Below, piece by piece: positions 1-64,000 of a DNA stretch of 64,000 bases. The notes beneath the pieces are model-generated. The model made no database searches. It was not told the origin of the DNA and was given only the letters and a program-made list of their open reading frames with translations. The stretch is from NCBI RefSeq assembly GCF_020532725.1, contig NZ_JAJAVC010000003.1:62001-126000 (forward strand). The letters run 5' to 3'. This DNA comes from Methylobacillus arboreus (GTDB taxonomy: Bacteria > Pseudomonadota > Gammaproteobacteria > Burkholderiales > Methylophilaceae). The number at the start of each line of letters is the position of its first letter. The first letter of the stretch is position 1. The position numbers were made by a program, and so were the translations under genes.

Positions 1-500
1 TTCCCTTCTTCCCTTAAGGCCACAATCTCCTTTTGCATTTCTTCAAGAAAGTAATCTGCTGACTTGCCCGACTTCGTCGGAATATTCTGGGTTGTAGGGT
101 CCGCATTCGAACGAAGTTGGTCATGTAAGGCATATGTGAAACCGATGGCAAGGTTTAAAAGCCGACACCGGGCCTCATTCGCTTTTGATGATAGCAGCAT
201 GGTCTGTCTGGATAGGGTTCTAGTAACTGTAACGAGTTCCCCCCATTGTTTCCGTGCCTCCCACCACCGGTCATAACACGCATTATTTCTAAATGCCAAA
301 AACACTGACAATGCAATTCCCAGCAGGGCAAACGGCGCGCTTTCAAATGCTGGCAGCCAATCTGGCAGCAGCCTGTGTGTCAGCACGATCAGTGCTGACA
401 TCAAGGTGATGACGAGGATTCTGGGAAAAATGCGCATGATGATGGATCCGCGCACAATGAAAAACAAGTGAATCAATCCTGGTCTATTGCGGATAATCAT
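1..500 (-). CDS. Bestrophin-family channel protein (partial, 3' end outside window)
   Basis: Reading the minus strand from an ATG at 500-498 gives 166 codons without a stop up to the window edge. The N-terminus (MIIRNRPGLIHLFFIVRGS) and the segment CYDRWWEARKQWGELV at about residues 76-91 match the bestrophin/UPF0187 family of inner-membrane anion channels. That family is normally about 300 residues, so roughly half is seen. Hydrophobic stretches at about residues 25-45 and 53-70 fit the first membrane helices. The gene points away from the nuo operon and shares the long upstream region 501-1012 with it. No strong ribosome binding site precedes the ATG; the start is chosen because the extra N-terminal residues fit the family. 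The family call is firm, the ion transported is not known. Confidence 0.85.
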   Translation of the reverse strand, partial: MIIRNRPGLIHLFFIVRGSIIMRIFPRILVITLMSALIVLTHRLLPDWLPAFESAPFALLGIALSVFLAFRNNACYDRWWEARKQWGELVTVTRTLSRQTMLLSSKANEARCRLLNLAIGFTYALHDQLRSNADPTTQNIPTKSGKSADYFLEEMQKEIVALREEG

Positions 501-771
501 CTGAGTGGATATGTATTTTTAAATATAACGGGTCAATTATATCGCTTTGCTTCCTCGAGTGATCACCTCTTCCATAAACAAAGCACTGGGCTACACGTGG
601 AGGCATTGCCGGGAAAGAGGGGTGAAGTTACTAATTCATTAACAGTGCTGGACCGCATGCATAGCCCGGATTTTGCTCAGTTGCAATTGATTAAGTCGAA
701 ATTTGCAACTTATGCGATCTTCACAGAACTATTGTGCGTTTTGTTGGTATAACCTGTATCTTGTAAGGTTA

Positions 772-786
772 TTTTTGTAACAAAAA
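772..786. promoter_or_regulatory. 15-bp perfect palindrome upstream of nuoA
   Basis: TTTTTGT and ACAAAAA are perfect inverted arms around a single A. It could be an operator or a terminator-like stem. No regulator is encoded nearby, so the role is unknown. Confidence 0.35.
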
Positions 787-832
787 GTTAATTTGTTTTC
801 ATTTTAACCTTGTTTTTATACGGTTATTTTTA

Positions 833-844
833 ATCAAACTTGAT
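833..844. promoter_or_regulatory. ATCAA-N2-TTGAT dyad upstream of nuoA
   Basis: A perfect 5-bp inverted repeat with a 2-bp spacer. The half-sites resemble those of FNR/CRP-type regulators but are in the opposite orientation and spacing to TTGAT-N4-ATCAA, so an FNR site is not supported. Confidence 0.25.
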
Positions 845-901
845 AATAAACAGGTGGTAAGCGTCAATTCCGCCCCTGTGGCTGCGTTCAAGGCTGTTTA
901 G

Positions 902-921
902 TTGTAATTTGTGTGTTACAA
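902..921. promoter_or_regulatory. TTGTAA-N8-TTACAA dyad upstream of nuoA
   Basis: Perfect 6-bp arms at 902-907 and 916-921. It lies about 20 bases before a possible -10 hexamer (TATGAT, 941-946), so it could overlap the -35 region and act as an operator. Related TTGTA/TACAA arms with 5-bp spacing occur before mxaF (17703-17717) and before the eps locus (34932-34946). Confidence 0.35.
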
Positions 922-1012
922 TTCATTTACAAATGCGGGGTATGATGTATTCGCTGGTCCCTGCCGCAAGGTAGGTAATCTTGATTTTTTTCAGAGCTGA
1001 TTTGTATAGGAT

Positions 1013-1375
1013 TTGAACGTGCTGGAGAATTACTTTCCAATATTGCTGTTCATCATTGTGGGGCTTGCTGTCGGTGTGGCCCCTATCGTCCTTGGCAAGC
1101 TGGTTTCTCCCAATCGGCCTGATGCTGAGAAGAATTCCCCTTATGAATGCGGTTTTGAGGCGTTCGAGGATGCGCGCATGAAGTTCGATGTGCGTTACTA
1201 CCTAGTTGCTATTCTGTTTATCTTGTTCGATCTGGAAATTGCCTTCCTGTTTCCGTGGGCCGTGGTACTGCAGGAAATTGGCCTGTTTGGTTTTCTGGCA
1301 ATGATCGTGTTTCTGGGAATCTTGGTCGTGGGTTTTGTCTACGAGTGGATGAAAGGGGCGCTGGAGTGGGAGTAA
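1013..1375 (+). CDS. nuoA: NADH-quinone oxidoreductase subunit A
   Basis: Small membrane subunit of respiratory complex I, located next to the quinone-binding site. The 120 residues contain three hydrophobic helices (about 8-30, 63-83, 88-110) and the conserved loop with [14 protein letters not shown] after the first helix, which is diagnostic for NuoA. The start is a TTG preceded by AGGA. It is the first gene of a 14-gene nuo operon; nuoB follows after 13 bases. Length is normal for the family. Confidence 0.95.
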
Positions 1376-1388
1376 GGGGTAATGCGGT

Positions 1389-1865
1389 ATGAGTATTGAG
1401 GGCGTGCTCGAGAAGGGTTTTGTGACCACGACGCTGGATACGGTGATCAATTACACCCGCACCGGATCCTTGTGGCCCATGACGTTTGGATTGGCTTGTT
1501 GCGCTGTAGAGATGATGCATGCCGGCGCCGCCCGTTACGACCTTGACCGCTTCGGTATCGTGTTCCGTCCCAGCCCCCGCCAGTCTGACGTCATGATCGT
1601 GGCAGGAACGCTGGTGAACAAGATGGCCCCTGCATTGCGCAAGGTGTACGACCAGATGGCCGAGCCGCGCTGGGTGATCTCGATGGGGTCATGCGCCAAT
1701 GGTGGCGGGTACTACCATTATTCCTATGCCGTGGTGCGCGGTTGCGACCGCATTGTGCCGGTGGATGTTTATGTGCCTGGTTGCCCGCCTACTGCGGAAG
1801 CATTGCTCTACGGCATTATCCAACTGCAGAACAAGATCAAACGTACCAATACGATTGCCCGCTGA
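1389..1865 (+). CDS. nuoB: NADH-quinone oxidoreductase subunit B
   Basis: Peripheral-arm subunit that carries the terminal [4Fe-4S] cluster N2, which reduces quinone. The expected ligands are all visible: Cys37 and Cys38 in [10 protein letters not shown], Cys102 in GSCANGG and Cys132 in [10 protein letters not shown]. The protein is 158 residues, a normal length. It works with NuoCD and NuoI at the foot of the peripheral arm. NuoC begins 11 bases after its stop. Confidence 0.97.
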
Positions 1866-1876
1866 GAGTCAAGCTG

Positions 1877-2470
1877 ATGACGCGTCTGGAACAATTAAAA
1901 CAACATGTGCAGGAAGTCCTGGGGGATAGCATTGTCCGCCTGGAGGACAATGTCGGTGAGGTGACGATTGAATGCAAGGCCGCATGCTTGCTGGAAGTAT
2001 GCAATTTGCTGCGCGACCACAAGGTATTGGGGTTCGAGCAGTTGATCGACTTGTGCGGCGTTGATTATGCCGACTATGGTGAAGGCACCTGGTCTGGTTT
2101 GCGTTATGCCACGGTATATCATTTTCTCTCCATCAGCCTCAATCAACGGCTAAGGCTGCGGGTTTTTGCGCCGGATGATGATTTCCCGGTATTGCCTACC
2201 GTGGTGGATCTTTGGCCTGTCGCCAACTGGTTCGAGCGAGAATCATTTGATCTTTTTGGCATCATGTACGAAGGCCATCCGGATTTGCGCCGCCTGCTGA
2301 CCGACTATGGGTTCGTCGGCCATCCGTTCCGCAAGGACTTCCCGATGATAGGCAATGTGGAGATGCGCTACGACCCCGAGCAGCAACGCGTCATTTACCA
2401 GCCGGTCAGCATCGATCCCCGCAACAATGTGCCGAGGGTGATACGCGAGGAAGGCTTCCACCATGGCTGA
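1877..2470 (+). CDS. nuoC: NADH-quinone oxidoreductase subunit C
   Basis: 30-kDa-type subunit of complex I, 197 residues. The motif region with [23 protein letters not shown] (about residues 116-138) and the nearby GHPFRKDFP are characteristic of NuoC/Nad9. The open frame runs upstream into nuoB, but the ATG at 1877 (MTRLEQLKQ) just after the nuoB stop is the sensible start. NuoC and NuoD are separate genes here, as usual in betaproteobacteria and unlike the fused nuoCD of E. coli. Its end overlaps nuoD by 8 bases. Confidence 0.95.
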
Positions 2471-3716
2471 GATTCGCAATTACACCATGAACTTCGGGCC
2501 CCAGCATCCTGCGGCGCACGGTGTGTTGCGCTTGGTGCTGGAGCTGGACGGGGAAGTGATCCAGCGTGCCGATCCGCATATTGGCCTCTTGCACCGCGCC
2601 ACCGAGAAGCTTGCCGAAAACCGTACCTATTTGCAGTCAGTGCCCTACATGGATCGCCTCGACTACGTGTCCATGATGGTGAACGAACATGCCTATGTCA
2701 TGGCAATAGAAAAGTTGCTTGGGCTGGAAGTACCGTTGCGCGCTCAGTATATCCGTGTCATGTTCGATGAGATCACGCGTGTCTTGAACCACCTGTTGTG
2801 GCTTGGGGCTCATGCGCTGGATGTCGGTGCGATGACGGTATTCCTCTATGCCTTCCGTGAACGCGAGGATTTGTTTGATTGCTACGAGGCAGTCTCCGGC
2901 GCGCGCATGCATGCAGCTTATTACCGTCCGGGCGGCGTTTATCGCGACCTTCCCGATCGCATGCCGCAGTATGAGGAGTCTACTGTACGTAGCAAGGAAG
3001 ACGTTAAGCAGCTCAATGAAAACCGCCAGGGTTCGCTGCTGGACTTTATCGAGGATTTCACCAACCGTTTCCCTGCTTATATTGATGAATATGAGACCCT
3101 GCTAACCGATAACCGTATCTGGAAGCAGCGTACCGTAGGGATTGGCGTGGTTTCGCCCGAGCGGGCATTGGCACTGGGGTTGACTGGGCCAATGTTGCGC
3201 GGCTCCGGTTTTGCATGGGATTTACGCAAGAAACAGCCCTATGAAGTCTATGACAGGATGGATTTCGATATTCCAATTGGCGTCAATGGGGATTGTTATG
3301 ATCGCTATCTGGTGCGGATGGAGGAGTTCCGCCAGTCCAATCGTATCATCAAGCAGTGCATAGACTGGCTGCGCAAGAATCCCGGCCCTGTCATCAGTGA
3401 CAATACCAAGGTGGCACCTCCCCCACGTGAAGAGATGAAATACGACATGGAGGCGCTGATCCACCATTTCAAGTTGTTCACCGAAGGCTTCCATGTTCCG
3501 GCAGGTGAGGCTTATGCCGCAGTTGAGCATCCCAAAGGCGAGTTTGGTATCTACTTGATTTCTGATGGCGCGAACAAGCCTTACCGTCTCAAGATTCGCG
3601 CCCCCGGCTTTGCTCACCTGGCAGCCCTGGATGAGATGACACGTGGCCATATGATTGCCGACTTGGTGGCGATTATTGGTACGCAGGATATTGTATTCGG
3701 AGAAATTGACCGATGA
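2463..3716 (+). CDS. nuoD: NADH-quinone oxidoreductase subunit D
   Basis: 49-kDa-type subunit of 417 residues that forms most of the quinone pocket with NuoB. The N-terminal [14 protein letters not shown] and the later [13 protein letters not shown] are hallmark motifs shared with the large subunits of NiFe hydrogenases; the metal-ligand cysteines of hydrogenases are absent, as expected. The C-terminal FGEIDR is the usual NuoD ending. The ATG overlaps the end of nuoC, and its own end overlaps nuoE by 4 bases, so translation is probably coupled. Confidence 0.97.
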
Positions 3717-4192
3717 GTTTGTCTGCTGAATCCTTAGCCAAGATTGACCGCGAATTGACCAAGTACCCGCCCGAGCATCGGCAGGCGGCGGTGATGTCTG
3801 CATTGCGCATTGCACAAACTGAGAAAGGCTGGCTCTCCAAGGAAATCATCACGGAAGTAGCCGAGTATCTGGGCATACCGGCGATTGCCGCATTGGAGGT
3901 GGCAACTTTCTACAACATGTATGAGCTGGAGCCGGTCGGCAAGTACAAGATCACGGTCTGCACTAATATTTCCTGCATGTTGCGGGATTCTGCCGAAATT
4001 GTGGAGCACTTGCAGAAGCGCCTGGGTATCGGCTTCAACGAAACGACGACAGATGAGCGTTTTACCCTGAAGGAAGGGGAATGCATGGGTTGTTGCGGCG
4101 GGGCGCCATTGTTCCACATCAACAATACCGAGATGCATGAGTTCCTGACGCCGGAAAAGGTCGACCAGATATTGGAGGGCCTGGAAAAATGA
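3713..4192 (+). CDS. nuoE: NADH-quinone oxidoreductase subunit E
   Basis: Thioredoxin-like [2Fe-2S] subunit of the NADH-oxidising module (cluster N1a), 159 residues. Two ligand pairs are seen: CTNISC at about residue 83 and [10 protein letters not shown] at about 123. In the second, the usual alanine between the ligands is replaced by an additional cysteine. The start overlaps nuoD and the stop overlaps nuoF (ATGA), which indicates tight coupling. Confidence 0.96.
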
Positions 4193-5514
4193 GCGCAGCA
4201 CAAACACTGGTTTGCTTGCGTACGGTCGGGCAGGAGAATCCCGCCTCGCTGGAAACCTACCTCAAGCTTGGCGGATATGCCCAGCTGAAGCGGCTAGTCA
4301 CGGAAAAGGTCAAGGCCACTGACATCATCAGCCAGGTCAAGCTTTCCGGATTGCGCGGGCGGGGCGGGGCGGGCTTTCCTACCGGCCTCAAGTGGAGTTT
4401 TATGCCGCGCTATTTCGATGGCACTAAATATTTGGTATGCAATACCGACGAAGGTGAGCCCGGCACGTTCAAGGACCGGGACATCATACGCTACAACCCG
4501 CACCAGTTGATCGAGGGCATGGCGATTGCCGCCTATACCTTGGGCGCGCGAGTGGGTTACAACTATATACACGGTGAAATCTGGCAGGATTACGAGATAT
4601 TCGAGGCGGCGCTTGAAGAAGCGCGAGCAGCTGGCTATCTCGGTGAAAACCTGTTCGGCACCGGTTTCAGTTTCGATCTCTATGCGGTGCACGGTTACGG
4701 CGCCTATATTTGTGGCGAAGAAACCGCATTGATCGAGTCGATAGAGGGCAAGAAAGGGCAACCGAGGTTCAAGCCGCCTTTTCCTGCCAGCTACGGTGTG
4801 TTTGGCAAGCCGACCAATGTGAATAACACGGAGTCATACACGTCGATACCATGGATCATGGAGCACGGTGGCCAAGCTTTTCAGGAACTTGGCGTCGCCA
4901 ATTCAGGGGGAACCAAAATCTTCTCGGTCTCGGGTCATGTAGACAAGCCCGGGAACTATGAAGTAAACATGGGCATCCCCTTTGCCGAATTGATGGCGCT
5001 GGCTGGAGGTGTATGGAAGGGGCGACAGTTGAAAGCCGTCATCCCCGGAGGGCCGTCAACTGCCGTTTTACCAGCTTCAGCCATCTTGGGGGCCACAATG
5101 GATTACGATGGTCTTTCCAAGGCTGGTTCAAGCTTGGGCGCCGGCTCCATGATAGTCATGGATGAAACCACCTGCATGGTGAAAACCTTGAAGCGTCTGT
5201 CCTATTTCTTCTTCGAGGAGTCGTGCGGACAGTGCACGCCATGCCGCGAAGGCACGGGATGGCTGTACCGTGTGATCAAGCGCATCGTCGATGGCCAGGG
5301 ACGACTGGAAGACCTGGACTTGCTGACCGATGTCAGCAGCAATATTTCCGGCCGCACCATCTGCGCACTGGGTGATGCCGCGGCTACGCCGGTATTGAGC
5401 TTCATCAAGCATTTCCGCCCTGAATTCGAATACTACATCCGCCATGACCGCAGCATGGTGGAAGACGGCCTGGCAGGACGAATCCAGGCGCAGCAAGAGG
5501 TAGCCTATGCTTAA
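4189..5514 (+). CDS. nuoF: NADH-quinone oxidoreductase subunit F (NADH-binding)
   Basis: 51-kDa-type flavoprotein of 441 residues that oxidises NADH through FMN and passes electrons to cluster N3. The glycine-rich [13 protein letters not shown] (about residues 54-66) binds nucleotide, and [13 protein letters not shown] follows. Near the C-terminus [15 protein letters not shown] and the later TICALGD supply the [4Fe-4S] ligands. The start overlaps nuoE (ATGA) and the end overlaps nuoG by 8 bases. Confidence 0.97.
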
Positions 5515-7930
5515 TGTCGAGATAGATGGCAAGCAGGTTGAGGTCGAGCACGGCTCTACCATTATTGATGCCGCAGACCAGTTGGGCATTGCCATTCCAC
5601 GGTTTTGCTATCACAAGAAGCTCTCGGTAGCGGCCAATTGCCGCATGTGCCTGGTACAAGTCGAGAAATTCAACAAGCCTTTGCCGGCCTGCGCGACGCC
5701 AGTAGCCGACGGCATGAAGATATTCACCCGCTCCAAGGCGGCCGTGGAGGCCCAACAGAGCGTCATGGAGTTCCTGCTGATCAACCACCCGCTGGATTGC
5801 CCGATTTGCGACCAGGGCGGCGAATGCGACCTGCAGGATATCGCCGTGGCCTATGGCGCGCCTGCCTCTCGCTACACCGAGGAAAAGCGCGTGGTTCTCA
5901 ACAAGAACATCGGGCCGTTGGTGTCCACCGACATGACACGCTGCATCCAGTGCACCCGCTGCGTGCGCTTCCTCAAGGAGATCGGCGGCATGATGGAGCT
6001 GGGGCTCATCAACCGCGGCGAGCATGCCGAGATCACGGCCTATGTCGACAAGAGCGTGGACTCGGAACTGTCCGGAAATATCATCGACCTTTGCCCAGTG
6101 GGCGCATTGACCAGCAAGCCTTTCCGCTATACCGCGCGTAGCTGGGAGCTTATCCGCCGCCCCTCCATTGCGCCACATGATGGCCTGGGTTCTCATATTG
6201 AAGTGCATATCAAGGATGGCAAGGTGCTACGGGTATTGCCGCGCGAGAAGGAGACCATCAACGAATGCTGGCTTTCCGACCGCGACCGCTTTGCCTATGA
6301 AGGGCTCAACAGCCCGGACCGGCTCAAGGTGCCCATGGTCAAGCATAATGGCGTCTGGCATGAGACTGACTGGAAAACTGCGCTTGAGTTGGCTGCAGGC
6401 CAGATCAAGGATATCGTGAACAGTGAAAGTGGCGATGCGCTCGGCGTCTTGGTCTCGCCCAACAGCACGATGGAGGAAGCCCACCTTGCCACCAGGTTTG
6501 CGCATGGGCTGGGTTCCGACAACGTAGACTATCGTTTGCGCCATACCGATTTCCGCCACGACGGCAAGCGCCTGGGCGTGATCTGGATGGGGTGCAACAT
6601 TCCAGACGTGCAGGAGATGGACCGCATTCTCGTCATCGGCAGCAACCTGCGCAACGAGCATCCTTTGCTTGCGCAGCGCATCCGCCGTGCCGTGGCCAAT
6701 GGGGCAGAGCTTTCGGTGGTCAACCCACTCGATGACGATCCGTTGATCCCGATCAGGCATAAAGCTATCTGCTCGCCCAACGATATGGTGAACGTGCTGT
6801 CGCAAATCCTCAAGGCGGTGTCAGGCCTGGAGCGGCTTTCGCTGTGCCTGCCGAAGTCTCTGAGCGAGTTGCTGGAGGGCGTCAGGGTCTGGGACAATAG
6901 CCGGGATATTGCATTGAGCCTGACCGGGCATGGGGAAACCGTGGACCTGATCAGCCCGCGCTCTGCCGTGTTCTTGGGCAATATTTCCCAATACCACCCG
7001 CGCTATACCGAGATATTCAGCTTGGCAGAAGCGATTGCCTCGCTCAGTGGCGCCACCTTTGGCGTATTGAGCGCAGGAGCCAACAGCGTCGGCGCCAATC
7101 TCGTGGGCGCCATGCCCAAGGCGGGCGGCCTGAATGCGCGCGCCATGCTGGAATCGCCGCGCAAGGCCTATGTGCTGGTCAATGTAGAGCCCGAGCTGGA
7201 TTGCCATAATCCTACCCTCGCACGGCAGGCTATCAAGCAGGCTGAGTGCGTGGTTGCGCTTACGGCATACAAGTCGGAAGCGCTGGAAGATGCCGACATC
7301 CTGCTGCCGATCACGCCATTTACGGAAACCTCTGGCACCTTCATGAGCATGGAGGGCAGAGTGCAGAGCTTTACTGCCGTGACCAAGCCATTGGGTGAAG
7401 CGCGGCCTGGCTGGAAAGTATTGCGTGTACTGGGCAATCTTGTCGGACTGTCCAAGTTTGACTTTGATAGCAGTGAAGAAATCAAGAACGAGATTTTCGG
7501 CGGCGAAAAGCCCTCTGCCGTTGTCTGGCGCACCTTGAACAACAACCTGCGCGAATTGATCGATGTCGAAATCAAGGTCAGGCTGGATAGTGATTTGCAG
7601 CGTGTGGGAGAAATTCCGCAGTTCCAGTCGGATGCTATTGTGCGGCGCTCCCCGCCATTGCAGAAGACGCGCCAGGTGGTAAAGGCAGTACTGGCGGCCC
7701 TGCATCCTGAGCAAATGAGAAAACTGGGCATCAAGGAAGGGGAGCGCATCCTTGTCAGGCAGGGCGATGGCAGTGCCATCCTGGATGCGTATGCAGATAT
7801 CCGCGTGCCACTGGGATGCGTGCGCATTCCTGGTGCCTTGCCAAGCACTGCCGGGCTGGGCGACCTACTGGGCGAAATCACCATAGAGCGAATTCCGGCA
7901 ACCCAGCCGCTTGACGAGGCTATTGCATGA
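5507..7930 (+). CDS. nuoG: NADH-quinone oxidoreductase subunit G
   Basis: 75-kDa-type iron-sulfur subunit, 807 residues. An N-terminal ferredoxin-like domain contains CRMCLV; it is followed by [17 protein letters not shown] (the His/Cys cluster) and [11 protein letters not shown] long molybdopterin-oxidoreductase-like domain without catalytic metal follows. All are expected in NuoG. The length is typical of betaproteobacterial forms, shorter than the E. coli protein. Its stop overlaps the nuoH start (ATGA). Confidence 0.96.
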
Positions 7931-8943
7931 TCGCTCAAGCGCAAAACCTGTTGGGACCGCTTTGGCCGGTAGTCTGGACCCTGCTCAAGATCGTGGCGAT
8001 CGTAGTGCCGCTGATGGGGGCAGTAGCCTATCTGACCCTGGCTGAACGCAAGGTGATTGGTTTCATGCAGGTTCGTCTTGGCCCCAATCGCGTCGGCTAT
8101 GGCTGGCTGCAGCCTGTGGCGGATGGCCTCAAGTTGCTGATGAAGGAAATCATCATCCCCACGGCTGCCAACCGCACCCTGTTTCTGCTTGGGCCCGTGC
8201 TTGCGATTGCACCGGCGTTTGCTGCCTGGGCGGTGATACCGTTTGATTTGACGCTGGTGCTGGCTGACATCGATGCGGGACTGCTGTACATCCTGGCGAT
8301 GACATCTGTGGGTGTTTATGGCGTCATCATTGCGGGTTGGGCTTCCAATTCCAAATATGCTTTTCTCGGATCGCTGCGATCCGCCGCGCAGATTGTGTCC
8401 TATGAAATTGCCATGGGCTTTGCGCTGGTCGGCGTATTGATGTCTGCCAACAGCCTTAATCTTGGCAAGATCGTGCTTGCCCAGTCCGGTGGCTTCTGGC
8501 AGTGGTACTGGCTACCATTGTTCCCGCTTTTTATCGTTTATTTCATCAGCGCAGTGGCGGAAACCAACCGCGCGCCGTTTGACGTGGCGGAAGGCGAGTC
8601 GGAAATCGTCGCCGGCTTCCATGTGGAGTATTCGGGGATGGCGTTTGCCGTGTTCTTCCTCGCGGAATATGCCAACATGATCCTGGTGGCCATGCTGGCA
8701 GCCCTGATGTTCCTCGGTGGCTGGCTCTCTCCCGTACCTTTCCTGCCTGACGGTATTTTCTGGCTGCTGTTCAAGGTGGCAGCGTTGTTGTTCCTCTTCT
8801 TATGGTTTCGTGCCACTTTCCCGCGCTATCGCTATGACCAGATCATGCGGCTGGGCTGGAAGGTGTTTATCCCCGTGACGCTGGTATGGATTCTATTTGT
8901 TGGCGGAATGATGCAGACGCGCTGGGCTTATTTGTTTCATTGA
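7927..8943 (+). CDS. nuoH: NADH-quinone oxidoreductase subunit H
   Basis: Membrane subunit of 338 residues linking the quinone site to the proton-pumping arm. About eight hydrophobic helices are evident. Diagnostic motifs include [18 protein letters not shown] (about residues 41-58) and the acidic loop [15 protein letters not shown] (about 214-228). A 42-base spacer with a 16-bp tandem duplication separates it from nuoI. Confidence 0.97.
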
Positions 8944-8951
8944 GCGATGGG

Positions 8952-8983
8952 CTTCCTTGAGAAACTACTTCATTGAGAAACTA
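8952..8983 (+). repeat. 16-bp tandem direct repeat in the nuoH-nuoI spacer
   Basis: Two adjacent 16-base units at 8952-8967 and 8968-8983, both ending TTGAGAAACTA, differ at one position. The second copy ends two bases before the nuoI ATG. A 9-codon ORF (8947-8976) runs through the repeats. It looks like a local slippage or duplication event. Confidence 0.8.
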
Positions 8984-8985
8984 GG

Positions 8986-9477
8986 ATGATCAGCAAGATA
9001 AGAGAGTTATTCGCGAGTTTCATGCTGCTTGAGCTGGTCAAGGGCATGGCCCTGACCGGGCGCTATTTCTTCGCACGCAAAATGACGGTGCAGTTTCCCG
9101 AGGAGCGCACACCCATGAGCCCGCGTTTCCGTGGGTTACATGCCTTGCGCCGCTATCCCAATGGCGAAGAACGCTGCATTGCCTGCAAGCTTTGCGAGGC
9201 GGTTTGCCCGGCGCTGGCAATCACGATTGAATCCGAGCAGCGGGAAGACAATACCCGGCGTACTACGCGCTATGACATAGACCTGACCAAGTGCATTTTT
9301 TGCGGCTTTTGTGAAGAGTCCTGCCCGGTGGATTCCATTGTCGAGACCAGGATTTTCGATTATCACGGTGAGAAGCGCGGCGATTTGCTTTACACCAAGC
9401 CTATGCTGCTGGCAGTCGGGGACAAGTATGAAGAGCAAATTGCAGCGGATCGGGCCACAGATGCGCAGTATCGGTAA
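8986..9477 (+). CDS. nuoI: NADH-quinone oxidoreductase subunit I
   Basis: Ferredoxin-type subunit carrying two [4Fe-4S] clusters (N6a, N6b), 163 residues. The two ligand sets are [12 protein letters not shown] (about residues 65-76) and [12 protein letters not shown] (about 104-115). An amphipathic N-terminal helix fits attachment to the membrane arm. The last codons (AQYR and stop) are the first unit of a triple repeat that continues into the spacer. Confidence 0.97.
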
Positions 9478-9532
9478 CAGTGAGTGCGCAGTATCGTTAG
9501 GCAGTGAATGCGTAATATCGTTAGAAAGTTAA
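9462..9532 (+). repeat. Three imperfect 23-24-bp tandem repeats at the 3' end of nuoI
   Basis: Units at 9462-9484, 9485-9508 and 9509-9532 share TGCG(C/T)A(G/A)TATCG followed by a TAA or TAG. The first unit is the end of nuoI with its stop; the other two look like duplicated copies of that end, each decayed slightly. They stretch the spacer to nuoJ to 145 bases. Confidence 0.75.
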
Positions 9533-9557
9533 GCTAAGAAAGTCACGAGGAGGAGTG

Positions 9558-9620
9558 ATGGTGTACGGCGCACGCGTGTTTCTAAGAGTCATTGCCTTGC
9601 CTGTAGCCACCCGAAAATAA
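9558..9620 (+). CDS. Possible 20-residue leader ORF before nuoJ
   Basis: An ATG at 9558 follows a very good ribosome binding site (AGGAGGAG at 9548-9555) and opens a frame of 20 codons, MVYGARVFLRVIALPVATRK, ending in TAA two bases before the nuoJ ATG. nuoJ itself has no recognisable binding site, so the leader may load ribosomes for nuoJ by coupling. It could also be chance. No family is known for the peptide. Confidence 0.4.
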   Translation: MVYGARVFLRVIALPVATRK

Positions 9621-9622
9621 CC

Positions 9623-10261
9623 ATGATATTCCAGGATTATGTTTTTTATGCCCTAGCCGCCATCCTGCTGTTTGCCGGCTTGCGTGTGATTACGGCACGC
9701 AATCCGGTACATGCCGCGCTATTCCTGGTATTGGCATTTTTTACCGCAGCAGGGATATGGCTATTGCTAGAGGCGGAATTCCTTGCCATTGCGCTGGTGC
9801 TGGTTTATGTGGGTGCGGTCATGGTGCTGTTCCTGTTTGTGGTGATGATGCTGGACATCAATCTCGACAGGCTGCGCGAGGGTTTCTGGAACGCATTGCC
9901 AGTGGCCTTGCCTGTCGGCCTCCTCATGGCGGCGGAAATGGTCATGATCCTTGGCAGCAAGCATTTTAGTGCCGATATGCTCAATGCACCCGCCCCTCGC
10001 CCGGTGGGATACAGCAATACTGCCGAGATCGGGCGCCAGCTGTATACCGATTACTTGCTGCCGTTTGAGCTGGCTTCGGTCGTGCTTCTGGTCGCAATCG
10101 TTGCTGCGATAGCCCTGACATTGCGCGAGCGCAAGGATTCGAAGTTCATCGATCCTGCCGAGCAGGTCAAGGTCAAGCGCGCAGACCGGTTGCGTATCAT
10201 CAGTATGCCGGCAGAAAAAGAAAGTGTGTCCGCAGCTGAGCCTGCGGCTGAAAATAAATGA
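9623..10261 (+). CDS. nuoJ: NADH-quinone oxidoreductase subunit J
   Basis: Membrane subunit of complex I, 212 residues with five hydrophobic helices; the third ([18 protein letters not shown], about residues 59-76) is the conserved NuoJ helix. The hydrophilic tail after residue 175 is variable in the family. It is preceded by a 20-codon mini-ORF that ends two bases before its ATG. nuoK starts 13 bases after its stop. Confidence 0.96.
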
Positions 10262-10274
10262 TGGGGATGAATCA

Positions 10275-10583
10275 ATGAGCGTAGGGCTTTCTCATTACCT
10301 GATATTGGGCTCGATATTGTTCGCTATCAGTGTGATCGGCATTTTCCTCAACCGAAAGAACGTGATCGTGCTGCTGATGGCAATTGAGTTGATGCTGTTG
10401 GCCGTCAATATGAATTTCATTGCATTCTCGCATTATCTTAACGATATTGCCGGGCAGGTTTTTGTGTTCTTTATCCTCACAGTCGCTGCGGCCGAGTCAG
10501 CGATCGGCCTGGCGATTCTGGTGTTGTTGTTCCGCAACTTGAAGACCATCAATGTTGATGACCTGGATAGCTTGAAAGGCTAG
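10275..10583 (+). CDS. nuoK: NADH-quinone oxidoreductase subunit K
   Basis: Antiporter-like (MrpC-type) small membrane subunit of 102 residues with three helices. Conserved acidic residues lie in helix 2 ([11 protein letters not shown], Glu about residue 36) and helix 3 ([11 protein letters not shown], Glu about 72), as required for proton translocation. The open frame extends upstream into nuoJ, but the ATG at 10275 gives the normal [12 protein letters not shown] start. Confidence 0.96.
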
Positions 10584-10646
10584 ATGATGCGCACTCTGTT
10601 GATCTTTAGCCAGGATATTGCCGTGTCATCCGGGGTGGTGACATGA
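10584..10646 (+). CDS. Possible 20-residue mini-ORF bridging nuoK and nuoL
   Basis: Directly after the nuoK stop, an ATG at 10584 opens 20 codons (MMRTLLIFSQDIAVSSGVVT) whose TGA overlaps the nuoL ATG as ATGA. The frame exactly fills the spacer, which suggests coupling of nuoL translation. Only a weak AAGG lies upstream. The peptide matches nothing I recognise. Confidence 0.35.
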   Translation: MMRTLLIFSQDIAVSSGVVT

Positions 10647-12694
10647 CGGTACAAAGCCTTTATCTCTGGATTCCTCTGCTGCCTTTGTTTGCGGCAACCG
10701 TGGTCGGCCTGTTCGGGCGTCAGCTGCCGCGCGCATCAGCGCACTGGCTGACCATTGCCGGAGTGGCGGCGTCATTTGCCCTGTCGGTATGTGTATTCAT
10801 GGATGCGTTGCAAGGCAATGTGTTCAATGGCGCGGTGTATACCTGGTTGACCAGTGGCGGTAATCGCTTCGAGGTCGGTTTTCTTATTGATCGCCTCACT
10901 GCCACCATGATGGTGGTGGTCACGTTCGTCTCGCTGATGGTACATGTCTATACCATAGGCTATATGGCTGAGGATCCGGGCTATAGCCGATTCTTCAGTT
11001 ACATTTCGCTGTTTACTTTCTCCATGCTGATGCTGGTGATGAGCAACAACTTCATGCAGTTGTTCTTCGGCTGGGAAGCGGTGGGGTTGGTGTCCTATCT
11101 CCTGATCGGCTTCTGGTACAAGCGCCCGACGGCGATCTATGCCAATCTCAAGGCATTTCTTGTGAACCGGGTGGGGGATTTTGGTTTCCTGCTTGGCATA
11201 GGCATGGTGCTCTATTATCTTGGCAGTCTGGATTATGCTGCCGTGTTCTCGATAGCGCCGCAATTTGCCGATGCCACGGTTGAGTTGATTCCAGGCTCGC
11301 CCTGGTCGCTCATGACCGTGATTTGCATCCTGCTGTTTATCGGTGCGATGGGCAAGTCCGCACAAGTGCCGCTGCATGTCTGGCTGCCGGACTCCATGGA
11401 GGGGCCAACACCGATTTCCGCCTTGATTCACGCTGCCACCATGGTGACCGCAGGTATCTTCATGGTGGCGCGCATGTCGCCATTGTACGAGTTGTCCAGC
11501 ACAGCCTTGTCCTTCGTGCTGGTGATCGGTGCCATCACCGCATTGTTCATGGGTTTCCTCGGCATTATCCAGCACGATATCAAGCGCGTGGTGGCGTATT
11601 CAACCTTATCGCAGCTTGGCTACATGACCGTGGCATTGGGTGTATCCGCCTATTCAGTTGCAATATTCCATCTCATGACGCATGCGTTTTTCAAAGCCTT
11701 GCTGTTCCTCGGGGCAGGCTCGGTGATCATGGGCATGCACCATGACCAGGACATGCGCAATATGGGCGGGCTGCGCAAATATATGCCGATTACCTGGATC
11801 ACTTCGCTGATCGGTTCCCTGGCGCTGATTGGCACACCCTTGTTTAGTGGTTTTTACTCCAAGGACTCCATTATCGAAGCGGTCAAGTTTTCCAACATTA
11901 CCGGCAGCGGTTTTGCCTATTTTGCGGTATTGGCTGGCGTATTCGTCACGGCCTTCTACTCATTCCGCATGTATTTCCTGGTGTTCCATGGCAAGGAAAA
12001 ATGGATGCAGCAAGCTGATCACGGACATGACCTCCATCATGCCCATGAAAAGCATGAGCATGCGGACGACACGGATGACAGCCACGATGAGCACCACCAT
12101 GGCCTGGGACCCAACGACAAGCCGCATGAGTCGCCCTGGGTGGTGACGCTGCCGTTGGTGTTGCTGGCCATTCCTTCGGTCATTATCGGTTATGTTGCGA
12201 TCGACCTGATGGTGTTTGGCGATTATTTCAAGGATGTGATTTATGTCGATCACCAGCAGCACGGCGCCATGCAGGAGCTTGCCCATCATTTCCATGGTGC
12301 AGGCGCCATGGCATTGCATGGATTGACATCGTTGCCATTCATTCTGGCTGCCTCAGGTGTGGCGCTGGCGTGGTTCTTCTATATGAAGCGCCCGGACATC
12401 CCGGCGGCGATCAAGGCCAGATGCGGTTTGATTTATCGTATTCTTGACAACAAGTACGGCTTTGACAGTTTCAATGAAAAATTTCTCGCCGGAGGCTCGC
12501 GTTTCCTCGGCGACAAGTTATGGCAGATTGGCGACGTCAAGCTGATAGACGGCTTGTTGGTGAATGGCTCTGCCAGGCTGGTGGCACACATTGCCGGGCT
12601 GGTGAGGCGTTTGCAAACCGGCTTGGTGTACCACTATGCGTTTGCCATGATTATTGGCGCTTTCCTCCTGCTTACCGTCTTCATGAAAATATAA
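10643..12694 (+). CDS. nuoL: NADH-quinone oxidoreductase subunit L
   Basis: Largest proton-pumping antiporter-like subunit, 683 residues, with about 14 core helices plus the C-terminal lateral helix and end helix. Core motifs include the helix-5 region GWEAVGLVSYLLIGFW (Glu about residue 144) and MGKSAQVPLHVWLPDSMEGPTP. Between about residues 450 and 495 lies a soluble His/Asp-rich loop (HGHDLHHAHEKHEH and DEHHHGLG), longer and more histidine-rich than in E. coli. The start overlaps the bridging mini-ORF. Confidence 0.97.
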   Translation: MTVQSLYLWIPLLPLFAATVVGLFGRQLPRASAHWLTIAGVAASFALSVCVFMDALQGNVFNGAVYTWLTSGGNRFEVGFLIDRLTATMMVVVTFVSLMVHVYTIGYMAEDPGYSRFFSYISLFTFSMLMLVMSNNFMQLFFGWEAVGLVSYLLIGFWYKRPTAIYANLKAFLVNRVGDFGFLLGIGMVLYYLGSLDYAAVFSIAPQFADATVELIPGSPWSLMTVICILLFIGAMGKSAQVPLHVWLPDSMEGPTPISALIHAATMVTAGIFMVARMSPLYELSSTALSFVLVIGAITALFMGFLGIIQHDIKRVVAYSTLSQLGYMTVALGVSAYSVAIFHLMTHAFFKALLFLGAGSVIMGMHHDQDMRNMGGLRKYMPITWITSLIGSLALIGTPLFSGFYSKDSIIEAVKFSNITGSGFAYFAVLAGVFVTAFYSFRMYFLVFHGKEKWMQQADHGHDLHHAHEKHEHADDTDDSHDEHHHGLGPNDKPHESPWVVTLPLVLLAIPSVIIGYVAIDLMVFGDYFKDVIYVDHQQHGAMQELAHHFHGAGAMALHGLTSLPFILAASGVALAWFFYMKRPDIPAAIKARCGLIYRILDNKYGFDSFNEKFLAGGSRFLGDKLWQIGDVKLIDGLLVNGSARLVAHIAGLVRRLQTGLVYHYAFAMIIGAFLLLTVFMKI

Positions 12695-12700
12695 AAAGCT

Positions 12701-14188
12701 ATGAACGACTTACCCATCCTGAGCCTGTCGATCTGGGTGCCTATCGTCGCGGGCATATTGGTGCTTTTTACCGGCGGGGACAATAATGCCAGCAGGGCAC
12801 GCTGGCTGGCATTGCTCGGCAGTATTGCCGGGTTTGCTGTTACTGTGCCGCTTTATCTCGGATTCGATGTGCAGAATGGCGGTTTTCAGTTTGTGGAACG
12901 CCTGCAATGGATTCCGGCGTTCAACATTCAATACCATCTTGGCGTGGATGGGATTGCCGTGCCGCTGATCTTGCTCACCAGCTTTACCACGTTCCTTGTG
13001 GTCCTGGCGGGATGGGAGGTCATACAAAAACGCGTTGCGCAATACATGGCGGCCTTCCTCATCATGTCCGGCATCATGATCGGCGTATTCTCGGCGCTGG
13101 ATGCGATTCTCTACTATATCTTCTGGGAAGCGATGCTGATCCCGATGTTCCTGGTGATCGGCATCTGGGGCGGCCCCAACCGGGTGTATGCCACTATCAA
13201 GTTCTTCCTTTATACCTTGCTCGGCTCTCTGTTGATGCTGGTGGCATTCATCTACCTTTACCACCAGAGCGGCACTTTCGATATTGCCGAGTATTACCGC
13301 ATGCCGCTGGCATTGAGTGTGCAGATATGGATTTTCATTGCCTTCTTCCTGGCATTTGCCGTCAAGATCCCAATGTGGCCGGTACATACCTGGCTGCCTG
13401 ACGCCCACGTCGAGGCCCCGACAGGCGGCTCCGTGGTGCTGGCGGCGATTGCGCTCAAGCTGGGCGGTTACAGCTTCCTGCGCTTTGCCATGCCGATTGC
13501 ACCGGATGCCTCACATTATCTTTCCGGCTTTATGATCACGCTGTCGCTGATTGCAGTGGTTTATATTGCGCTGGTGGCCCTGGTGCAAAAGGACATGAAG
13601 AAGCTCATTGCCTATTCATCCATCTCGCACATGGGTTTCGTCACCCTGGGGTTTTTCCTGTTCAATCCGCTCGGGCTGGAAGGTGCCATCGTACAGATGA
13701 TCTCGCACGGCTTTATTTCATCCGCCATGTTCCTTTCGGTCGGCGTGCTGTATGACCGCATGCATTCACGCCAGATTGCCGATTACGGCGGCGTGGGCAA
13801 CACAATGCCGGTCTTCACTGCCTTTGCCGTATTGTTTGCCATGGCCAACGCTGGCTTGCCAGGAACATCCGGCTTTGTCGGTGAGTTCCTGGTGATCCTG
13901 GGCGCGGTGCAGGTCAATTTCTGGTACGCCTTCCTTGCCGCAACCACGCTGATTTTCGGCGCAGCCTATACCCTGTGGATGGTGAAGCGCGTTTATTATG
14001 GCGAGGTTGCCAATCCGCAGGTGGCTGAACTCAAGGATATCAACCGGCGTGAGTTTTTTATCCTCGGCCTGTTGGCCATCCTTGTGCTGGGCTTTGGTAT
14101 TTACCCGCAGCCCATTACCGAAATAACGCATGCCACAGTGGGCCACTTGCTTGAGCATATGGCGCTGAGCAAGCTGCCGCCACTGTAA
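12701..14188 (+). CDS. nuoM: NADH-quinone oxidoreductase subunit M
   Basis: Second antiporter-like pump subunit, 495 residues, about 14 helices. Conserved elements are FWEAMLIPMFLVIGIWGG (Glu about residue 144), KIPMWPVHTWLPDAHVEAPTGGSV and the helix with KKLIAYSSISHMGFV. It lies six bases after nuoL and 21 bases before nuoN. Length is normal. Confidence 0.97.
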   Translation: MNDLPILSLSIWVPIVAGILVLFTGGDNNASRARWLALLGSIAGFAVTVPLYLGFDVQNGGFQFVERLQWIPAFNIQYHLGVDGIAVPLILLTSFTTFLVVLAGWEVIQKRVAQYMAAFLIMSGIMIGVFSALDAILYYIFWEAMLIPMFLVIGIWGGPNRVYATIKFFLYTLLGSLLMLVAFIYLYHQSGTFDIAEYYRMPLALSVQIWIFIAFFLAFAVKIPMWPVHTWLPDAHVEAPTGGSVVLAAIALKLGGYSFLRFAMPIAPDASHYLSGFMITLSLIAVVYIALVALVQKDMKKLIAYSSISHMGFVTLGFFLFNPLGLEGAIVQMISHGFISSAMFLSVGVLYDRMHSRQIADYGGVGNTMPVFTAFAVLFAMANAGLPGTSGFVGEFLVILGAVQVNFWYAFLAATTLIFGAAYTLWMVKRVYYGEVANPQVAELKDINRREFFILGLLAILVLGFGIYPQPITEITHATVGHLLEHMALSKLPPL

Positions 14189-14209
14189 TCGTGACGAGAT
14201 GATACCTAA

Positions 14210-15658
14210 ATGAATGCCATATCCTTTGATCTCATGACAGCGCTGCCGGAAATCTTGGTGCTGGCCATGGCCATGTTCATCCTGCTCCTGGACCTGTTCC
14301 TCAAGCCGGCAAACCGCTTCCTGATCTATGTGTTCTCGCAACTGGCCTTGCTGGGAGCAGCGGTTATCACGGCGCTGACACATACCTCTGTCGTGGAGTA
14401 TGCCTTCAATGGCCTGTTTGTGGATGACCCGCTCGCAGATGTGCTCAAGCTGGGGATCTACCTTGCTACCTCCGTGACCCTGATCTATACCCGTTCTTAC
14501 ATCAGCCTGCGCGGCATGTTCCGTGGCGAGTTCTATGCACTGGTGCTGTTCTCCACGCTTGGCATGATGATCATGGTCTCGGGCCAACACTTCCTGACCT
14601 TGTATATGGGGCTGGAGTTGCTTTCACTTTCGCTGTATGCGCTGGTAGCGCTTGATCGGGACAATGCCAGCTCTACAGAGGCTGCCATGAAGTACTTTGT
14701 GCTTGGTGCGCTCGCATCCGGCATGTTGCTTTATGGTATGTCCATGCTTTATGGCGTGACAGGTCACCTTGATATTAATGGTGTTGCGGAAGCATTGCTT
14801 AACGGTGCGCCAGATCATGGCGTGCTGGTGTTGGGGCTGGTATTTATCGTCGCAGGTCTGGCATTCAAGCTTGGTGCCGCGCCATTCCAGATGTGGGTGC
14901 CGGATGTCTACCATGGCTCTCCTACCGCCGTAACATTGTTTATCGGTTCGGCGACCAAGATTGCAGCCTTTGCCATGGTGGTGCGGCTGCTGATTCAGGC
15001 CATGTTTGTACTGGCAGCAGACTGGCAGGGCATGCTAATCATCATGGCGGTGCTGTCCATGGCGGTCGGTAATATTGCTGCGATTGCTCAGACCAATATC
15101 AAGCGCATGCTGGCATATTCCACTATTTCGCATATCGGCTTCCTGCTGCTCGGCTTTCTGAGCGCCAGCCTCAACGGCTACGCCTCTGCGACTTTCTACA
15201 TCCTGTCTTATGTGCTCATGACGCTGGCCGGGTTTGGCATCATCCTGCTCTTGAGCCGCAAGGGCTTTGAAGCAGACAAGCTGGAAGACCTCAAGGGCCT
15301 GAACCAGCGTAGCCCCTGGTATGCATTCCTGATGTTGCTAGTGATGTTCTCCATGGCGGGCATTCCGCCAACGCTGGGCTTTTATGCCAAGTTCACCGTG
15401 CTGCAAGCTGCCTTGCAGGCTGGGTTTATTGTATTGGTCGTCTTTGCTGTCATCATGGCCCTTATCGGTGCGTTCTATTACCTGCGCGTCGTTAAATATA
15501 TGTACTTTGACGAGCCGGAAGATCACGCTGCCATTGTTGCACCGGTTGACATGAAGCTGGTCTTGAGTATTAATGCTATCGGTTTACTGATATTGGGCAT
15601 GCTGCCGCAGCGTCTCATGGACGCTTGTGCCTATGCCATTATCCATAGCATTCAATAA
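14210..15658 (+). CDS. nuoN: NADH-quinone oxidoreductase subunit N
   Basis: Third antiporter-like pump subunit, 482 residues, about 14 helices. Conserved stretches include YMGLELLSLSLYALVA (Glu about residue 133), KLGAAPFQMWVPDVYHGSPT and KRMLAYSTISHIGFLLLG. It closes the nuo gene set; a DUF2818 gene follows 44 bases later, probably in the same transcript. Confidence 0.97.
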   Translation: MNAISFDLMTALPEILVLAMAMFILLLDLFLKPANRFLIYVFSQLALLGAAVITALTHTSVVEYAFNGLFVDDPLADVLKLGIYLATSVTLIYTRSYISLRGMFRGEFYALVLFSTLGMMIMVSGQHFLTLYMGLELLSLSLYALVALDRDNASSTEAAMKYFVLGALASGMLLYGMSMLYGVTGHLDINGVAEALLNGAPDHGVLVLGLVFIVAGLAFKLGAAPFQMWVPDVYHGSPTAVTLFIGSATKIAAFAMVVRLLIQAMFVLAADWQGMLIIMAVLSMAVGNIAAIAQTNIKRMLAYSTISHIGFLLLGFLSASLNGYASATFYILSYVLMTLAGFGIILLLSRKGFEADKLEDLKGLNQRSPWYAFLMLLVMFSMAGIPPTLGFYAKFTVLQAALQAGFIVLVVFAVIMALIGAFYYLRVVKYMYFDEPEDHAAIVAPVDMKLVLSINAIGLLILGMLPQRLMDACAYAIIHSIQ

Positions 15659-15702
15659 TCAGGCAGGGTGCAGTTCTGCTGCGCCGTAGGTTACTTAACG
15701 TC

Positions 15703-15996
15703 ATGACAATTACTATCCTGTTGCTGCTGGCATTGCTTGCCGCCAACCTGCCTTGGTTTTCCGAGCGCTTGTTTTATCTTATCCCACTGAAAAACCAGCC
15801 CAAGGCTGTTGGCTGGAGCCTGTTGGAATTGATCGTACTGTACTTTGCCATTGGCGCCATTGCGATTGCCGTTGAGCGTGGCAGCATTGGCCAGGTGACT
15901 GCGCAGGGCTGGGAGTTTTACGCCATTACCTTCAGCCTGTTTCTAGTGTTTGCATTTCCTGGTTTTGTTTATCGCTATCTCTGGCGCAAGGTATAA
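15703..15996 (+). CDS. DUF2818 family small membrane protein
   Basis: A 97-residue protein with three hydrophobic segments (about residues 1-17, 40-58, 70-92). It is recognised as DUF2818, a family that in betaproteobacteria regularly follows nuoN, so a role with complex I (assembly or accessory) is a fair inference. No catalytic motif is visible. It lies 44 bases after nuoN and 26 bases before the NUDIX gene. Confidence 0.85.
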   Translation: MTITILLLLALLAANLPWFSERLFYLIPLKNQPKAVGWSLLELIVLYFAIGAIAIAVERGSIGQVTAQGWEFYAITFSLFLVFAFPGFVYRYLWRKV

Positions 15997-16022
15997 GCCT
16001 GCCATTTATCAAGAGCAATTTT

Positions 16023-16607
16023 ATGAGTGATCACAAATACGACGATCAAGATCTCGTTGAAACCAAAATTTCTTCAGAGACTATCGCTGAGGGCGGCATG
16101 TTGCTGGTCAAGCGGGATCAAGTGCGCGTGCCATCCGGGGCTACTAGTCAACGCGAATATGTCATTCATCCGGGTGCCGTGGTAGTGGTGCCTGTGCTGG
16201 ATAATGGTAATTTACTGCTGGAGCGACAGTTTCGTTACCCCTTGTCCCGCGTTTTTATAGAGCTGCCTGCCGGCAAGATAGATGCGGGCGAACTGCATCT
16301 TGAGACAGGCAAGCGCGAACTGCTCGAGGAGACCGGCTATACGGCGACGGAATGGTTCTACCTCGGCCTACAACACCCTTGCATTGGCTATTCCAATGAG
16401 GTGATCCACATCTACTTGGCACGCGGCTTGTCTGCCGGAGCGCATAACCGGGATATCGACGAAGCATTGCAGTTGTTCGAGGCCAGTCTTGAGCAGTGCT
16501 TGCAGATGATACGGCAGGGTGAGCTGACCGATGGCAAGACCATCGTGGCATTGTTCCGTGCCGAGAAATTCCTTAATGGCGAATGGGCTGCCGAGGAGGA
16601 GAAGTGA
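16023..16607 (+). CDS. NUDIX hydrolase (ADP-ribose pyrophosphatase type)
   Basis: A 194-residue cytosolic hydrolase of nucleoside-diphosphate-linked compounds. The NUDIX box runs from GKIDAGE (about residue 83) to RELLEETGY (about 99-107), matching Gx5Ex7REUxEExGU. The following PCIGYSNEVIHIYLARGL region and general layout fit the ADP-ribose pyrophosphatase branch; this gene often follows nuoN and DUF2818 in betaproteobacteria. Its stop overlaps the next start. Confidence 0.88.
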   Translation: MSDHKYDDQDLVETKISSETIAEGGMLLVKRDQVRVPSGATSQREYVIHPGAVVVVPVLDNGNLLLERQFRYPLSRVFIELPAGKIDAGELHLETGKRELLEETGYTATEWFYLGLQHPCIGYSNEVIHIYLARGLSAGAHNRDIDEALQLFEASLEQCLQMIRQGELTDGKTIVALFRAEKFLNGEWAAEEEK

Positions 16608-17434
16608 GCAGGGTATTGATTGCCGGTTGCGGCGATCTCGGGCTGGAACTGGCACGACGGTTGGTGGCAGCAGGGCATGAGGTCACCGGATTGCGACGCT
16701 CTGCTCATCCAATGCCTGATGGCGTACAGATTGCGCTTGCGGACGTGACGCGTCCCGAAACGCTAAAGTCGCTGGCTGCCATTCAGCCTGAATTGCTGGT
16801 TTATTGTGTTTCAGCCAGTGAGCATAGCGACGAGAATTATCGCCTCAGCTATGTTGAAGGGTTGCGCAATGCGCTGGCTGCGTTGCAGGATGTCCCGTTG
16901 CGGCACGTGTTCTTTGTTTCCAGCACAGGTGTGTACGGCCAGGAAACACAGGCATTGCTTGATGAGGATAACCCGGCAATCGCGAGTGATTTCACCGGGC
17001 AGCGCATGCTGGAGGCGGAGGCCCTGCTTGATGCATACCCATCCAGTATTCTGAGGTTTTCCGGGATTTATGGGCCAGGCCGCACGCGTATGATTACGCT
17101 GGCGCAGAAGCCGCAACAGTGGCCAGCAAGAAATGGGTGGACGAATCGTATCCACCGGGATGATGGCGCTGCATTTATCACGTATCTGATTCAACAGCTC
17201 GAACATAAAGTGCCGGAGCGCTTGTATATCGTTACGGACAACCAACCATTGCCAGTCTATGATCTTCTGCAATGGCTTGCAGCCAAGCAGGGAGTGGAGA
17301 CTGCAGCGATTGAAATTCCGCTAGCAGGCGGTAACAAACGCTTGAGTAACCAGCGCATGCTGGCAAGCGGTTATCAGTTTATTTACCCAGATTATGAGTC
17401 CGGCTATAGCGCTTTGCTTGAAGCAATGTCCTGA
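16604..17434 (+). CDS. NAD(P)-dependent epimerase/dehydratase-like protein (SDR, YeeZ type)
   Basis: An extended short-chain dehydrogenase-like protein of 276 residues. The N-terminal dinucleotide-binding glycine motif appears as IAGCGDLGLELARRL (about residues 5-19), followed by FVSSTGVYGQ and RFSGIYGPGR. The active-site tyrosine lies in the TGVYG segment but no clear YxxxK follows, as is common in the YeeZ branch, so catalysis is uncertain. The start is a GTG overlapping the NUDIX stop, with GAGGAGG just upstream. A terminator follows. Confidence 0.8.
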   Translation: MSRVLIAGCGDLGLELARRLVAAGHEVTGLRRSAHPMPDGVQIALADVTRPETLKSLAAIQPELLVYCVSASEHSDENYRLSYVEGLRNALAALQDVPLRHVFFVSSTGVYGQETQALLDEDNPAIASDFTGQRMLEAEALLDAYPSSILRFSGIYGPGRTRMITLAQKPQQWPARNGWTNRIHRDDGAAFITYLIQQLEHKVPERLYIVTDNQPLPVYDLLQWLAAKQGVETAAIEIPLAGGNKRLSNQRMLASGYQFIYPDYESGYSALLEAMS

Positions 17435-17460
17435 CTTGATTTAGCTGACTTAACTCATTG

Positions 17461-17492
17461 AAAACGCCATGGGCTATGCCTATGGCGTTTTT
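17461..17492 (+). terminator. Rho-independent terminator after the nuo/NUDIX/epimerase genes
   Basis: The stem AAAACGCCAT pairs with ATGGCGTTTT across an 11-12-base loop and ends in a T run. It separates the nuo transcript from mxaF. Confidence 0.85.
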
Positions 17493-17702
17493 GCTTTAAC
17501 GGCAACCTAACAATAATCCTTAGATGGTTTGGGATATTCTCCCAAGGATAATTTTTCAATATAGCAATTTACCAACAGATGTTTAGCAAGAGTAGCTAAT
17601 GAAGTTTGGGTGAATAGCTTGCAAATATAATACTTCTGGGCATACGCAACCTCACGACCAGTATGTGAACACTTTCCTTTTTAATCGGGAATCTTTCATC
17701 TG

Positions 17703-17717
17703 TTGTACTTGTTACAA
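17703..17717. promoter_or_regulatory. TTGTA-N5-TACAA dyad in the mxaF upstream region
   Basis: Perfect arms at 17703-17707 and 17713-17717, 78 bases before the mxaF start. The same arms and spacing occur before the eps locus at 34932-34946. Possible operator for a shared regulator; unproven. Confidence 0.4.
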
Positions 17718-17734
17718 ATTGTTAAGAATTGTTT

Positions 17735-17759
17735 CTGCCGAGTAACAACCAATCGGCAG
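17735..17759 (+). promoter_or_regulatory. Hairpin in the mxaF 5' leader
   Basis: CTGCCGA (17735-17741) pairs with TCGGCAG (17753-17759) around an 11-base loop, about 35 bases before the mxaF ATG. If transcribed it would sit near the 5' end of one of the cell's most abundant messages and may stabilise it. Confidence 0.4.
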
Positions 17760-17794
17760 GGAGTTTGTAATCAAACCAGAATGAGGAGAAGTAT

Positions 17795-19594
17795 ATGAAA
17801 GGCAGAGTAACCAACGTCGGTATCGGCGCTGCGGTTAGTAGTTTGCTCGTGCTTGCCACAATGCAGGGTGCCCAAGCAAATCAGGAAGTGCTGAATTTGC
17901 AAAAAAATGCAGACAACTGGGCTTTGCAGACCGGTAATTATAACGGACAACATAACAGCACGCTAAACCAAATCAATAAAGGTAATGTTAAGAACCTGAA
18001 AGCATCTTGGTCTTTCTCCACTGGCGTGTTGAATGGTCATGAAGGTGCGCCATTGGTAATTGGCGACTTTTTGTATGTTCACAGTGCGTTCCCTAACAAC
18101 ACATTTGCAATCAATCTGAATGATCCAGGCGTGATTGCTTGGCAGCACAAGCCTAAGCAAGTTGCTTCGGTAAAGGCAGTTGCATGTTGCGATATCGTTA
18201 ACCGCGGTTTGGCTTACGGTGACGGCAAGATTGTCAAGACTCAGCTCGATGGCAAGCTCGTTGCTCTGGACGCTAAGAGTGGCAAGATCGTTTGGGAAAT
18301 TGAAGTATGCGATCCTAAGGTTGGTGCGACACTGACTCAGGCTCCATTCATCGTCAAGAATACTGTTCTGGTTGGCTGCTCCGGTGCTGAACTGGGTGTT
18401 CGTGGTGCTGTAAACTCCTTCAATCTTAAGACTGGTGAACTGCAATGGCGTGCCTTTGCAACTGGTCCTGACGAAGAAGTGCGCTTGGCCAAGAACTTCA
18501 ACAGCGACAATCCACACTATGGTCAATTCGGCCTGGGTCTGAAGACTTGGGAAGGTGACGCATGGAAGATTGGTGGCGGTACTAACTGGGGTTGGTATGC
18601 TTACGATCCTAAGCTGAACCTGTTCTACTACGGTTCCGGTAACCCAGCACCATGGAATGAAACCATGCGTCCTGGCGACAACAAGTGGACCATGACCATC
18701 TGGGCACGTGATCTGGATACAGGCGAAGCCAAGTGGGGCTACCAAAAGACTCCTCACGATGAGTGGGACTTTGCTGGTGTGAATCAAATGGTTCTGTCTG
18801 ATCACAAGGTCGATGGCAAGGTGACACCTCTGCTCACCCACGTTGACCGTAACGGCATCCTGTACACCTTGAACCGTGACAACGGTAACCTGATCCAGGC
18901 TGCCAAGGTTGATCCCGCAGTGAATGTGTTCAAGAAGGTGGATCTGAAGACTGGTACGCCAGTACGTGATCCAGAGTTCAGTACACGTATGGACCACAAG
19001 AGCACAAACGTTTGTCCTTCTGCAATGGGCTTCCACAACCAAGGTCTGGATGCACTGGATCTTGACGATCCTATCCTTTACGTTGGTCTGAACCACATTT
19101 GTATGGATTGGGAGCCGTTCATGCTGCCATACCGTGCAGGTCAGTTCTTCGTTGGCGCAACCCTGGCTATGTACCCTGGACCTAGCGGCCCAACCAAGAA
19201 GGAAATGGGTCAAGTACGTGCCATGGACATTGTGACCGGCAAGTACAAGTGGACCAAGTGGGAAAAGTTCGCAGTTTGGGGCGGTACTTTGGCTACCAAG
19301 GGCGGTCTCGTGGCTTACAACACACTTGATGGTTACATCAAGGTGCTTGATAAGGACAACGGTAAGGATCTCTGGAAGTTTAAGATGCCATCCGGTGGTA
19401 TCGGTGCTCCTATGACCTACCAGTTCAAGGGTAAGCAATACATCGGTTCTTACTACGGTGTTGGTGGTTGGCCTGGTGTTGGTCTGGTATTCGACCTGAC
19501 TGACCCAAGTGCTGGTCTTGGTGCTGTAGGTGCCTTCAAGGAACTGCAGAATCACACTCAAATGGGCGGTGGCCTGTTGGTGTTCAGCCTGTAA
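17795..19594 (+). CDS. mxaF: Methanol dehydrogenase large subunit (PQQ, calcium type)
   Basis: Periplasmic quinoprotein that oxidises methanol to formaldehyde with PQQ and Ca2+; 599 residues including a signal peptide cut after AQA (residue 28). Mature numbering fits the family exactly: the vicinal disulfide Cys103-Cys104 is in [11 protein letters not shown] (precursor 131-132), Glu177 in GAELGVRG, and catalytic Asp303 in DEWDFAGVN. The residue two after that Asp is Ala, as in calcium-type MxaF; lanthanide-type XoxF has Asp there. Tryptophan-docking repeats of the eight-bladed propeller are spread through the chain. Start has GAGGAG at 6-7 bases. It heads mxaFJGIRSACKLD. Confidence 0.98.
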
Positions 19595-19613
19595 TTTAAG
19601 CTGATGTCATGTT

Positions 19614-19636
19614 CCGGGGCGGCCTGGCCGCCCCGG
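19614..19636 (+). terminator. Very stable GC hairpin between mxaF and mxaJ
   Basis: CCGGGGCGGC pairs with GCCGCCCCGG around a 3-base loop. Only a short TT follows, so it is a weak terminator at best; a 3'-end stabiliser or attenuator that keeps mxaF message above the downstream genes is more likely. Confidence 0.6.
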
Positions 19637-19673
19637 TTCTAAGTAGAACTGCGTTTTTTGGAACTAGGTAAAC

Positions 19674-20516
19674 ATGCATATTGCTAATAAGAAATCCTGT
19701 ATCAATGTTGTGAAAGCTGCATTGGTTGGTTTTGCCGGAATGGTTGCATTGCAGGCGCAAGCAGCAGATGAATTGAAGGTCTGTGCAGGTAAGGAGGAGC
19801 TGCCTTACTCCAATGACAAGCAGGAAGGTTTTGAAAATGAGATTGCCAAGGTTCTTGGCAATGCGCTGAACCGTACAGTGAAGTTTGTCTGGTGGTCTGA
19901 TCCACGGTATTCAGTTAGGGATTTTCTTGACAAGAAGCAATGTGATGTTTTGCTCGGCTTGGATAAGGGAGACCCGCGGGTACTTAATACCAAGGTCTAC
20001 TACAAGTCTGGATATGTATTTGTGACGCGTAAGGATAGGGAAATTGATATTACTTCTTGGGATCATCCATATCTCAAGGAACGTAATTTCCGCATTGGCT
20101 TCTTGCCTGATAGTCCCGCCAAGAATATGGCGCTTGAAATCAACCGCTTCGATGACATGTTTGATTATCTCGTAGAGTTGACTGATTTTAAGTCAACACG
20201 TAATCGCTATGTCAAGATCGATGAGCGTAAGTTGGTGGATGATGTTGTAAGTAAGAATTTGCATGCTGCTGCTTTATGGGGACCTTCGGTCGCTAAGTAC
20301 GTGCATGAGTCTAAGACACCATTGAATATGGTACTGATCGAAGACAATGCTAAGCGTGCCAATGGCAGCAAGATTCCCATGCAGTACGAAGTAGTAATGG
20401 GCGTTCGTCTTGGAGATGAAGCTTTGAAGGCTGAATTGGATCAAGCAATTACGTCAAGTCAGAAAGAGATTGATGCGATTCTCGAGCGAGAACACATTCC
20501 TCTCTTGCCAATCTAG
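19674..20516 (+). CDS. mxaJ: MxaJ, periplasmic solute-binding-like accessory protein
   Basis: Methanol dehydrogenase accessory protein of 280 residues. A signal peptide ends near ALQAQAADE (residue 31), and the rest has the fold signature of extracellular solute-binding proteins (LKVCAGKEELPYSNDKQEGFENEIAKVL near the N-terminus). MxaJ is needed for active methanol dehydrogenase in methylotrophs and is thought to assist assembly; its ligand is unsettled. It lies between mxaF and mxaG as usual, 79 bases after mxaF and beyond a GC hairpin. Confidence 0.95.
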   Translation: MHIANKKSCINVVKAALVGFAGMVALQAQAADELKVCAGKEELPYSNDKQEGFENEIAKVLGNALNRTVKFVWWSDPRYSVRDFLDKKQCDVLLGLDKGDPRVLNTKVYYKSGYVFVTRKDREIDITSWDHPYLKERNFRIGFLPDSPAKNMALEINRFDDMFDYLVELTDFKSTRNRYVKIDERKLVDDVVSKNLHAAALWGPSVAKYVHESKTPLNMVLIEDNAKRANGSKIPMQYEVVMGVRLGDEALKAELDQAITSSQKEIDAILEREHIPLLPI

Positions 20517-20541
20517 TTTTTTTGTAACTCCGGGGTAGTAA

Positions 20542-21036
20542 ATGTTTAAAAAGTTAGCAGTAGTGAGTAGTGTGAGTTTCCTTTTGGCTTCTGGTTTCGC
20601 ATTGATGCCTGCGCAAGCTGAATTGGAGTTTCGAGGCACGCTTTCCGGTGATGTTCTTGACACTAGTGGTGAGGAAGATACTCCCCAAGTGCTTGAGTTT
20701 AGAAATACTGGTAAGAATCCCTATAACGATGATCTAGAAGCAATGAGCAAAGGCTATGTTATTTTTGCTACTGCGTGTTCAGGTTGTCATGGTCACTTGG
20801 CAGAAGGCAAGTTGGGTCCAGCATTGAATGATGATTACTGGACTTATCCAACCAACTTGGAAGATAAAGGCCTGTTTGAAACCATTTTTGGCGGTGCAGC
20901 CGGCATGATGGGACCTCAGCAAGGTTTGCTCACTCAAGATGAAATTCTGCACATAATGAGTTGGGTTCGTGGTTTGCACAGTGATCCTAAGAAAGCTCAG
21001 GAGGCTGTAGATGCCTTTGAGAAAAAAGGTTCCTGA
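20542..21036 (+). CDS. mxaG: Cytochrome cL, electron acceptor of methanol dehydrogenase
   Basis: Periplasmic c-type cytochrome of 164 residues that takes electrons from MxaFI. A signal peptide ends at PAQAELEF (residue 26). The single heme site is CSGCH at residues 79-83. The distal Met probably lies in the GGAAGMMGPQ segment, about residues 117-126. Acidic residues dominate the surface, as expected for docking. Position and size match cytochrome cL rather than ordinary small cytochrome c. Confidence 0.96.
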   Translation: MFKKLAVVSSVSFLLASGFALMPAQAELEFRGTLSGDVLDTSGEEDTPQVLEFRNTGKNPYNDDLEAMSKGYVIFATACSGCHGHLAEGKLGPALNDDYWTYPTNLEDKGLFETIFGGAAGMMGPQQGLLTQDEILHIMSWVRGLHSDPKKAQEAVDAFEKKGS

Positions 21037-21055
21037 TTTTAAGCAGTAAGAAGAT

Positions 21056-21089
21056 TCTGCCGGGATGCTGACTGGTGGCCCCCGGCAGA
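21056..21089 (+). promoter_or_regulatory. Hairpin between mxaG and mxaI
   Basis: CTGCCGGG at 21057-21064 pairs with CCCGGCAG at 21081-21088. No T run follows, so it looks like a processing or stability element rather than a terminator. It may let mxaI message level differ from mxaG. Confidence 0.45.
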
Positions 21090-21129
21090 TCAGTAGTACC
21101 ACCAGCAACCATAACACAAGGAGATATCA

Positions 21130-21405
21130 ATGAAACGCGTTTTGACATTAGTAGCAACTGTAGGTGCGATGGTTGCCTCTGGGCTTGCCTTCGCATATGA
21201 CGGCCAAACCTGCCGTGCTGCTGGCGACTGCTGGCAGGCCAAGCCTGGCTATCCAGAAAAGATTGCCGGTTCCAAGTACGATCCTAAGCACGATCCTGCT
21301 GAACTCAGCAAGCAAGAAGCTGCCATCAAGGCAATTGACGAGCGCAATGCTAAGCGTATTGCAAACGCAAAGGCTACAGGTACTTTCAAGTTTGACGTGA
21401 AGTAA
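21130..21405 (+). CDS. mxaI: Methanol dehydrogenase small subunit
   Basis: Beta subunit of methanol dehydrogenase, 91 residues with a signal peptide cleaved after GLAFA (residue 22), leaving a mature chain of about 69 residues beginning YDGQ. The two cysteines in TCRAAGDCW form the known intrachain disulfide; the lysine-rich C-terminal helix wraps on MxaF. A ribosome site AAGGAG is present. A strong terminator follows at once. Confidence 0.97.
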   Translation: MKRVLTLVATVGAMVASGLAFAYDGQTCRAAGDCWQAKPGYPEKIAGSKYDPKHDPAELSKQEAAIKAIDERNAKRIANAKATGTFKFDVK

Positions 21406-21417
21406 GCTGTTCATCGT

Positions 21418-21455
21418 AAAAGGCTGATGTTCGGAAGGCGAACATCAGCCTTTTT
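21418..21455 (+). terminator. Strong terminator between mxaI and mxaR
   Basis: GGCTGATGTTCG pairs perfectly with CGAACATCAGCC around a 5-base loop, with A's before and five T's after. It ends the highly expressed mxaFJGI unit; mxaRSACKLD probably depend on read-through or a separate promoter in 21456-21547. Confidence 0.93.
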
Positions 21456-21547
21456 GCTAATGCAATTAGATAGGCTTAATAGTTTATTTAAATGACATTT
21501 TTAAAAGTGCATTTAAATAAAATCTTCAGTCAGCAGGATGCAATACC

Positions 21548-22567
21548 ATGCAAGAGCAAATAAATCTGAATGAATGGCGGGAACGCGCATTATCATTTGA
21601 GCAAGCTGCCAATAAGGTAGTGCTTGGGCTGGAGAGACAAGTTCGTGCCCTGACGATTGCCATTTTTTCGCGAGGTCATGTTCTCCTTGAAGGCGATGTG
21701 GGGGTTGGTAAAACCACTTTGCTGAAAGCAGCTTCCCGCTTGCTTGGTGGCGCTTACCAACGGATCGAGGGTGCTATTGACCTCATGCCTGGTGATTTTC
21801 TTTATCATGCCTATATCGACCAGAATGGCCAGCCCGCTGTGGCTCCAGGCCCATTACTGCGACATGAAGAAAATCTTGCCGTCTTTTTCTTTAATGAAAT
21901 CAATCGTGCCCGTCCCCAAGCTCACTCGCTGTTGTTGCGTCTAATGGCAGAGCGTAGTGTCAATGCCTTTAACCGCGATTATGCCTTCCCTCACCTGATC
22001 GTATTCGCCGACCGCAATCGCTTGGAGCGTGAAGAAACCTTTGAACTTCCTGCTGCGGCACGTGACCGCTTCTTTATGGAAGTTTCCGTGACGGCACCTG
22101 AGGATAGAGAGCTGCAGCGTGACTTGATGTTTAGTACCCGTTTCCATGATGCGGATGCGTTGATTGATACATTGGAAGCCGGCCTGGTGCCTTATGACAA
22201 GCTCAATGCCGTTGCTGCAACCATTCAGGAAAGTGTGCGCGCTGAGTTGGCTTTGCAGGATTACGCAATCAATATTTGGCAGGCACTGCGTAATCCTGAA
22301 CGCGCAGGCATACAAATTGAAGATGTTGATATCAGTCGTCTAGTGGCGGGTGGCGCCAGTCCGCGTGGCATGGCAATGCTGATGCGTGCTGCACGTACAC
22401 GGGCCTGGCTGGAAGGTCGTGATTACCTGACCCCGGATGATATTCGTGCCGTTTTCCCCGAGACTGTAGGTCACCGGGTGTTCTTTACGCCAGCGTATGA
22501 ATTGCGTCGCGACGAAATTGCCCCTGAGTTGCTGAGCGGCGTACTCAACAAAATCCCTGCGCCTTAG
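21548..22567 (+). CDS. mxaR: MxaR, MoxR-family AAA+ ATPase
   Basis: Cytosolic AAA+ ATPase of the MoxR family, 339 residues. Walker A is GDVGVGKT at residues 49-56 and Walker B lies in VFFFNEINRA at about 116-125. MoxR ATPases act with VWA-domain partners as metal-insertion or maturation chaperones; in methylotrophs MxaR with MxaS, A, C, K and L is needed to load calcium into methanol dehydrogenase. It lies just after the mxaI terminator and starts the maturation gene block. Confidence 0.95.
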   Translation: MQEQINLNEWRERALSFEQAANKVVLGLERQVRALTIAIFSRGHVLLEGDVGVGKTTLLKAASRLLGGAYQRIEGAIDLMPGDFLYHAYIDQNGQPAVAPGPLLRHEENLAVFFFNEINRARPQAHSLLLRLMAERSVNAFNRDYAFPHLIVFADRNRLEREETFELPAAARDRFFMEVSVTAPEDRELQRDLMFSTRFHDADALIDTLEAGLVPYDKLNAVAATIQESVRAELALQDYAINIWQALRNPERAGIQIEDVDISRLVAGGASPRGMAMLMRAARTRAWLEGRDYLTPDDIRAVFPETVGHRVFFTPAYELRRDEIAPELLSGVLNKIPAP

Positions 22568-22598
22568 TCTGCACAGGCCCTGACAGGCAAGCGTTATT

Positions 22599-23462
22599 TT
22601 GGCAAGTTTTACACCACAGGAATTCTATTATCACCTGCGCTGGCGCGCTCGCGGTGCCCAGCCAGGTGCCCATGCAACCCGTACTCCCGGCAGCGGGGCG
22701 GATTTTGCCGGGCATGTATCCTTCATGGATAACCCTGACCCGCGCCGCCTGGATTTGCGCGCGAGTCTTCGCGTGATTCCCCGGCGCTATGTCGTGCGCT
22801 CATTTTTTGAGCGCGGGGCAATTGTGGTCTATGCCCTGCTGGATGTGTCCGCCTCCATGCGTTTTGCCGGCAATGCCGAGAAGAAACGTTTGCTTGCCGA
22901 TATTACTGCTGCGATTGCTTGGTCCAGCACGCGCCATGGTGACGCGTTTTCATTACTGGCTTGTGATGATGCGGTGCGGCAGGATTTGTTTATTCCCCCT
23001 TCCGGACGGCGCGGCTTGGCTCAGGAGTCACATAAAAAAATACTAAGCGCGGAAATTCGCCCGCAATCCGGAGCCAAAGGCTTGCCGTGCGCGATCGAGC
23101 AAATGCGCCCAAGTCGATCATTGGTTTTTCTGATTTCTGATTTTCACCTGGACGAAGCTTTGTTGAATAGCACGTTGGCAAGTTTTTCTACTCATGACGT
23201 GGTGCCGCTGGTGCTTTGGGATAGCAGTGAATATCGCGATCTGCCTGACTGGGGCTGGGCACGGGTCAGGGATATGGAAGGTGGGGGCGACCGCTCCATA
23301 TTCTTGCGGCGCAGCCTTAAGCGGGAAATCGAGCAAAGGTATCTCGCGCGTAGGAATGAGCTGAAGACGCTATGTCGTAAATTCGGTGCTCGGGCTCCAT
23401 TTTTTATTGAAGATAAATTTGATGCTGGTTTGCTGACGCGTCATCTTTTGGAGGCTGGTTGA
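22599..23462 (+). CDS. mxaS: MxaS, DUF58 protein of methanol dehydrogenase maturation
   Basis: A 287-residue DUF58-type protein, the usual partner of MoxR ATPases. The family pattern is seen in GADFAGHVSFMDNPDPRRLDLRAS (about residues 33-56) and a VWA-like strand with LLDVSASMRF (about 83-92). The start appears to be TTG at 22599, which gives MASFTPQEFYYHLRWRA; no ATG suits. Needed in other methylotrophs for active methanol dehydrogenase. The stop overlaps the next start (TGATG). Confidence 0.9.
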   Translation: MASFTPQEFYYHLRWRARGAQPGAHATRTPGSGADFAGHVSFMDNPDPRRLDLRASLRVIPRRYVVRSFFERGAIVVYALLDVSASMRFAGNAEKKRLLADITAAIAWSSTRHGDAFSLLACDDAVRQDLFIPPSGRRGLAQESHKKILSAEIRPQSGAKGLPCAIEQMRPSRSLVFLISDFHLDEALLNSTLASFSTHDVVPLVLWDSSEYRDLPDWGWARVRDMEGGGDRSIFLRRSLKREIEQRYLARRNELKTLCRKFGARAPFFIEDKFDAGLLTRHLLEAG

Positions 23463-24334
23463 TGCGACATCTGATCTTGTCTTTGTTATTTCTGAGCTTG
23501 CCTGCTGTTGCTGCGGAAAAAAGTATTAATGCCCAGTCTTTTGTGCGCGACATAGGTTACCGCGTGGGTGACGTTGTGGAGCAGCGGGTCGAGGTGGTGA
23601 CGCCTGAAGGTTTCCAATTGGATGAAGGCTCCTTGCCGAAACGCAGGGGGGCAGGGGCGCATATCGAGCTACGCGAGCTTACTCACGAGACTGAGAGTAC
23701 GGCTCAGGGCGTCAAGCATATTCTATTGTTTGACTGGCAGGTGTTCCGCGCGTTGAGAGATGTCAGACTCATTCCACTGCGTGACCTGGAATTGCAGTTC
23801 CGCAAAGGTGACGAGATATTGGTAGCCAGGTTGCACGCAGCTGAAGTGTTGATGGCGCCAATGCTGCCTACCATGCTGACTAAAGAGCAGGCAACACCGC
23901 GTGCGGCGATTGAGCCGCATTTGCAGCCACTGAAACCTATCCTGCAACAGTTGGGCTGGTCGGTGATTGGGTTATTGGTAGCGGTTCTTTATTTTGCCTG
24001 GCGATTTGATTGGCTGCCTTTCAGGGAGCAGCATGCCAAGCCTTTCCGCCATGCTGCGCGGGAAATCCGCAGTCTCCGCACACAGGAGAATGGTGTGCAG
24101 GCTTCCGTGCGTGTATTGAGCCGCGCATTTAATGACTATGCACAAATGGCGGTGACGCAAGAGGAACTCAAGCAGTTTTTTGTCAGGCATCCTGAGATGC
24201 AACAGTTCCAGGCAACCATAGAGCAATTTTTTGTGGCTTCCCACGAGATGTTTTTTGCCGGCAAGGCAGACACGATCACCCAGGCAGAGGTGGAAAAACT
24301 GGCACGCCAGTTGAGCCTGATGGAGACGCCGTGA
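23462..24334 (+). CDS. mxaA: MxaA, membrane-anchored maturation protein
   Basis: A 290-residue accessory protein required for calcium insertion into methanol dehydrogenase in other methylotrophs. It has a signal peptide (LSLLFLSLPAVAAEKS, cleavage near residue 19), a periplasmic region, one membrane helix at about residues 164-180, and a cytosolic C-terminal domain. The ATG at 23462 overlaps the mxaS stop and has GGAGG seven bases upstream. Its stop overlaps the mxaC GTG. Confidence 0.9.
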   Translation: MRHLILSLLFLSLPAVAAEKSINAQSFVRDIGYRVGDVVEQRVEVVTPEGFQLDEGSLPKRRGAGAHIELRELTHETESTAQGVKHILLFDWQVFRALRDVRLIPLRDLELQFRKGDEILVARLHAAEVLMAPMLPTMLTKEQATPRAAIEPHLQPLKPILQQLGWSVIGLLVAVLYFAWRFDWLPFREQHAKPFRHAAREIRSLRTQENGVQASVRVLSRAFNDYAQMAVTQEELKQFFVRHPEMQQFQATIEQFFVASHEMFFAGKADTITQAEVEKLARQLSLMETP

Positions 24335-25332
24335 GCGAGTTTCTCCAAACTGCAGGGGCTGGCTTACAGTCGCCAGGCTGGCTGGTGTTGTTGCTGCTCG
24401 CCTTGGTGCCATTGCTGGTGCGTGGGCATGCCGCATTTCCTTATCCTGCCATTTCGCGCCTGCCGGAAGATGAGCTTTCCTTATGGATTGAGCGTTTCTG
24501 GCGCTGGGCAGGGGCATTGGCGATTGCTGCAACGGCAATTGCACTGTCTGGCCCCTACTGGGGAGAACAACAACTGGAGAAGGTTGGGCGTGGCGCCCAC
24601 GTCATGATTGTGCTGGATCGCAGCGCCAGTATGAACGACAGTTTTGCCGATACGGCTAAAAGTGACAGCGAATCGAAAATGGCAGCAGCCCGGCGGGTGC
24701 TGCAATCGTTTGTTGCTCAAAGCCGAGAAGATTTGCTTGGGATGGTGACATTTAGTACTTCTCCTATTCTGGTTGCTCCCTTGGGTGGCGATCGTGAAGC
24801 TGTTTTGGCTGCACTGCGTGCCACTGAAGCCGGTGGTATGGGCTTTACTGCGGTGGCGCGTGGTCTCGGCATGGGGCTGGATTATTTTGAAGGCCGGCCT
24901 GTGACCGGTGCCCGTGCGATTTTGCTGGTTTCTGATGGTGGTGCGCATCTGGATGTAAAAACGCAGGATTTGTTGCGTGAAATGTTCCATCGTCAGGGCG
25001 CCTCGCTTTATTGGGTCTATCTACGCTCTGCCAATGGTGTCAGCCTCAAGGAGAACCTCGACGATGACGACCGGGACGCTTACCCTGAGCATCAACTGCA
25101 TGATTATTTCAAGTCACTCGGCGTGAATTATCATGTTTATGAAGCAGAAAGCCCCAAAGCTGTGGAAGATGCGCTTGCCGATATTTCCCAGCTCAAGAAC
25201 CAACCAGTGAAATATTTCGAGGCTGCTGCCCGGCAGGATTTGAGCTGGATGTTTTATTTGCTGGCGCTGCTGTCTGCCGCAGCGTTGTTTGCCCTACACC
25301 TGACGGAGGTTAAGAGATGGCGCGCCGTTTAA
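24331..25332 (+). CDS. mxaC: MxaC, VWA-domain membrane protein
   Basis: A 333-residue membrane protein of the maturation block. Two N-terminal helices precede a von Willebrand A domain whose metal site starts with VLDRSASMND (about residues 94-103, DxSxS) and continues to a strand with LLVSDGGAHL (about 203-212); a C-terminal helix (about 306-325) completes the BatA-like layout. It starts at a GTG overlapping mxaA and ends 16 bases inside mxaK. Confidence 0.92.
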   Translation: MSEFLQTAGAGLQSPGWLVLLLLALVPLLVRGHAAFPYPAISRLPEDELSLWIERFWRWAGALAIAATAIALSGPYWGEQQLEKVGRGAHVMIVLDRSASMNDSFADTAKSDSESKMAAARRVLQSFVAQSREDLLGMVTFSTSPILVAPLGGDREAVLAALRATEAGGMGFTAVARGLGMGLDYFEGRPVTGARAILLVSDGGAHLDVKTQDLLREMFHRQGASLYWVYLRSANGVSLKENLDDDDRDAYPEHQLHDYFKSLGVNYHVYEAESPKAVEDALADISQLKNQPVKYFEAAARQDLSWMFYLLALLSAAALFALHLTEVKRWRAV

Positions 25333-25889
25333 GGCTGTTCCCATGGATGTTGCTTTTGCTGGTGCTGGCTGTGGCAGGGCTGATTTGGAGCAGTGTCAGT
25401 TTATATCGTGCACATGTTTACAACCAGAAGCTTGCGGCTGGAGAACAGCAGGCAGGAAAGTCTGCACGGGAGTTGTTTGCAGATGCCTGGCTGCTGGCTG
25501 ATCAAGGACAAACAGAAAAGGCGCTGGAGCTTTACATTGAAGCTGCAGCAAAAGGAGATGACGACCTGCGCAAGGCGGCCTATTTTAATTCCGGCAACCT
25601 CTACCTGACGCAAAGCGTAGATATTCTGGAAAGCGAAGGATATGTATCCTGGGATAAGGTGGGGCCCTTGATGTCGCTGTGTAAGGAAAACTACAGCAAG
25701 GCCTTGTTCATTGACCCTGACTGGATTGAAGCAAAATATAATCTTGAGCTCGCGTTGCGTTTGTCCCCGTCTTTTGCCGGAGTAAAAACACCCAATCGTT
25801 ACAATGAGGAAGACGACGAAATAGAGGAGGACGAAAAGCGTCCTGACGGTTGGCCGTCAATCCCGGGTTTTCCTAGAGGGATGCCTTGA
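25317..25889 (+). CDS. mxaK: MxaK, TPR-like maturation protein
   Basis: A 190-residue protein with one N-terminal membrane helix (about residues 7-28) and a periplasmic part that looks like two TPR units (ADAWLLADQGQTEKALELY and later YSKALFIDPDWIEAKYNLELAL). Its tail is acidic and then proline-rich. This fits MxaK, which lies between mxaC and mxaL in methylotrophs. GGAGG precedes the ATG, which lies within the end of mxaC. Confidence 0.87.
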   Translation: MARRLRLFPWMLLLLVLAVAGLIWSSVSLYRAHVYNQKLAAGEQQAGKSARELFADAWLLADQGQTEKALELYIEAAAKGDDDLRKAAYFNSGNLYLTQSVDILESEGYVSWDKVGPLMSLCKENYSKALFIDPDWIEAKYNLELALRLSPSFAGVKTPNRYNEEDDEIEEDEKRPDGWPSIPGFPRGMP

Positions 25890-26911
25890 TTTTGCAGCGT
25901 CTGAACTTTTCCAATCTGGACCTGCGCGGCCGCATGATGCTGGCAACGGTAGTGTTGCTTGCGATCACTATGCTGAGCCCACATGCCACCTTGCCACGGC
26001 GGGTGTTCGATTGGTTTTTCGTGTTGGATATTACCCAGAGCATGAACGTTCGTGATTACACACTGGACGGTAAAAGCATCAGTCGCCTTGAGTTTTCCAA
26101 AAGGGCAATGCGTGAGGCTTTGCGGGATTTGCCTTGTGGTTCCACAGTGGCATTGGGCATGTTTACCGAGCGTGGTACCCAGAATATCGTACGGCCCCTT
26201 GAAGTATGCGCGCATTTTTCTTCACTTGACCAAACCATAGACCATATGGACTGGCGCATGGCCTGGGCTGCCGATTCATTTATTACCCATGGGGTATTTA
26301 GTGCGGTTGATCTGACAGCCAAACTTGGCCCGGACACCCGGCTGGCATTCTTCACCGATGCGCATCAAGCGCCACCGGCAAACCCTGATTACCTACCTCA
26401 GTTTGAAGGAAAGATTGGCGAGGTGGAGGGCGTATTGGTGGGTACTGGCAAAGAGGAGCTTAGCCGTATTCCCAAGCTGGATGAACACGACAATATCATT
26501 GGCTACTGGGAGCTGGAAGAGGTAATGCGTTTTGCTACCTTCGGTATTATGACTTCAAAATCTGTTGCCGAGATGGAGTCGGATATGGAGGTAGAGGAAA
26601 GCGGCGTGCATAATCGTAACGCTCCTCACGGGCGTAATCCGGCAGAAGATACCAAGGCCAATCTTTCCGGTCTGGATGAAAAAACTTTGAAACATTTGGC
26701 AGAGGTGACGGGTCTTAACTACGAACGCCTGAATTCATTGCATGGGTTTGCACGGGATGCTACAGCAACCACTATGGCAAGTTGGCGCTCGGGAAAAACC
26801 GATTTAAGGCCGTGGTTTGCATTGCCAGCACTATTATTGATTTTGGCGTTTTTCATGCCGCCAAGATTTTTCGATTTCGTTCAACAACATTTGAGGTTTA
26901 AGAAGAAATGA
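25886..26911 (+). CDS. mxaL: MxaL, VWA-domain membrane protein
   Basis: A 341-residue VWA-domain protein, second of the pair with MxaC. A membrane helix at about residues 15-30 precedes the metal-site motif VLDITQSMNVRDY (about 47-59; DxTxS form), and a C-terminal helix lies at about 312-328. The start is probably TTG at 25886, overlapping the mxaK stop; a second TTG at 25892 is possible. Its stop overlaps mxaD. Confidence 0.88.
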   Translation: MILQRLNFSNLDLRGRMMLATVVLLAITMLSPHATLPRRVFDWFFVLDITQSMNVRDYTLDGKSISRLEFSKRAMREALRDLPCGSTVALGMFTERGTQNIVRPLEVCAHFSSLDQTIDHMDWRMAWAADSFITHGVFSAVDLTAKLGPDTRLAFFTDAHQAPPANPDYLPQFEGKIGEVEGVLVGTGKEELSRIPKLDEHDNIIGYWELEEVMRFATFGIMTSKSVAEMESDMEVEESGVHNRNAPHGRNPAEDTKANLSGLDEKTLKHLAEVTGLNYERLNSLHGFARDATATTMASWRSGKTDLRPWFALPALLLILAFFMPPRFFDFVQQHLRFKKK

Positions 26912-27411
26912 AGTTACTCATTGCAATACTCAGCCTTGCCATTGCAGCACCTGCATTTGCACATGGACCTACTCCCCGTAAAACGGATGAGGCGGTGGTA
27001 GTCAAGGCGGCTCCAGACGCAGTATGGGCTAAGATTGCCGAGCCTTGCGGCATTGCCAAATGGCATCCTGAGGTGAAGGCTTGCGAGGCGGTTGATGACA
27101 AGACTGTCAACCTGACTTTGCAGAACGGCGGCAAGATTCAGCAACAAGTGGATGAATTGGATGTAGAAAACAAGACTTTGTCTTATCGCCTTGGTGGCGA
27201 GATTGCCTTGGAAGCGTTGCCAGTCAGTTCGTTAACCGGACGTATCAAGGTGGAAGCAGATGGCAGCAATTCCAAGGTAAGCTGGCTGGCACGTTTCTAC
27301 CGTTTTGATACCGGCAATGAGCCTCCAGAAGGTCAGGATGATGAGACTGCACAAAATGCCATTGATGATTTCATCAAGGCAGGTCTGGCAGGTTTGGAAT
27401 CTGGCAAGTAG
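26908..27411 (+). CDS. mxaD: MxaD, periplasmic SRPBCC-type protein
   Basis: A 167-residue secreted protein; the signal peptide ends at APAFAHGP (residue 19). The mature chain has the START/SRPBCC pattern (VVKAAPDAVWAKIAEPCGIAKWHPEV). In other methylotrophs MxaD aids the interaction between methanol dehydrogenase and cytochrome cL. It overlaps mxaL (ATGA) and is the last mxa gene here; mxaE, mxaH and mxaB are not in this window. Confidence 0.9.
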   Translation: MKLLIAILSLAIAAPAFAHGPTPRKTDEAVVVKAAPDAVWAKIAEPCGIAKWHPEVKACEAVDDKTVNLTLQNGGKIQQQVDELDVENKTLSYRLGGEIALEALPVSSLTGRIKVEADGSNSKVSWLARFYRFDTGNEPPEGQDDETAQNAIDDFIKAGLAGLESGK

Positions 27412-27423
27412 TCAGGCCAGGCT

Positions 27424-28926
27424 TTAGTTACAGAAAAAGGGCGGAAACGCCCTTTTCCTATTTGCACTTAAGTCATCACCCATGCAGGCAACTGCCTTTA
27501 ACAACTGTTCCTGGTGTGCTTGCTGGGTATATGGATTCATGAATGTGCACCGTAACCAGATGTTGTCGCCAATATTGACTTGGCTTAAATGGAACATCTC
27601 TTGGTGCAGCAACTTTTTACGGATATTAGCCTGCAGTTCATTCAACATGGCAGAGCTTGAGGTTAAAGTGCTATTGCCGTGATAGCGGAAACAAACAATA
27701 TTGGTTTGCGGATGCATTAGCAGCGTGAAACCCGAGGTGCGGGCGACCAGGTTGGCAAAATATCCGGCTGATGTAAATGCATGTTCAACCAGGCTTGCCA
27801 TGCCTTGCCTGCCATAGAGCTTGAATGCAGCCAATAGCTTCAGTCCCATCATGCGTTTTGTGCATTCCAACGTTCGATAGCTCGTGTTGAAACCACGTGC
27901 TTCTGAATCCTCCTCCTCATGGAATAGGTAGGAAGCATCTTGGGCGAAAGCGCTATAGCTCGCTGCTTCATCGCGAAATAACACAGCAGATACTGTTGCA
28001 GGCATATATAAAAGCTTGTGCCCATCCCAGGTTACCGAGTCCGCCATTTCCATACCGTGCAGTTTTGCGCGGTGTTGCTCAGACAGTAACGCAGAAGCAC
28101 CATGGGCTGCATCAATGTGCAGCCATAAACCATGCGTGCGACAGTATTCTCCTATCTCCTGCAAAGGGTCGATACTGCCCGTCGGAGTGCAGCCCGCGGT
28201 GGCAACAACCGCCATAACCTGCTCTTGGTTTTGTGCGCATGCTTCGTGTGCTTGCTTCAGGGCCTGGGGCAGCATGCGTCCTTGCTCATCTACTGCTACC
28301 GCAATGACGGCTTCAACACCCAGGCCCATGATGCCGGCCGCGCGCCTGATGGAATAATGCGAAAACTCCGACGTTAGAATACGCAAGCGCGGCGTTGCGG
28401 CCATCCCTTTATTCCAGATATTGGCCCCCATATGCTGTCTTGCAGCAAGTAGGGCGGTGAGGTTGGCTTGGCTGCCGCCCGAGGTCAGCACACCAGCGCC
28501 TTGGGGCCAGCCAACAGCCGTGTTGAGCCAGCGTATGACCTGGCGCTCTATGAGGGTGGCAGCAGGACCAGTTTCATATACAGCCATTGCCTGGTTGCTT
28601 AATGCGGCGACCAGATCACATAGTGCCGCGATTGGTAAAGGCGGTGCGGCTTGGTGGGCCATGCTGTGCGGATGATGCATGGACAGATTGCGGGGTAATA
28701 CCTCTTGTTTTAGCCAGGTAATGAATTCTTCATTGCTGAATTCTGGCGATTCCGGCATAGGCTGCCGCCAAGCTTGTTCTGCTTCAAGCGGAGATTGCCA
28801 TTTGACCAGGCTTGCATCGCCGTTTAATTGATTAGTCAATTGCTCAGCCAATAAATCAATGAGCGCATGACCACTGACGCGAAACTGTTCCGGGTCAAAT
28901 AGATGGTTAAGCTCTGCTAAGGTCAT
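27424..28926 (-). CDS. Pyridoxal-phosphate-dependent decarboxylase (group II)
   Basis: A 500-residue PLP enzyme of the aromatic-L-amino-acid/glutamate decarboxylase superfamily. The Schiff-base lysine is in SVTWDGHKLLYMP (about residue 298), and the cofactor His/Asp region in LWLHIDAAHGAS (about 262-273). GGSQANLTALLAAR near residue 150 is the phosphate-binding stretch. The start is the ATG at 28926 (MTLAELNHLFD) that overlaps the stop of the upstream oxygenase gene as ATGA. Its substrate cannot be told from the sequence; the operon partner hints at amino acid-derived chemistry. Confidence 0.85.
   Translation of the reverse strand: MTLAELNHLFDPEQFRVSGHALIDLLAEQLTNQLNGDASLVKWQSPLEAEQAWRQPMPESPEFSNEEFITWLKQEVLPRNLSMHHPHSMAHQAAPPLPIAALCDLVAALSNQAMAVYETGPAATLIERQVIRWLNTAVGWPQGAGVLTSGGSQANLTALLAARQHMGANIWNKGMAATPRLRILTSEFSHYSIRRAAGIMGLGVEAVIAVAVDEQGRMLPQALKQAHEACAQNQEQVMAVVATAGCTPTGSIDPLQEIGEYCRTHGLWLHIDAAHGASALLSEQHRAKLHGMEMADSVTWDGHKLLYMPATVSAVLFRDEAASYSAFAQDASYLFHEEEDSEARGFNTSYRTLECTKRMMGLKLLAAFKLYGRQGMASLVEHAFTSAGYFANLVARTSGFTLLMHPQTNIVCFRYHGNSTLTSSSAMLNELQANIRKKLLHQEMFHLSQVNIGDNIWLRCTFMNPYTQQAHQEQLLKAVACMGDDLSANRKRAFPPFFCN
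27434..27457. terminator. Bidirectional terminator between mxaD and the convergent decarboxylase
   Basis: AAAAGGGCG pairs with CGCCCTTTT around a GAAA tetraloop. The symmetrical A/T flanks allow action in both directions. It overlaps the last codons of the decarboxylase gene. Confidence 0.8.
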
Positions 28927-29561
28927 GGCAAAGTTGATCCGCGCTTTCTGAACCATCCGGTCAGGCTGATGCGTGGTTGGATGGCAGGCAATACTTCATG
29001 CCAGAATCTGCCTGACAGGAAAACGACCAATGTGCCGCCTGTTGGGGAAATGTCAATGTATGGCTCGGCTTCTTTACCATTCAGATATAGGCGTAACTGG
29101 CCGCCATATTCTTCTTTCCAGTCTTCATTTAGATAGAGGATGCAACTGATTTGGCGCTCCTCGTTACCACGGAATTGATCCAGGTGCTTGTTGTAAACTG
29201 CCCCGGGCGGGTAGATTGCAAAATGATTTTCAAGCTCGAACAATCCAAGGAAGAGGTGGCGGTTGAATGATTCACGCAAGGCTTCCATGCTGTTGGAAAA
29301 ATCCTGCTGTGTTGAGCTGGGCTGGGCGTGATCAAGCCAATGGATCAGGTCTCCACGAATTTTGTTGTCCAGCTTGCTGCTTTCCGCTCTGCCTATCGTA
29401 GCGCGCTGCAACTTGCCTGCCTCTTGCAATGCTAGCGCTTCCTGCCGTAGCGCTGCAATAAAACTGGCTGGGAAGAACTCAGGCACGACTGCATAGCCCT
29501 GGTCGGCGATGATTTCGGTGAGCTGGTCAATATGGTGGCTTAAGTGGGGAAAAGGAAGCAT
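28923..29561 (-). CDS. 2-oxoglutarate/Fe(II)-dependent oxygenase (prolyl 4-hydroxylase-like)
   Basis: A 212-residue cytosolic dioxygenase. The metal and cosubstrate residues appear in NKHLDQF (HxD, about residue 129), FWHEVLP (distal His, about 192) and RISLTGWFRKR (Arg). The N-terminal part resembles the PHD/SM-20 group. It is the first gene of a two-gene minus-strand operon with the decarboxylase, joined by ATGA. The substrate is unknown. Confidence 0.85.
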   Translation of the reverse strand: MLPFPHLSHHIDQLTEIIADQGYAVVPEFFPASFIAALRQEALALQEAGKLQRATIGRAESSKLDNKIRGDLIHWLDHAQPSSTQQDFSNSMEALRESFNRHLFLGLFELENHFAIYPPGAVYNKHLDQFRGNEERQISCILYLNEDWKEEYGGQLRLYLNGKEAEPYIDISPTGGTLVVFLSGRFWHEVLPAIQPRISLTGWFRKRGSTLP

Positions 29562-29643
29562 ACAGGCCTTTATTCGAGTGTATTGCCATTATAGCGGCAG
29601 TGCGGTGCATGCATGGAAGCACCCACATTTTTGCTGGGCAGGA

Positions 29644-29672
29644 TTGCGAACCCAGGGGCATTGCGCTAGAAT
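29644..29672 (+). promoter_or_regulatory. Promoter of the tRNA-Val gene
   Basis: TTGCGA (29644-29649) and TAGAAT (29667-29672) are separated by 17 bases, a good sigma-70 arrangement, about 30 bases before the tRNA. Confidence 0.65.
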
Positions 29673-29703
29673 GCGCAACTCTCTTGTTCAAGCAAGAGCA
29701 AAT

Positions 29704-29780
<77 letters not shown>

Positions 29781-29788
29781 ACATTGCC

Positions 29789-29813
29789 AAAGCCACCCCC
29801 TCGGTGGCTTTTT
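29789..29813 (+). terminator. Terminator after tRNA-Val
   Basis: AAGCCACC pairs with GGTGGCTT around a 5-base loop, followed by T's; it begins about ten bases after the tRNA. Confidence 0.88.
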
Positions 29814-29840
29814 GCTTGTTCTCCCTCCTTATTGCTTGAT

Positions 29841-29889
29841 TGGCTATATACAGCCACATGGTTGTAACCACCTGGTCTATTTACAGCCA
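29841..29889. promoter_or_regulatory. Cluster of three dyads upstream of the TonB-dependent receptor
   Basis: TGGCT-N6-AGCCA (29841-29856), TGGTT-N2-AACCA (29859-29870) and TGG-N11-CCA (29873-29889) follow one another. Related dyads lie downstream of the same gene (32711-32767). They may be binding sites for a regulator of the receptor. Confidence 0.4.
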
Positions 29890-29926
29890 ACTCCGAACGT
29901 TTTCCGGTTAAGTGTTCAGTAGTCTT

Positions 29927-29959
29927 GGTTAATAAACAAACAGTTAGTGTTTATTAACC
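29927..29959. promoter_or_regulatory. Perfect 12-bp inverted repeat upstream of the TonB-dependent receptor
   Basis: GGTTAATAAACA at 29927-29938 and TGTTTATTAACC at 29948-29959 are exact complements around a 9-base loop. It has no T tail of its own and lies about 95 bases before the receptor start. Operator or leader hairpin. Confidence 0.5.
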
Positions 29960-30055
29960 TTAATGGCTCAACTTTTGCTGAACTGATCTCCAAGCCGGCT
30001 ATAAAGCCGGTATTGACCAAAAAAACAAAATGATGGACATGGAGAAGGAGTGCGC

Positions 30056-32686
30056 GTGTTGGTTGCAGAAAGGCTGGGTTGGGCCGGCCGTATTGGGGTG
30101 GCGTACATATTATTGATGCTGGCAGGAGCGGCTATAGCGGCTGAAGGCGATGATCTCGAGCCCGACGTAGCTGAAGGTAATGCGGTGCCCGAACCTGCGA
30201 TCAGGGTTGAGGAAATCGTGATCAGGGCGCCACGCGTGCGTATTGTCAGTCCACTGCCTGGTGTCGGCATAGATCGGGAACAGGCTGCAACCAATATCCA
30301 GAGCGCGACGGGAAAAGAAATCGCAGAGTCGCGCGCGATCAATATCACCGAATTCATGAACAACAACATGCAGTCGGTGAGCATCAACGATTATGCAGGC
30401 AATCCTTTCCAACAGGATCTCAACTTTCGCGGATTCACCGCCTCGCCGATGATCGGCACCCCGCAGGGAATCTCAGTCTATCTGGACGGCGTGCGGGTCA
30501 ATGAAGCATTCGGCGATGTAGTGAACTGGGACTTGCTGCCCATGAATGCGATTGCCTCCATGGATCTGCTGCCTGGTTCCAGTCCGTTGTTCGGCTTGAA
30601 TACCCTGGGTGGGGCACTGGCAATTCGCACCAAGACCGGGTTCACTGATAATTTCGCCCGTGGGGAAGTCATTGGAGGTGCCTGGGGGCGCCAACAGATG
30701 CAGCTTTCCAATGGTATCAATAACGGCGTTCTGGGCTTGTTTACCGCCTATAACCATTTCGAGGAAGATGGCTGGCGCCGGAATTCGCCTAGCAATCTTC
30801 GCCAGTTATACAACAACGCTACCTTGAAGTTGCCAAAAGGCGAAATCAACCTGAGCGCGCTCAATGTGGATACAGCATTGACTGGCAATGGCTTGGTGCC
30901 TTTTGAAATGGCAGAAGTCAACCGCAAATGGGTGTTTACTTCGCCGGATGAGTCGAGCAACAAGCTTGATCACTACAACCTGAATGGGCGCTGGGATGTG
31001 AGTGACAATTTCGTAATTTCCGCCTTGGCATATAAACGTAAGATGAACCAGTCTGCCATGAACGGCGATTTTTATGATGAGTATCAGCAGCTTGTTGGCC
31101 GGTTGAATATTGATTACATCAATGGGCGATTTAATCTTTCTGATCTGAACCAAGATAGTGTTGGCATTACCCTACAGGCGGCATGGGATGCCGGTAACCA
31201 TCAAATAGTATTTGGCGGGAGCTTTGATAAGAACAAGGTCAAATTCAGGCAGCAGGAAATGTACGGCGAGATTGATGGTGACCGTCAAGTCAACCCGGTC
31301 AGGGATGAGGGGTATTACTGGGATGGGTTGTATGCGGCAAAGTATCCTGTATTGCGTAATGACCTTAAAGGACATAGCACAACCAAAAGCTTATTTTTTA
31401 GTGATACTTGGTCTCCCAAGGACAATCTGCACATCACTTATGGCACGAGGTTTAACTGGTCGCACGTAGTGAATGAATTGATGTCTGATTTTGGCAATGA
31501 TCTTTATCAGTTCGAAATCAATCCTGCAAACCCGATTAATGGGAATAGCGGTCGGTTACTGGATCCCAGAAGACAACGTTGCCCGCTTCCTGGCGATCCT
31601 TTTGAAACTTTTGCTCGTTTTGTTTGTACGGATGGAGATTACAAGTACAAAAGCTTTAATCCATCTATTGGGATAGTCTGGGAGGCTATCGAGAGTCTTA
31701 GCCTTTATGGAAATATCAGCCGCGGTGCGCGCATTCCGACCATCGTTGAGCTTGGGTGCGCGCGTGACCATACCAGGGACAATGAGCCTGGTAGTACCAA
31801 TTTTCAATATGGATGTTCGATTCCTACTTCATTATCTGCCGATCCTTACCTGAAGCAGGTGCGATCAACTTCATATGAAGCTGGTGTGCGCGGGAGGCAT
31901 GACGGAATTATCTGGAATGTTGGTTTTTTCAGAACAGAACTTAAAAACGATATTTTATTCATGCCTCTGGGACGTAAAAACCGTGGCGTGTTCGATAACT
32001 TTGGTGAAACCCTGCGCCAGGGGGTTGAAATGGGCTTCAAGGCGGAAATAGGCAGAAGCCGGCTCGGGATTAATTACACGTATTTATTGGCGACGTTTGA
32101 ATCTCCAGCCAATGCGATTAACCCCAACAACAGCAGCAATACTGCCCCGCAGACATTGCAATCTTATGTAAATATCGAGCCAGGGGATAGCTTATCGGGA
32201 ATGCCACGGCATATTGTACAGGCCAACTGGAATTATCAATTCAACGACAGGTTCGATGCCACCTTGAACATGATCATGCATTCATTTTCATATGTGCGTG
32301 GCAACGAGAATAATGAGCATCGGCCACGTTCGGCAACTGATGCCCAGTATTGCACATTAAGCGGATGCTCCAATGCCGATCCTTATGACTATATTGGCAA
32401 GGGAGCCATTCCTGGTTATGCCATATTCAACCTGCGGGCTACATACAAGTTTGATTATGGCATGACCCTCTTTGTCAAAGCTGACAATATTTTCAACAAG
32501 GAATATTCCACAGCCGGGGATTTGGGACGCAGCCCTTTTGGGTCAGGCGGAGTTTTTAATTCTGATACTACCCAGTGGCAGAACACCACATTTATCGGGC
32601 CAGGGGCACCACGGGCCATATGGATCGGTCTCGCTTTCGACCTGAACTGGAAGAAATTCGCTGCAGATTCCAATACCCAGAAATAG
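30056..32686 (+). CDS. TonB-dependent outer-membrane receptor
   Basis: An 876-residue outer-membrane transporter. After a signal peptide (LLMLAGAAIAAEGD) comes the plug domain with NITEFMNNNMQSV, QDLNFRGFTAS, YLDGVRVNE and LGGALAIRTK, then a long beta-barrel with alternating aromatic strands; the chain ends with a barrel-like strand (WIGLAFDLNWKKF) followed by a short hydrophilic tail. The GTG at 30056 has GGAGAAGGAG at a normal distance; a GTG at 30050 is too close to it. The ligand is not evident: no siderophore, cobalamin or metal gene lies beside it. Lanthanide or iron uptake are possible in a methylotroph but unproven. Confidence 0.88.
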   Translation: MLVAERLGWAGRIGVAYILLMLAGAAIAAEGDDLEPDVAEGNAVPEPAIRVEEIVIRAPRVRIVSPLPGVGIDREQAATNIQSATGKEIAESRAINITEFMNNNMQSVSINDYAGNPFQQDLNFRGFTASPMIGTPQGISVYLDGVRVNEAFGDVVNWDLLPMNAIASMDLLPGSSPLFGLNTLGGALAIRTKTGFTDNFARGEVIGGAWGRQQMQLSNGINNGVLGLFTAYNHFEEDGWRRNSPSNLRQLYNNATLKLPKGEINLSALNVDTALTGNGLVPFEMAEVNRKWVFTSPDESSNKLDHYNLNGRWDVSDNFVISALAYKRKMNQSAMNGDFYDEYQQLVGRLNIDYINGRFNLSDLNQDSVGITLQAAWDAGNHQIVFGGSFDKNKVKFRQQEMYGEIDGDRQVNPVRDEGYYWDGLYAAKYPVLRNDLKGHSTTKSLFFSDTWSPKDNLHITYGTRFNWSHVVNELMSDFGNDLYQFEINPANPINGNSGRLLDPRRQRCPLPGDPFETFARFVCTDGDYKYKSFNPSIGIVWEAIESLSLYGNISRGARIPTIVELGCARDHTRDNEPGSTNFQYGCSIPTSLSADPYLKQVRSTSYEAGVRGRHDGIIWNVGFFRTELKNDILFMPLGRKNRGVFDNFGETLRQGVEMGFKAEIGRSRLGINYTYLLATFESPANAINPNNSSNTAPQTLQSYVNIEPGDSLSGMPRHIVQANWNYQFNDRFDATLNMIMHSFSYVRGNENNEHRPRSATDAQYCTLSGCSNADPYDYIGKGAIPGYAIFNLRATYKFDYGMTLFVKADNIFNKEYSTAGDLGRSPFGSGGVFNSDTTQWQNTTFIGPGAPRAIWIGLAFDLNWKKFAADSNTQK

Positions 32687-33035
32687 AGTTGGTTGTTGGT
32701 GGTTGTAGATAGCCGCATTGGTTGTTTATAACCGGAATAAATGTAAATACGGCTGGTTAATTACGGCTCCAAAAGTCTTGATTATTAGTCCATTCGGACT
32801 AATTTTTGCCTATTTTGTTTCACACCTTCCTGCTGAAAATAAGCCATATGTAAATGATTTGTAAATATTTTGTTGCTCCCACTTAATTTCTCCTTCTCGT
32901 TCCGCCTTCATTTTTATTCCTGATTGGGCCTGGATTTTGCAGTAGAGGCTATGTGATGGCTACATTGCGAGCTGTCTCGGGATGCGGCCTCGTTCATAGA
33001 GGCTGAATCATTAATAAACAAAAAGGAGATTGATG
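32687..33035 (+). other. Non-coding region between the receptor and the first PEP-CTERM gene
   Basis: About 350 bases without a gene. It holds nested dyads (AGCCG 32711-32715 with CGGCT 32750-32754, and GGTT-N6-AACC at 32720-32733), a terminator at 32784-32807, then AT-rich DNA that probably contains the PEP-CTERM promoter and an AAGGAG site at 33023-33028. Confidence 0.6.
32784..32807 (+). terminator. Terminator after the TonB-dependent receptor
   Basis: ATTAGTCC pairs with GGACTAAT around ATTC, followed by a T run. Confidence 0.85.
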
Positions 33036-33872
33036 ATGAAATTAAGGTCTATGGCAATTGCTGCCATGCTGGTCACAGCGTCATCGGCATATGCGGGTGA
33101 CTTTGTGACTTTGCGCGATGATTTGGCGAATCTCAATGCGGCAAATGGCGGTTTGATCGTTGGCGCCAATAATCCGTTCAGGGATCCTTTGTATCTGGAT
33201 GCAACTAGCTTTACATGGTTGGATGGCTATAGCAGCCACCCAAGCCAGTTGATTGCCACTTCTATTTCCTATTCGGCAAACTCTGGCAGTGGCGTTCTTA
33301 CTTTGTTGGACTACCGTATCAATACGGGTGTTGAATTGCTGCCAGGCGTGGCCCAGGCAACTGTTTATGACTTTGTGTTCCGTGATAGCAGCGACAACTC
33401 TCTGGTATTCGGTACTCGTTATATCAACCAAATCAACAACAACCAAGAAGTGAACTTCCTCTACCGTTACGGCTTTGAAGGATATGAAACTTCTGCCGCA
33501 TGGTTGTTCCTGTCCGATTATGACTTGCGTTTGTATGAAACGGGGCGCACTGATGACTACTCGTTTAGTTCCACGGTTGCATATGATGCAGATGCAGTAC
33601 GTCAGAAATCTGATATCAGTGTAAGTGAAGGGAATCCATATAGTGGCCTCTTCCTAGTCAAGACCGATGCCACAGATTACGCATTTGGTGACAAGGCAAT
33701 TGGTTATTACCAAGCTGGTGAAGAAGGTCAGGCGGTGGTTGGTGGCTTTATCGGTGGGTTTGTTCCAACAGTGGCTGCAGTGCCTGAACCATCGGAATAT
33801 GCACTGATGCTGCTGGGCCTTGGTGTGGTTGGTTTTGTGGCTTCACGTCGCAAAAAACAGAATCTGGCTTAA
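33036..33872 (+). CDS. PEP-CTERM sorting-domain protein 1
   Basis: An exported protein of 278 residues. The signal peptide ends at SSAYAGDF; the C-terminus has the PEP-CTERM tripartite signal: VPEPSEYAL, a hydrophobic helix, and the basic SRRKK tail. Such proteins are recognised by exosortase, here probably EpsH at 42471. No catalytic domain is visible; the chain lacks cysteine and is rich in Ser, Asn, Tyr and Asp. It shares blocks with the next gene (for example SGLFLVKTDATDY against SGIYFLSVDASQY), so they are paralogues. Three ATGs in a row occur; 33036 has the best spacing to AAGGAG. Confidence 0.85.
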   Translation: MKLRSMAIAAMLVTASSAYAGDFVTLRDDLANLNAANGGLIVGANNPFRDPLYLDATSFTWLDGYSSHPSQLIATSISYSANSGSGVLTLLDYRINTGVELLPGVAQATVYDFVFRDSSDNSLVFGTRYINQINNNQEVNFLYRYGFEGYETSAAWLFLSDYDLRLYETGRTDDYSFSSTVAYDADAVRQKSDISVSEGNPYSGLFLVKTDATDYAFGDKAIGYYQAGEEGQAVVGGFIGGFVPTVAAVPEPSEYALMLLGLGVVGFVASRRKKQNLA

Positions 33873-33938
33873 TGGCCAGGCCGCTTGGCGTAAGTAATCA
33901 TGCCGAGCACTATGGAGAAAGTAGTTTAATCAAGAACA

Positions 33939-33969
33939 GAGTCATTGCCTGTTCATAAGGCAATGACTC
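33939..33969 (+). promoter_or_regulatory. Perfect 11-bp inverted repeat before the second PEP-CTERM gene
   Basis: GAGTCATTGCC (33939-33949) and GGCAATGACTC (33959-33969) are exact complements around a 9-base loop, just before the ribosome site of the next gene. No T run follows, so it is not a normal terminator. It could control translation or separate the two messages. Confidence 0.5.
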
Positions 33970-33991
33970 AATATTAGAGGGGATTCTTAAA

Positions 33992-34822
33992 ATGCAACAA
34001 GTATTCAAACAAGCTATTGTTGGTGCTGCACTGACTCTTGTGAGTGTCAGCAGTGTCTATGCTGGTGGTTTTGTCGATGTCCTGAACACAGGTGAACGTA
34101 CTCCAGGCAGCGTCAACAATGTGCTTACTGATCCATTCTTCCTGACCGGCGGTATTCCCTCCGGCTGGGCTCAGCAAGCCTCCATTACTACAGCTGTATA
34201 CTCTCCTATCAACAATAGTATTCAGGTTGGTAACTTTATTGACACTGTATGGATTGATGCAACGACCAACCAACTGATTATCGGCAGTTACTTCCAGTTG
34301 TTGCCTAACTACCCCACAGGCAATATCCATGGCGGTGGCGGTATCTCTGAAATCAACTCCATTGTCCGCACCGGATTCTCTGACGTTGACACTATCTCTG
34401 CCGCTTGGTATTTCGCTGAAGGCATTTATAGTGGCGCTGAAGATGGCTATCGCTTGCGTGACCCATCCCGTTCCGGCTATGTAGCTTCGTATAATGCAAC
34501 AGCTGCAGCTGCGGGCGCTTACTTAGACTTGGATAAGGTAGCGATTCGTACCGATGTCAGCATCGGTGAAAACAACCCCAATTCCGGAATCTATTTCCTG
34601 AGCGTGGATGCATCCCAGTACACCTATGTGTTTGGTAGCAATGCTATTGGTATCATTCAGGGTGCCTCTACCAGCGAAGGTGGCCGCGTAGGCCAAGAAA
34701 TCTGGCTGAGTGGTTTCCGTGTCGCTGCTGTACCTGAGCCATCTGAATATGCGCTGATGTTGATTGGTTTGGGTATGATGGGATTTGTTGCGCGTCGTCG
34801 CAAAAACAAAGACTTGTCATAA
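33992..34822 (+). CDS. PEP-CTERM sorting-domain protein 2
   Basis: An exported protein of 276 residues, paralogous to the preceding one. The signal peptide ends at SSVYAGGF; the C-terminus carries VPEPSEYALMLIG, a hydrophobic segment and ARRRKNK. The sorting signals of the two paralogues are nearly identical while their middles have diverged. No cysteine and no known domain are seen. A structural or matrix role with the exopolysaccharide is an inference from the family. A terminator follows. Confidence 0.85.
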   Translation: MQQVFKQAIVGAALTLVSVSSVYAGGFVDVLNTGERTPGSVNNVLTDPFFLTGGIPSGWAQQASITTAVYSPINNSIQVGNFIDTVWIDATTNQLIIGSYFQLLPNYPTGNIHGGGGISEINSIVRTGFSDVDTISAAWYFAEGIYSGAEDGYRLRDPSRSGYVASYNATAAAAGAYLDLDKVAIRTDVSIGENNPNSGIYFLSVDASQYTYVFGSNAIGIIQGASTSEGGRVGQEIWLSGFRVAAVPEPSEYALMLIGLGMMGFVARRRKNKDLS

Positions 34823-34850
34823 ATTTATAGCAGTAGCCCAGTAATATTTA

Positions 34851-34880
34851 ATAAGTCGGCTTTATGCCGACTTATTTTTT
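34851..34880 (+). terminator. Terminator after the PEP-CTERM pair
   Basis: ATAAGTCGGC pairs with GCCGACTTAT around a 5-base loop and is followed by six T's. It separates the pair from the eps locus. Confidence 0.9.
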
Positions 34881-34897
34881 AGCCCAAACGGACTACT

Positions 34898-34920
34898 CAA
34901 ATGAGAATTTATATCATTTG
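34898..34920. promoter_or_regulatory. CAAATGA-N9-TCATTTG dyad upstream of the eps locus
   Basis: Perfect 7-bp arms at 34898-34904 and 34914-34920, in the short region that must hold the promoter for the CAAX protease and eps genes. Possible operator. Confidence 0.35.
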
Positions 34921-34931
34921 TGGGTAAAGTT

Positions 34932-34946
34932 TTGTATCATGTACAA
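34932..34946. promoter_or_regulatory. TTGTA-N5-TACAA dyad upstream of the eps locus
   Basis: Perfect arms at 34932-34936 and 34942-34946, 21 bases before the first ATG of the locus. It is identical in arms and spacing to the dyad upstream of mxaF (17703-17717). Confidence 0.4.
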
Positions 34947-34967
34947 GATTAATTCATCTTCAAACTA

Positions 34968-35645
34968 ATGTTTCTCTCTAAACTAGATCCAGCCTGGTTG
35001 AGCCGTGTTGCGCCATTTGCATTATATATGCTGTTCATGGCTGCAGTGGATTTGGTCGTCCAGTTCGGCCCAGCAGGCCTGGATGTGCGATGGCTTTATG
35101 GCGTCAAGGTAGTCTTGGTTGCCTTATTGCTTTGGACTTTGCGTAAACACTATGTGGAGCTTACTAAGTTATCCCTATTGAGTTTAAAGTTGTGGCTGAG
35201 CGCGGTCGTAATAGGTGTGTTAGTATTTATCGCCTGGATAAATCTGGATGCGCCATGGATGTTGCTCGGCGATCAATCTGAAGGGTTTAATCCAGGTAGT
35301 GGGTTAGAAGCCTGTCTGCTAATGGCGACAAGAGTGATGGGGGCGGCATTAGTTGTGCCCTTAATGGAAGAGTTATTCTGGCGGTCATTCTTGATGCGCT
35401 GGATTCAAAATCAGAACTTCCTCAAAGTCGAGCCGCAGCAGGTAGGATTCATAGCTTTGCTGGTTTCATCCGTATTATTTGCTATAGAGCACACGGAATG
35501 GCTTGCTGGTCTGATTGCTGGGTTGGCATATGGTTTGCTTTATATACGTAGCGGAAATTTATGGATGCCGATCATCGCCCATGCGGTGACTAATGGCATA
35601 TTGGGGATTTGGGTCATTTACACCGGTAACTGGTATTACTGGTAA
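34968..35645 (+). CDS. PEP-CTERM-associated CAAX/CPBP-type membrane protease
   Basis: A 225-residue membrane protein with about seven hydrophobic helices. The three CPBP (CAAX-processing/Abi) motifs are present: EELFWRSF (about residues 138-145, EExxxR), FAIEHTEW (about 167-174, FxxxH) and HAVTNG (about 205-210). The family is glutamic intramembrane protease-like, and a branch regularly accompanies exosortase loci. It heads the eps locus, followed three bases later by epsL. A role in processing sorted proteins or envelope components is inferred. Confidence 0.85.
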   Translation: MFLSKLDPAWLSRVAPFALYMLFMAAVDLVVQFGPAGLDVRWLYGVKVVLVALLLWTLRKHYVELTKLSLLSLKLWLSAVVIGVLVFIAWINLDAPWMLLGDQSEGFNPGSGLEACLLMATRVMGAALVVPLMEELFWRSFLMRWIQNQNFLKVEPQQVGFIALLVSSVLFAIEHTEWLAGLIAGLAYGLLYIRSGNLWMPIIAHAVTNGILGIWVIYTGNWYYW

Positions 35646-35663
35646 TAATTGGGAAAGTATTCT

Positions 35664-36884
35664 TTGCGGTTACCTCACTCAATCAATTTAAAAAAAACAG
35701 CTCTTGCTCTGGCCATTAGTTGTAAGGTCGCAGTTGTTGATTCTGTTGCGTGGGCAGCGGAAGGGGATGTCATACGGCCTTACGCGAGTGCAACTTATTT
35801 TTATGATAGTAATTTACGTAGATTTAGCACTGAGGAACGATCCTTGGCTGCCACAGGTCGGCGTGATCGTTCAGACACTTTTATTCAAAGCCAAGTCGGT
35901 ATTATTCTCGATAAGAAAATTAGTCAACAAAATTTTTATGTTGATGTGAATGTTAATAAAACCAAATTTGATCGTGCAACAGAGCTTGATAACGATGGTA
36001 AGACCGCGACTGCAAGGTGGGATTGGCAGTTAGGTAGCAGGTTGCATGGGAAAATTGAAGGATTTCACAAAGAGGCCTTGGTGCCTTTTTCTGATTTTAG
36101 AGGTATTACGCAGAACTTAAGAACTGAAAATCGAAAAATATTTGAGTTGATTTGGAGATTCCATCCTAGTTGGCAGTTGCGCACAGGTGTGGCTGACTAC
36201 GATGTCGAGTACAGTGCTACTGAACAGCGTGCTGCGGCTTTAAATGAAACATCACAAAATGTGGGGATAGATTATCTTGCCACTGATGACGATTTGATTG
36301 GGATTGTTTATCGACATGCCCGTGGGGATAGGCCAGTAGCACAGCGGTTTGGGATTTTTCTGATTGATAATAGCTATGATCAGAATGAAATTAAAGCTCG
36401 TGTGCAATGGAAATTTAGTGGTAAGTCCCATATTGATTTTCTTGGGGGTATTGTCGAGCGAAAGCATGATGATCTATCTCAGCGCGATTTCAGAGTATGG
36501 AACTCGCGCCTTGATTATCGGTATTCGATGACAGGCAAAACTAATTTTGGCTTTAGTGCATGGCAGGATAATAATGCCCGGTCATTTGTAACTACTACTT
36601 ATACTCAGAATAGAGGTTTAAGTACGGCGGTAAATTGGCTTGCTACCAGTAAAATTTCATTACAGGGCGCATTGCGTTATGAAGAAATGGATTTCAAAGG
36701 TGATTTGCTGTTTAATCAAGAGCGCGTAGATAAAAATAAAACTGCTGCTTTGAATATGACATATAGGCCGACCCAGTCATTCTCTATAAACTCATCATTG
36801 CGTAGGGTTAAACGAGACTCCAATTTAAGTGGAGCAGAATTTACTTCTACAAGTATCTCAATCACTGGGCAATACGAATTTTAA
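35664..36884 (+). CDS. epsL: EpsL-type outer-membrane beta-barrel of polysaccharide biosynthesis
   Basis: A 406-residue exported protein. The signal peptide (LALAISCKVAVVDSVAWAAEGD) is followed by alternating strands such as RPYASATYFYDSNLRR and ends with a strand whose last residue is Phe (SISITGQYEF), all typical of outer-membrane barrels. It fits the EpsL family tied to exosortase B loci. No ATG is suitable; TTG at 35664 has GGGAAAG upstream and gives a normal signal peptide, while TTG at 35649 would be the longest form. Its role in EPS secretion is not defined. Confidence 0.75.
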   Translation: MRLPHSINLKKTALALAISCKVAVVDSVAWAAEGDVIRPYASATYFYDSNLRRFSTEERSLAATGRRDRSDTFIQSQVGIILDKKISQQNFYVDVNVNKTKFDRATELDNDGKTATARWDWQLGSRLHGKIEGFHKEALVPFSDFRGITQNLRTENRKIFELIWRFHPSWQLRTGVADYDVEYSATEQRAAALNETSQNVGIDYLATDDDLIGIVYRHARGDRPVAQRFGIFLIDNSYDQNEIKARVQWKFSGKSHIDFLGGIVERKHDDLSQRDFRVWNSRLDYRYSMTGKTNFGFSAWQDNNARSFVTTTYTQNRGLSTAVNWLATSKISLQGALRYEEMDFKGDLLFNQERVDKNKTAALNMTYRPTQSFSINSSLRRVKRDSNLSGAEFTSTSISITGQYEF

Positions 36885-36894
36885 TGGTGATTAA

Positions 36895-38280
36895 ATGACA
36901 GTTAATGATATTCCTTTAGTCGCTTTTTTTAAGCAGCTGCTTGATCCTCTTGTTATTTTGGGGACGTTGTATGGATTCACTCTCCTGTATGGCGAGCCAT
37001 TTAATGGCTATTACCTGATTTTGGCGCTATTAGCTTATTTTGTTTCATCTAATGTCTATGAGCGCCTTGATCTGTATCGCACTTGGCGCAGTGGAAAAGT
37101 CTTGGGATATATTCGAGACATCCTTTTTGGGTGGGCAATTGTGGTTGCTGTACTGTTATTCATTGGGTATGCCGCAGATCTCTCCAGCCAGTATTTAGAT
37201 GAAATGATTTATATTTGGTTTGTTTGTGTACCAGCCATTTTTATTATGGCGCATTTGGCAATTCGTAAGATTGCCTCAGACTTGCACAAAAATGGAGAGG
37301 TGCGTTCAGTTGTAATTGTGGGTGCAAATGATATTGGTGTGCGTCTTGTTAACCGTATTAACGATGATCCTTACTTATTTATGAACATTAAGGGCCTGTT
37401 TGATGACCGAGAGGTAACCCGTCATCCCAAAGGTATGCGTAATATACCTTTGCTTGGCTCAATGGGGGATATTGCCCCCTATGTGCGCGCTAACAATACC
37501 CAGATTATTTTTATCAGTTTGCCAATGTCCGCACAGCCACGAATTAGGCAGTTGTTTGAAGAGCTTCAGGATACAACGGCGTCTATATACTTTGTTCCAG
37601 ATATCTACATTTTTGACCTGGTACAAGCCCGGTTTGATGATGTGGCTGGTGTACCTGTGGTGGCAATCTGTGAAAGTCCTTTCACAGGTTTTAACAGTTT
37701 AATCAAACGGACTAGTGACATTATTCTTGCCTCACTTATCCTGTTAATGCTTTCCCCTTTTATGTTGGCGATTGCATTGGCTGTGAAACTGACATCAAAA
37801 GGCCCTATAATTTTCAAGCAGCGGCGTTACGGCTTGAATGGTGAAGAAATTATTGTTTATAAGTTTCGTTCCATGACGGTAATGGAGGATGGCGATAAGG
37901 TTGTCCAAGCGCAAAAGCGCGACCAGCGGTTAACCCCTATTGGCGGGTTTTTGCGGAAGAACTCGCTTGATGAGTTGCCCCAATTTATCAATGTGCTACA
38001 AGGGCAAATGAGTATAGTTGGACCACGTCCACATGCCATTGCTCATAATGAGCAATATAGAAAGCTGATTCGGGGCTATATGTTGCGACATAAGGTTAAG
38101 CCTGGAATTACTGGGTGGGCTCAAGTAAATGGCTTACGTGGTGAAACGGAAACATTGGACAAGATGGAAGCTCGTATTGAATACGATCTAGATTACCTTC
38201 GACATTGGTCATTAGCATTTGACTTTTGGATTATCGTCAGGACGGTTTTGGTTGTATTTAAAAAAGACAACGCTTATTAA
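36895..38280 (+). CDS. epsB: Undecaprenyl-phosphate sugar phosphotransferase (priming glycosyltransferase)
   Basis: A 461-residue membrane enzyme that starts the EPS repeat by moving a sugar-1-phosphate to undecaprenyl phosphate. Four N-terminal helices and a Rossmann-like region (SVVIVGANDIGVRLV, about residues 137-151) precede the catalytic half with KRTSDIILASLILL (about 273-286), the KFRSM motif (about 322-326), SLDELPQF and the KPGITGWAQVNGLRG stretch. This is the WcaJ/EpsB type, most likely using UDP-glucose. The ATG is 10 bases after the epsL stop. Confidence 0.92.
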   Translation: MTVNDIPLVAFFKQLLDPLVILGTLYGFTLLYGEPFNGYYLILALLAYFVSSNVYERLDLYRTWRSGKVLGYIRDILFGWAIVVAVLLFIGYAADLSSQYLDEMIYIWFVCVPAIFIMAHLAIRKIASDLHKNGEVRSVVIVGANDIGVRLVNRINDDPYLFMNIKGLFDDREVTRHPKGMRNIPLLGSMGDIAPYVRANNTQIIFISLPMSAQPRIRQLFEELQDTTASIYFVPDIYIFDLVQARFDDVAGVPVVAICESPFTGFNSLIKRTSDIILASLILLMLSPFMLAIALAVKLTSKGPIIFKQRRYGLNGEEIIVYKFRSMTVMEDGDKVVQAQKRDQRLTPIGGFLRKNSLDELPQFINVLQGQMSIVGPRPHAIAHNEQYRKLIRGYMLRHKVKPGITGWAQVNGLRGETETLDKMEARIEYDLDYLRHWSLAFDFWIIVRTVLVVFKKDNAY

Positions 38281-38318
38281 TTAATGGTGGCACCACTGGA
38301 TTTTGAGGAGATTGTACG

Positions 38319-39290
38319 TTGAAGACACAACGCGGGAATGCAATGAATAAGTGGCCAAAACTTAGTGCAGGTGCATTAGTGTGCGCCATCATTAGTGTTG
38401 GTTTGGCAGGCTGTGGTGATAAGGGGCGAGAAGCTAAAGCTAGTCAGTCACTTGTCAGTGTAAACGGTAAAGAGATTACGGTTCATCAACTCAATGAGGA
38501 GTTGGCGCGCGCGAATATTCAAGCGGCGCAAAAAGATGCAGCATCAAAGCAAATTCTTAATGCACTTATCGATAGGCAATTACTTGAGCAGGCTGCACTC
38601 AAGGCTAAGGTTGATCGCGATCCTAATGTGATGCAAGCCATTGAGAGAGCTAAATCGCAAATTGTTGCTCAGGCTTATTTGCAAGCTAAGGTCGCAAGTG
38701 TCACTAAACCTGGAAATAGTGAGGTTGAGTCCTTCTACAAAGACAATCCTGCGTTGTTCGCGGAGCGTAAGTTAGTTGAAATGGAGCAATTGTTAATAGA
38801 TTCACGTTATATCAGTGATGAATTTAAAGCTGCGCTTGGTGGGTTCAAAACCTTGCAGGAAGTGGCAGCTTGGCTGGATACGAAAGGTATCCAGTATGAT
38901 CGCGGTGAGGTGGCTCGTAGCATTGCGGAATTACCCCCGCAAATTTCTGAAAGATTAAATGATGCTAGAAAAGGTCAGCTTTTTGTAATTGGCATGGGGC
39001 CAAGAACAATGTTGGTTTTGATGGATAGTGTGAAGGATAGTCCAGTATCGCTTGCTGATGCAACACCGCAAATTGAGCAGACATTGCTGAATAAAAAACG
39101 AAAAGAAGTTGGAGAGGCAGAAATCAAGCAACTGCGAGAGCAAGCAAAGATTGAGTATTTAAGTCCAAAGGTTGTGGATGATTCAAGTAATCAAAAATCC
39201 GGTACTGATAACAGTAAGAATGCTTCTGCCTCGGAGAAAGTACCTGAAAAAAATGATGACATTGCAAGCGGCGTCAAGGGTCTGAAGTAA
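38319..39290 (+). CDS. epsD: EpsD-type peptidyl-prolyl isomerase-like lipoprotein
   Basis: A 323-residue envelope protein with lipobox LAGC (Cys at about residue 36) and a SurA/PpiC-like chaperone region (VNGKEITVHQLNEEL, then a helical ILNALIDRQLLEQAA block and a degenerate parvulin domain). It matches the EpsD family of EPS loci. The tail is polar and low-complexity. A TTG at 38319 with GAGGAG eight bases upstream is the likely start; an ATG at 38343 would still keep the lipobox. Presumed to help fold secretion components. Confidence 0.8.
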   Translation: MKTQRGNAMNKWPKLSAGALVCAIISVGLAGCGDKGREAKASQSLVSVNGKEITVHQLNEELARANIQAAQKDAASKQILNALIDRQLLEQAALKAKVDRDPNVMQAIERAKSQIVAQAYLQAKVASVTKPGNSEVESFYKDNPALFAERKLVEMEQLLIDSRYISDEFKAALGGFKTLQEVAAWLDTKGIQYDRGEVARSIAELPPQISERLNDARKGQLFVIGMGPRTMLVLMDSVKDSPVSLADATPQIEQTLLNKKRKEVGEAEIKQLREQAKIEYLSPKVVDDSSNQKSGTDNSKNASASEKVPEKNDDIASGVKGLK

Positions 39291-39328
39291 GCAACAAAAT
39301 TTCAACGTTTAATTATGGCTGAACTATT

Positions 39329-40126
39329 ATGAATAAATTATATAAAAGCTTTTTTTCTCTAGTTCTAACATTCTTGTTTTTATCTTCTGTTTCTTTTGCG
39401 GCCGATGATGTATTGCTGGGCCCGGGAGATATTTTGAAGGTGTCGGTATTTGAGCAACCAGATCTTTCTCTTGAAGTAAGGGTGAGTGATTCAGGCACAA
39501 TTACTTATCCGCTGATTGGGGCTGTGCATGTGGGCGGTGGAACGCCGGCTGAGGCAGAAAAGAAAATTGCAAATATGTTGGAGACAGGAGGCTATCTCAA
39601 AAATCCTCATGTCAGCATCATTGTTGCACAGTTGCAAAGCCTTCAGGCTTCGGTACTTGGTCAAGTTGGTCGCCCTGGCCGCTATCCCCTAGATAGTGCA
39701 CGGACACTGGCAGATGTATTGGCATTGGCGGGTGGCATTGCTCCAGATGGTGCCGACATCATTACGATTGTTCAGAAAGTCAATGACAAGACCACACGTA
39801 CCACTATCGACATCGCCGATATGATGCGTAGTGGAAATCTGGACAACAACATCGAGATCAAGGGCGGCGATATTGTTTACGTTGAACGTTCACCGAAGTT
39901 TTATATCTATGGTGAGGTGCAACGTCCTGGTCAGTATCGCCTAGAACATAACATGACCGTTCTGCAAGCTTTGTCAGTAGGTGGTGGTCTCACCATGCGC
40001 GGAACAGAAAAGGGTGTTGTTTTGAAGAGGCAAAATGAGAGTGGTTCTATCGAAGTCATTAAGGCAAAGCATGATGACCTGATTCAACAAAATGATGTTG
40101 TTTACATCAAGGAAAGCTTCTTCTAA
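39329..40126 (+). CDS. epsE: Polysaccharide export outer-membrane protein (Wza family)
   Basis: A 265-residue exported protein of the polysaccharide export family. After a signal peptide ending at SVSFAADD it shows the Poly_export domain (LGPGDILKVSVFEQPDLSLEV, about residues 29-49) and SLBB-type repeats (VLGQVGRPGRYPL and YIYGEVQRPGQYRL). It would form the outer-membrane channel for the EPS. It lacks a clear lipobox, unlike E. coli Wza. It stands before epsF and epsG in the expected order. Confidence 0.92.
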   Translation: MNKLYKSFFSLVLTFLFLSSVSFAADDVLLGPGDILKVSVFEQPDLSLEVRVSDSGTITYPLIGAVHVGGGTPAEAEKKIANMLETGGYLKNPHVSIIVAQLQSLQASVLGQVGRPGRYPLDSARTLADVLALAGGIAPDGADIITIVQKVNDKTTRTTIDIADMMRSGNLDNNIEIKGGDIVYVERSPKFYIYGEVQRPGQYRLEHNMTVLQALSVGGGLTMRGTEKGVVLKRQNESGSIEVIKAKHDDLIQQNDVVYIKESFF

Positions 40127-40167
40127 AAGTTTAAATGTGCAAATAATCATGACGAAAAGGTAACACG

Positions 40168-41577
40168 ATGAGCTTGTCCCAGTTTCTTCATATTCTCAAA
40201 GCTCGATACAAAATTATTTTGTTGACGATGCTTGTAATTGTCGTTGCCACGTTGGGCATCAGTTTGGTGTTGTCTAAAACATATAAGGCGACCAACACGG
40301 TAATTATTAATTACAAAGGGGTTGATCCGGTAACTGGTCTTGCATCGCCAGCCCAATTGTTGCCGGGATATATGGCCACCCAAGTCGATATTATCTCCAG
40401 TAAACACGTTGCACTTAAAGTGATTGATCAACTTAAATTGGCTGATAGTGAAGGTGTTAAAGCTAGTTTTGAAGAAGACGGCGGGGAGGGGGATATCAAC
40501 AACTGGCTAGCCAAATTACTGCTGAAGAATCTAGATGTCAGCCCATCTAGAACAAGTAGTACCATTGATATCAATTTTAAAGGCTCCAATCCTCAGTTTG
40601 CTGCAGTCATGGCAAATGCTTTTGCTGCAGAATACATTCGTACCAATATTCAATTAAAAGTGGAGCCATCACGTCAGGCTTCTGAGTATTTTACTCAGCA
40701 GGTTAGAGGCCTTAAAGATGACTTGAATAATGCCCAACTTCGTCTTTCACAATACCAGCAAGAGAAAGGTATTATCAGTGTAGATGAGCGTCTTGATGTA
40801 GAGCGCGCGAGGCTTAATGAATTATCTTCGCAACTCGTTATTGCTCAGGCACAAACTATGGAAGCACAATCTCGGCAAAGGAATTCTTCAGGGAGTAATG
40901 CATTTGACTCTCCTGATATTGCAGCTAATCCCCTTATTCAGGGTCTGAAAACTGATATAGCGCGAGCAGAATCCAGGTTTGCCGATGTCAGTCAAAAAGT
41001 TGATCGGAATCATCCTTCATATTTAGGAGCCAAGGCAGAAATTGACAACCTTAAGCAGGAGTTAAATAAGCAAATCCAGGCAGCATCGGTAAATGTAGCC
41101 AGCAATTATCGTATCTTGAAACAGCGTGAAGATGAAATTCGTGCTGCCTTGAATAATCAGCGTGCAAAAGTCTTGGAGCTCAATAAAGATAGAGATGCAT
41201 TGACTGTGCTGACGCGTGAAGTTGAAAACGCTCAGAATGCATACCAACTTATTACACAGAGATATACACAAACTAATGTTGAAGGACACTCCAACCAGTC
41301 AGATATTTCTGTTCTTAACCCAGCGACACCGCCTGTGGAGCCTGACTCTCCAAAGTTACTTCTTAATACTGTGATTGCTATTTTTTTAGGAGGCCTGCTT
41401 GGATTAGGTCTGGGCATACTGGTAGAAGTCCTCGATAGAAGGGTTCGTTCGGCAGAGGATTTAAGAGTACTTTTGGATGCGCCTGTGCTTGGTGTGTTTC
41501 CTAAAGATGGCTCAAAGCAAAAATTTGCGCGCTCACTTGGCAATAAGTCATCGCAACTGAGAATATCGAAAGTTTAA
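40168..41577 (+). CDS. epsF: Chain-length determinant protein EpsF (Wzz/Wzc-like)
   Basis: A 469-residue inner-membrane protein with two helices (about residues 17-37 and 400-422) flanking a periplasmic coiled-coil of about 200 residues (from LKDDLNNAQLRLSQYQQEKG to NQRAKVLELNKDRDAL). The Wzz domain at the start and the GNVR-like region before the second helix (PPVEPDSPKLLLN) are visible. The kinase domain is a separate gene, epsG. It sets polymer length and links synthesis to export. Confidence 0.92.
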   Translation: MSLSQFLHILKARYKIILLTMLVIVVATLGISLVLSKTYKATNTVIINYKGVDPVTGLASPAQLLPGYMATQVDIISSKHVALKVIDQLKLADSEGVKASFEEDGGEGDINNWLAKLLLKNLDVSPSRTSSTIDINFKGSNPQFAAVMANAFAAEYIRTNIQLKVEPSRQASEYFTQQVRGLKDDLNNAQLRLSQYQQEKGIISVDERLDVERARLNELSSQLVIAQAQTMEAQSRQRNSSGSNAFDSPDIAANPLIQGLKTDIARAESRFADVSQKVDRNHPSYLGAKAEIDNLKQELNKQIQAASVNVASNYRILKQREDEIRAALNNQRAKVLELNKDRDALTVLTREVENAQNAYQLITQRYTQTNVEGHSNQSDISVLNPATPPVEPDSPKLLLNTVIAIFLGGLLGLGLGILVEVLDRRVRSAEDLRVLLDAPVLGVFPKDGSKQKFARSLGNKSSQLRISKV

Positions 41578-41579
41578 TT

Positions 41580-42470
41580 ATGAGTTCGACACAACATTCA
41601 GTAGCTTCAACAGATAAGCAATTAGCTGTGGATCCATTCTCCGAGTTTAATATCGGTAGCCTACTACTACGCATGGGCAAAATTAGCCCTGAAGATGCAG
41701 AAAAAATAATGAAGCTGCATAAAGATCAAGGCATGCGCTTTGGTGAGGCTGCAAAAAGCTTGGGCTTGATTACAGAAGGCGATATCCAGCAAGTTTTGGC
41801 TAGGCAGTTCGACTATCCATACCTGATTCAGGAAAGTAATAGCAAGCACGCAAAAGAGCTTGTTTCCGCATACCAGCCATTTAGCAAAAAGTCCGAAGTG
41901 TTTCGTGCGGTGAGAAGTCAGTTAATGCTTCATTGGTTTTCTCCCGAACGTAAAGCTTTGAGCTTTTCCTCCATGAATGCTGGGGAAGGTGTCAGCTACT
42001 TTGTGTCAAATCTGGCCATTGTTTTTGCACAGCTAGGTGAAAATACACTCTTGATCGATGCTAATCTGCGTTCGCCACGTCAGCATGACATTTTTGAGCT
42101 GGAAGAAAGAAAAGGTCTTTCAGACATTTTGGCTGGCCGGGCCGGACAAGAGGTCATTTCTAAGGTGGGTGTATTTGAAAGCCTATCCGTATTGCCTGCC
42201 GGTACATTGCCACCAAATCCACAAGAGCTTGTTTCCAGGCCTTCATTCAGAAAGCTGATTTACGATTTATCCAATCAGTATGATGTGATTCTGCTGGATA
42301 CTCCGGCCTTCTCTTATGGCGCAGATGTCCAAGCCATCTCCACTGCAACCAATGGTCTGGTCATGGTTATCAAAAACCATGAGGCCAGAATGAACGATAT
42401 TTCCGCAGCGGCAGAAAGCCTGGCAAATAATGGGACCCACATTGTCGGATCTGTGCTTGTAGAGTTTTAA
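41580..42470 (+). CDS. epsG: EpsG-type BY-kinase-like protein with altered P-loop
   Basis: A 296-residue cytosolic partner of EpsF. The N-terminal part (about residues 27-82) looks like the GspE/MshE N-terminal domain, as usual in EpsG. The ATPase half has Walker A' as LLIDANLRSP (about 157-166) and Walker B as VILLDTPAF (about 235-243). The P-loop reads NAGEGVSYFVSN: the Lys that binds phosphate (Arg in some EpsG) is Val at 138. No tyrosine-rich tail is present (ends GSVLVEF). It may therefore be catalytically weak or a regulatory pseudo-kinase. Confidence 0.85.
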   Translation: MSSTQHSVASTDKQLAVDPFSEFNIGSLLLRMGKISPEDAEKIMKLHKDQGMRFGEAAKSLGLITEGDIQQVLARQFDYPYLIQESNSKHAKELVSAYQPFSKKSEVFRAVRSQLMLHWFSPERKALSFSSMNAGEGVSYFVSNLAIVFAQLGENTLLIDANLRSPRQHDIFELEERKGLSDILAGRAGQEVISKVGVFESLSVLPAGTLPPNPQELVSRPSFRKLIYDLSNQYDVILLDTPAFSYGADVQAISTATNGLVMVIKNHEARMNDISAAAESLANNGTHIVGSVLVEF

Positions 42471-43358
42471 ATGTTCAAAAATACTAGCTTAGTAGATGGA
42501 CTGAAAGCGCATTGGTTGTTGTGGGTGGGCATACTGGTTCTGTATGTCCCTACCTTCATAAATCTTGTGACTACAGTATGGACCAGTGAAGATCAGGCCC
42601 ATGGCCCGCTGATATTATTGGTGGTCGGCTATCTGGTCTGGACGCAAAAAGAGTTTATTTTCAGCAAAGAAAGCAGAAAGACCTCTCCTGTCCTTGGCTG
42701 GTTGCTTATTGCCATCGGCTTATGTGCCTATATCCTAGGGCGTTCTCAAGATATCGTCATTCTGGATCTGGGGTCGCAGATTCCCATTATTATCGGGCTG
42801 TTACTCATCTACTTTGGCTATAAAGGGGTCAGGACGTTCTGGTTTCCGATATTCTTCCTTATCTTCATGATCCCCTTGCCAGGGGTATTGGTGGATGCAG
42901 TGACACTGCCCATGAAAATAGCCGTGTCCTATGTTGCTGAGGATATTCTGTATTTCTTTAATTATCCTATCTCGAGAACGGGTGTCATATTGCAGATTGG
43001 CCAGTATCAACTACTGGTTGCGGATGCTTGTGCCGGTTTGCATACGCTGATTTCCCTCGAGGCCCTGGGCTTGCTCTACTTGAATATCGTCAAGCATGAT
43101 TCATTGTTGAGAAATATAGCTCTCGCTACCTTGATTATCCCGATTTCATTTACTGCGAATGTCATCCGCGTCATTGTACTGACGCTGGTTACCTACTATT
43201 TTGGCGATGCGGTCGGGCAAGGTTTTGTCCATGGTTTTGCCGGGATATTGCTGTTCGTAGTGGCGTTGACCTTGATTATTTCTGTTGACTCTTTGTTGCA
43301 GTTTTTTGTAGCACGACGCATTAAGAATAAGCATGGTGCTGATTTACAAAGAGGATAA
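42471..43358 (+). CDS. epsH: Exosortase B
   Basis: A 295-residue inner-membrane transpeptidase-like enzyme with about eight helices. The catalytic triad expected for exosortases is present: Cys187 in ADACAGLHTL, Arg233 in ANVIRVIVL and His254 in FVHGFAGIL. The position between epsG and epsI matches XrtB (EpsH) loci. It is thought to cut PEP-CTERM proteins near the PEP motif and attach them to the envelope. The ATG follows the epsG stop directly. Confidence 0.93.
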   Translation: MFKNTSLVDGLKAHWLLWVGILVLYVPTFINLVTTVWTSEDQAHGPLILLVVGYLVWTQKEFIFSKESRKTSPVLGWLLIAIGLCAYILGRSQDIVILDLGSQIPIIIGLLLIYFGYKGVRTFWFPIFFLIFMIPLPGVLVDAVTLPMKIAVSYVAEDILYFFNYPISRTGVILQIGQYQLLVADACAGLHTLISLEALGLLYLNIVKHDSLLRNIALATLIIPISFTANVIRVIVLTLVTYYFGDAVGQGFVHGFAGILLFVVALTLIISVDSLLQFFVARRIKNKHGADLQRG

Positions 43359-43359
43359 G

Positions 43360-44043
43360 ATGACTTTTCTAAGAAAAAATGATTTCTGGATTTTTATAGT
43401 ATTTGCTATTGCAGCTTGGGCGGGGTTTTCCTTAAAGCCTAGCAAGCACCTTGATGTCATTCCTGCCATTTCTTCTTTTGATAATATCCCGACAGAGTTT
43501 GCCGGTTGGAGTGTGGATGACACCATAGTCCCGGTGCAAGTCAGCCCTGAGGTGCAGGCCACATTGGATAGGGTCTATGAAAAGACATTATCAAAAACCT
43601 ATATCAATGCCGCTGGCCAGCGCATCATGCTGTCAATTGCCTACGGTGGGGATCAAAGTAGAGCCCTGCAGGCACACAAGCCGGAAACTTGCTACACTGC
43701 TCAGGGTTTTGTAGTTAAACCCCTGGGCAATTCATCCATTCAATACCAGAACCACAACATCTCGATCCGCAAGCTGATTGCCACGAACGGCAATCGCGTA
43801 GAGCCAATTACATACTGGATGCGTGTCGGTGAGCACACCGTATACGGCGGCCTGGGCCAGACTGTTGCCAGAATCAAATACGGCCTGAATGGTTATGTGC
43901 CAGATGGTCTGTTGTTCCGTGTTTCAAGTGTAGGTACAAATTCCGCAGAAGAATTTGCCTTGCAACAAGAGTTTGTTCAACAACTGCTCAACTCCCTCAG
44001 AGAAACAGAACGTACACAATTAATTGGTACAGTTAACTCTTAA
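43360..44043 (+). CDS. epsI: EpsI-domain protein, exosortase-associated
   Basis: A 227-residue protein with an N-terminal membrane anchor (about residues 8-22) and a periplasmic EpsI domain. The family pattern HKPETCYTAQGF (Cys about 116) is visible. In many loci EpsI is fused to or next to the exosortase, as here, and its function is unknown. The ATG at 43360 follows AGAGGATAAG; the open frame extends upstream into epsH. Confidence 0.88.
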   Translation: MTFLRKNDFWIFIVFAIAAWAGFSLKPSKHLDVIPAISSFDNIPTEFAGWSVDDTIVPVQVSPEVQATLDRVYEKTLSKTYINAAGQRIMLSIAYGGDQSRALQAHKPETCYTAQGFVVKPLGNSSIQYQNHNISIRKLIATNGNRVEPITYWMRVGEHTVYGGLGQTVARIKYGLNGYVPDGLLFRVSSVGTNSAEEFALQQEFVQQLLNSLRETERTQLIGTVNS

Positions 44044-44070
44044 TTTTTAATCAGCACAGTCTCAAATATC

Positions 44071-45315
44071 GTGCAAAAAACTGTCTTCCGAATTATTGCA
44101 GTATGGTCTGCGTCAATTGTTGCGGCTTTTATAGCACTTTTATTGCAAGTGATACTGGCCAGAAACCTGCATGCTTCCACATACGGGATTCTGGCTTCCA
44201 ATCTTTCCCTATTTGCTGTTCTGGGCGCCCTGGGCCATTTCGGCATGGGCAATTTTCTCATCCGCAACTATGTTGAGAAATCCTCAAAGCTGGAAGATCT
44301 GCTTAAATCCACTTTGACCGTTAGCCTGGTCTCCTTGGGGATCTCCCTGGTTTTTACCATCGTTTTTGCTTCGCATGGTGATGCCTTGCATTCCTATACG
44401 ATGTTGCTGATGTTTCCTGTAGCACTCTCATATGCTTATACTGAATTGGCAATTGCCAGAATGCAGATACAGGAATCGTTTTACCGGCTGGCTATATCGC
44501 AAGTCACCCCCAACCTACTGAGACTGCTTATCGTCTTGGTGTTAATCAGTTTTACAAACTCACCCTTAGTATTAGCGGCAGGGATTGGTTTGGGCTCGCT
44601 TATAGCTACATTAGTCTCACTTTACAATTTTGGGGCGTGGACGTTAGTCAGAACCCCTGAACCAAGCAGTAGTATCCCCATTCAGGAGTTGCTTATCAAG
44701 ACATGGCCTTACGGACTAAGCATGTCTATATATTTGGCATACACGCAGGGGGGGGTTGTTGTAGCAAACTACCTTGATGGCCCCATTGCTGCCGCGAATT
44801 ACTCTATTGCGATTTCATTGCTGATGGCGTGCTATCTGTTGCCGATTGCGATATTCCAAAGGGTGCAGGGTAAAAAGATCAATGATCTGGTGGCAAACAA
44901 CCCATCGAGATTGAAGCCATATTTCGTTAAGGCCATGTCGGTAGCCCTAGCATCTGGTCTGATAATTGCTTTATTATTTGCATTGCTTTCCTATTATTTA
45001 ATACTGTATATATTTGGGGAAAAATACATCAATGCATCGAGCATCCTGACCATCGTTGCATTTTCAATTCCCTTCAGATTTGCCGCCACAGCGAGTGGCA
45101 CAGCGTTGAATAGCTATGTGCAAACACGGTTCAGGGTGATTGTGCAATTTATTGTCCTAGTGCTTTTTCTGTCAACGACGTTCTATTTTGCACCAGTAGT
45201 CGACCTATCAACGTTTATGGCCAAGCTTTTGGTGGCTGGTGAAATATTGATTGCGCTTGCTTATACTTCCTATCTTCTTATCTTTATTAAAAAAATTAAT
45301 GTGAAAGTTAACTAA
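44071..45315 (+). CDS. Polysaccharide flippase (Wzx/MATE-like)
   Basis: A 414-residue membrane protein with about twelve helices, typical of the polysaccharide transporter branch of the MOP superfamily (ASTYGILASNLSLFAVLGALGHFGMGNF near residues 30-56). It would move lipid-linked repeats to the periplasm. The start is GTG at 44071 without a good ribosome site. Its stop overlaps the next ATG by one base. No specific substrate can be read. Confidence 0.85.
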   Translation: MQKTVFRIIAVWSASIVAAFIALLLQVILARNLHASTYGILASNLSLFAVLGALGHFGMGNFLIRNYVEKSSKLEDLLKSTLTVSLVSLGISLVFTIVFASHGDALHSYTMLLMFPVALSYAYTELAIARMQIQESFYRLAISQVTPNLLRLLIVLVLISFTNSPLVLAAGIGLGSLIATLVSLYNFGAWTLVRTPEPSSSIPIQELLIKTWPYGLSMSIYLAYTQGGVVVANYLDGPIAAANYSIAISLLMACYLLPIAIFQRVQGKKINDLVANNPSRLKPYFVKAMSVALASGLIIALLFALLSYYLILYIFGEKYINASSILTIVAFSIPFRFAATASGTALNSYVQTRFRVIVQFIVLVLFLSTTFYFAPVVDLSTFMAKLLVAGEILIALAYTSYLLIFIKKINVKVN

Positions 45316-46361
45316 TGTCAAAGAGCTATGCAGTTGCTGAAGAGGGGCGCTATAAATTACTGAAACAGATTTTGCCAAAAAGCGTGGTGAGGATACTGCT
45401 GTCGGTCAGAGCCTATGCCCAGCTTGTGATCAATTATGTTTATGATTTCTCACGCTATCACCGCGCAAGTTGCATGGGTGAGGCGGCTGGTAATGTAGAG
45501 CAATATGATGCCCTGATTACCATGAATTATCATCGACTGGAAAAAGGCCTGTCTCTGCGCGAACCCAAACCATTCTTTGGTAAGCAGGTTGTTGAATACT
45601 TGCTGCGCACTATTGAGCATCATCAACGCGAGTATGGCAGCAGGGAAAGCACTATAACTGCCCTTAATACCATCAGTTTTTATATTCAATGGCATGAAAA
45701 GCAGGACTTGCATTCAGACTATATCTCTAACCTGAAAACCGATTTGGCCAACATCATTTCCAGGCTGAATAACCCAAGCCCGCATATCGCCAAAGGCGGG
45801 GTCAATGCACGGGTGTTTCGTGATCATGCAAATGACGAGGAAATCAACTTCTTCTTCAATGAACGCCATTCGGTCCGTCATTATTCTGCTGAGCCTGTCT
45901 CCACGGATATCATCAATAGAGCGGTTTATTTAGCTACCTTCACGCCATCGGTATGCAATAGACAATCCTGGCGGGTTAAAGCTTTCACCGAAAGAAGCAA
46001 GATTGATCATGCGCTCAAATTCCAAAATGGCAATAGGGGGTTTGGTCATACAGCAACCGTGCTGTTTGTCGTCAGTGCCAAGCTGACGACCTTTGTCTCG
46101 CCATCAGAAAGAAATCAGGGCTGGATAGATGGTGGTATGTTCGCCATGTCATTGATTAACGCCTTGCATGCATTGGGTATAGGCAGCTGCCCGCTGAATT
46201 GGAGTACTGATGCAAAAAGGGATAAATCCTTCAGGCAGGCTTTCGGAATTCCTGATGATGAAGTCATCATAATGTTTATTGCTGGGGGGCACTATGAAGA
46301 GAATTATAGTGTGTGCGATTCAGCCCGGATTTCGGTTGATAATCTCTTGACAATCAATTAA
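45315..46361 (+). CDS. Nitroreductase-family protein with a helical N-terminal extension
   Basis: A 348-residue protein. The C-terminal part from about residue 180 is a flavin nitroreductase: ERHSVRHYSAEPVSTDIINRAV (FMN/substrate region), TPSVCNRQSWRV, and a GIGSCPLNW segment. The first 180 residues are not a known enzyme domain. Such genes often sit beside polysaccharide pyruvyl transferases, as here (12 bases before the next gene). A role in modifying the sugar or its pyruvyl donor is conjecture. Confidence 0.8.
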   Translation: MSKSYAVAEEGRYKLLKQILPKSVVRILLSVRAYAQLVINYVYDFSRYHRASCMGEAAGNVEQYDALITMNYHRLEKGLSLREPKPFFGKQVVEYLLRTIEHHQREYGSRESTITALNTISFYIQWHEKQDLHSDYISNLKTDLANIISRLNNPSPHIAKGGVNARVFRDHANDEEINFFFNERHSVRHYSAEPVSTDIINRAVYLATFTPSVCNRQSWRVKAFTERSKIDHALKFQNGNRGFGHTATVLFVVSAKLTTFVSPSERNQGWIDGGMFAMSLINALHALGIGSCPLNWSTDAKRDKSFRQAFGIPDDEVIIMFIAGGHYEENYSVCDSARISVDNLLTIN

Positions 46362-46372
46362 GGGAATTAAAG

Positions 46373-47599
46373 ATGGCTGGTGTAAAAAATAAATTAAAAA
46401 GTATCAGAAATTATCTGCAAGTAGTTTCAATGAGGCCTTACCAGCCCCAGCTGAGCAGCAACAGTCTTGAACCTTCTATTCTTTTCCTGCCTGCCGCCGA
46501 TGCCGGGGGCATAGGCGATGATGCGATGATCTCTGGCGCCCTTAATGGTGTTGCTCAGCGTCAGACTCACCAACACAGTACTGCAGTTGGCCGATATAGT
46601 GCTGCCCAGAGCATTTACAATTTTGAACACACCCTGCACGAAGAGTTTTTCTGGACTCAATGGGGTGGGATTAAACAGGCGGAGAAAGTTTTTTCGCGCT
46701 ATTCCCATTTTTATGTCATGGGCGCTGATGTGATGGATGGTTTGTATTCATATTCAGACTCTATCCGCCGCTTACGCTATGCCGAGCTGGCACGGGATAT
46801 GGGACTAAAAGTTAGTTTCCTAGGCTTCAGCTTCAACAAAAATCCCCATCCTCTGATTACAAATGAAATCGCCCGGATCGGCAAAGGTATTCATTATTGC
46901 CTGAGAGATCCCATCTCTTATGACCGTTTCGCCAAAATCGGCAATCTAGATATGAGCCTGGTGGCTGACCTGGCATTTCTGGTCAAGCCGAATGAAACTA
47001 CCAATAAATTGCGTGGTCTGGAGGATTTCGTCAAAAAGAACCACGACAAGAATAAATTAATCATCGGATTGAACATTCATTTATTGTTCAATAAAACCAA
47101 TGGTAGTGGGCATGTGGATAAGCTGGTGACATCATTGGCATCAATTATCCGCAATCATCCTGATATCGCTTTTGTACTCTTGCCCCATGATTTCCGTCCT
47201 GGGGTGGATGATAGAGTGCCTCTTGCTGACATAGCAAAACAAGTTGCATCGCCAGAGAGCGTGTATTTACTGGATGTTCCCTTGTATGCAAGTGAAATCA
47301 AAAAGGCTGTGTCATATCTAGATGGCTTATTTACTGGCCGCATGCATTTGGGGATAGCTGCGTTGGGGCAAGGGGTGCCGATTGCCGGCATAGTCTATCA
47401 AGGGAAGTTTGAAGGCTTGTTCCAGCATTTTGGCTTTAGTGATGGCGAAACTATTTCCCCTGCCGCGGCAGCGGAAATTGATACAGTTAATGACTTCTTT
47501 GATCAATGGTTGAGTCGCCTGCCTGCCGCAACCAAAGTGGTAAAGGACAAGGTGCCTGAGGTTCAGAAGCTCTCACTGAAAAACTTTGAATATTTATGA
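46373..47599 (+). CDS. Polysaccharide pyruvyl transferase family protein
   Basis: A 408-residue cytosolic enzyme of the CsaB/WcaK family, which adds ketal pyruvate from PEP to sugars. Marks of the family are GGIGDDAMISGAL near the N-terminus (about residues 45-57), YVMGADVMDG (about 117-126) and SYLDGLFTGRMHLGIAALGQGVPI near the C-terminus. The EPS is therefore probably pyruvylated and acidic. The stop overlaps the ATG of a small ORF (47596). Confidence 0.88.
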   Translation: MAGVKNKLKSIRNYLQVVSMRPYQPQLSSNSLEPSILFLPAADAGGIGDDAMISGALNGVAQRQTHQHSTAVGRYSAAQSIYNFEHTLHEEFFWTQWGGIKQAEKVFSRYSHFYVMGADVMDGLYSYSDSIRRLRYAELARDMGLKVSFLGFSFNKNPHPLITNEIARIGKGIHYCLRDPISYDRFAKIGNLDMSLVADLAFLVKPNETTNKLRGLEDFVKKNHDKNKLIIGLNIHLLFNKTNGSGHVDKLVTSLASIIRNHPDIAFVLLPHDFRPGVDDRVPLADIAKQVASPESVYLLDVPLYASEIKKAVSYLDGLFTGRMHLGIAALGQGVPIAGIVYQGKFEGLFQHFGFSDGETISPAAAAEIDTVNDFFDQWLSRLPAATKVVKDKVPEVQKLSLKNFEYL

Positions 47600-47760
47600 T
47601 ATTGATCAAGCACATGAAATATCTTCTGGCAATCATTTCCCTTGGGGCCATGGGCAATGCGTATGGAATCTGGCGTGGCTGGATACCTAATGATGCAATG
47701 TTAACAGCGATTACTCAAACGAGAGAAGCTCAAGGAGCTAGGGATGAATGTGTCAAATAA
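47596..47760 (+). CDS. Small ORF of 54 residues between pyruvyl transferase and polymerase
   Basis: An ATG overlaps the stop of the pyruvyl transferase gene (ATGA) and opens 54 codons, MILIKHMKYLLAIISLGA followed by a polar half, ending 17 bases inside the polymerase gene. An internal ATG at 47614 gives a 48-residue form. The N-terminal third is hydrophobic, like a signal peptide or anchor. No family is recognised. Coupling at both ends suggests a real small gene, but nothing proves expression. Confidence 0.45.
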   Translation: MILIKHMKYLLAIISLGAMGNAYGIWRGWIPNDAMLTAITQTREAQGARDECVK

Positions 47761-49198
47761 TATGTCTTTAACTTCTCCTTGCTTTAATGTATTTCAAGGT
47801 AAGGATAGTTATTTCCCGATATTTTTCCTGCTTTTTCTCTTATTCGTCATGCTGGGGATGGCCACCTATGGTGGGCCACTCATCCTGCTGCTATCGTTTT
47901 TGTTTATCTTTGCTTTATCCTTAGTCACTGTTTTTTACAGCACTTCAAATATTACCAAGCTGGACCTTTCTGGCTATTTGCTCTTCCCATTGTTTATTTC
48001 GGCTTTCCAGAATATATACCTGGGATTGCTCGCGAATGACATGGATGCTTTTGCTTTGCAGATGTTTCTGATGCTGCATTGGATGTTTGCCGTGATTACC
48101 CTGACAGGGCTGATGGTGACCGGCGTTAGTAAATCAGGCAGCAAACTGCCTATCATTCTGTTTGCCATGCTGGTTTTAATGATTGGCTATTCTGTTGTTT
48201 TGCTTGCATTCATGGGCGGCAGCCCTATAGGCTTGTTTGGCTCATTCCGTAACCTATCCACCCCCTGGATCTTTTTCCTGCTGGGCTTTTTGAGTATCCG
48301 GGTCGTCAAATTTGATACCTTGCTAAAGATGATATCCTTCCTGGGATATTTCATTATTTTCTTTGGTTTTCTCGAGTATTTCCTCGACAAGCAAGTCTGG
48401 CTCTACCTGAATATCGAAATGTTATGGGCTAAGAAAGGCTTGCGGAATATTGCAGAATGGGGCCTCCCACTGAACTTCGTTTCCTCGGAGCGGATTTTTG
48501 GCGAGCAAGTTAGGCGCATGGCATCATCCTATGCTGACCCTGTCAATTTCGGTACAGTGCTATTCCTGATTGCCAGCATAGGTTGGTATACAAAGAGATA
48601 TTTGCTGTTGATACTCTCTATCGTGTGTATGGTGCTGGCGATCAGTAAAGGGGCATTCCTAGGACTGCTGGTTTTATTTGTGGTTTGGTCATACTTTTAC
48701 ACCAACAGAGTGATATTCGCGATCGCTGGCATGGGCGCCGCTGCAGTAGGTGTCGCATTCCTGATTTATTCTTCTCTGCATTCTACACAGAGTGTCGCAG
48801 CGCACTCACAGGGCTTGTGGTCTGCCTTGATGACACTGCCAAGTTACCCTCTGGGTCGAGGGCTGGGCAATGTGGGAATATTGTCTGGAGAGGGCGGTGA
48901 CATCAAGGAGAGCGGCCTGGGAATCATTATCGGTCAATTGGGTGTGTTTGGCATATTGCTGTATGGTTTCTTCTTTAGTGTACTCATCAAAATGTCGCTA
49001 TCGATTCCCACTGTTAGGGATAAGGTGTTTGCTACCACACTGGCTGTTAGTATCTTGATCAATATCGCCTTCAATGAGGTAGCTTTGAGTCCGAACTCGT
49101 CAGCAGGGTATTTCATGATCCTGGGATTAATTCTGGCTGCAACAGAGTATGAAAAAATTTCTAATAAAATAAATAAGACTGAGGTGGTGCATGGTTAA
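47744..49198 (+). CDS. O-antigen ligase/polymerase-like membrane protein (Wzy)
   Basis: A 484-residue membrane protein with about twelve hydrophobic helices and a large periplasmic loop in the second half (about residues 346-390, with SQGLWSALMTLPSYPLGRGLGN), the arrangement of Wzy/WaaL proteins. In this position it is most likely the EPS repeat polymerase. AAGGAG lies six bases before the ATG. Its end overlaps the next gene by 8 bases. Confidence 0.85.
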   Translation: MNVSNNMSLTSPCFNVFQGKDSYFPIFFLLFLLFVMLGMATYGGPLILLLSFLFIFALSLVTVFYSTSNITKLDLSGYLLFPLFISAFQNIYLGLLANDMDAFALQMFLMLHWMFAVITLTGLMVTGVSKSGSKLPIILFAMLVLMIGYSVVLLAFMGGSPIGLFGSFRNLSTPWIFFLLGFLSIRVVKFDTLLKMISFLGYFIIFFGFLEYFLDKQVWLYLNIEMLWAKKGLRNIAEWGLPLNFVSSERIFGEQVRRMASSYADPVNFGTVLFLIASIGWYTKRYLLLILSIVCMVLAISKGAFLGLLVLFVVWSYFYTNRVIFAIAGMGAAAVGVAFLIYSSLHSTQSVAAHSQGLWSALMTLPSYPLGRGLGNVGILSGEGGDIKESGLGIIIGQLGVFGILLYGFFFSVLIKMSLSIPTVRDKVFATTLAVSILINIAFNEVALSPNSSAGYFMILGLILAATEYEKISNKINKTEVVHG

Positions 49199-50339
49199 GG
49201 TGGCAATAATAGAACCTGTGGGCAGCCACGGAGGGATGGACTATTACGATACAGGCTTATGCGCCGGACTGCAGGAAAATGGGATCGATGTTAGTTGGTA
49301 TACCTCGGATATCTCCAGCGCCAGGGGTAGTTACAACATCAATATCGTCAAAACCTTCAGTAACATTTGGGGCAAGGATCCTAGCTGGAAGCGGGGGCTG
49401 AGATATGTTGCAGGATTGTTCAAAACTTATATCGATGCAAAAAAACGCAAGATAGACATTGCGCATTTCCATTTTTTCCATGTCGGGATCATGGAGTTCC
49501 TCAGTGTATTGCTGGCACGACTGTTTGCATTGAAAGTGATCATCACGGTTCATGATGTCGAAGCCTTCAAGGCCGGCCTGACCAGCGACAGTTTAAGGTC
49601 CATTGCCTACAAGCTGGCAGCAAAGATCATTGTCCATAATGAAATCAGTAAGAAAGAGCTGCTGCAGAGTAGCGATCTGAATCCTGAGAAAATTACCATT
49701 ATTCCTCACGGTAGTTACAATGGATTGATCGATGCTCCCGTCAACAAGGCTGAAGCAAGGGCTAAACTAGGCCTTGCTGAGACTGCCAAGACCATTCTTT
49801 TCTTTGGTCAGATCAAAGAGGTAAAAGGACTGGATCTTTTGCTGGAGGCATTCGGTAAAAGTAACGCGGAAAATCAATCCTTGGTGTTGGTGATTGCCGG
49901 CAAGGTATGGAAGGATGATTTTGCTAAATACCAGAAAATTATCGATCAGTACCAGATGAGTGAGTCTTGTAAATTATTCATCAGGTATATCCCGGATAGT
50001 GAGCTTACCTATTTCTACAGTGCTGCTGACTTGGTGGTTCTTCCCTATAGGAAAATTTATCAAAGCGGCGTCCTGTTGATGAGCATGAGTTTCGGCCGTC
50101 CAGTGCTTGCGTCTAACTTGCCTGGTATGACTGCGATAATTAAACATGGTGAAAATGGCTATTTGTTCGAGTCTGAAAATACGCATGATCTTGCCAAGCA
50201 ACTGGATTCTATCTTTAACAGTGGAAATATTGACGCCGTCATTGATAATGCTACCAGGGATATGAATGGCAAGTTCAACTGGAATACTATTGGTAAGACC
50301 ACGGGGTCTGTTTATGAAGAAGTTTCTAATTATAGGTAA
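49191..50339 (+). CDS. Glycosyltransferase, GT4-type
   Basis: A 382-residue cytosolic glycosyltransferase of the GT-B fold. The acceptor-side half has MDYYDTGLCAGLQENGIDVSWYT; the donor half has TILFFGQIKEVKGLDLLLEAF (about 199-219) and VVLPYRKIYQSGVLLMSMSFGRPVLA (about 282-307), where the EX7E-like glutamate is replaced. The donor sugar cannot be named. It overlaps wzy and lies six bases before the next gene. Confidence 0.87.
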   Translation: MVKVAIIEPVGSHGGMDYYDTGLCAGLQENGIDVSWYTSDISSARGSYNINIVKTFSNIWGKDPSWKRGLRYVAGLFKTYIDAKKRKIDIAHFHFFHVGIMEFLSVLLARLFALKVIITVHDVEAFKAGLTSDSLRSIAYKLAAKIIVHNEISKKELLQSSDLNPEKITIIPHGSYNGLIDAPVNKAEARAKLGLAETAKTILFFGQIKEVKGLDLLLEAFGKSNAENQSLVLVIAGKVWKDDFAKYQKIIDQYQMSESCKLFIRYIPDSELTYFYSAADLVVLPYRKIYQSGVLLMSMSFGRPVLASNLPGMTAIIKHGENGYLFESENTHDLAKQLDSIFNSGNIDAVIDNATRDMNGKFNWNTIGKTTGSVYEEVSNYR

Positions 50340-50345
50340 ATAATA

Positions 50346-51452
50346 ATGGCTAAAATTCTTTCCATCCTTGGTACGAGAGGTGTTCCTGCAGCACATGGTG
50401 GTTTTGAGACATTTGCAGAATTTCTTTCTCTTTATCTGGTTAAAAAAGGCTGGGAAGTGACTGTGTATTGCCAGGTCGATGGTAAAGGCCCAGTCTTTGA
50501 AGATAACTGGCAAGGTGTGCACAGAGTCAACATACCGGTGAATATCCTGGGCGCTGCGGGCACCATTATTTTCGACCTCAAGTCGACCATCCATGCCGCC
50601 AAAAGGCGCAACCTGATTCTTACGCTGGGTTACAACACGGCAATTTTCTGCCTGCTGTACCGGCTCCTGGGTATTAAGAACCTGATCAACATGGATGGCA
50701 TTGAATGGCATAGACAAAAGTGGGGCAAGCTTGCCAAGGCCTGGTTCTGGTTCAATGACTGGGCTGGCTCGCTGCTAGGTAACCACTTGGTTGCGGATCA
50801 TCCTCATATTGCTGTGCACTTGGAAACCAGGGTAGCGGCTGAGAAGATCACGATGATTCCTTACGGGGCAGACAAGATTAAAAATCCTGATCTGAACCAT
50901 CTCAAGTCTTATGGCCTGGAAGCGGGTCAGTATGCAATCCTGATTGCGCGCGCAGAGCCTGAAAATTCCATACTGGAAGTAGTGAAAGCTTGGTCTGCAA
51001 AGCCCCGTGGTATGAAGTTGGTCGTGCTAGGCAAGTACAATCCTGAGCATGCCTACCAGGTTGCGGTCAAGGCTGCCGGTTCCGATGAAGTGCTTTTTCC
51101 TGGCGCTATTTACGATAAGCCCGTGGTTGAATCATTAAGATATTTCTCAAGGGTATACATTCACGGCCACCAGGTTGGCGGCACCAATCCCTCTCTGGTT
51201 GAGGCGCTGGGAGCTGGCAATGCTGTATTGGCGCACAATAACCGCTTCAATCGCTGGGTTGCCGGGGATAAGGCAGCCTATTTCTCCAATGAGAATGACT
51301 GCGAAACCATACTTGAGACGCTGCTGAGTGATGAAAACCGGTTGCACGATATGAAAAGCGGCAGCCTGGCGCAATATGACGCTTTATTTACCTGGGAGTC
51401 AGTGTTGCAGCAATATGAGACATTACTGGCAAGATTTCTACCTAATAAGTAG
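50346..51452 (+). CDS. Glycosyltransferase with DUF1972 N-terminal domain
   Basis: A 368-residue enzyme. The N-terminal LGTRGVPAAHGGFETFAEFL (residues 8-27) marks DUF1972, found in rhamnosyl- and other GT4-like transferases; the C-terminal GT1 half contains YIHGHQVGGTNPSLVEALG (about 260-278). An rfb pathway for dTDP-rhamnose lies 5 kb away, so rhamnose transfer is possible but not shown. It is the last glycosyltransferase of the locus seen here. Confidence 0.87.
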   Translation: MAKILSILGTRGVPAAHGGFETFAEFLSLYLVKKGWEVTVYCQVDGKGPVFEDNWQGVHRVNIPVNILGAAGTIIFDLKSTIHAAKRRNLILTLGYNTAIFCLLYRLLGIKNLINMDGIEWHRQKWGKLAKAWFWFNDWAGSLLGNHLVADHPHIAVHLETRVAAEKITMIPYGADKIKNPDLNHLKSYGLEAGQYAILIARAEPENSILEVVKAWSAKPRGMKLVVLGKYNPEHAYQVAVKAAGSDEVLFPGAIYDKPVVESLRYFSRVYIHGHQVGGTNPSLVEALGAGNAVLAHNNRFNRWVAGDKAAYFSNENDCETILETLLSDENRLHDMKSGSLAQYDALFTWESVLQQYETLLARFLPNK

Positions 51453-51507
51453 TTAGGCGCTGCTCCTATTATCTTCCCCCTATATATTTCTATCCAGCGA
51501 GAAAATT

Positions 51508-52947
51508 ATGCAGATTCAAGCCGTGATTTTATCAGGTGGTTCTGGCACAAGATTGTGGCCACTTTCCCGAGAAAATTATCCCAAGCAATTGCTGACATTG
51601 CTTGATGATGATTCTTTATTACAGTCGACATTACGCAGGGTCGATCCAGTCGTTGGATCTGAGTTTCTCCCGATTCTGGTATGTAATGAAGAGTACCGCT
51701 TTGTCATCGCTGAACAATTGCGGCTTATGGGAAGGCGTGGGTCTATCCTGCTCGAGCCTGTAGGCAAGAACACTGCCCCCGCGTTAACCCTGGCTGCCTT
51801 GGAGGCTACAAGGCATGGCCAGGATCCCATCTTGCTGGTCATGCCCGCCGATCATGCCATCGTCAATGCAGAGGCATTCCAGAATACCGTGAGGGCTGGG
51901 GCTGAGCATGCTGCTGCCGGCAAGATTATCACTTTTGGTATCGTGCCTGACAGGGCGGAAACAGGCTATGGCTATATTAAATCGGGTGCTGCGCTGGATG
52001 GGTTTAGCTCCGCATTCAGCATTGATCAGTTTGTTGAAAAGCCGGATGAGGCTACTGCTCAGCAATATGTAGCGAGTGGGAGCTATTTCTGGAATAGCGG
52101 TCTGTTCATGATGCGTGCAACGGTATGGCTGGATGCGATTGCAAAAACCCGTCCCGATATCTTTTCCTCGTGTGAACAGTCCTGGGATGGTCAGCAGCGG
52201 GACGGTGATTTTGTCCGTGTAGACAAGGCTAAATTCCAGGAAACCCCAAGCGATTCTATAGACTATGCCGTGATGGAGCATGTTTCCCGTGGTGTCGACA
52301 AGTTACCTGCAGGTATAGTTATCCCCTTGGATGCCGGTTGGTCAGACGTAGGTGCCTGGGATTCATTCTGGAAGATCCTGCCGCAGGATAACTCGGGTAA
52401 TGCCTCGCTAGGGGATGTGCTGTTCAATGATTGTTCGAATACTCTTGCTGTGTCATCGGGCAGGTTACTGGCTTGTGTCGGCCTGCAGAATATCGCGGTA
52501 ATTGAGACGACCGATGCTGTGCTGGTGATTGATAAAAACAAAACTCAGGATGTGAAGAAGATCGTGGAGCAGCTTAAGTCCCTGGAGAGACCCGAGGCCA
52601 GGACTCACCGCAAAGTGCACCGGCCTTGGGGATGGTATGACAGTATTGATATGGGCGCTCGTTTTCAGGTAAAGCGTATTGTGGTTAATCCAGGGGCTAT
52701 GCTTTCCCTACAGATGCATCATCATAGAGCAGAACACTGGATCGTAGTGACTGGTACAGCTAAGGTGACCAGAGGGGATGAAGAATTCCTGGTTTCTGAA
52801 AATCAGTCGACTTATATCCCATTGGGTGTGACCCATATGCTGGCTAACCCAGGCAAGCTACCTCTGGAAATGATTGAAGTCCAATCTGGCGCCTATCTGG
52901 GCGAGGATGATATCGTGCGGTTCAATGACCAATACGGCAGGTCATAA
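51508..52947 (+). CDS. manC: Mannose-1-phosphate guanylyltransferase/mannose-6-phosphate isomerase
   Basis: A bifunctional 479-residue enzyme for GDP-mannose. The nucleotidyltransferase half begins with LSGGSGTRLWPLSR (about residues 7-20) and has FVEKPDEATA (about 177-186); the isomerase cupin half has HRPWGWYDSID and the metal-binding LQMHHHRAEHWIVVTG (about 398-413). It supplies GDP-mannose to the EPS. A 55-base AT-rich gap precedes it, so it may also have its own promoter. No terminator is visible after it. Confidence 0.95.
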   Translation: MQIQAVILSGGSGTRLWPLSRENYPKQLLTLLDDDSLLQSTLRRVDPVVGSEFLPILVCNEEYRFVIAEQLRLMGRRGSILLEPVGKNTAPALTLAALEATRHGQDPILLVMPADHAIVNAEAFQNTVRAGAEHAAAGKIITFGIVPDRAETGYGYIKSGAALDGFSSAFSIDQFVEKPDEATAQQYVASGSYFWNSGLFMMRATVWLDAIAKTRPDIFSSCEQSWDGQQRDGDFVRVDKAKFQETPSDSIDYAVMEHVSRGVDKLPAGIVIPLDAGWSDVGAWDSFWKILPQDNSGNASLGDVLFNDCSNTLAVSSGRLLACVGLQNIAVIETTDAVLVIDKNKTQDVKKIVEQLKSLERPEARTHRKVHRPWGWYDSIDMGARFQVKRIVVNPGAMLSLQMHHHRAEHWIVVTGTAKVTRGDEEFLVSENQSTYIPLGVTHMLANPGKLPLEMIEVQSGAYLGEDDIVRFNDQYGRS

Positions 52948-53297
52948 TAAGCTGCTACCATGAGATAGGCTTCGACCAGCAGTTTCTTGGCAGGTTATTC
53001 TCGGCGGCTTCAGGTTATGCAGTTGCTTGCATCTACATGGATGTTAGCAAAGGGAGGGTTGAATACGTACGCTGCGTTCCATCTAAGCCATCTCAGTATC
53101 GAATACAAGAGTGTCGACTCTACGAAGCCATGCTTCCCAGCACTGGATTAAGATGCTGGGCAAGTAAGGATTCATCGCTTCGAGCAGCTTCCGCAACCTG
53201 AACCTTTACGTCGCGTAGCCAGCATGAATGCAACTACGCTCCTAGGGGCGAGCACCTGCGTTAGGCGCTAATAACCTCCAAGGATTTTGGTGTCAAC
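52948..53297 (+). other. Gene-free stretch after manC
   Basis: 350 bases with stops in all frames and no recognisable gene, RNA or terminator. It adjoins the transposase fragment and is probably decayed DNA. Confidence 0.5.
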
Positions 53298-53420
53298 ATG
53301 ATTACGCGCCGTATTGATTTCTTGGGGTGCCTTGTCGAATCGACAAGCAAAGGTAGAGTTTTTTGGATTCTGGACAATTTGAAAGTTCATCACGTCAAGC
53401 TTGCTCAGCAATCGGCGTAA
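53298..53420 (+). pseudogene. Fragment of an IS630-type transposase
   Basis: A 40-codon stretch reads MITRRIDFLGCLVESTSKG, then RVFWILDNLKVHHVK, and stops. The second part matches the DDE core of IS630-family transposases, where the aspartate in LDNLxVHH is catalytic. No inverted ends or flanking transposase parts are recognisable. It is a remnant of an insertion that once sat at the end of the eps locus. Confidence 0.6.
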
Positions 53421-53598
53421 AATAAGCAAGCCAGTTGATGATTTTCTTGTCAATGTATTCGCCAGAATGGAACGACTACTTGAGCGATGATTTTTGAAAG
53501 CCTGCCGGCGCGCGACAGATCAGTCAAGTATGCAATGTGATTGCGCTGTTTGGCGTTGCCGGATTAATGCAGTTGCTTGGACAACACTTGCTCCGTAC

Positions 53599-53814
53599 TC
53601 ATGGCCACCACTTGCGAAGTTCAAGAGCTCCGGCCATACATGACAAAAATAGCATGGCAATCAGCCCCGGACCTGCCCACAAAAATACTGTGCAAGCGCA
53701 CGCTATCAACCATGCAGCGCTGGCTAGCAAGGCCATCGGTCGTTTAAGTTGGCGCCAAAATGTCCATGGTGGCAAGATCCAACCGATAATCATAAAAATC
53801 CAACTACTTATCAT
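53599..53814 (-). CDS. Small membrane protein after the GMC oxidoreductase
   Basis: A 71-residue protein with two hydrophobic segments (about residues 1-20 and 27-61). Its ATG overlaps the stop of the oxidoreductase gene (ATGA), which supports a real gene in the same operon. It could anchor the dehydrogenase or be a fragment of a larger membrane protein, since it lies next to the decayed region. No family is recognised. Confidence 0.5.
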   Translation of the reverse strand: MISSWIFMIIGWILPPWTFWRQLKRPMALLASAAWLIACACTVFLWAGPGLIAMLFLSCMAGALELRKWWP

Positions 53815-55388
53815 TTTGCCCCTCGCTGATTGGCTAGGTGGTCGGCCAATCTCAGTGCAAAGGCAACAATCATCATTGTTGGTCCGGAATATCCCGAAGT
53901 TGTAAAAATCCCGCTGCCTGTCGCATACAAATTACTGATGCCATGCACCTTGCAAGTTGCATCCACAACACTGTCACGCTCGGACGCCCCCATTCGGGTC
54001 AAGCCAATATGGTGATAATGTCCCTCTGCGCTACGTCGAATCACATCAGGCGTTAACGTAGGGCTTTCAAAACGCCCTAATTTCAAGCGCACTAACTCTG
54101 ATGCAACCACTTCTTGCCCGATTGTAAATGTCCGGTAATCAAGCTCATTGAAGTCCCAGTTCAGTACAACCTTGCGAACACCCAGGGCGTCGACATCCTC
54201 CGACAGTTCTATGCGAGAGTTCGGATTGGGAGCCTGTTCGATACGATGTTCAAGACTATAGGCAATCGGCTCCGGGCTATACACTTTCGAATGATTTCCT
54301 AGAACACGCATGGAGTCAAAAGGACGCTGAGTCACTCTCGTCAGTGCTTTTAGCATGCGCTGGTCCAAAGGATGCAGGGAGCCATCATAAACCTTCTTGA
54401 GCGCCTTTTCGGTATCCTCGAAACCATACAACGGAACAAAACGACAGTAGTATTGAAGAATGCCTTTTTCCAGCATTGCTTCTCTCGTCAGGCTTAAATT
54501 AGCATTGACGCCAATGCGATACATCGTTTCGTGACTATAGACTTTTGGGAAGCTCGCATTGGGGAAAAACAAACCCGAAGCGACAACCGGATGTTCCATA
54601 AAATACTTGCCGACATGGCCATACAGGTTCCCGATGCCAGTCTTGTGCACAGTATTCGACACTAGCAACAACCTCGCGTTCTCTACCGCATGCGTCGCTA
54701 AAATAAAAGTTCTTGCGCGCACCATGAAAGCATTGCCATTAGTTGTCTTGATTTGAGCTGATGATACATCGGTACCCCCTTCTCCGACATTCAAACCCAC
54801 TACATTGGCACCTAATAAAACCCTAATATTTTTATTTGATGTTAGCTCATCTCCAAAGTCTGTCTTGAAACGCTTATTTCGTGCCATCAAGAATACCTTG
54901 GTTTCAAGTTTTGATGAGCGATCATCAAGCAGCCCAGAGGACAAGTCCGGATAGTCAGATAAGGCTTCCCGAGGGTCGAAGTTATGTGCATCAATACCTA
55001 GAATCTGCGCTGCTTGCTCGACATATGGCCGCACGTCCTTGTATGAAATCGGCCATCCCTGCAACCCTAGATTATGGCGGGCCTCGTAATCAATAGGATC
55101 ATTTTCACGGCAGTATCCCCCCCAGTGATTCGTCGTACCTCCCAGGAAACGCAACCGGCATGCTGTCATATCAAAGTAAGGGATACCTGTTTGCTCGGTT
55201 TGATATAGTGACTGGGAGTCTCCGCTGATTGACTCTCGCCCCCCTTCCAGAAGTAATACAGATATGCCTTTCCTTGCCAGCTGCGTGGTCAGAATAATAC
55301 CTGCGGCTCCTGCTCCGATGATACAAACATCCGCTTCGACAATAGAGTCTTTTTCCACCTGATCGGCGTTCCCAAAGGGCTTCGTCAT
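53811..55388 (-). CDS. GMC-family FAD-dependent dehydrogenase
   Basis: A 525-residue flavoprotein of the glucose-methanol-choline family. The FAD-binding motif is DVCIIGAGAAGIILTTQLA (about residues 21-39), with a conserved GGTTNHWGGYC at about 84-94; the C-terminal catalytic region has GHYHHIGLTRMG (about 458-469) and the closing GYSGPTMMIVAFALRLADHL. Together with the cytochrome c and a Tat-signal small protein encoded upstream it resembles three-part sugar or alcohol dehydrogenases (gluconate dehydrogenase type). It has no export signal itself and could ride with the Tat partner. The substrate is unknown. Confidence 0.88.
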   Translation of the reverse strand: MTKPFGNADQVEKDSIVEADVCIIGAGAAGIILTTQLARKGISVLLLEGGRESISGDSQSLYQTEQTGIPYFDMTACRLRFLGGTTNHWGGYCRENDPIDYEARHNLGLQGWPISYKDVRPYVEQAAQILGIDAHNFDPREALSDYPDLSSGLLDDRSSKLETKVFLMARNKRFKTDFGDELTSNKNIRVLLGANVVGLNVGEGGTDVSSAQIKTTNGNAFMVRARTFILATHAVENARLLLVSNTVHKTGIGNLYGHVGKYFMEHPVVASGLFFPNASFPKVYSHETMYRIGVNANLSLTREAMLEKGILQYYCRFVPLYGFEDTEKALKKVYDGSLHPLDQRMLKALTRVTQRPFDSMRVLGNHSKVYSPEPIAYSLEHRIEQAPNPNSRIELSEDVDALGVRKVVLNWDFNELDYRTFTIGQEVVASELVRLKLGRFESPTLTPDVIRRSAEGHYHHIGLTRMGASERDSVVDATCKVHGISNLYATGSGIFTTSGYSGPTMMIVAFALRLADHLANQRGAK

Positions 55389-55399
55389 GATATCCTCTA

Positions 55400-55795
55400 T
55401 CAGTCGTCAGTCAGTAGCATTGCCAATTCCGTGGCAGTGAAATGCAGGCCCATCACTTCGCGAGTGCGCCCTGCTAGCAAATCATCATCTACCAACGTAG
55501 GAATGGTGTGCTCCAGCGTTTCCCATTGATCGCCAACAACCGTTCTGATACATAACGCCGAAGAGGCACTCCACTGCTGCAATTCATTGATGACATCGAC
55601 AGATTCCCGACTTAAAACTGATTTCATATGTAGCGACAGTAACTCCAATTCAGCGACACGGCGCAAATTTCCAAAATATCCCATTGCTGTCGAGGTAGGG
55701 AGGGCAGCATATACTACTCCAGGAATCATGGCGGCCCCAATTAGCAGGAGCATGTTTCGCCTAGTCAAAACACCAGTATTTATTGAGTTGCTCAT
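55400..55795 (-). CDS. Tat-signal small protein, possible dehydrogenase subunit
   Basis: A 131-residue protein with a twin-arginine-like signal (LTRRNMLLLIGAAMIPG) and a helical mature part. It is encoded between the cytochrome c and the GMC flavoprotein, the place of the small subunit in membrane dehydrogenases, and may carry the flavoprotein through the Tat pathway. No conserved domain can be named. Its ATG overlaps the cytochrome stop (ATGA). Confidence 0.65.
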   Translation of the reverse strand: MSNSINTGVLTRRNMLLLIGAAMIPGVVYAALPTSTAMGYFGNLRRVAELELLSLHMKSVLSRESVDVINELQQWSASSALCIRTVVGDQWETLEHTIPTLVDDDLLAGRTREVMGLHFTATELAMLLTDD

Positions 55796-56190
55796 TGCAA
55801 GCTTTCCAAATGGGAGATCAGTTCTTCGGCTTCACTCTCAGTCAACGGGGAAATTCCCATGTTGGTGCCTTTGATAAACTCTTGGGGGGCCATCAGGAAT
55901 TGTTTCAGATTTGACTTATCCCATGTCACGCCGCTTTCTTTCATGGCTGTCGAATAGTTGAAATCTGTCAGACTGCCGGCAGGTCGACCCAGTAAGCCAA
56001 CCAAGTATGGGCCGACCCCATGACGCCGAGCTTCCAGAGCATGGCATGCAGTGCACTTGTTGCTTACCCGAGCGCCGCGTTCGGCAACAGCAGGATCAGC
56101 AATGGGCACATCTGGTGCATTCCCCACAAGCAACCTTAGTGCAGCAAACAACGCTGCACCGGATACGGCAAAAGCCAGACCAAACTTCAT
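55792..56190 (-). CDS. Class I cytochrome c
   Basis: A 132-residue exported or anchored cytochrome. An N-terminal hydrophobic segment (about residues 3-21) precedes the heme site CTACH (about 46-50), and the axial Met lies in IKGTNMGISPL (about 110). KFGLAF at the start follows an ATG at 56190 with GAGAGGA upstream. As first gene of the operon it is the likely electron acceptor for the GMC dehydrogenase. Confidence 0.88.
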   Translation of the reverse strand: MKFGLAFAVSGAALFAALRLLVGNAPDVPIADPAVAERGARVSNKCTACHALEARRHGVGPYLVGLLGRPAGSLTDFNYSTAMKESGVTWDKSNLKQFLMAPQEFIKGTNMGISPLTESEAEELISHLESLQ

Positions 56191-56619
56191 CAAATCCTCT
56201 CTATCATGTTCATCCGTTCCAGCGAGCCACGATCTTTAGGCCGCCCGAGTATACACATTTTGAATATCATGATGCAATCCATAGCCTATTCCGTTACTGA
56301 CGTAGTAATAATACTACGCATGCACTGCAACACTATGCGGTTCTACTTCATTGTTACCCTGCCGCAAATCCGCAATAAGGTTCTTAGTCTGCACAATGAC
56401 TCAAACCAGTGCTCGTTCAGACATTTTGCACGCAACCTGCATTGAGGTCCTCGCTAGAGCCGTTTTGCATTGGCCATCCCGATTTGATCGGGAAAAACCG
56501 TTGATCCGTTCTTCCGTGAATTGTATGGGTTTCATATCGGTCATTCTCTATAAAGTTGATGATTTCACGAACTTTAATTTTCGTATGACAATCAGGAGCA
56601 GATTAATACAAACGGCTTT
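56191..56619. other. Non-coding region between the cytochrome operon and rfbD
   Basis: About 430 bases without a convincing gene. A small stem TCCCGAT/ATCGGGA lies at 56477-56493. The promoter of the cytochrome c operon (reading leftwards) and the end of the rfb transcript must be here. No strong terminator is seen. Confidence 0.5.
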
Positions 56620-57540
56620 TTATGCTGTTGCAGCTAGATCAAAGTCGGAATGGGTTAGCACTTTTTCCAGTGCTAGTTGCCAGGGAAGCAAGGTAACTCC
56701 CAGGTTGTTGGCTAGCTTGGCAACTTCCATACGCGAGTTGGCTGGGCGCTTGGCAGGCGTTGGATATTCTGCAGTGGTGATGCCACTGACATTTTCCACA
56801 GCGGTTTTTAATGAAGGCCAATTTTTTTCAGCTTGTAATTCACTATAGCGTGCGACGATCTCTCGTGCAAAGCCATGCCAACTGGTTTCGCCGGTATTTA
56901 CTAGGTGATAAAGGCCATTCTTGCTCTCATCCCAATTTTTCAGCGCGCTGATAGTGGCATCGCTGATAGACAAACTTGAAGTCGGTGAGCCAAATTGATC
57001 AGCTACGATAGTAAGGCGATCGCGCTCTGCAGCCAGCCTGATGATGGTGCGCAGAAAATTTTTCCCGTAGGCGCCATAAACCCAGCTGGTGCGGAAGATG
57101 AGGTGAGATGCCCCCGTGGCAAGAATCGCCTGCTCTCCCGCTAGTTTTGTAGCCCCATAAACGCCTAGGGGATTGGGCGTGTCGGTTTCAACATAGGGAC
57201 TGGCCTTACTGCCATCAAAGACATAATCGGTGGAATAGTGCACCAGCAGTGCCCCTAGTTTGGCAGCTTCTTGAGCCAATACCCTCGGAGCTATGGCATT
57301 AATGGCATAGGCTAGTTCAGGTTCCGATTCTGCCTTGTCCACAGCAGTATAGGCAGCAGGATTGATGATGAGGTCAGGCTTGATGCTTTGTACTAGGCCA
57401 CGGATAGCATCTGCATCGGCAAGGTCAAGTTGACTGCGATCAAGGGCAATGACTTCACCCAAGGCACCGAGTTTGGGGTATAGAGCATTGCCGACCTGAC
57501 CGTTGATGCCGGTCAGTAATATTTTCTTGAATTTGGCCAT
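56620..57540 (-). CDS. rfbD: dTDP-4-dehydrorhamnose reductase
   Basis: Last enzyme of dTDP-L-rhamnose synthesis, 306 residues. The cofactor motif is LLTGINGQVGNALY (about residues 7-20); the active-site SER/THR and YxxxK are in HYSTDYVFDG and VYGATKLAGE. The ATG at 57540 overlaps the rfbC stop (TAATG); the open frame extends upstream but those residues do not fit. It is the last of four overlapping rfb genes. Confidence 0.94.
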   Translation of the reverse strand: MAKFKKILLTGINGQVGNALYPKLGALGEVIALDRSQLDLADADAIRGLVQSIKPDLIINPAAYTAVDKAESEPELAYAINAIAPRVLAQEAAKLGALLVHYSTDYVFDGSKASPYVETDTPNPLGVYGATKLAGEQAILATGASHLIFRTSWVYGAYGKNFLRTIIRLAAERDRLTIVADQFGSPTSSLSISDATISALKNWDESKNGLYHLVNTGETSWHGFAREIVARYSELQAEKNWPSLKTAVENVSGITTAEYPTPAKRPANSRMEVAKLANNLGVTLLPWQLALEKVLTHSDFDLAATA

Positions 57541-58088
57541 TATGTGAACAGTTCTGCCTGATTGAGGCCCAGGCCCTGCTGATCCTTGCCTGACAACAAA
57601 GGTGTAGTACCAATGTCGGGCCATTGAATGCCGATGGCAGGATCGTTCCAGGCGATGCAGCGCTCATGAGCGGGGGCGTAGAAATCCGTGGTCTTGTACA
57701 AAAACTCTGCAGTCTCTGACAATACCAAGAAACCATGGGCGAAGCCAGGAGGCACCCACATTTGTTTCTTATTTTCACCCGAAAGGTGATAACCCACCCA
57801 CTGACCGAAGCTAGGGGAGGAGCGGCGGATATCCACCGCAACATCAAATACCTCACCTGAGACTACGCGCACCAGTTTGCCCTGGGCTTGCTCTACCTGA
57901 TAGTGTAAGCCACGCAGTACCCCTTTGTTGGATTTTGAGTGATTGTCCTGTACAAAATCAAAATGTTTGCCAGTCGCTTGTTCAAAAAGTTTTTGGTTGA
58001 AGCTTTCAAAGAAAAAGCCACGGTCGTCACCAAATATCTTGGGTTCAAATATGATGACATCCGGAATTTTAGCTGTAACGACGTTCAT
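57540..58088 (-). CDS. rfbC: dTDP-4-dehydrorhamnose 3,5-epimerase
   Basis: A 182-residue cupin epimerase. IFEPKIFGDDRGFFFESF (about residues 13-30), the catalytic His in LRGLHYQ (about 58-64) and WVPPGFAHGFLVLS (about 110-123) are all standard. Its ends overlap rfbA and rfbD by one to a few bases. Confidence 0.96.
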   Translation of the reverse strand: MNVVTAKIPDVIIFEPKIFGDDRGFFFESFNQKLFEQATGKHFDFVQDNHSKSNKGVLRGLHYQVEQAQGKLVRVVSGEVFDVAVDIRRSSPSFGQWVGYHLSGENKKQMWVPPGFAHGFLVLSETAEFLYKTTDFYAPAHERCIAWNDPAIGIQWPDIGTTPLLSGKDQQGLGLNQAELFT

Positions 58089-58966
58089 TAAAATACCTTT
58101 TCTTTCAACATGCGTAACAAGTACTGACCATAGCCATTCTTCAAGTAAGGTTGGGCAATTTTTTCCACATCAGAAGCGGTAATGTAGCCCTTGCGATAGG
58201 CGATTTCCTCAGGGCATGCAACCTTGAGGCCCTGGCGCTTTTCTATGGTCTCGATAAAGAGTGAGGCCTCCAGCAGGGATTCATGTGTGCCGGTATCCAG
58301 CCAGGCGTGGCCGCGACCCATCAGCTCAACATTGAGTGCACCGTGCTCAAGGTAGGTCTTGTTAACATCCGTAATCTCGAGTTCACCACGTGGAGAAGGT
58401 TTCAGGTTGGCGGCAATATCGCTGACTTGATTGTCGTAGAAATACAAACCAGTAACGGCATAGCGTGATTTCGGCTGCTTAGGTTTTTCTTCCAGGCTGA
58501 TCGCCTGTCCGGCATCATTGAATTCAACCACACCATAGCGTTCTGGGTCGTGCACAGGATAGGCAAATACGGTGGCACCCTGCTGGCGCTGGTCTGCATT
58601 CAGGAGATCATGTGCCAAGTCATGTCCGTAGAAAATATTATCGCCTAGCACCAGTGCGCTCGGATCATTACCGATGAAATTCTTGCCGAGTATAAATGCC
58701 TGGGCCAGGCCATCAGGGGAGGGTTGGACGGCATAGCTGAGGTTCAGACCCCATTGATTGCCATCGCCTAATAATTGTTCGAATCGGGGAGTATCTTGGG
58801 GGGTGGATATCAACAGAATGTCGCGAATCCCCGCCAGCATAAGGGTGGACAAAGGATAGTAAATCATGGGTTTATCATAGACCGGCAGTAACTGCTTGGA
58901 TACCGCCTGTGTGACTGGGTAGAGTCGTGTGCCGGATCCACCAGCAAGGATAATGCCTTTTCTCAT
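58088..58966 (-). CDS. rfbA: Glucose-1-phosphate thymidylyltransferase
   Basis: A 292-residue nucleotidyltransferase that makes dTDP-glucose. The signature [16 protein letters not shown] (about residues 4-19), [11 protein letters not shown] and EEKPKQPKS are present. The ATG overlaps the rfbB stop (ATGA). Confidence 0.97.
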
Positions 58967-60054
58967 GCTACACTCCCGCTGTACTGTTTATTGACCCAAT
59001 TTCGATATTCTCCACTGGTTACATTGTGAACCCATTGCTGATTCTGCAAATACCACGCAACGGTTTTGCGGATGCCAGTCTCAAAGGTTTCAGCCGGCTT
59101 CCAGCCCAGTTCGCGTTCAAGTTTAGTAGCGTCAATGGCATAACGACGATCATGCCCTGGCCTGTCTTCGACAAAGGTAATTTGCTCTTCATATCCCTTG
59201 CCATCGGTGCGTGGCTGCAATTCATTCAAGATCTGACATAATGTGTTGATTACATCGAGGTTTGCTTTCTCGTTCCACCCCCCAACATTGTAGGTCTCTC
59301 CCAGCTTTCCAGCCTCAAGCACACGGCGGATGGCGCTGCAATGATCTTTGACAAATAGCCAGTCACGAATTTGCTGGCCGTCGCCATAAATGGGTAAAGG
59401 CTTTCCGTTAAGGGCGTTGAGCAGGCAAAGCGGAATGAGTTTTTCAGGAAAATGGTAGGGACCATAGTTGTTTGAACAGTTGGTCGTAAGCACCGGCAAG
59501 CCATAAGTATGATGATAGGCGCGAACTAGGTGATCTGAAGCTGCTTTTGATGCTGAATATGGGCTGTTTGGGGCATACTGGGTTGTTTCTGTGAACGCTG
59601 GATCCTGTGGACCCAGCGTGCCGTAAACCTCATCGGTGGAAACATGTAAGAATCGGAACGGCGGATTATTTTTTATTTCTGGATTAGCTTCGACCAGAGA
59701 GTTCCAGTAAGCTCGTACTTCTTCCAGCAAATTAAAGGTGCCTACGACGTTGGTTTGAATAAAATCCTCAGGACCATGAATAGAACGATCTACATGGCTT
59801 TCAGCTGCAAAGTTGATGACTGCTCTTGGCTTATGTTCGGCGAGGAGCTTGGCGATAAGGGCGCGGTCACCAATGTCGCCTTGTATGAAGAGATGATCAG
59901 GGTGCTCAGCAATAGCAGAAAGATTCTCGAGATTACCTGCGTAGGTTAGTTTATCAAGATTGATCACGGTACCAAGCCCTGCCTTAACCCAGTCCAATAC
60001 GAAGTTGCTGCCGATGAAGCCTGCGCCACCGGTAACCAAAATAGTGTTCGTCAA
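58963..60054 (-). CDS. rfbB: dTDP-glucose 4,6-dehydratase
   Basis: First gene of the rfbBACD operon, 363 residues. The NAD motif is [13 protein letters not shown] (about residues 7-19); HVSTDEVYG and YSASKAASD give the catalytic Thr/Asp/Glu and YxxxK. The start is TTG at 60054, preceded by AAGG. It faces the GH5 gene across 185 bases that must hold both promoters. Confidence 0.96.
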
Positions 60055-60239
60055 TTTTTAGGCCTTCAAGTTTTTACGGAACGTGCCGTTAGTTTATTTT
60101 AGTGTAGGATAGTTTGAAAACTGTCTTAATAGCAGTTATGGTCAAATATATACCCATTTTGAATGTTATTTGCAATCATGTACCAATGAATTGTTCAGGT
60201 TTATGCCAGGTGAAAAGTTTGCTTTTTTGGAGAGAGGTT

Positions 60240-61781
60240 ATGAAAAAAATCCTTTTTTTACTTATGGTTACGGGATATTTTCAAAGCTGGGGTTTTGCTA
60301 ATGAGGTTTATAAAACAGTAAATCCTGACGGTGCGATCACGTATTCTGATTCTCCATCCGCTACTTCTAAAGCTATAAAAGTATATCCTGGAAAAGTAGG
60401 TGCAAGCCGAGCAGGCAGTGCAAAAACTGTTGATGTTCCAACATCTTCAAATGAAATTCTGTCTGGCGGACAGGCAAACACTAATGACCAACCATCAAAT
60501 AAACCTGCTTTGATGAATAAGTCAAGTGGCAGCAATGCAAGCAAAACAACTGTTTCTGGCGGTAGCGGAGGGGCAGCCAGTTCTGGCAGTACAGGTGGTG
60601 GCTCATCTTCGTCGAGTGGAAAAACCACAATAGCGCCCCAAGCTACCACAGGCAACCAAGCTACCACAGGCAACCAAGCTACCACAGGCAACCAAGCTAC
60701 CACAGGCAACCAAGCTACCACAGGCAACCAAGCTACCACAGGCGGGACAGAATTGATTAAAGGTGATGGCTACCCCCCCCTTAGTTGCCAAAATAAGCTG
60801 ATCTGGGAGCGATGGGAGTCTGCAGCTTATCAGGGAGCAAATGTTTTGAATCAGATAACTTCTAAAGATTGGGAGATATTGGCTAGTGATTGGCATGTTA
60901 ATGTTGTGAGGCTGCAAATTATCTTGACAGATACCAATTTAAGACTAATTGCCAATGGGGGATTAGATGCGCTGCCTCAATTCAAAAATCGAGTGCAACA
61001 GTTTATGCAAAATTCGATACAGCATAATGTTGACGTAGTTTTAGATTTACATAGAGCTGAGGGAGGGGCAGGTCAGACTGGAGTATTATGGGGCTCACCT
61101 CAGTTAAAAGAAAACTACAAGCGTGTGATACTTGCTTTTGTCAAGGAAATGCAGAATTACCCTAACGTTGCCGGCATCGATATTTTAAATGAACCAACTC
61201 CGAGAAGTGTTTATACCAAAACGTGGAGTCAGCGTAAGGGAACGGCTGATGATTGGATGGTGCTGGCTAAGGAAGTTATTGGTGAAATAAGAAAGCTGGA
61301 TGCTTGTATGCCCATTATTGTAGAGCCGGTGGACTGGGCTAAACCATTTAGGTTTTCTGAAATGGAAGTGTTTGATGATCCATTCATTGTTTACAGCCCT
61401 CATCTATATGCGCCATTTGAAGTGACTCATCAAGGCATTAACCAGTATCCTAAGGGAACTACTTTACTTCAATATAATATGGGAACTCCCTCTGCATTGA
61501 TCGAATATATAAAGAAAAATGTCAATGAAGCTAGAAAGTTTCAATGTAAATATGATAAGCCAATTTACGTTGGGGAGTTTGGGATAAATTATCATGCAAA
61601 TAGTAGTGATAGGGATATGTATATCAATGCACTGACTACTGTTTTTGAGGGGTATGGTTGGTCTTGGACATATCATGCTTATAAGATATGGGATGGTTGG
61701 ATGCCAACGGCTACAAGTTTGACAAAAATGCAAAATACTAAGTTGTCAAGAAGTGCTGTGGCAAAAGTAAGTTGTGATTGA
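60240..61781 (+). CDS. Secreted GH5-type glycoside hydrolase with DUF4124 N-terminus
   Basis: A 513-residue exported enzyme. Signal peptide ends near WGFANEV (residue 21); residues 21-60 look like DUF4124 (VYKTVNPDGAITYSDSP). A Ser/Gly/Thr-rich linker and six QATTGN units (residues 134-169) lead to a catalytic domain from about 180. It has the GH5 marks: acid/base Glu318 in DILNEPTP and nucleophile Glu446 in YVGEFGIN. It probably cuts a beta-glucan-like EPS, possibly the product of this locus. The ATG at 60240 follows GGAGAGAGG. The gene is AT-richer than rfb and most of galE. Confidence 0.88.
   Translation: MKKILFLLMVTGYFQSWGFANEVYKTVNPDGAITYSDSPSATSKAIKVYPGKVGASRAGSAKTVDVPTSSNEILSGGQANTNDQPSNKPALMNKSSGSNASKTTVSGGSGGAASSGSTGGGSSSSSGKTTIAPQATTGNQATTGNQATTGNQATTGNQATTGNQATTGGTELIKGDGYPPLSCQNKLIWERWESAAYQGANVLNQITSKDWEILASDWHVNVVRLQIILTDTNLRLIANGGLDALPQFKNRVQQFMQNSIQHNVDVVLDLHRAEGGAGQTGVLWGSPQLKENYKRVILAFVKEMQNYPNVAGIDILNEPTPRSVYTKTWSQRKGTADDWMVLAKEVIGEIRKLDACMPIIVEPVDWAKPFRFSEMEVFDDPFIVYSPHLYAPFEVTHQGINQYPKGTTLLQYNMGTPSALIEYIKKNVNEARKFQCKYDKPIYVGEFGINYHANSSDRDMYINALTTVFEGYGWSWTYHAYKIWDGWMPTATSLTKMQNTKLSRSAVAKVSCD
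60639..60746 (+). repeat. Six 18-bp tandem repeats in the GH5 linker
   Basis: CAAGCTACCACAGGCAAC is repeated five times without change and a sixth time with two changes at the end (GG for AA), coding for QATTGN units. Identity at the base level means recent expansion, so the copy number probably varies between strains. Confidence 0.95.
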
Positions 61782-61829
61782 TAGTATATTTTGGAAGATT
61801 TATTTGTAAGAATTGAAGAAGACATTGCT

Positions 61830-62834
61830 TTGGTATTAATTACAGGTGGTATAGGTTATATAGGTTCTCACGCATGTGTTGAGTTGATTAATACAGGGTA
61901 TAAGGTTGTAGTACTGGATAATTTCAGCAACAGCCAAGCTCATGTTGTGGACCGCATCAAACAGATTACGGGCAAGGCGCCCGTGATGGTTGAAGGGGAT
62001 GTGCGCGATGAGGCGTTGTTGCGTGATTTGTTTGCCAAGTATCAGTTTCAGGCAGTAATGCATTTTGCAGGTTTGAAAGCGGTTGGGGAGTCGGTGGCGC
62101 AGCCTTTGCGGTATTACGACAACAATGTGGCTGGCAGTGTCACCTTGCTGCGGGTCATGCAAACGTTCAACGTCAGGCAGTTTGTCTTCAGCTCTTCGGC
62201 GACGGTGTATGGTGATCCGGCCAGCGTGCCGATTCGCGAGGATTTCCCACTATCGACCACCAATCCTTATGGGGCGAGCAAGCTCATGGTGGAGAATATA
62301 CTGCGCGATCTTGCAGCTTCTGATCCGGAGTGGCGCATAGCCATCCTGCGTTATTTCAATCCTGTTGGTGCGCATGAGAGCGGGTTGATTGGCGAAAACC
62401 CGAACGGCATCCCTAATAACCTTATGCCTTATATCACACAGGTGGCTCAGGGGCAGCGTGAGTATCTATCGGTGTTTGGTAGCGATTACCCGACAGTGGA
62501 TGGCACCGGGGTGCGGGATTATATCCATGTAGTGGACCTGGTGGTTGGTCATTTGCGTGCGCTGGAAAAGCTTGAGCATGCCTCAGGGGTATTTACCTGC
62601 AATCTGGGTACCGGGCAGGGTTACAGTGTGCTGGAAATGGTCAAGGCATTCGAGATTGCCAGTGGCCGCAGTGTGCCTTACAAACTGGTAGCGCGTCGCC
62701 CTGGGGATGTGGCGGCGACTTATACCGATCCTAGCCACGCAGAGCAGTTGCTTAATTGGCAGGCGACTCGAGGTATTGAGCAGATGTGTGTGGATAGCTG
62801 GCGTTGGCAGCAGACATTAGCCCAGACTGCCTGA
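61830..62834 (+). CDS. galE: UDP-glucose 4-epimerase
   Basis: A 334-residue epimerase that interconverts UDP-glucose and UDP-galactose for EPS synthesis. The NAD motif is LITGGIGYIGSH (Ile where Ala is usual), SSSATVYG and NPYGASKLMVE give the catalytic Ser and YxxxK, and RYFNPVGAH is typical. The start is probably TTG at 61830, with GAAGAAGA upstream; a TTG at 61791 would add 13 residues that do not fit. The first 30 codons or so are AT-rich, the rest GC-richer. Confidence 0.92.
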   Translation: MVLITGGIGYIGSHACVELINTGYKVVVLDNFSNSQAHVVDRIKQITGKAPVMVEGDVRDEALLRDLFAKYQFQAVMHFAGLKAVGESVAQPLRYYDNNVAGSVTLLRVMQTFNVRQFVFSSSATVYGDPASVPIREDFPLSTTNPYGASKLMVENILRDLAASDPEWRIAILRYFNPVGAHESGLIGENPNGIPNNLMPYITQVAQGQREYLSVFGSDYPTVDGTGVRDYIHVVDLVVGHLRALEKLEHASGVFTCNLGTGQGYSVLEMVKAFEIASGRSVPYKLVARRPGDVAATYTDPSHAEQLLNWQATRGIEQMCVDSWRWQQTLAQTA

Positions 62835-62980
62835 TTCGCCATGTTCGGCTTTGGTGCTGGTTTGTCCCGGAGCGCTGTTTATGGTGCACGATTGGTTTGC
62901 ATGCCTGATGTATTTCTTTATATATTATTGATTTATATATAGTTTTTTAATTTTACCAATTGGCCTGATTATTGCTCTCT

Positions 62981-63001
62981 ATCAAGTGTATCAACCTTGA
63001 T
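62981..63001 (+). promoter_or_regulatory. Small hairpin at the ribosome site of the third PEP-CTERM-type gene
   Basis: ATCAAG (62981-62986) and CTTGAT (62996-63001) pair around a 9-base loop directly before GGGAG (63002-63006). It could affect translation start. Weak on its own. Confidence 0.3.
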
Positions 63002-63012
63002 GGGAGTACGAA

Positions 63013-63489
63013 ATGAAAAACCAAGTGATGTCGTGGTTTGTGGGTGCGCTGTTGCTAGTCATTGCGACAGTTGCCAGTGCAGCTACGAAGGTGGATGAGG
63101 TCGGCTATCTATACGCTGACCCTAGTTTGCCTAGTGAAGCTGTATTTTCTTACAGTCTTGATGCAGGTGTTTATGAGTTGTCGCTGCTTGATTATGAGTT
63201 TCCTGCCGCATTTTTACCTGGAAGCTTTGGTATCGAGATATACACGGGTGGCTCACTTGTCAGCACATTGTATGGTTCCGGCACTTTCCTGTTGCCGGAG
63301 CTGACTGCTGGTTCTTATCTGTTTAGTGTGTTTGGTGATGCCAATAACGATTTTGGGTTCGGCGTTTTTGGTTTTACGGTTTCCCCTGTGCCTGAAGCGG
63401 ATACCTGGGCGTTGCTGGCTGTAGGCATCGGTTTGTTGGTTGCTTACACTTCACGTCGCAAAACACCTTTGATTGCTGATAAAACATAA
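63013..63489 (+). CDS. Small PEP-CTERM-type protein (PEA variant)
   Basis: A 158-residue exported protein. The signal peptide ends at ATVASAATK; the C-terminus has VPEADTWALLAVGIG, a hydrophobic helix and TSRRKT, a common exosortase signal variant with PEA in place of PEP. The middle is beta-rich with Gly, Ser and aromatic residues. It forms a pair with the next gene, and neither resembles the long PEP-CTERM pair at 33036-34822. Likely a cell-surface or matrix protein; function unknown. Confidence 0.75.
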   Translation: MKNQVMSWFVGALLLVIATVASAATKVDEVGYLYADPSLPSEAVFSYSLDAGVYELSLLDYEFPAAFLPGSFGIEIYTGGSLVSTLYGSGTFLLPELTAGSYLFSVFGDANNDFGFGVFGFTVSPVPEADTWALLAVGIGLLVAYTSRRKTPLIADKT

Positions 63490-63499
63490 GGATCAGATC

Positions 63500-63943
63500 A
63501 TGAAAAAATTGCTCAATATGATGAAATGGTTGGCTGTGGCAGTCGTATTCTCGGGCAGCTTAAGTGCTCATGCTACACCTGTGTTTGAGCTGGATGCAGC
63601 GACTACGATTCCTGGCGGATATAAATACAATGTGGCCTTGCTGGCTGGCGAGTATTCCTTGACGCTTGAGGATGTTGACAGCAGCTTTTCCTTCCTGGGC
63701 ATTACCTTGGGTCAAGGGGCAACCCAGCTGGGTTCATTGAGTTTGCTGGGACCTGTGGATCAAGGTACTTTGAACTTCTCCATTTTGACAACTGGCATCT
63801 ACACTGCAGTGCTTTATGCGCAGGGTGGAATTGGCCCGGTAAACTTGGTCATCAGCAGCGTACCTGAGCCTGAAACGGCAGCTATGCTGATGGCCGGATT
63901 GGGTTTGATTGCCTTCAGGATACGGCGCAAGCGCAAGGCATGA
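63500..63943 (+). CDS. Small PEP-CTERM-type protein
   Basis: A 147-residue exported protein with a signal peptide ending at SAHATPVF and a C-terminal VPEPETAAMLMAGLGLIAF followed by RIRRKRK. The middle shows the same layout as the preceding protein (YSLTLEDVDSSFSFLG against YELSLLDYEFPAAFLPG), so they are paralogues. The ATG at 63500 fits the signal peptide and lies 10 bases after the previous stop. A perfect terminator follows. Confidence 0.82.
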   Translation: MKKLLNMMKWLAVAVVFSGSLSAHATPVFELDAATTIPGGYKYNVALLAGEYSLTLEDVDSSFSFLGITLGQGATQLGSLSLLGPVDQGTLNFSILTTGIYTAVLYAQGGIGPVNLVISSVPEPETAAMLMAGLGLIAFRIRRKRKA

Positions 63944-63974
63944 TGGCGCTAGGCGTTCAGTCATTGTAAGATTC

Positions 63975-63998
63975 ATGGGAGCCTAGGCTCCCATTTTT
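63975..63998 (+). terminator. Terminator after the small PEP-CTERM pair
   Basis: ATGGGAGCCT and AGGCTCCCAT form a perfect 20-bp palindrome followed by T's, 31 bases after the stop. Confidence 0.9.
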
Positions 63999-64000
63999 AT

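Follow-up and report, generated by a model that had tools for sequence, protein, structure and literature searches.

The window, by which we mean the entire 64,000-nucleotide stretch of Methylobacillus arboreus DNA analysed here, carries an eps cluster in which EpsL, EpsD, EpsE, EpsF, exosortase B (XrtB) and EpsI accompany EpsG. The epsG gene (41580-42470, plus strand) encodes a protein of 296 amino acids, a predicted BY pseudokinase-like partner of EpsF, which scores 343.2 bits (cut-off 313.8) against TIGR03029, a model with the curated name 'chain length determinant protein tyrosine kinase EpsG'. Among proteins with the BY-kinase fold, profile and sequence searches identified CapB, Wzc and VpsO as its relatives. 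Immediately upstream, epsF (40168-41577, plus strand) encodes a co-polymerase of 469 amino acids with Wzz and GNVR parts (TIGR03017, 649 bits; PF02706 and PF13807), and the profile search of this protein gave no match to a kinase domain. The downstream neighbor, epsH (42471-43358, plus strand), encodes XrtB (TIGR03113, 415.6 bits, cut-off 275). Among the listed ORFs, the start of epsI overlaps the end of epsH/xrtB by 26 bases (43333-43358), which suggests coupled translation.

Two adjacent ORFs just upstream of the eps cluster (33030-33872 and 33992-34822) have similar PEP-CTERM ends, VPEPSEYALMLLGLGVVGFVASRRK and VPEPSEYALMLIGLGMMGFVARRRK; the second of these ORFs matches PEP-CTERM models, and both likely encode exosortase substrates. 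On the far side of the cluster, PEP-CTERM-like ends were recognized by eye in two small adjacent ORFs (63013-63489 and 63473-63943). The window also contains a perfect 18-base tandem repeat (60638-60743; 5.9 copies, 100% matches), lying in frame within the ORF at 60114-61781, the product of which combines ATTGNQ repeats with a C-terminal part that appears glycosidase-like by eye; the number of repeat copies may differ between strains.

Catalytic sites of EpsG and its relatives

EpsG begins with an MshEN-type domain (residues 24-82; 41649-41825; NF053729, 40.4 bits, cut-off 38), followed by the motif EVFRAVR (residues 106-112; 41895-41915), which conforms to EX2RX2R, the oligomerization motif of BY-kinases. 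Further features are encoded downstream, on the same plus strand: a degenerate P-loop, NAGEGVSY (residues 133-140; 41976-41999); the A' motif, LLIDANLR (residues 157-164; 42048-42071), where D160-A161-N162 has Asn162 in place of Asp; the Walker B motif, VILLDTP (residues 236-242; 42285-42305), with Asp240 kept; and the C-terminus, SVLVEF plus the stop codon (42450-42470), which lacks a tyrosine tail. The preliminary description of this locus reported Val at codon 138 (GTC, 41991-41993) where BY-kinases have Lys, no terminal tyrosine cluster, and an intact gene between epsF and epsH. All three observations stand: translation and alignments to solved BY-kinases place Val138 in the column of the P-loop Lys of the CapB chains 4jlv, 3bfv and 4jmp; the last tyrosine is Y246, and the protein ends with HIVGSVLVEF; and both the frame and the two neighbors were recovered. 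Another aligned chain, 2ved, has Met in this column, which we take to be the deliberate K55M mutation. Thus, EpsG of the window lacks the P-loop lysine, the A' DxD and the C-terminal tyrosine cluster of active BY-kinases. The pocket keeps G135, G137, S139, D160 and D240, so that a nucleotide could still bind.

To place these losses in the family, genomes from the same family (187), class (369) and order (399; overlapping sets) were searched for EpsG, and 176 members, including that of the window, were aligned. These represent a part of the TIGR03029 matches, some weaker ones being left out, along with L001 and L037 (the window's own copy), L063 (a chance match without EpsG), and L051 and L101 (shortened frames). 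Nine BY-kinases (L053-L061) served as the outgroup, outside the count of 176; seven more divergent EpsG proteins (L190-L196) were read separately and enter no other count, and L197-L201 enter none.

This alignment, which the preliminary description had called for, shows Lys at the site in 15 members only, along with Arg in 48, Ala in 41, Cys in 22, Val in 17, Ser in 15, Thr in 11, Gly in 5, and Leu and Ile in one each. The earlier expectation that EpsG proteins tend to have Arg needs correction: it applies to these 48 of 176, and to none of the 92 members of the window's own clade. The DAN motif was correctly read in the window, but it is the most frequent form among EpsG proteins rather than a departure from it, with the second A' position occupied by Asn in 106 members, Asp in 67 and other residues in 3. 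A tyrosine tail was found in none of the 176 proteins: from position 291 on, each has 4 to 10 residues, including no more than one Tyr, and the last 40 residues contain a maximum of 2. All three residues of EX2RX2R are present in 173 of the 176 members, and D240 in 162. Judged by these counts, the loss of Lys, the A' Asn and the absence of the tail are the usual state of the EpsG family. The seven divergent proteins have Lys (4) or Arg (3) at the site and no tyrosine cluster in their visible tails (L192 is truncated where its contig stops, and for L196 the visible tail is partial). Given these Lys and Arg residues, together with the 15 and 48 among the 176, a part of the EpsG family may be active ATPases. 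Four genus mates, L083, L095, L087 and L080, show further P-loop changes, for example to SSSDNASS in the first and to YDKDDTSD in the second; the A' motif deviates as well in L095 (DAHLD), so that the pocket drifts even inside one genus.

The same features were detected in kinases that are expected to have them. CapB and Wzc (4jlv, 3bfv, 3la6 and 7nhr) share the fold and EX2RX2R with EpsG, with E-values down to 1.3e-56 for the family profile, but differ in having the Tyr-rich tail of such BY-kinases and, except in mutant chains, the P-loop Lys. In the outgroup, Lys is present in 8 of 9 proteins, and 7 of 9 have 4 to 9 Tyr within the last 40 residues. The XrtA-associated tyrosine autokinases (TIGR03018), stand-alone proteins like EpsG from a sister type of exosortase-linked cluster, were matched in 86 of 300 genomes, and the 30 best-scoring loci, from the same order, were taken as the control, a choice by score that favors typical members. 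Unlike EpsG, all 30 have GKS or GKT (26 by pattern, 4 by eye) and at least three Tyr in the last 45 residues; hence the method detects the lysine and the tail where they are present.

In a quick maximum-likelihood tree built with the P-loop columns removed, EpsG of the window falls in a clade of 92 (SH-aLRT 82, not starred), none of which has Lys or Arg at site 138; the 84 rows outside the clade have Arg (48), Lys (15) or other residues (21). The root is weak (24), so that the direction from Lys through Arg to neutral residues rests on the Lys-bearing outgroup. The tree requires 8 changes between Lys and not-Lys, and 48 for the residue itself. D162 accompanies a basic residue at 138 in 56 of 63 rows and a neutral one in 11 of 113; with 1 pair on starred branches and 7 on all branches, an independent-pairs test for coevolution in the loss of K/R138 and D162 did not reach significance, and we do not claim a coupling because the independent changes are too few.

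Proposed role of EpsG beside EpsF

The loss of kinase features in most relatives suggests that chain length is controlled without phosphorylation. We propose, with a probability of roughly three in four, that the EpsG proteins encoded in XrtB/PEP-CTERM exopolysaccharide clusters are BY pseudokinases, non-catalytic partners of EpsF in chain length control that dispenses with tyrosine phosphorylation. Speaking for this reading are the spread of the sequence losses, the invariance of R109, R112, N144 and D160 within the clade of 92 (with E106 in 91), the linkage to EpsF, the low dN/dS of close relatives and the lack of any further BY-kinase above the cut-off in the genome. From their sequences, the window's EpsG and most of its relatives are very probably unable to act as tyrosine kinases. 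The idea of a pseudokinase that works by binding only, voiced in the preliminary description, is also our best reading of the evidence; what has to be revised is its attachment to this particular gene, the losses being the norm of the family. Under the proposed mechanism, EpsG would keep the BY-kinase fold, as predicted from sequence, and the ring-forming motif, but with neither the catalytic lysine nor the second Asp of A' nor a tail that can be phosphorylated. It would most likely serve, by analogy with EcpK/EpsV and HfsB/HfsA, as a cytoplasmic subunit bound directly to the cytoplasmic end of EpsF, and would steady or cycle the EpsF oligomer through EX2RX2R, with no phosphotransfer, so that chain length would be set without tyrosine phosphorylation. 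The MshEN-type domain is a natural candidate for the missing input, perhaps through signal sensing. A structure model from two sequences reached a pLDDT of 38.9, which was too low, and was kept out of the fold searches.

Among clade loci with enough flank, EpsF is encoded directly upstream of EpsG in 89 of 91. Outside the clade, the arrangement is less regular (36 of 43 loci with Arg, 8 of 15 with Lys and 13 of 19 with other neutral residues, again with enough flank), which we count against the pseudokinase reading, as we do the fact that some kinases of other folds remain active without their catalytic Lys. XrtB follows immediately downstream in 2 of 15 Lys loci, 25 of 48 Arg loci, 16 of 21 other neutral loci outside the clade and 69 of 89 loci of the window's clade, a pattern that is only a hint, with flanks of 0.6-3.5 kb and the next gene alone examined. 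Downstream of EpsG in the Lys-bearing L173, L177 and L182, we found by eye a polymerase-like membrane protein and no exosortase, which hints that Lys persists where the cluster is not linked to XrtB.

Proteins of this kind have been described in two other systems. EcpK of Myxococcus xanthus, the partner of EpsV, is, like EpsG, a stand-alone BY-kinase fold beside a kinase-less co-polymerase, lacks the Tyr tail and catalytic residues, and has been proposed to act as a scaffold, according to PMC12004946. The same paper describes EcpK as devoid of all three Walker motifs, whereas EpsG retains D160 of A' and D240 of Walker B; furthermore, EpsG has the additional N-terminal MshEN-type domain, and neither EpsG nor MshEN nor c-di-GMP is mentioned there. 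HfsB of Caulobacter crescentus is also presented in the portion available of PMC12004946 as a stand-alone pseudokinase without catalytic residues or a Tyr tail, needed together with its co-polymerase HfsA, but it belongs to a holdfast system, and no MshEN-type domain is mentioned for it in that portion. EpsG resembles both pairs in combining a BY-kinase fold, judged by sequence, stripped of catalytic residues (D160 and D240 excepted) and tail with a linked co-polymerase, EpsF, that has no kinase domain. Cycling of a co-polymerase by a BY pseudokinase without phosphorylation appears in the accessible part of PMC12004946 as speculation only.

The gene name epsG is used for other things as well: in Herbaspirillum, it denotes a glucosyltransferase gene in the available text of PMC4195743. 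In the openly licensed literature, to the extent that its text was accessible, we found neither an account of EpsG as a pseudokinase nor one of a BY pseudokinase controlled by c-di-GMP. Part of the EpsG finding may be covered by a survey by Cuthbertson et al., which PMC12004946 cites for such variants.

The N-terminal MshEN-type domain

The MshEN fold is a known binder of c-di-GMP, and the MshEN-type domain of EpsG, overlooked in the preliminary description, offers a possible mode of control in place of phosphorylation. As in MshE, PilB and PilF, the domain appears to consist of tandem 24-residue motifs (residues 24-47 and 53-76) with a 5-residue spacer, and the family profile matches the solved structures of MshE (5htl) and PilF (6f8l); the domain of EpsG differs from these in being fused to a pseudokinase and in family-wide deviations from the motif. 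One could thus extend the pseudokinase reading by supposing that bound c-di-GMP, replacing phosphorylation, switches the EpsF-EpsG oligomer between states. We regard this extension as a serious possibility that falls somewhat short of even odds.

NF053729, a MshE-related c-di-GMP model, matches 59 of 60 sampled members (the window plus every third other EpsG) at E<=0.001, and G26, L29, F54, G55 and Q76 are invariant in all 176. The genome of the window contains 28 GGDEF matches and just two MshEN-type matches, one of which is EpsG. In the text available from PMC5013675, Methylobacillus exopolysaccharide biosynthesis is named among MshEN proteins, and the protein meant there is probably EpsG. 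These observations favor gating by c-di-GMP, but only 12 of the 22 published motif positions are fitted in EpsG of the window. Across the family, 22 of 176 members retain the initial Arg of motif 1; position 11 of motif 1 is Lys or Arg in place of a hydrophobic residue in 160; and motif 2 has, in all 176, Phe for Leu and Ala, Gly or Cys at position 6. In our alignment, position 11 corresponds to I19R of XpsE, one of the changes listed for this non-binder in the accessible part of PMC5013675. Nevertheless, known binders tolerate substitutions at the first position: as given in the available sections of PMC11731258, Lys and Leu replace the first-position Arg in GSPII-B, which binds c-di-GMP at 6 nM, and Pro replaces it in motif II of GSPII-C, another binder. 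Lys also occupies position 11 in two motifs of GSPII-C, as read from the alignment. The PilF domain GSPII-A, for which the same sections report no c-di-GMP binding as opposed to GSPII-C, is matched by the window's domain alone (15.5 bits) as well as GSPII-C is (15.7 bits). Binding of c-di-GMP by EpsG is plausible from its sequence; given the family-wide deviations of the motif, we hold back from a firm claim. Control of EpsG through this domain would fit the proposed role.

Remaining alternatives and implications

EpsG might also bind ATP by means of the P-loop and Asp residues that it retains, with neither hydrolysis nor transfer, such that occupancy gates assembly. Within the clade of 92, D160 is invariant, D240 (88 of 92) and N162 (84) nearly so, and the P-loop residues G137 and S139 are found in 81 and 78 members, which points to a maintained pocket; with Asn162 itself conserved, this pocket appears re-tuned, not rotten. 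However, site 138 varies rather freely in the clade (entropy rank 143 of 196), G135 is present in only 48 of 92 members, and the usual glycines are missing from L083 and L095, which belong to the same genus as the window. We consider gating by bound ATP unlikely; the residues lost suggest instead that EpsG neither binds ATP nor takes part in phosphorylation.

Still far less probable is an active tyrosine kinase that would act on EpsF or another protein by an unusual route. The first A' Asp and the Walker B Asp are kept, and Lys persists in a part of the family, but such a kinase is hard to reconcile with a family devoid of Tyr tails, a clade devoid of Lys, and a genome in which no PF01451-type phosphatase lies outside an arsenic context (PHP-type enzymes being outside the search). 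The single PF01451 (low-molecular-weight phosphatase type) match in the genome lies between ArsR-like and Acr3-like frames, identified by eye, and is thus most likely an arsenate reductase; a Wzb-type phosphatase was rejected on account of this context. A BY-kinase acting in trans was likewise rejected: EpsG is the sole protein in the genome over the TIGR01007 cut-off, and no XrtA kinase was found at E<=1e-40. Thus, searches for BY-kinases, XrtA kinases and PF01451, which did not extend to PHP-type phosphatases, found no phosphorylation cycle for EpsF in this genome. Decay of the gene or a sequencing error in this strain, which the non-conservative change from Lys to Val138 might suggest, can be dismissed, the frame being intact, the 91 other clade members likewise having neither Lys nor Arg, and dN/dS being low among close relatives (median 0.068, maximum 0.45, in 27 non-independent pairs within the clade; synonymous sites are saturated for the window's epsG, so its own value is not measurable); the family pattern rules out a strain peculiarity, pseudogene or error.

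The family pattern speaks against calling TIGR03029 a 'tyrosine kinase', a label that is misleading. BY pseudokinases are known from few cases, and the EpsG family would add numerous natural cases that carry an evident candidate for the input domain. Because Lys, Arg and neutral states stand side by side in the EpsG tree, the passage from a catalytic to a binding-only protein can be studied there. According to the available text of PMC12802240, post-translational control by c-di-GMP is typical of synthase-dependent pathways, and the control of Wzx/Wzy pathways is incompletely understood. Pseudokinases of this kind are already known from EcpK and HfsB; what is new and testable is the possible gating of a BY pseudokinase by a second messenger. 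Tentatively, TIGR03029 may in large part consist of such c-di-GMP-gated BY pseudokinases, in which a messenger domain fused to a dead kinase would replace the phosphorylation cycle by which the co-polymerase ring opens and closes, in XrtB/PEP-CTERM systems.
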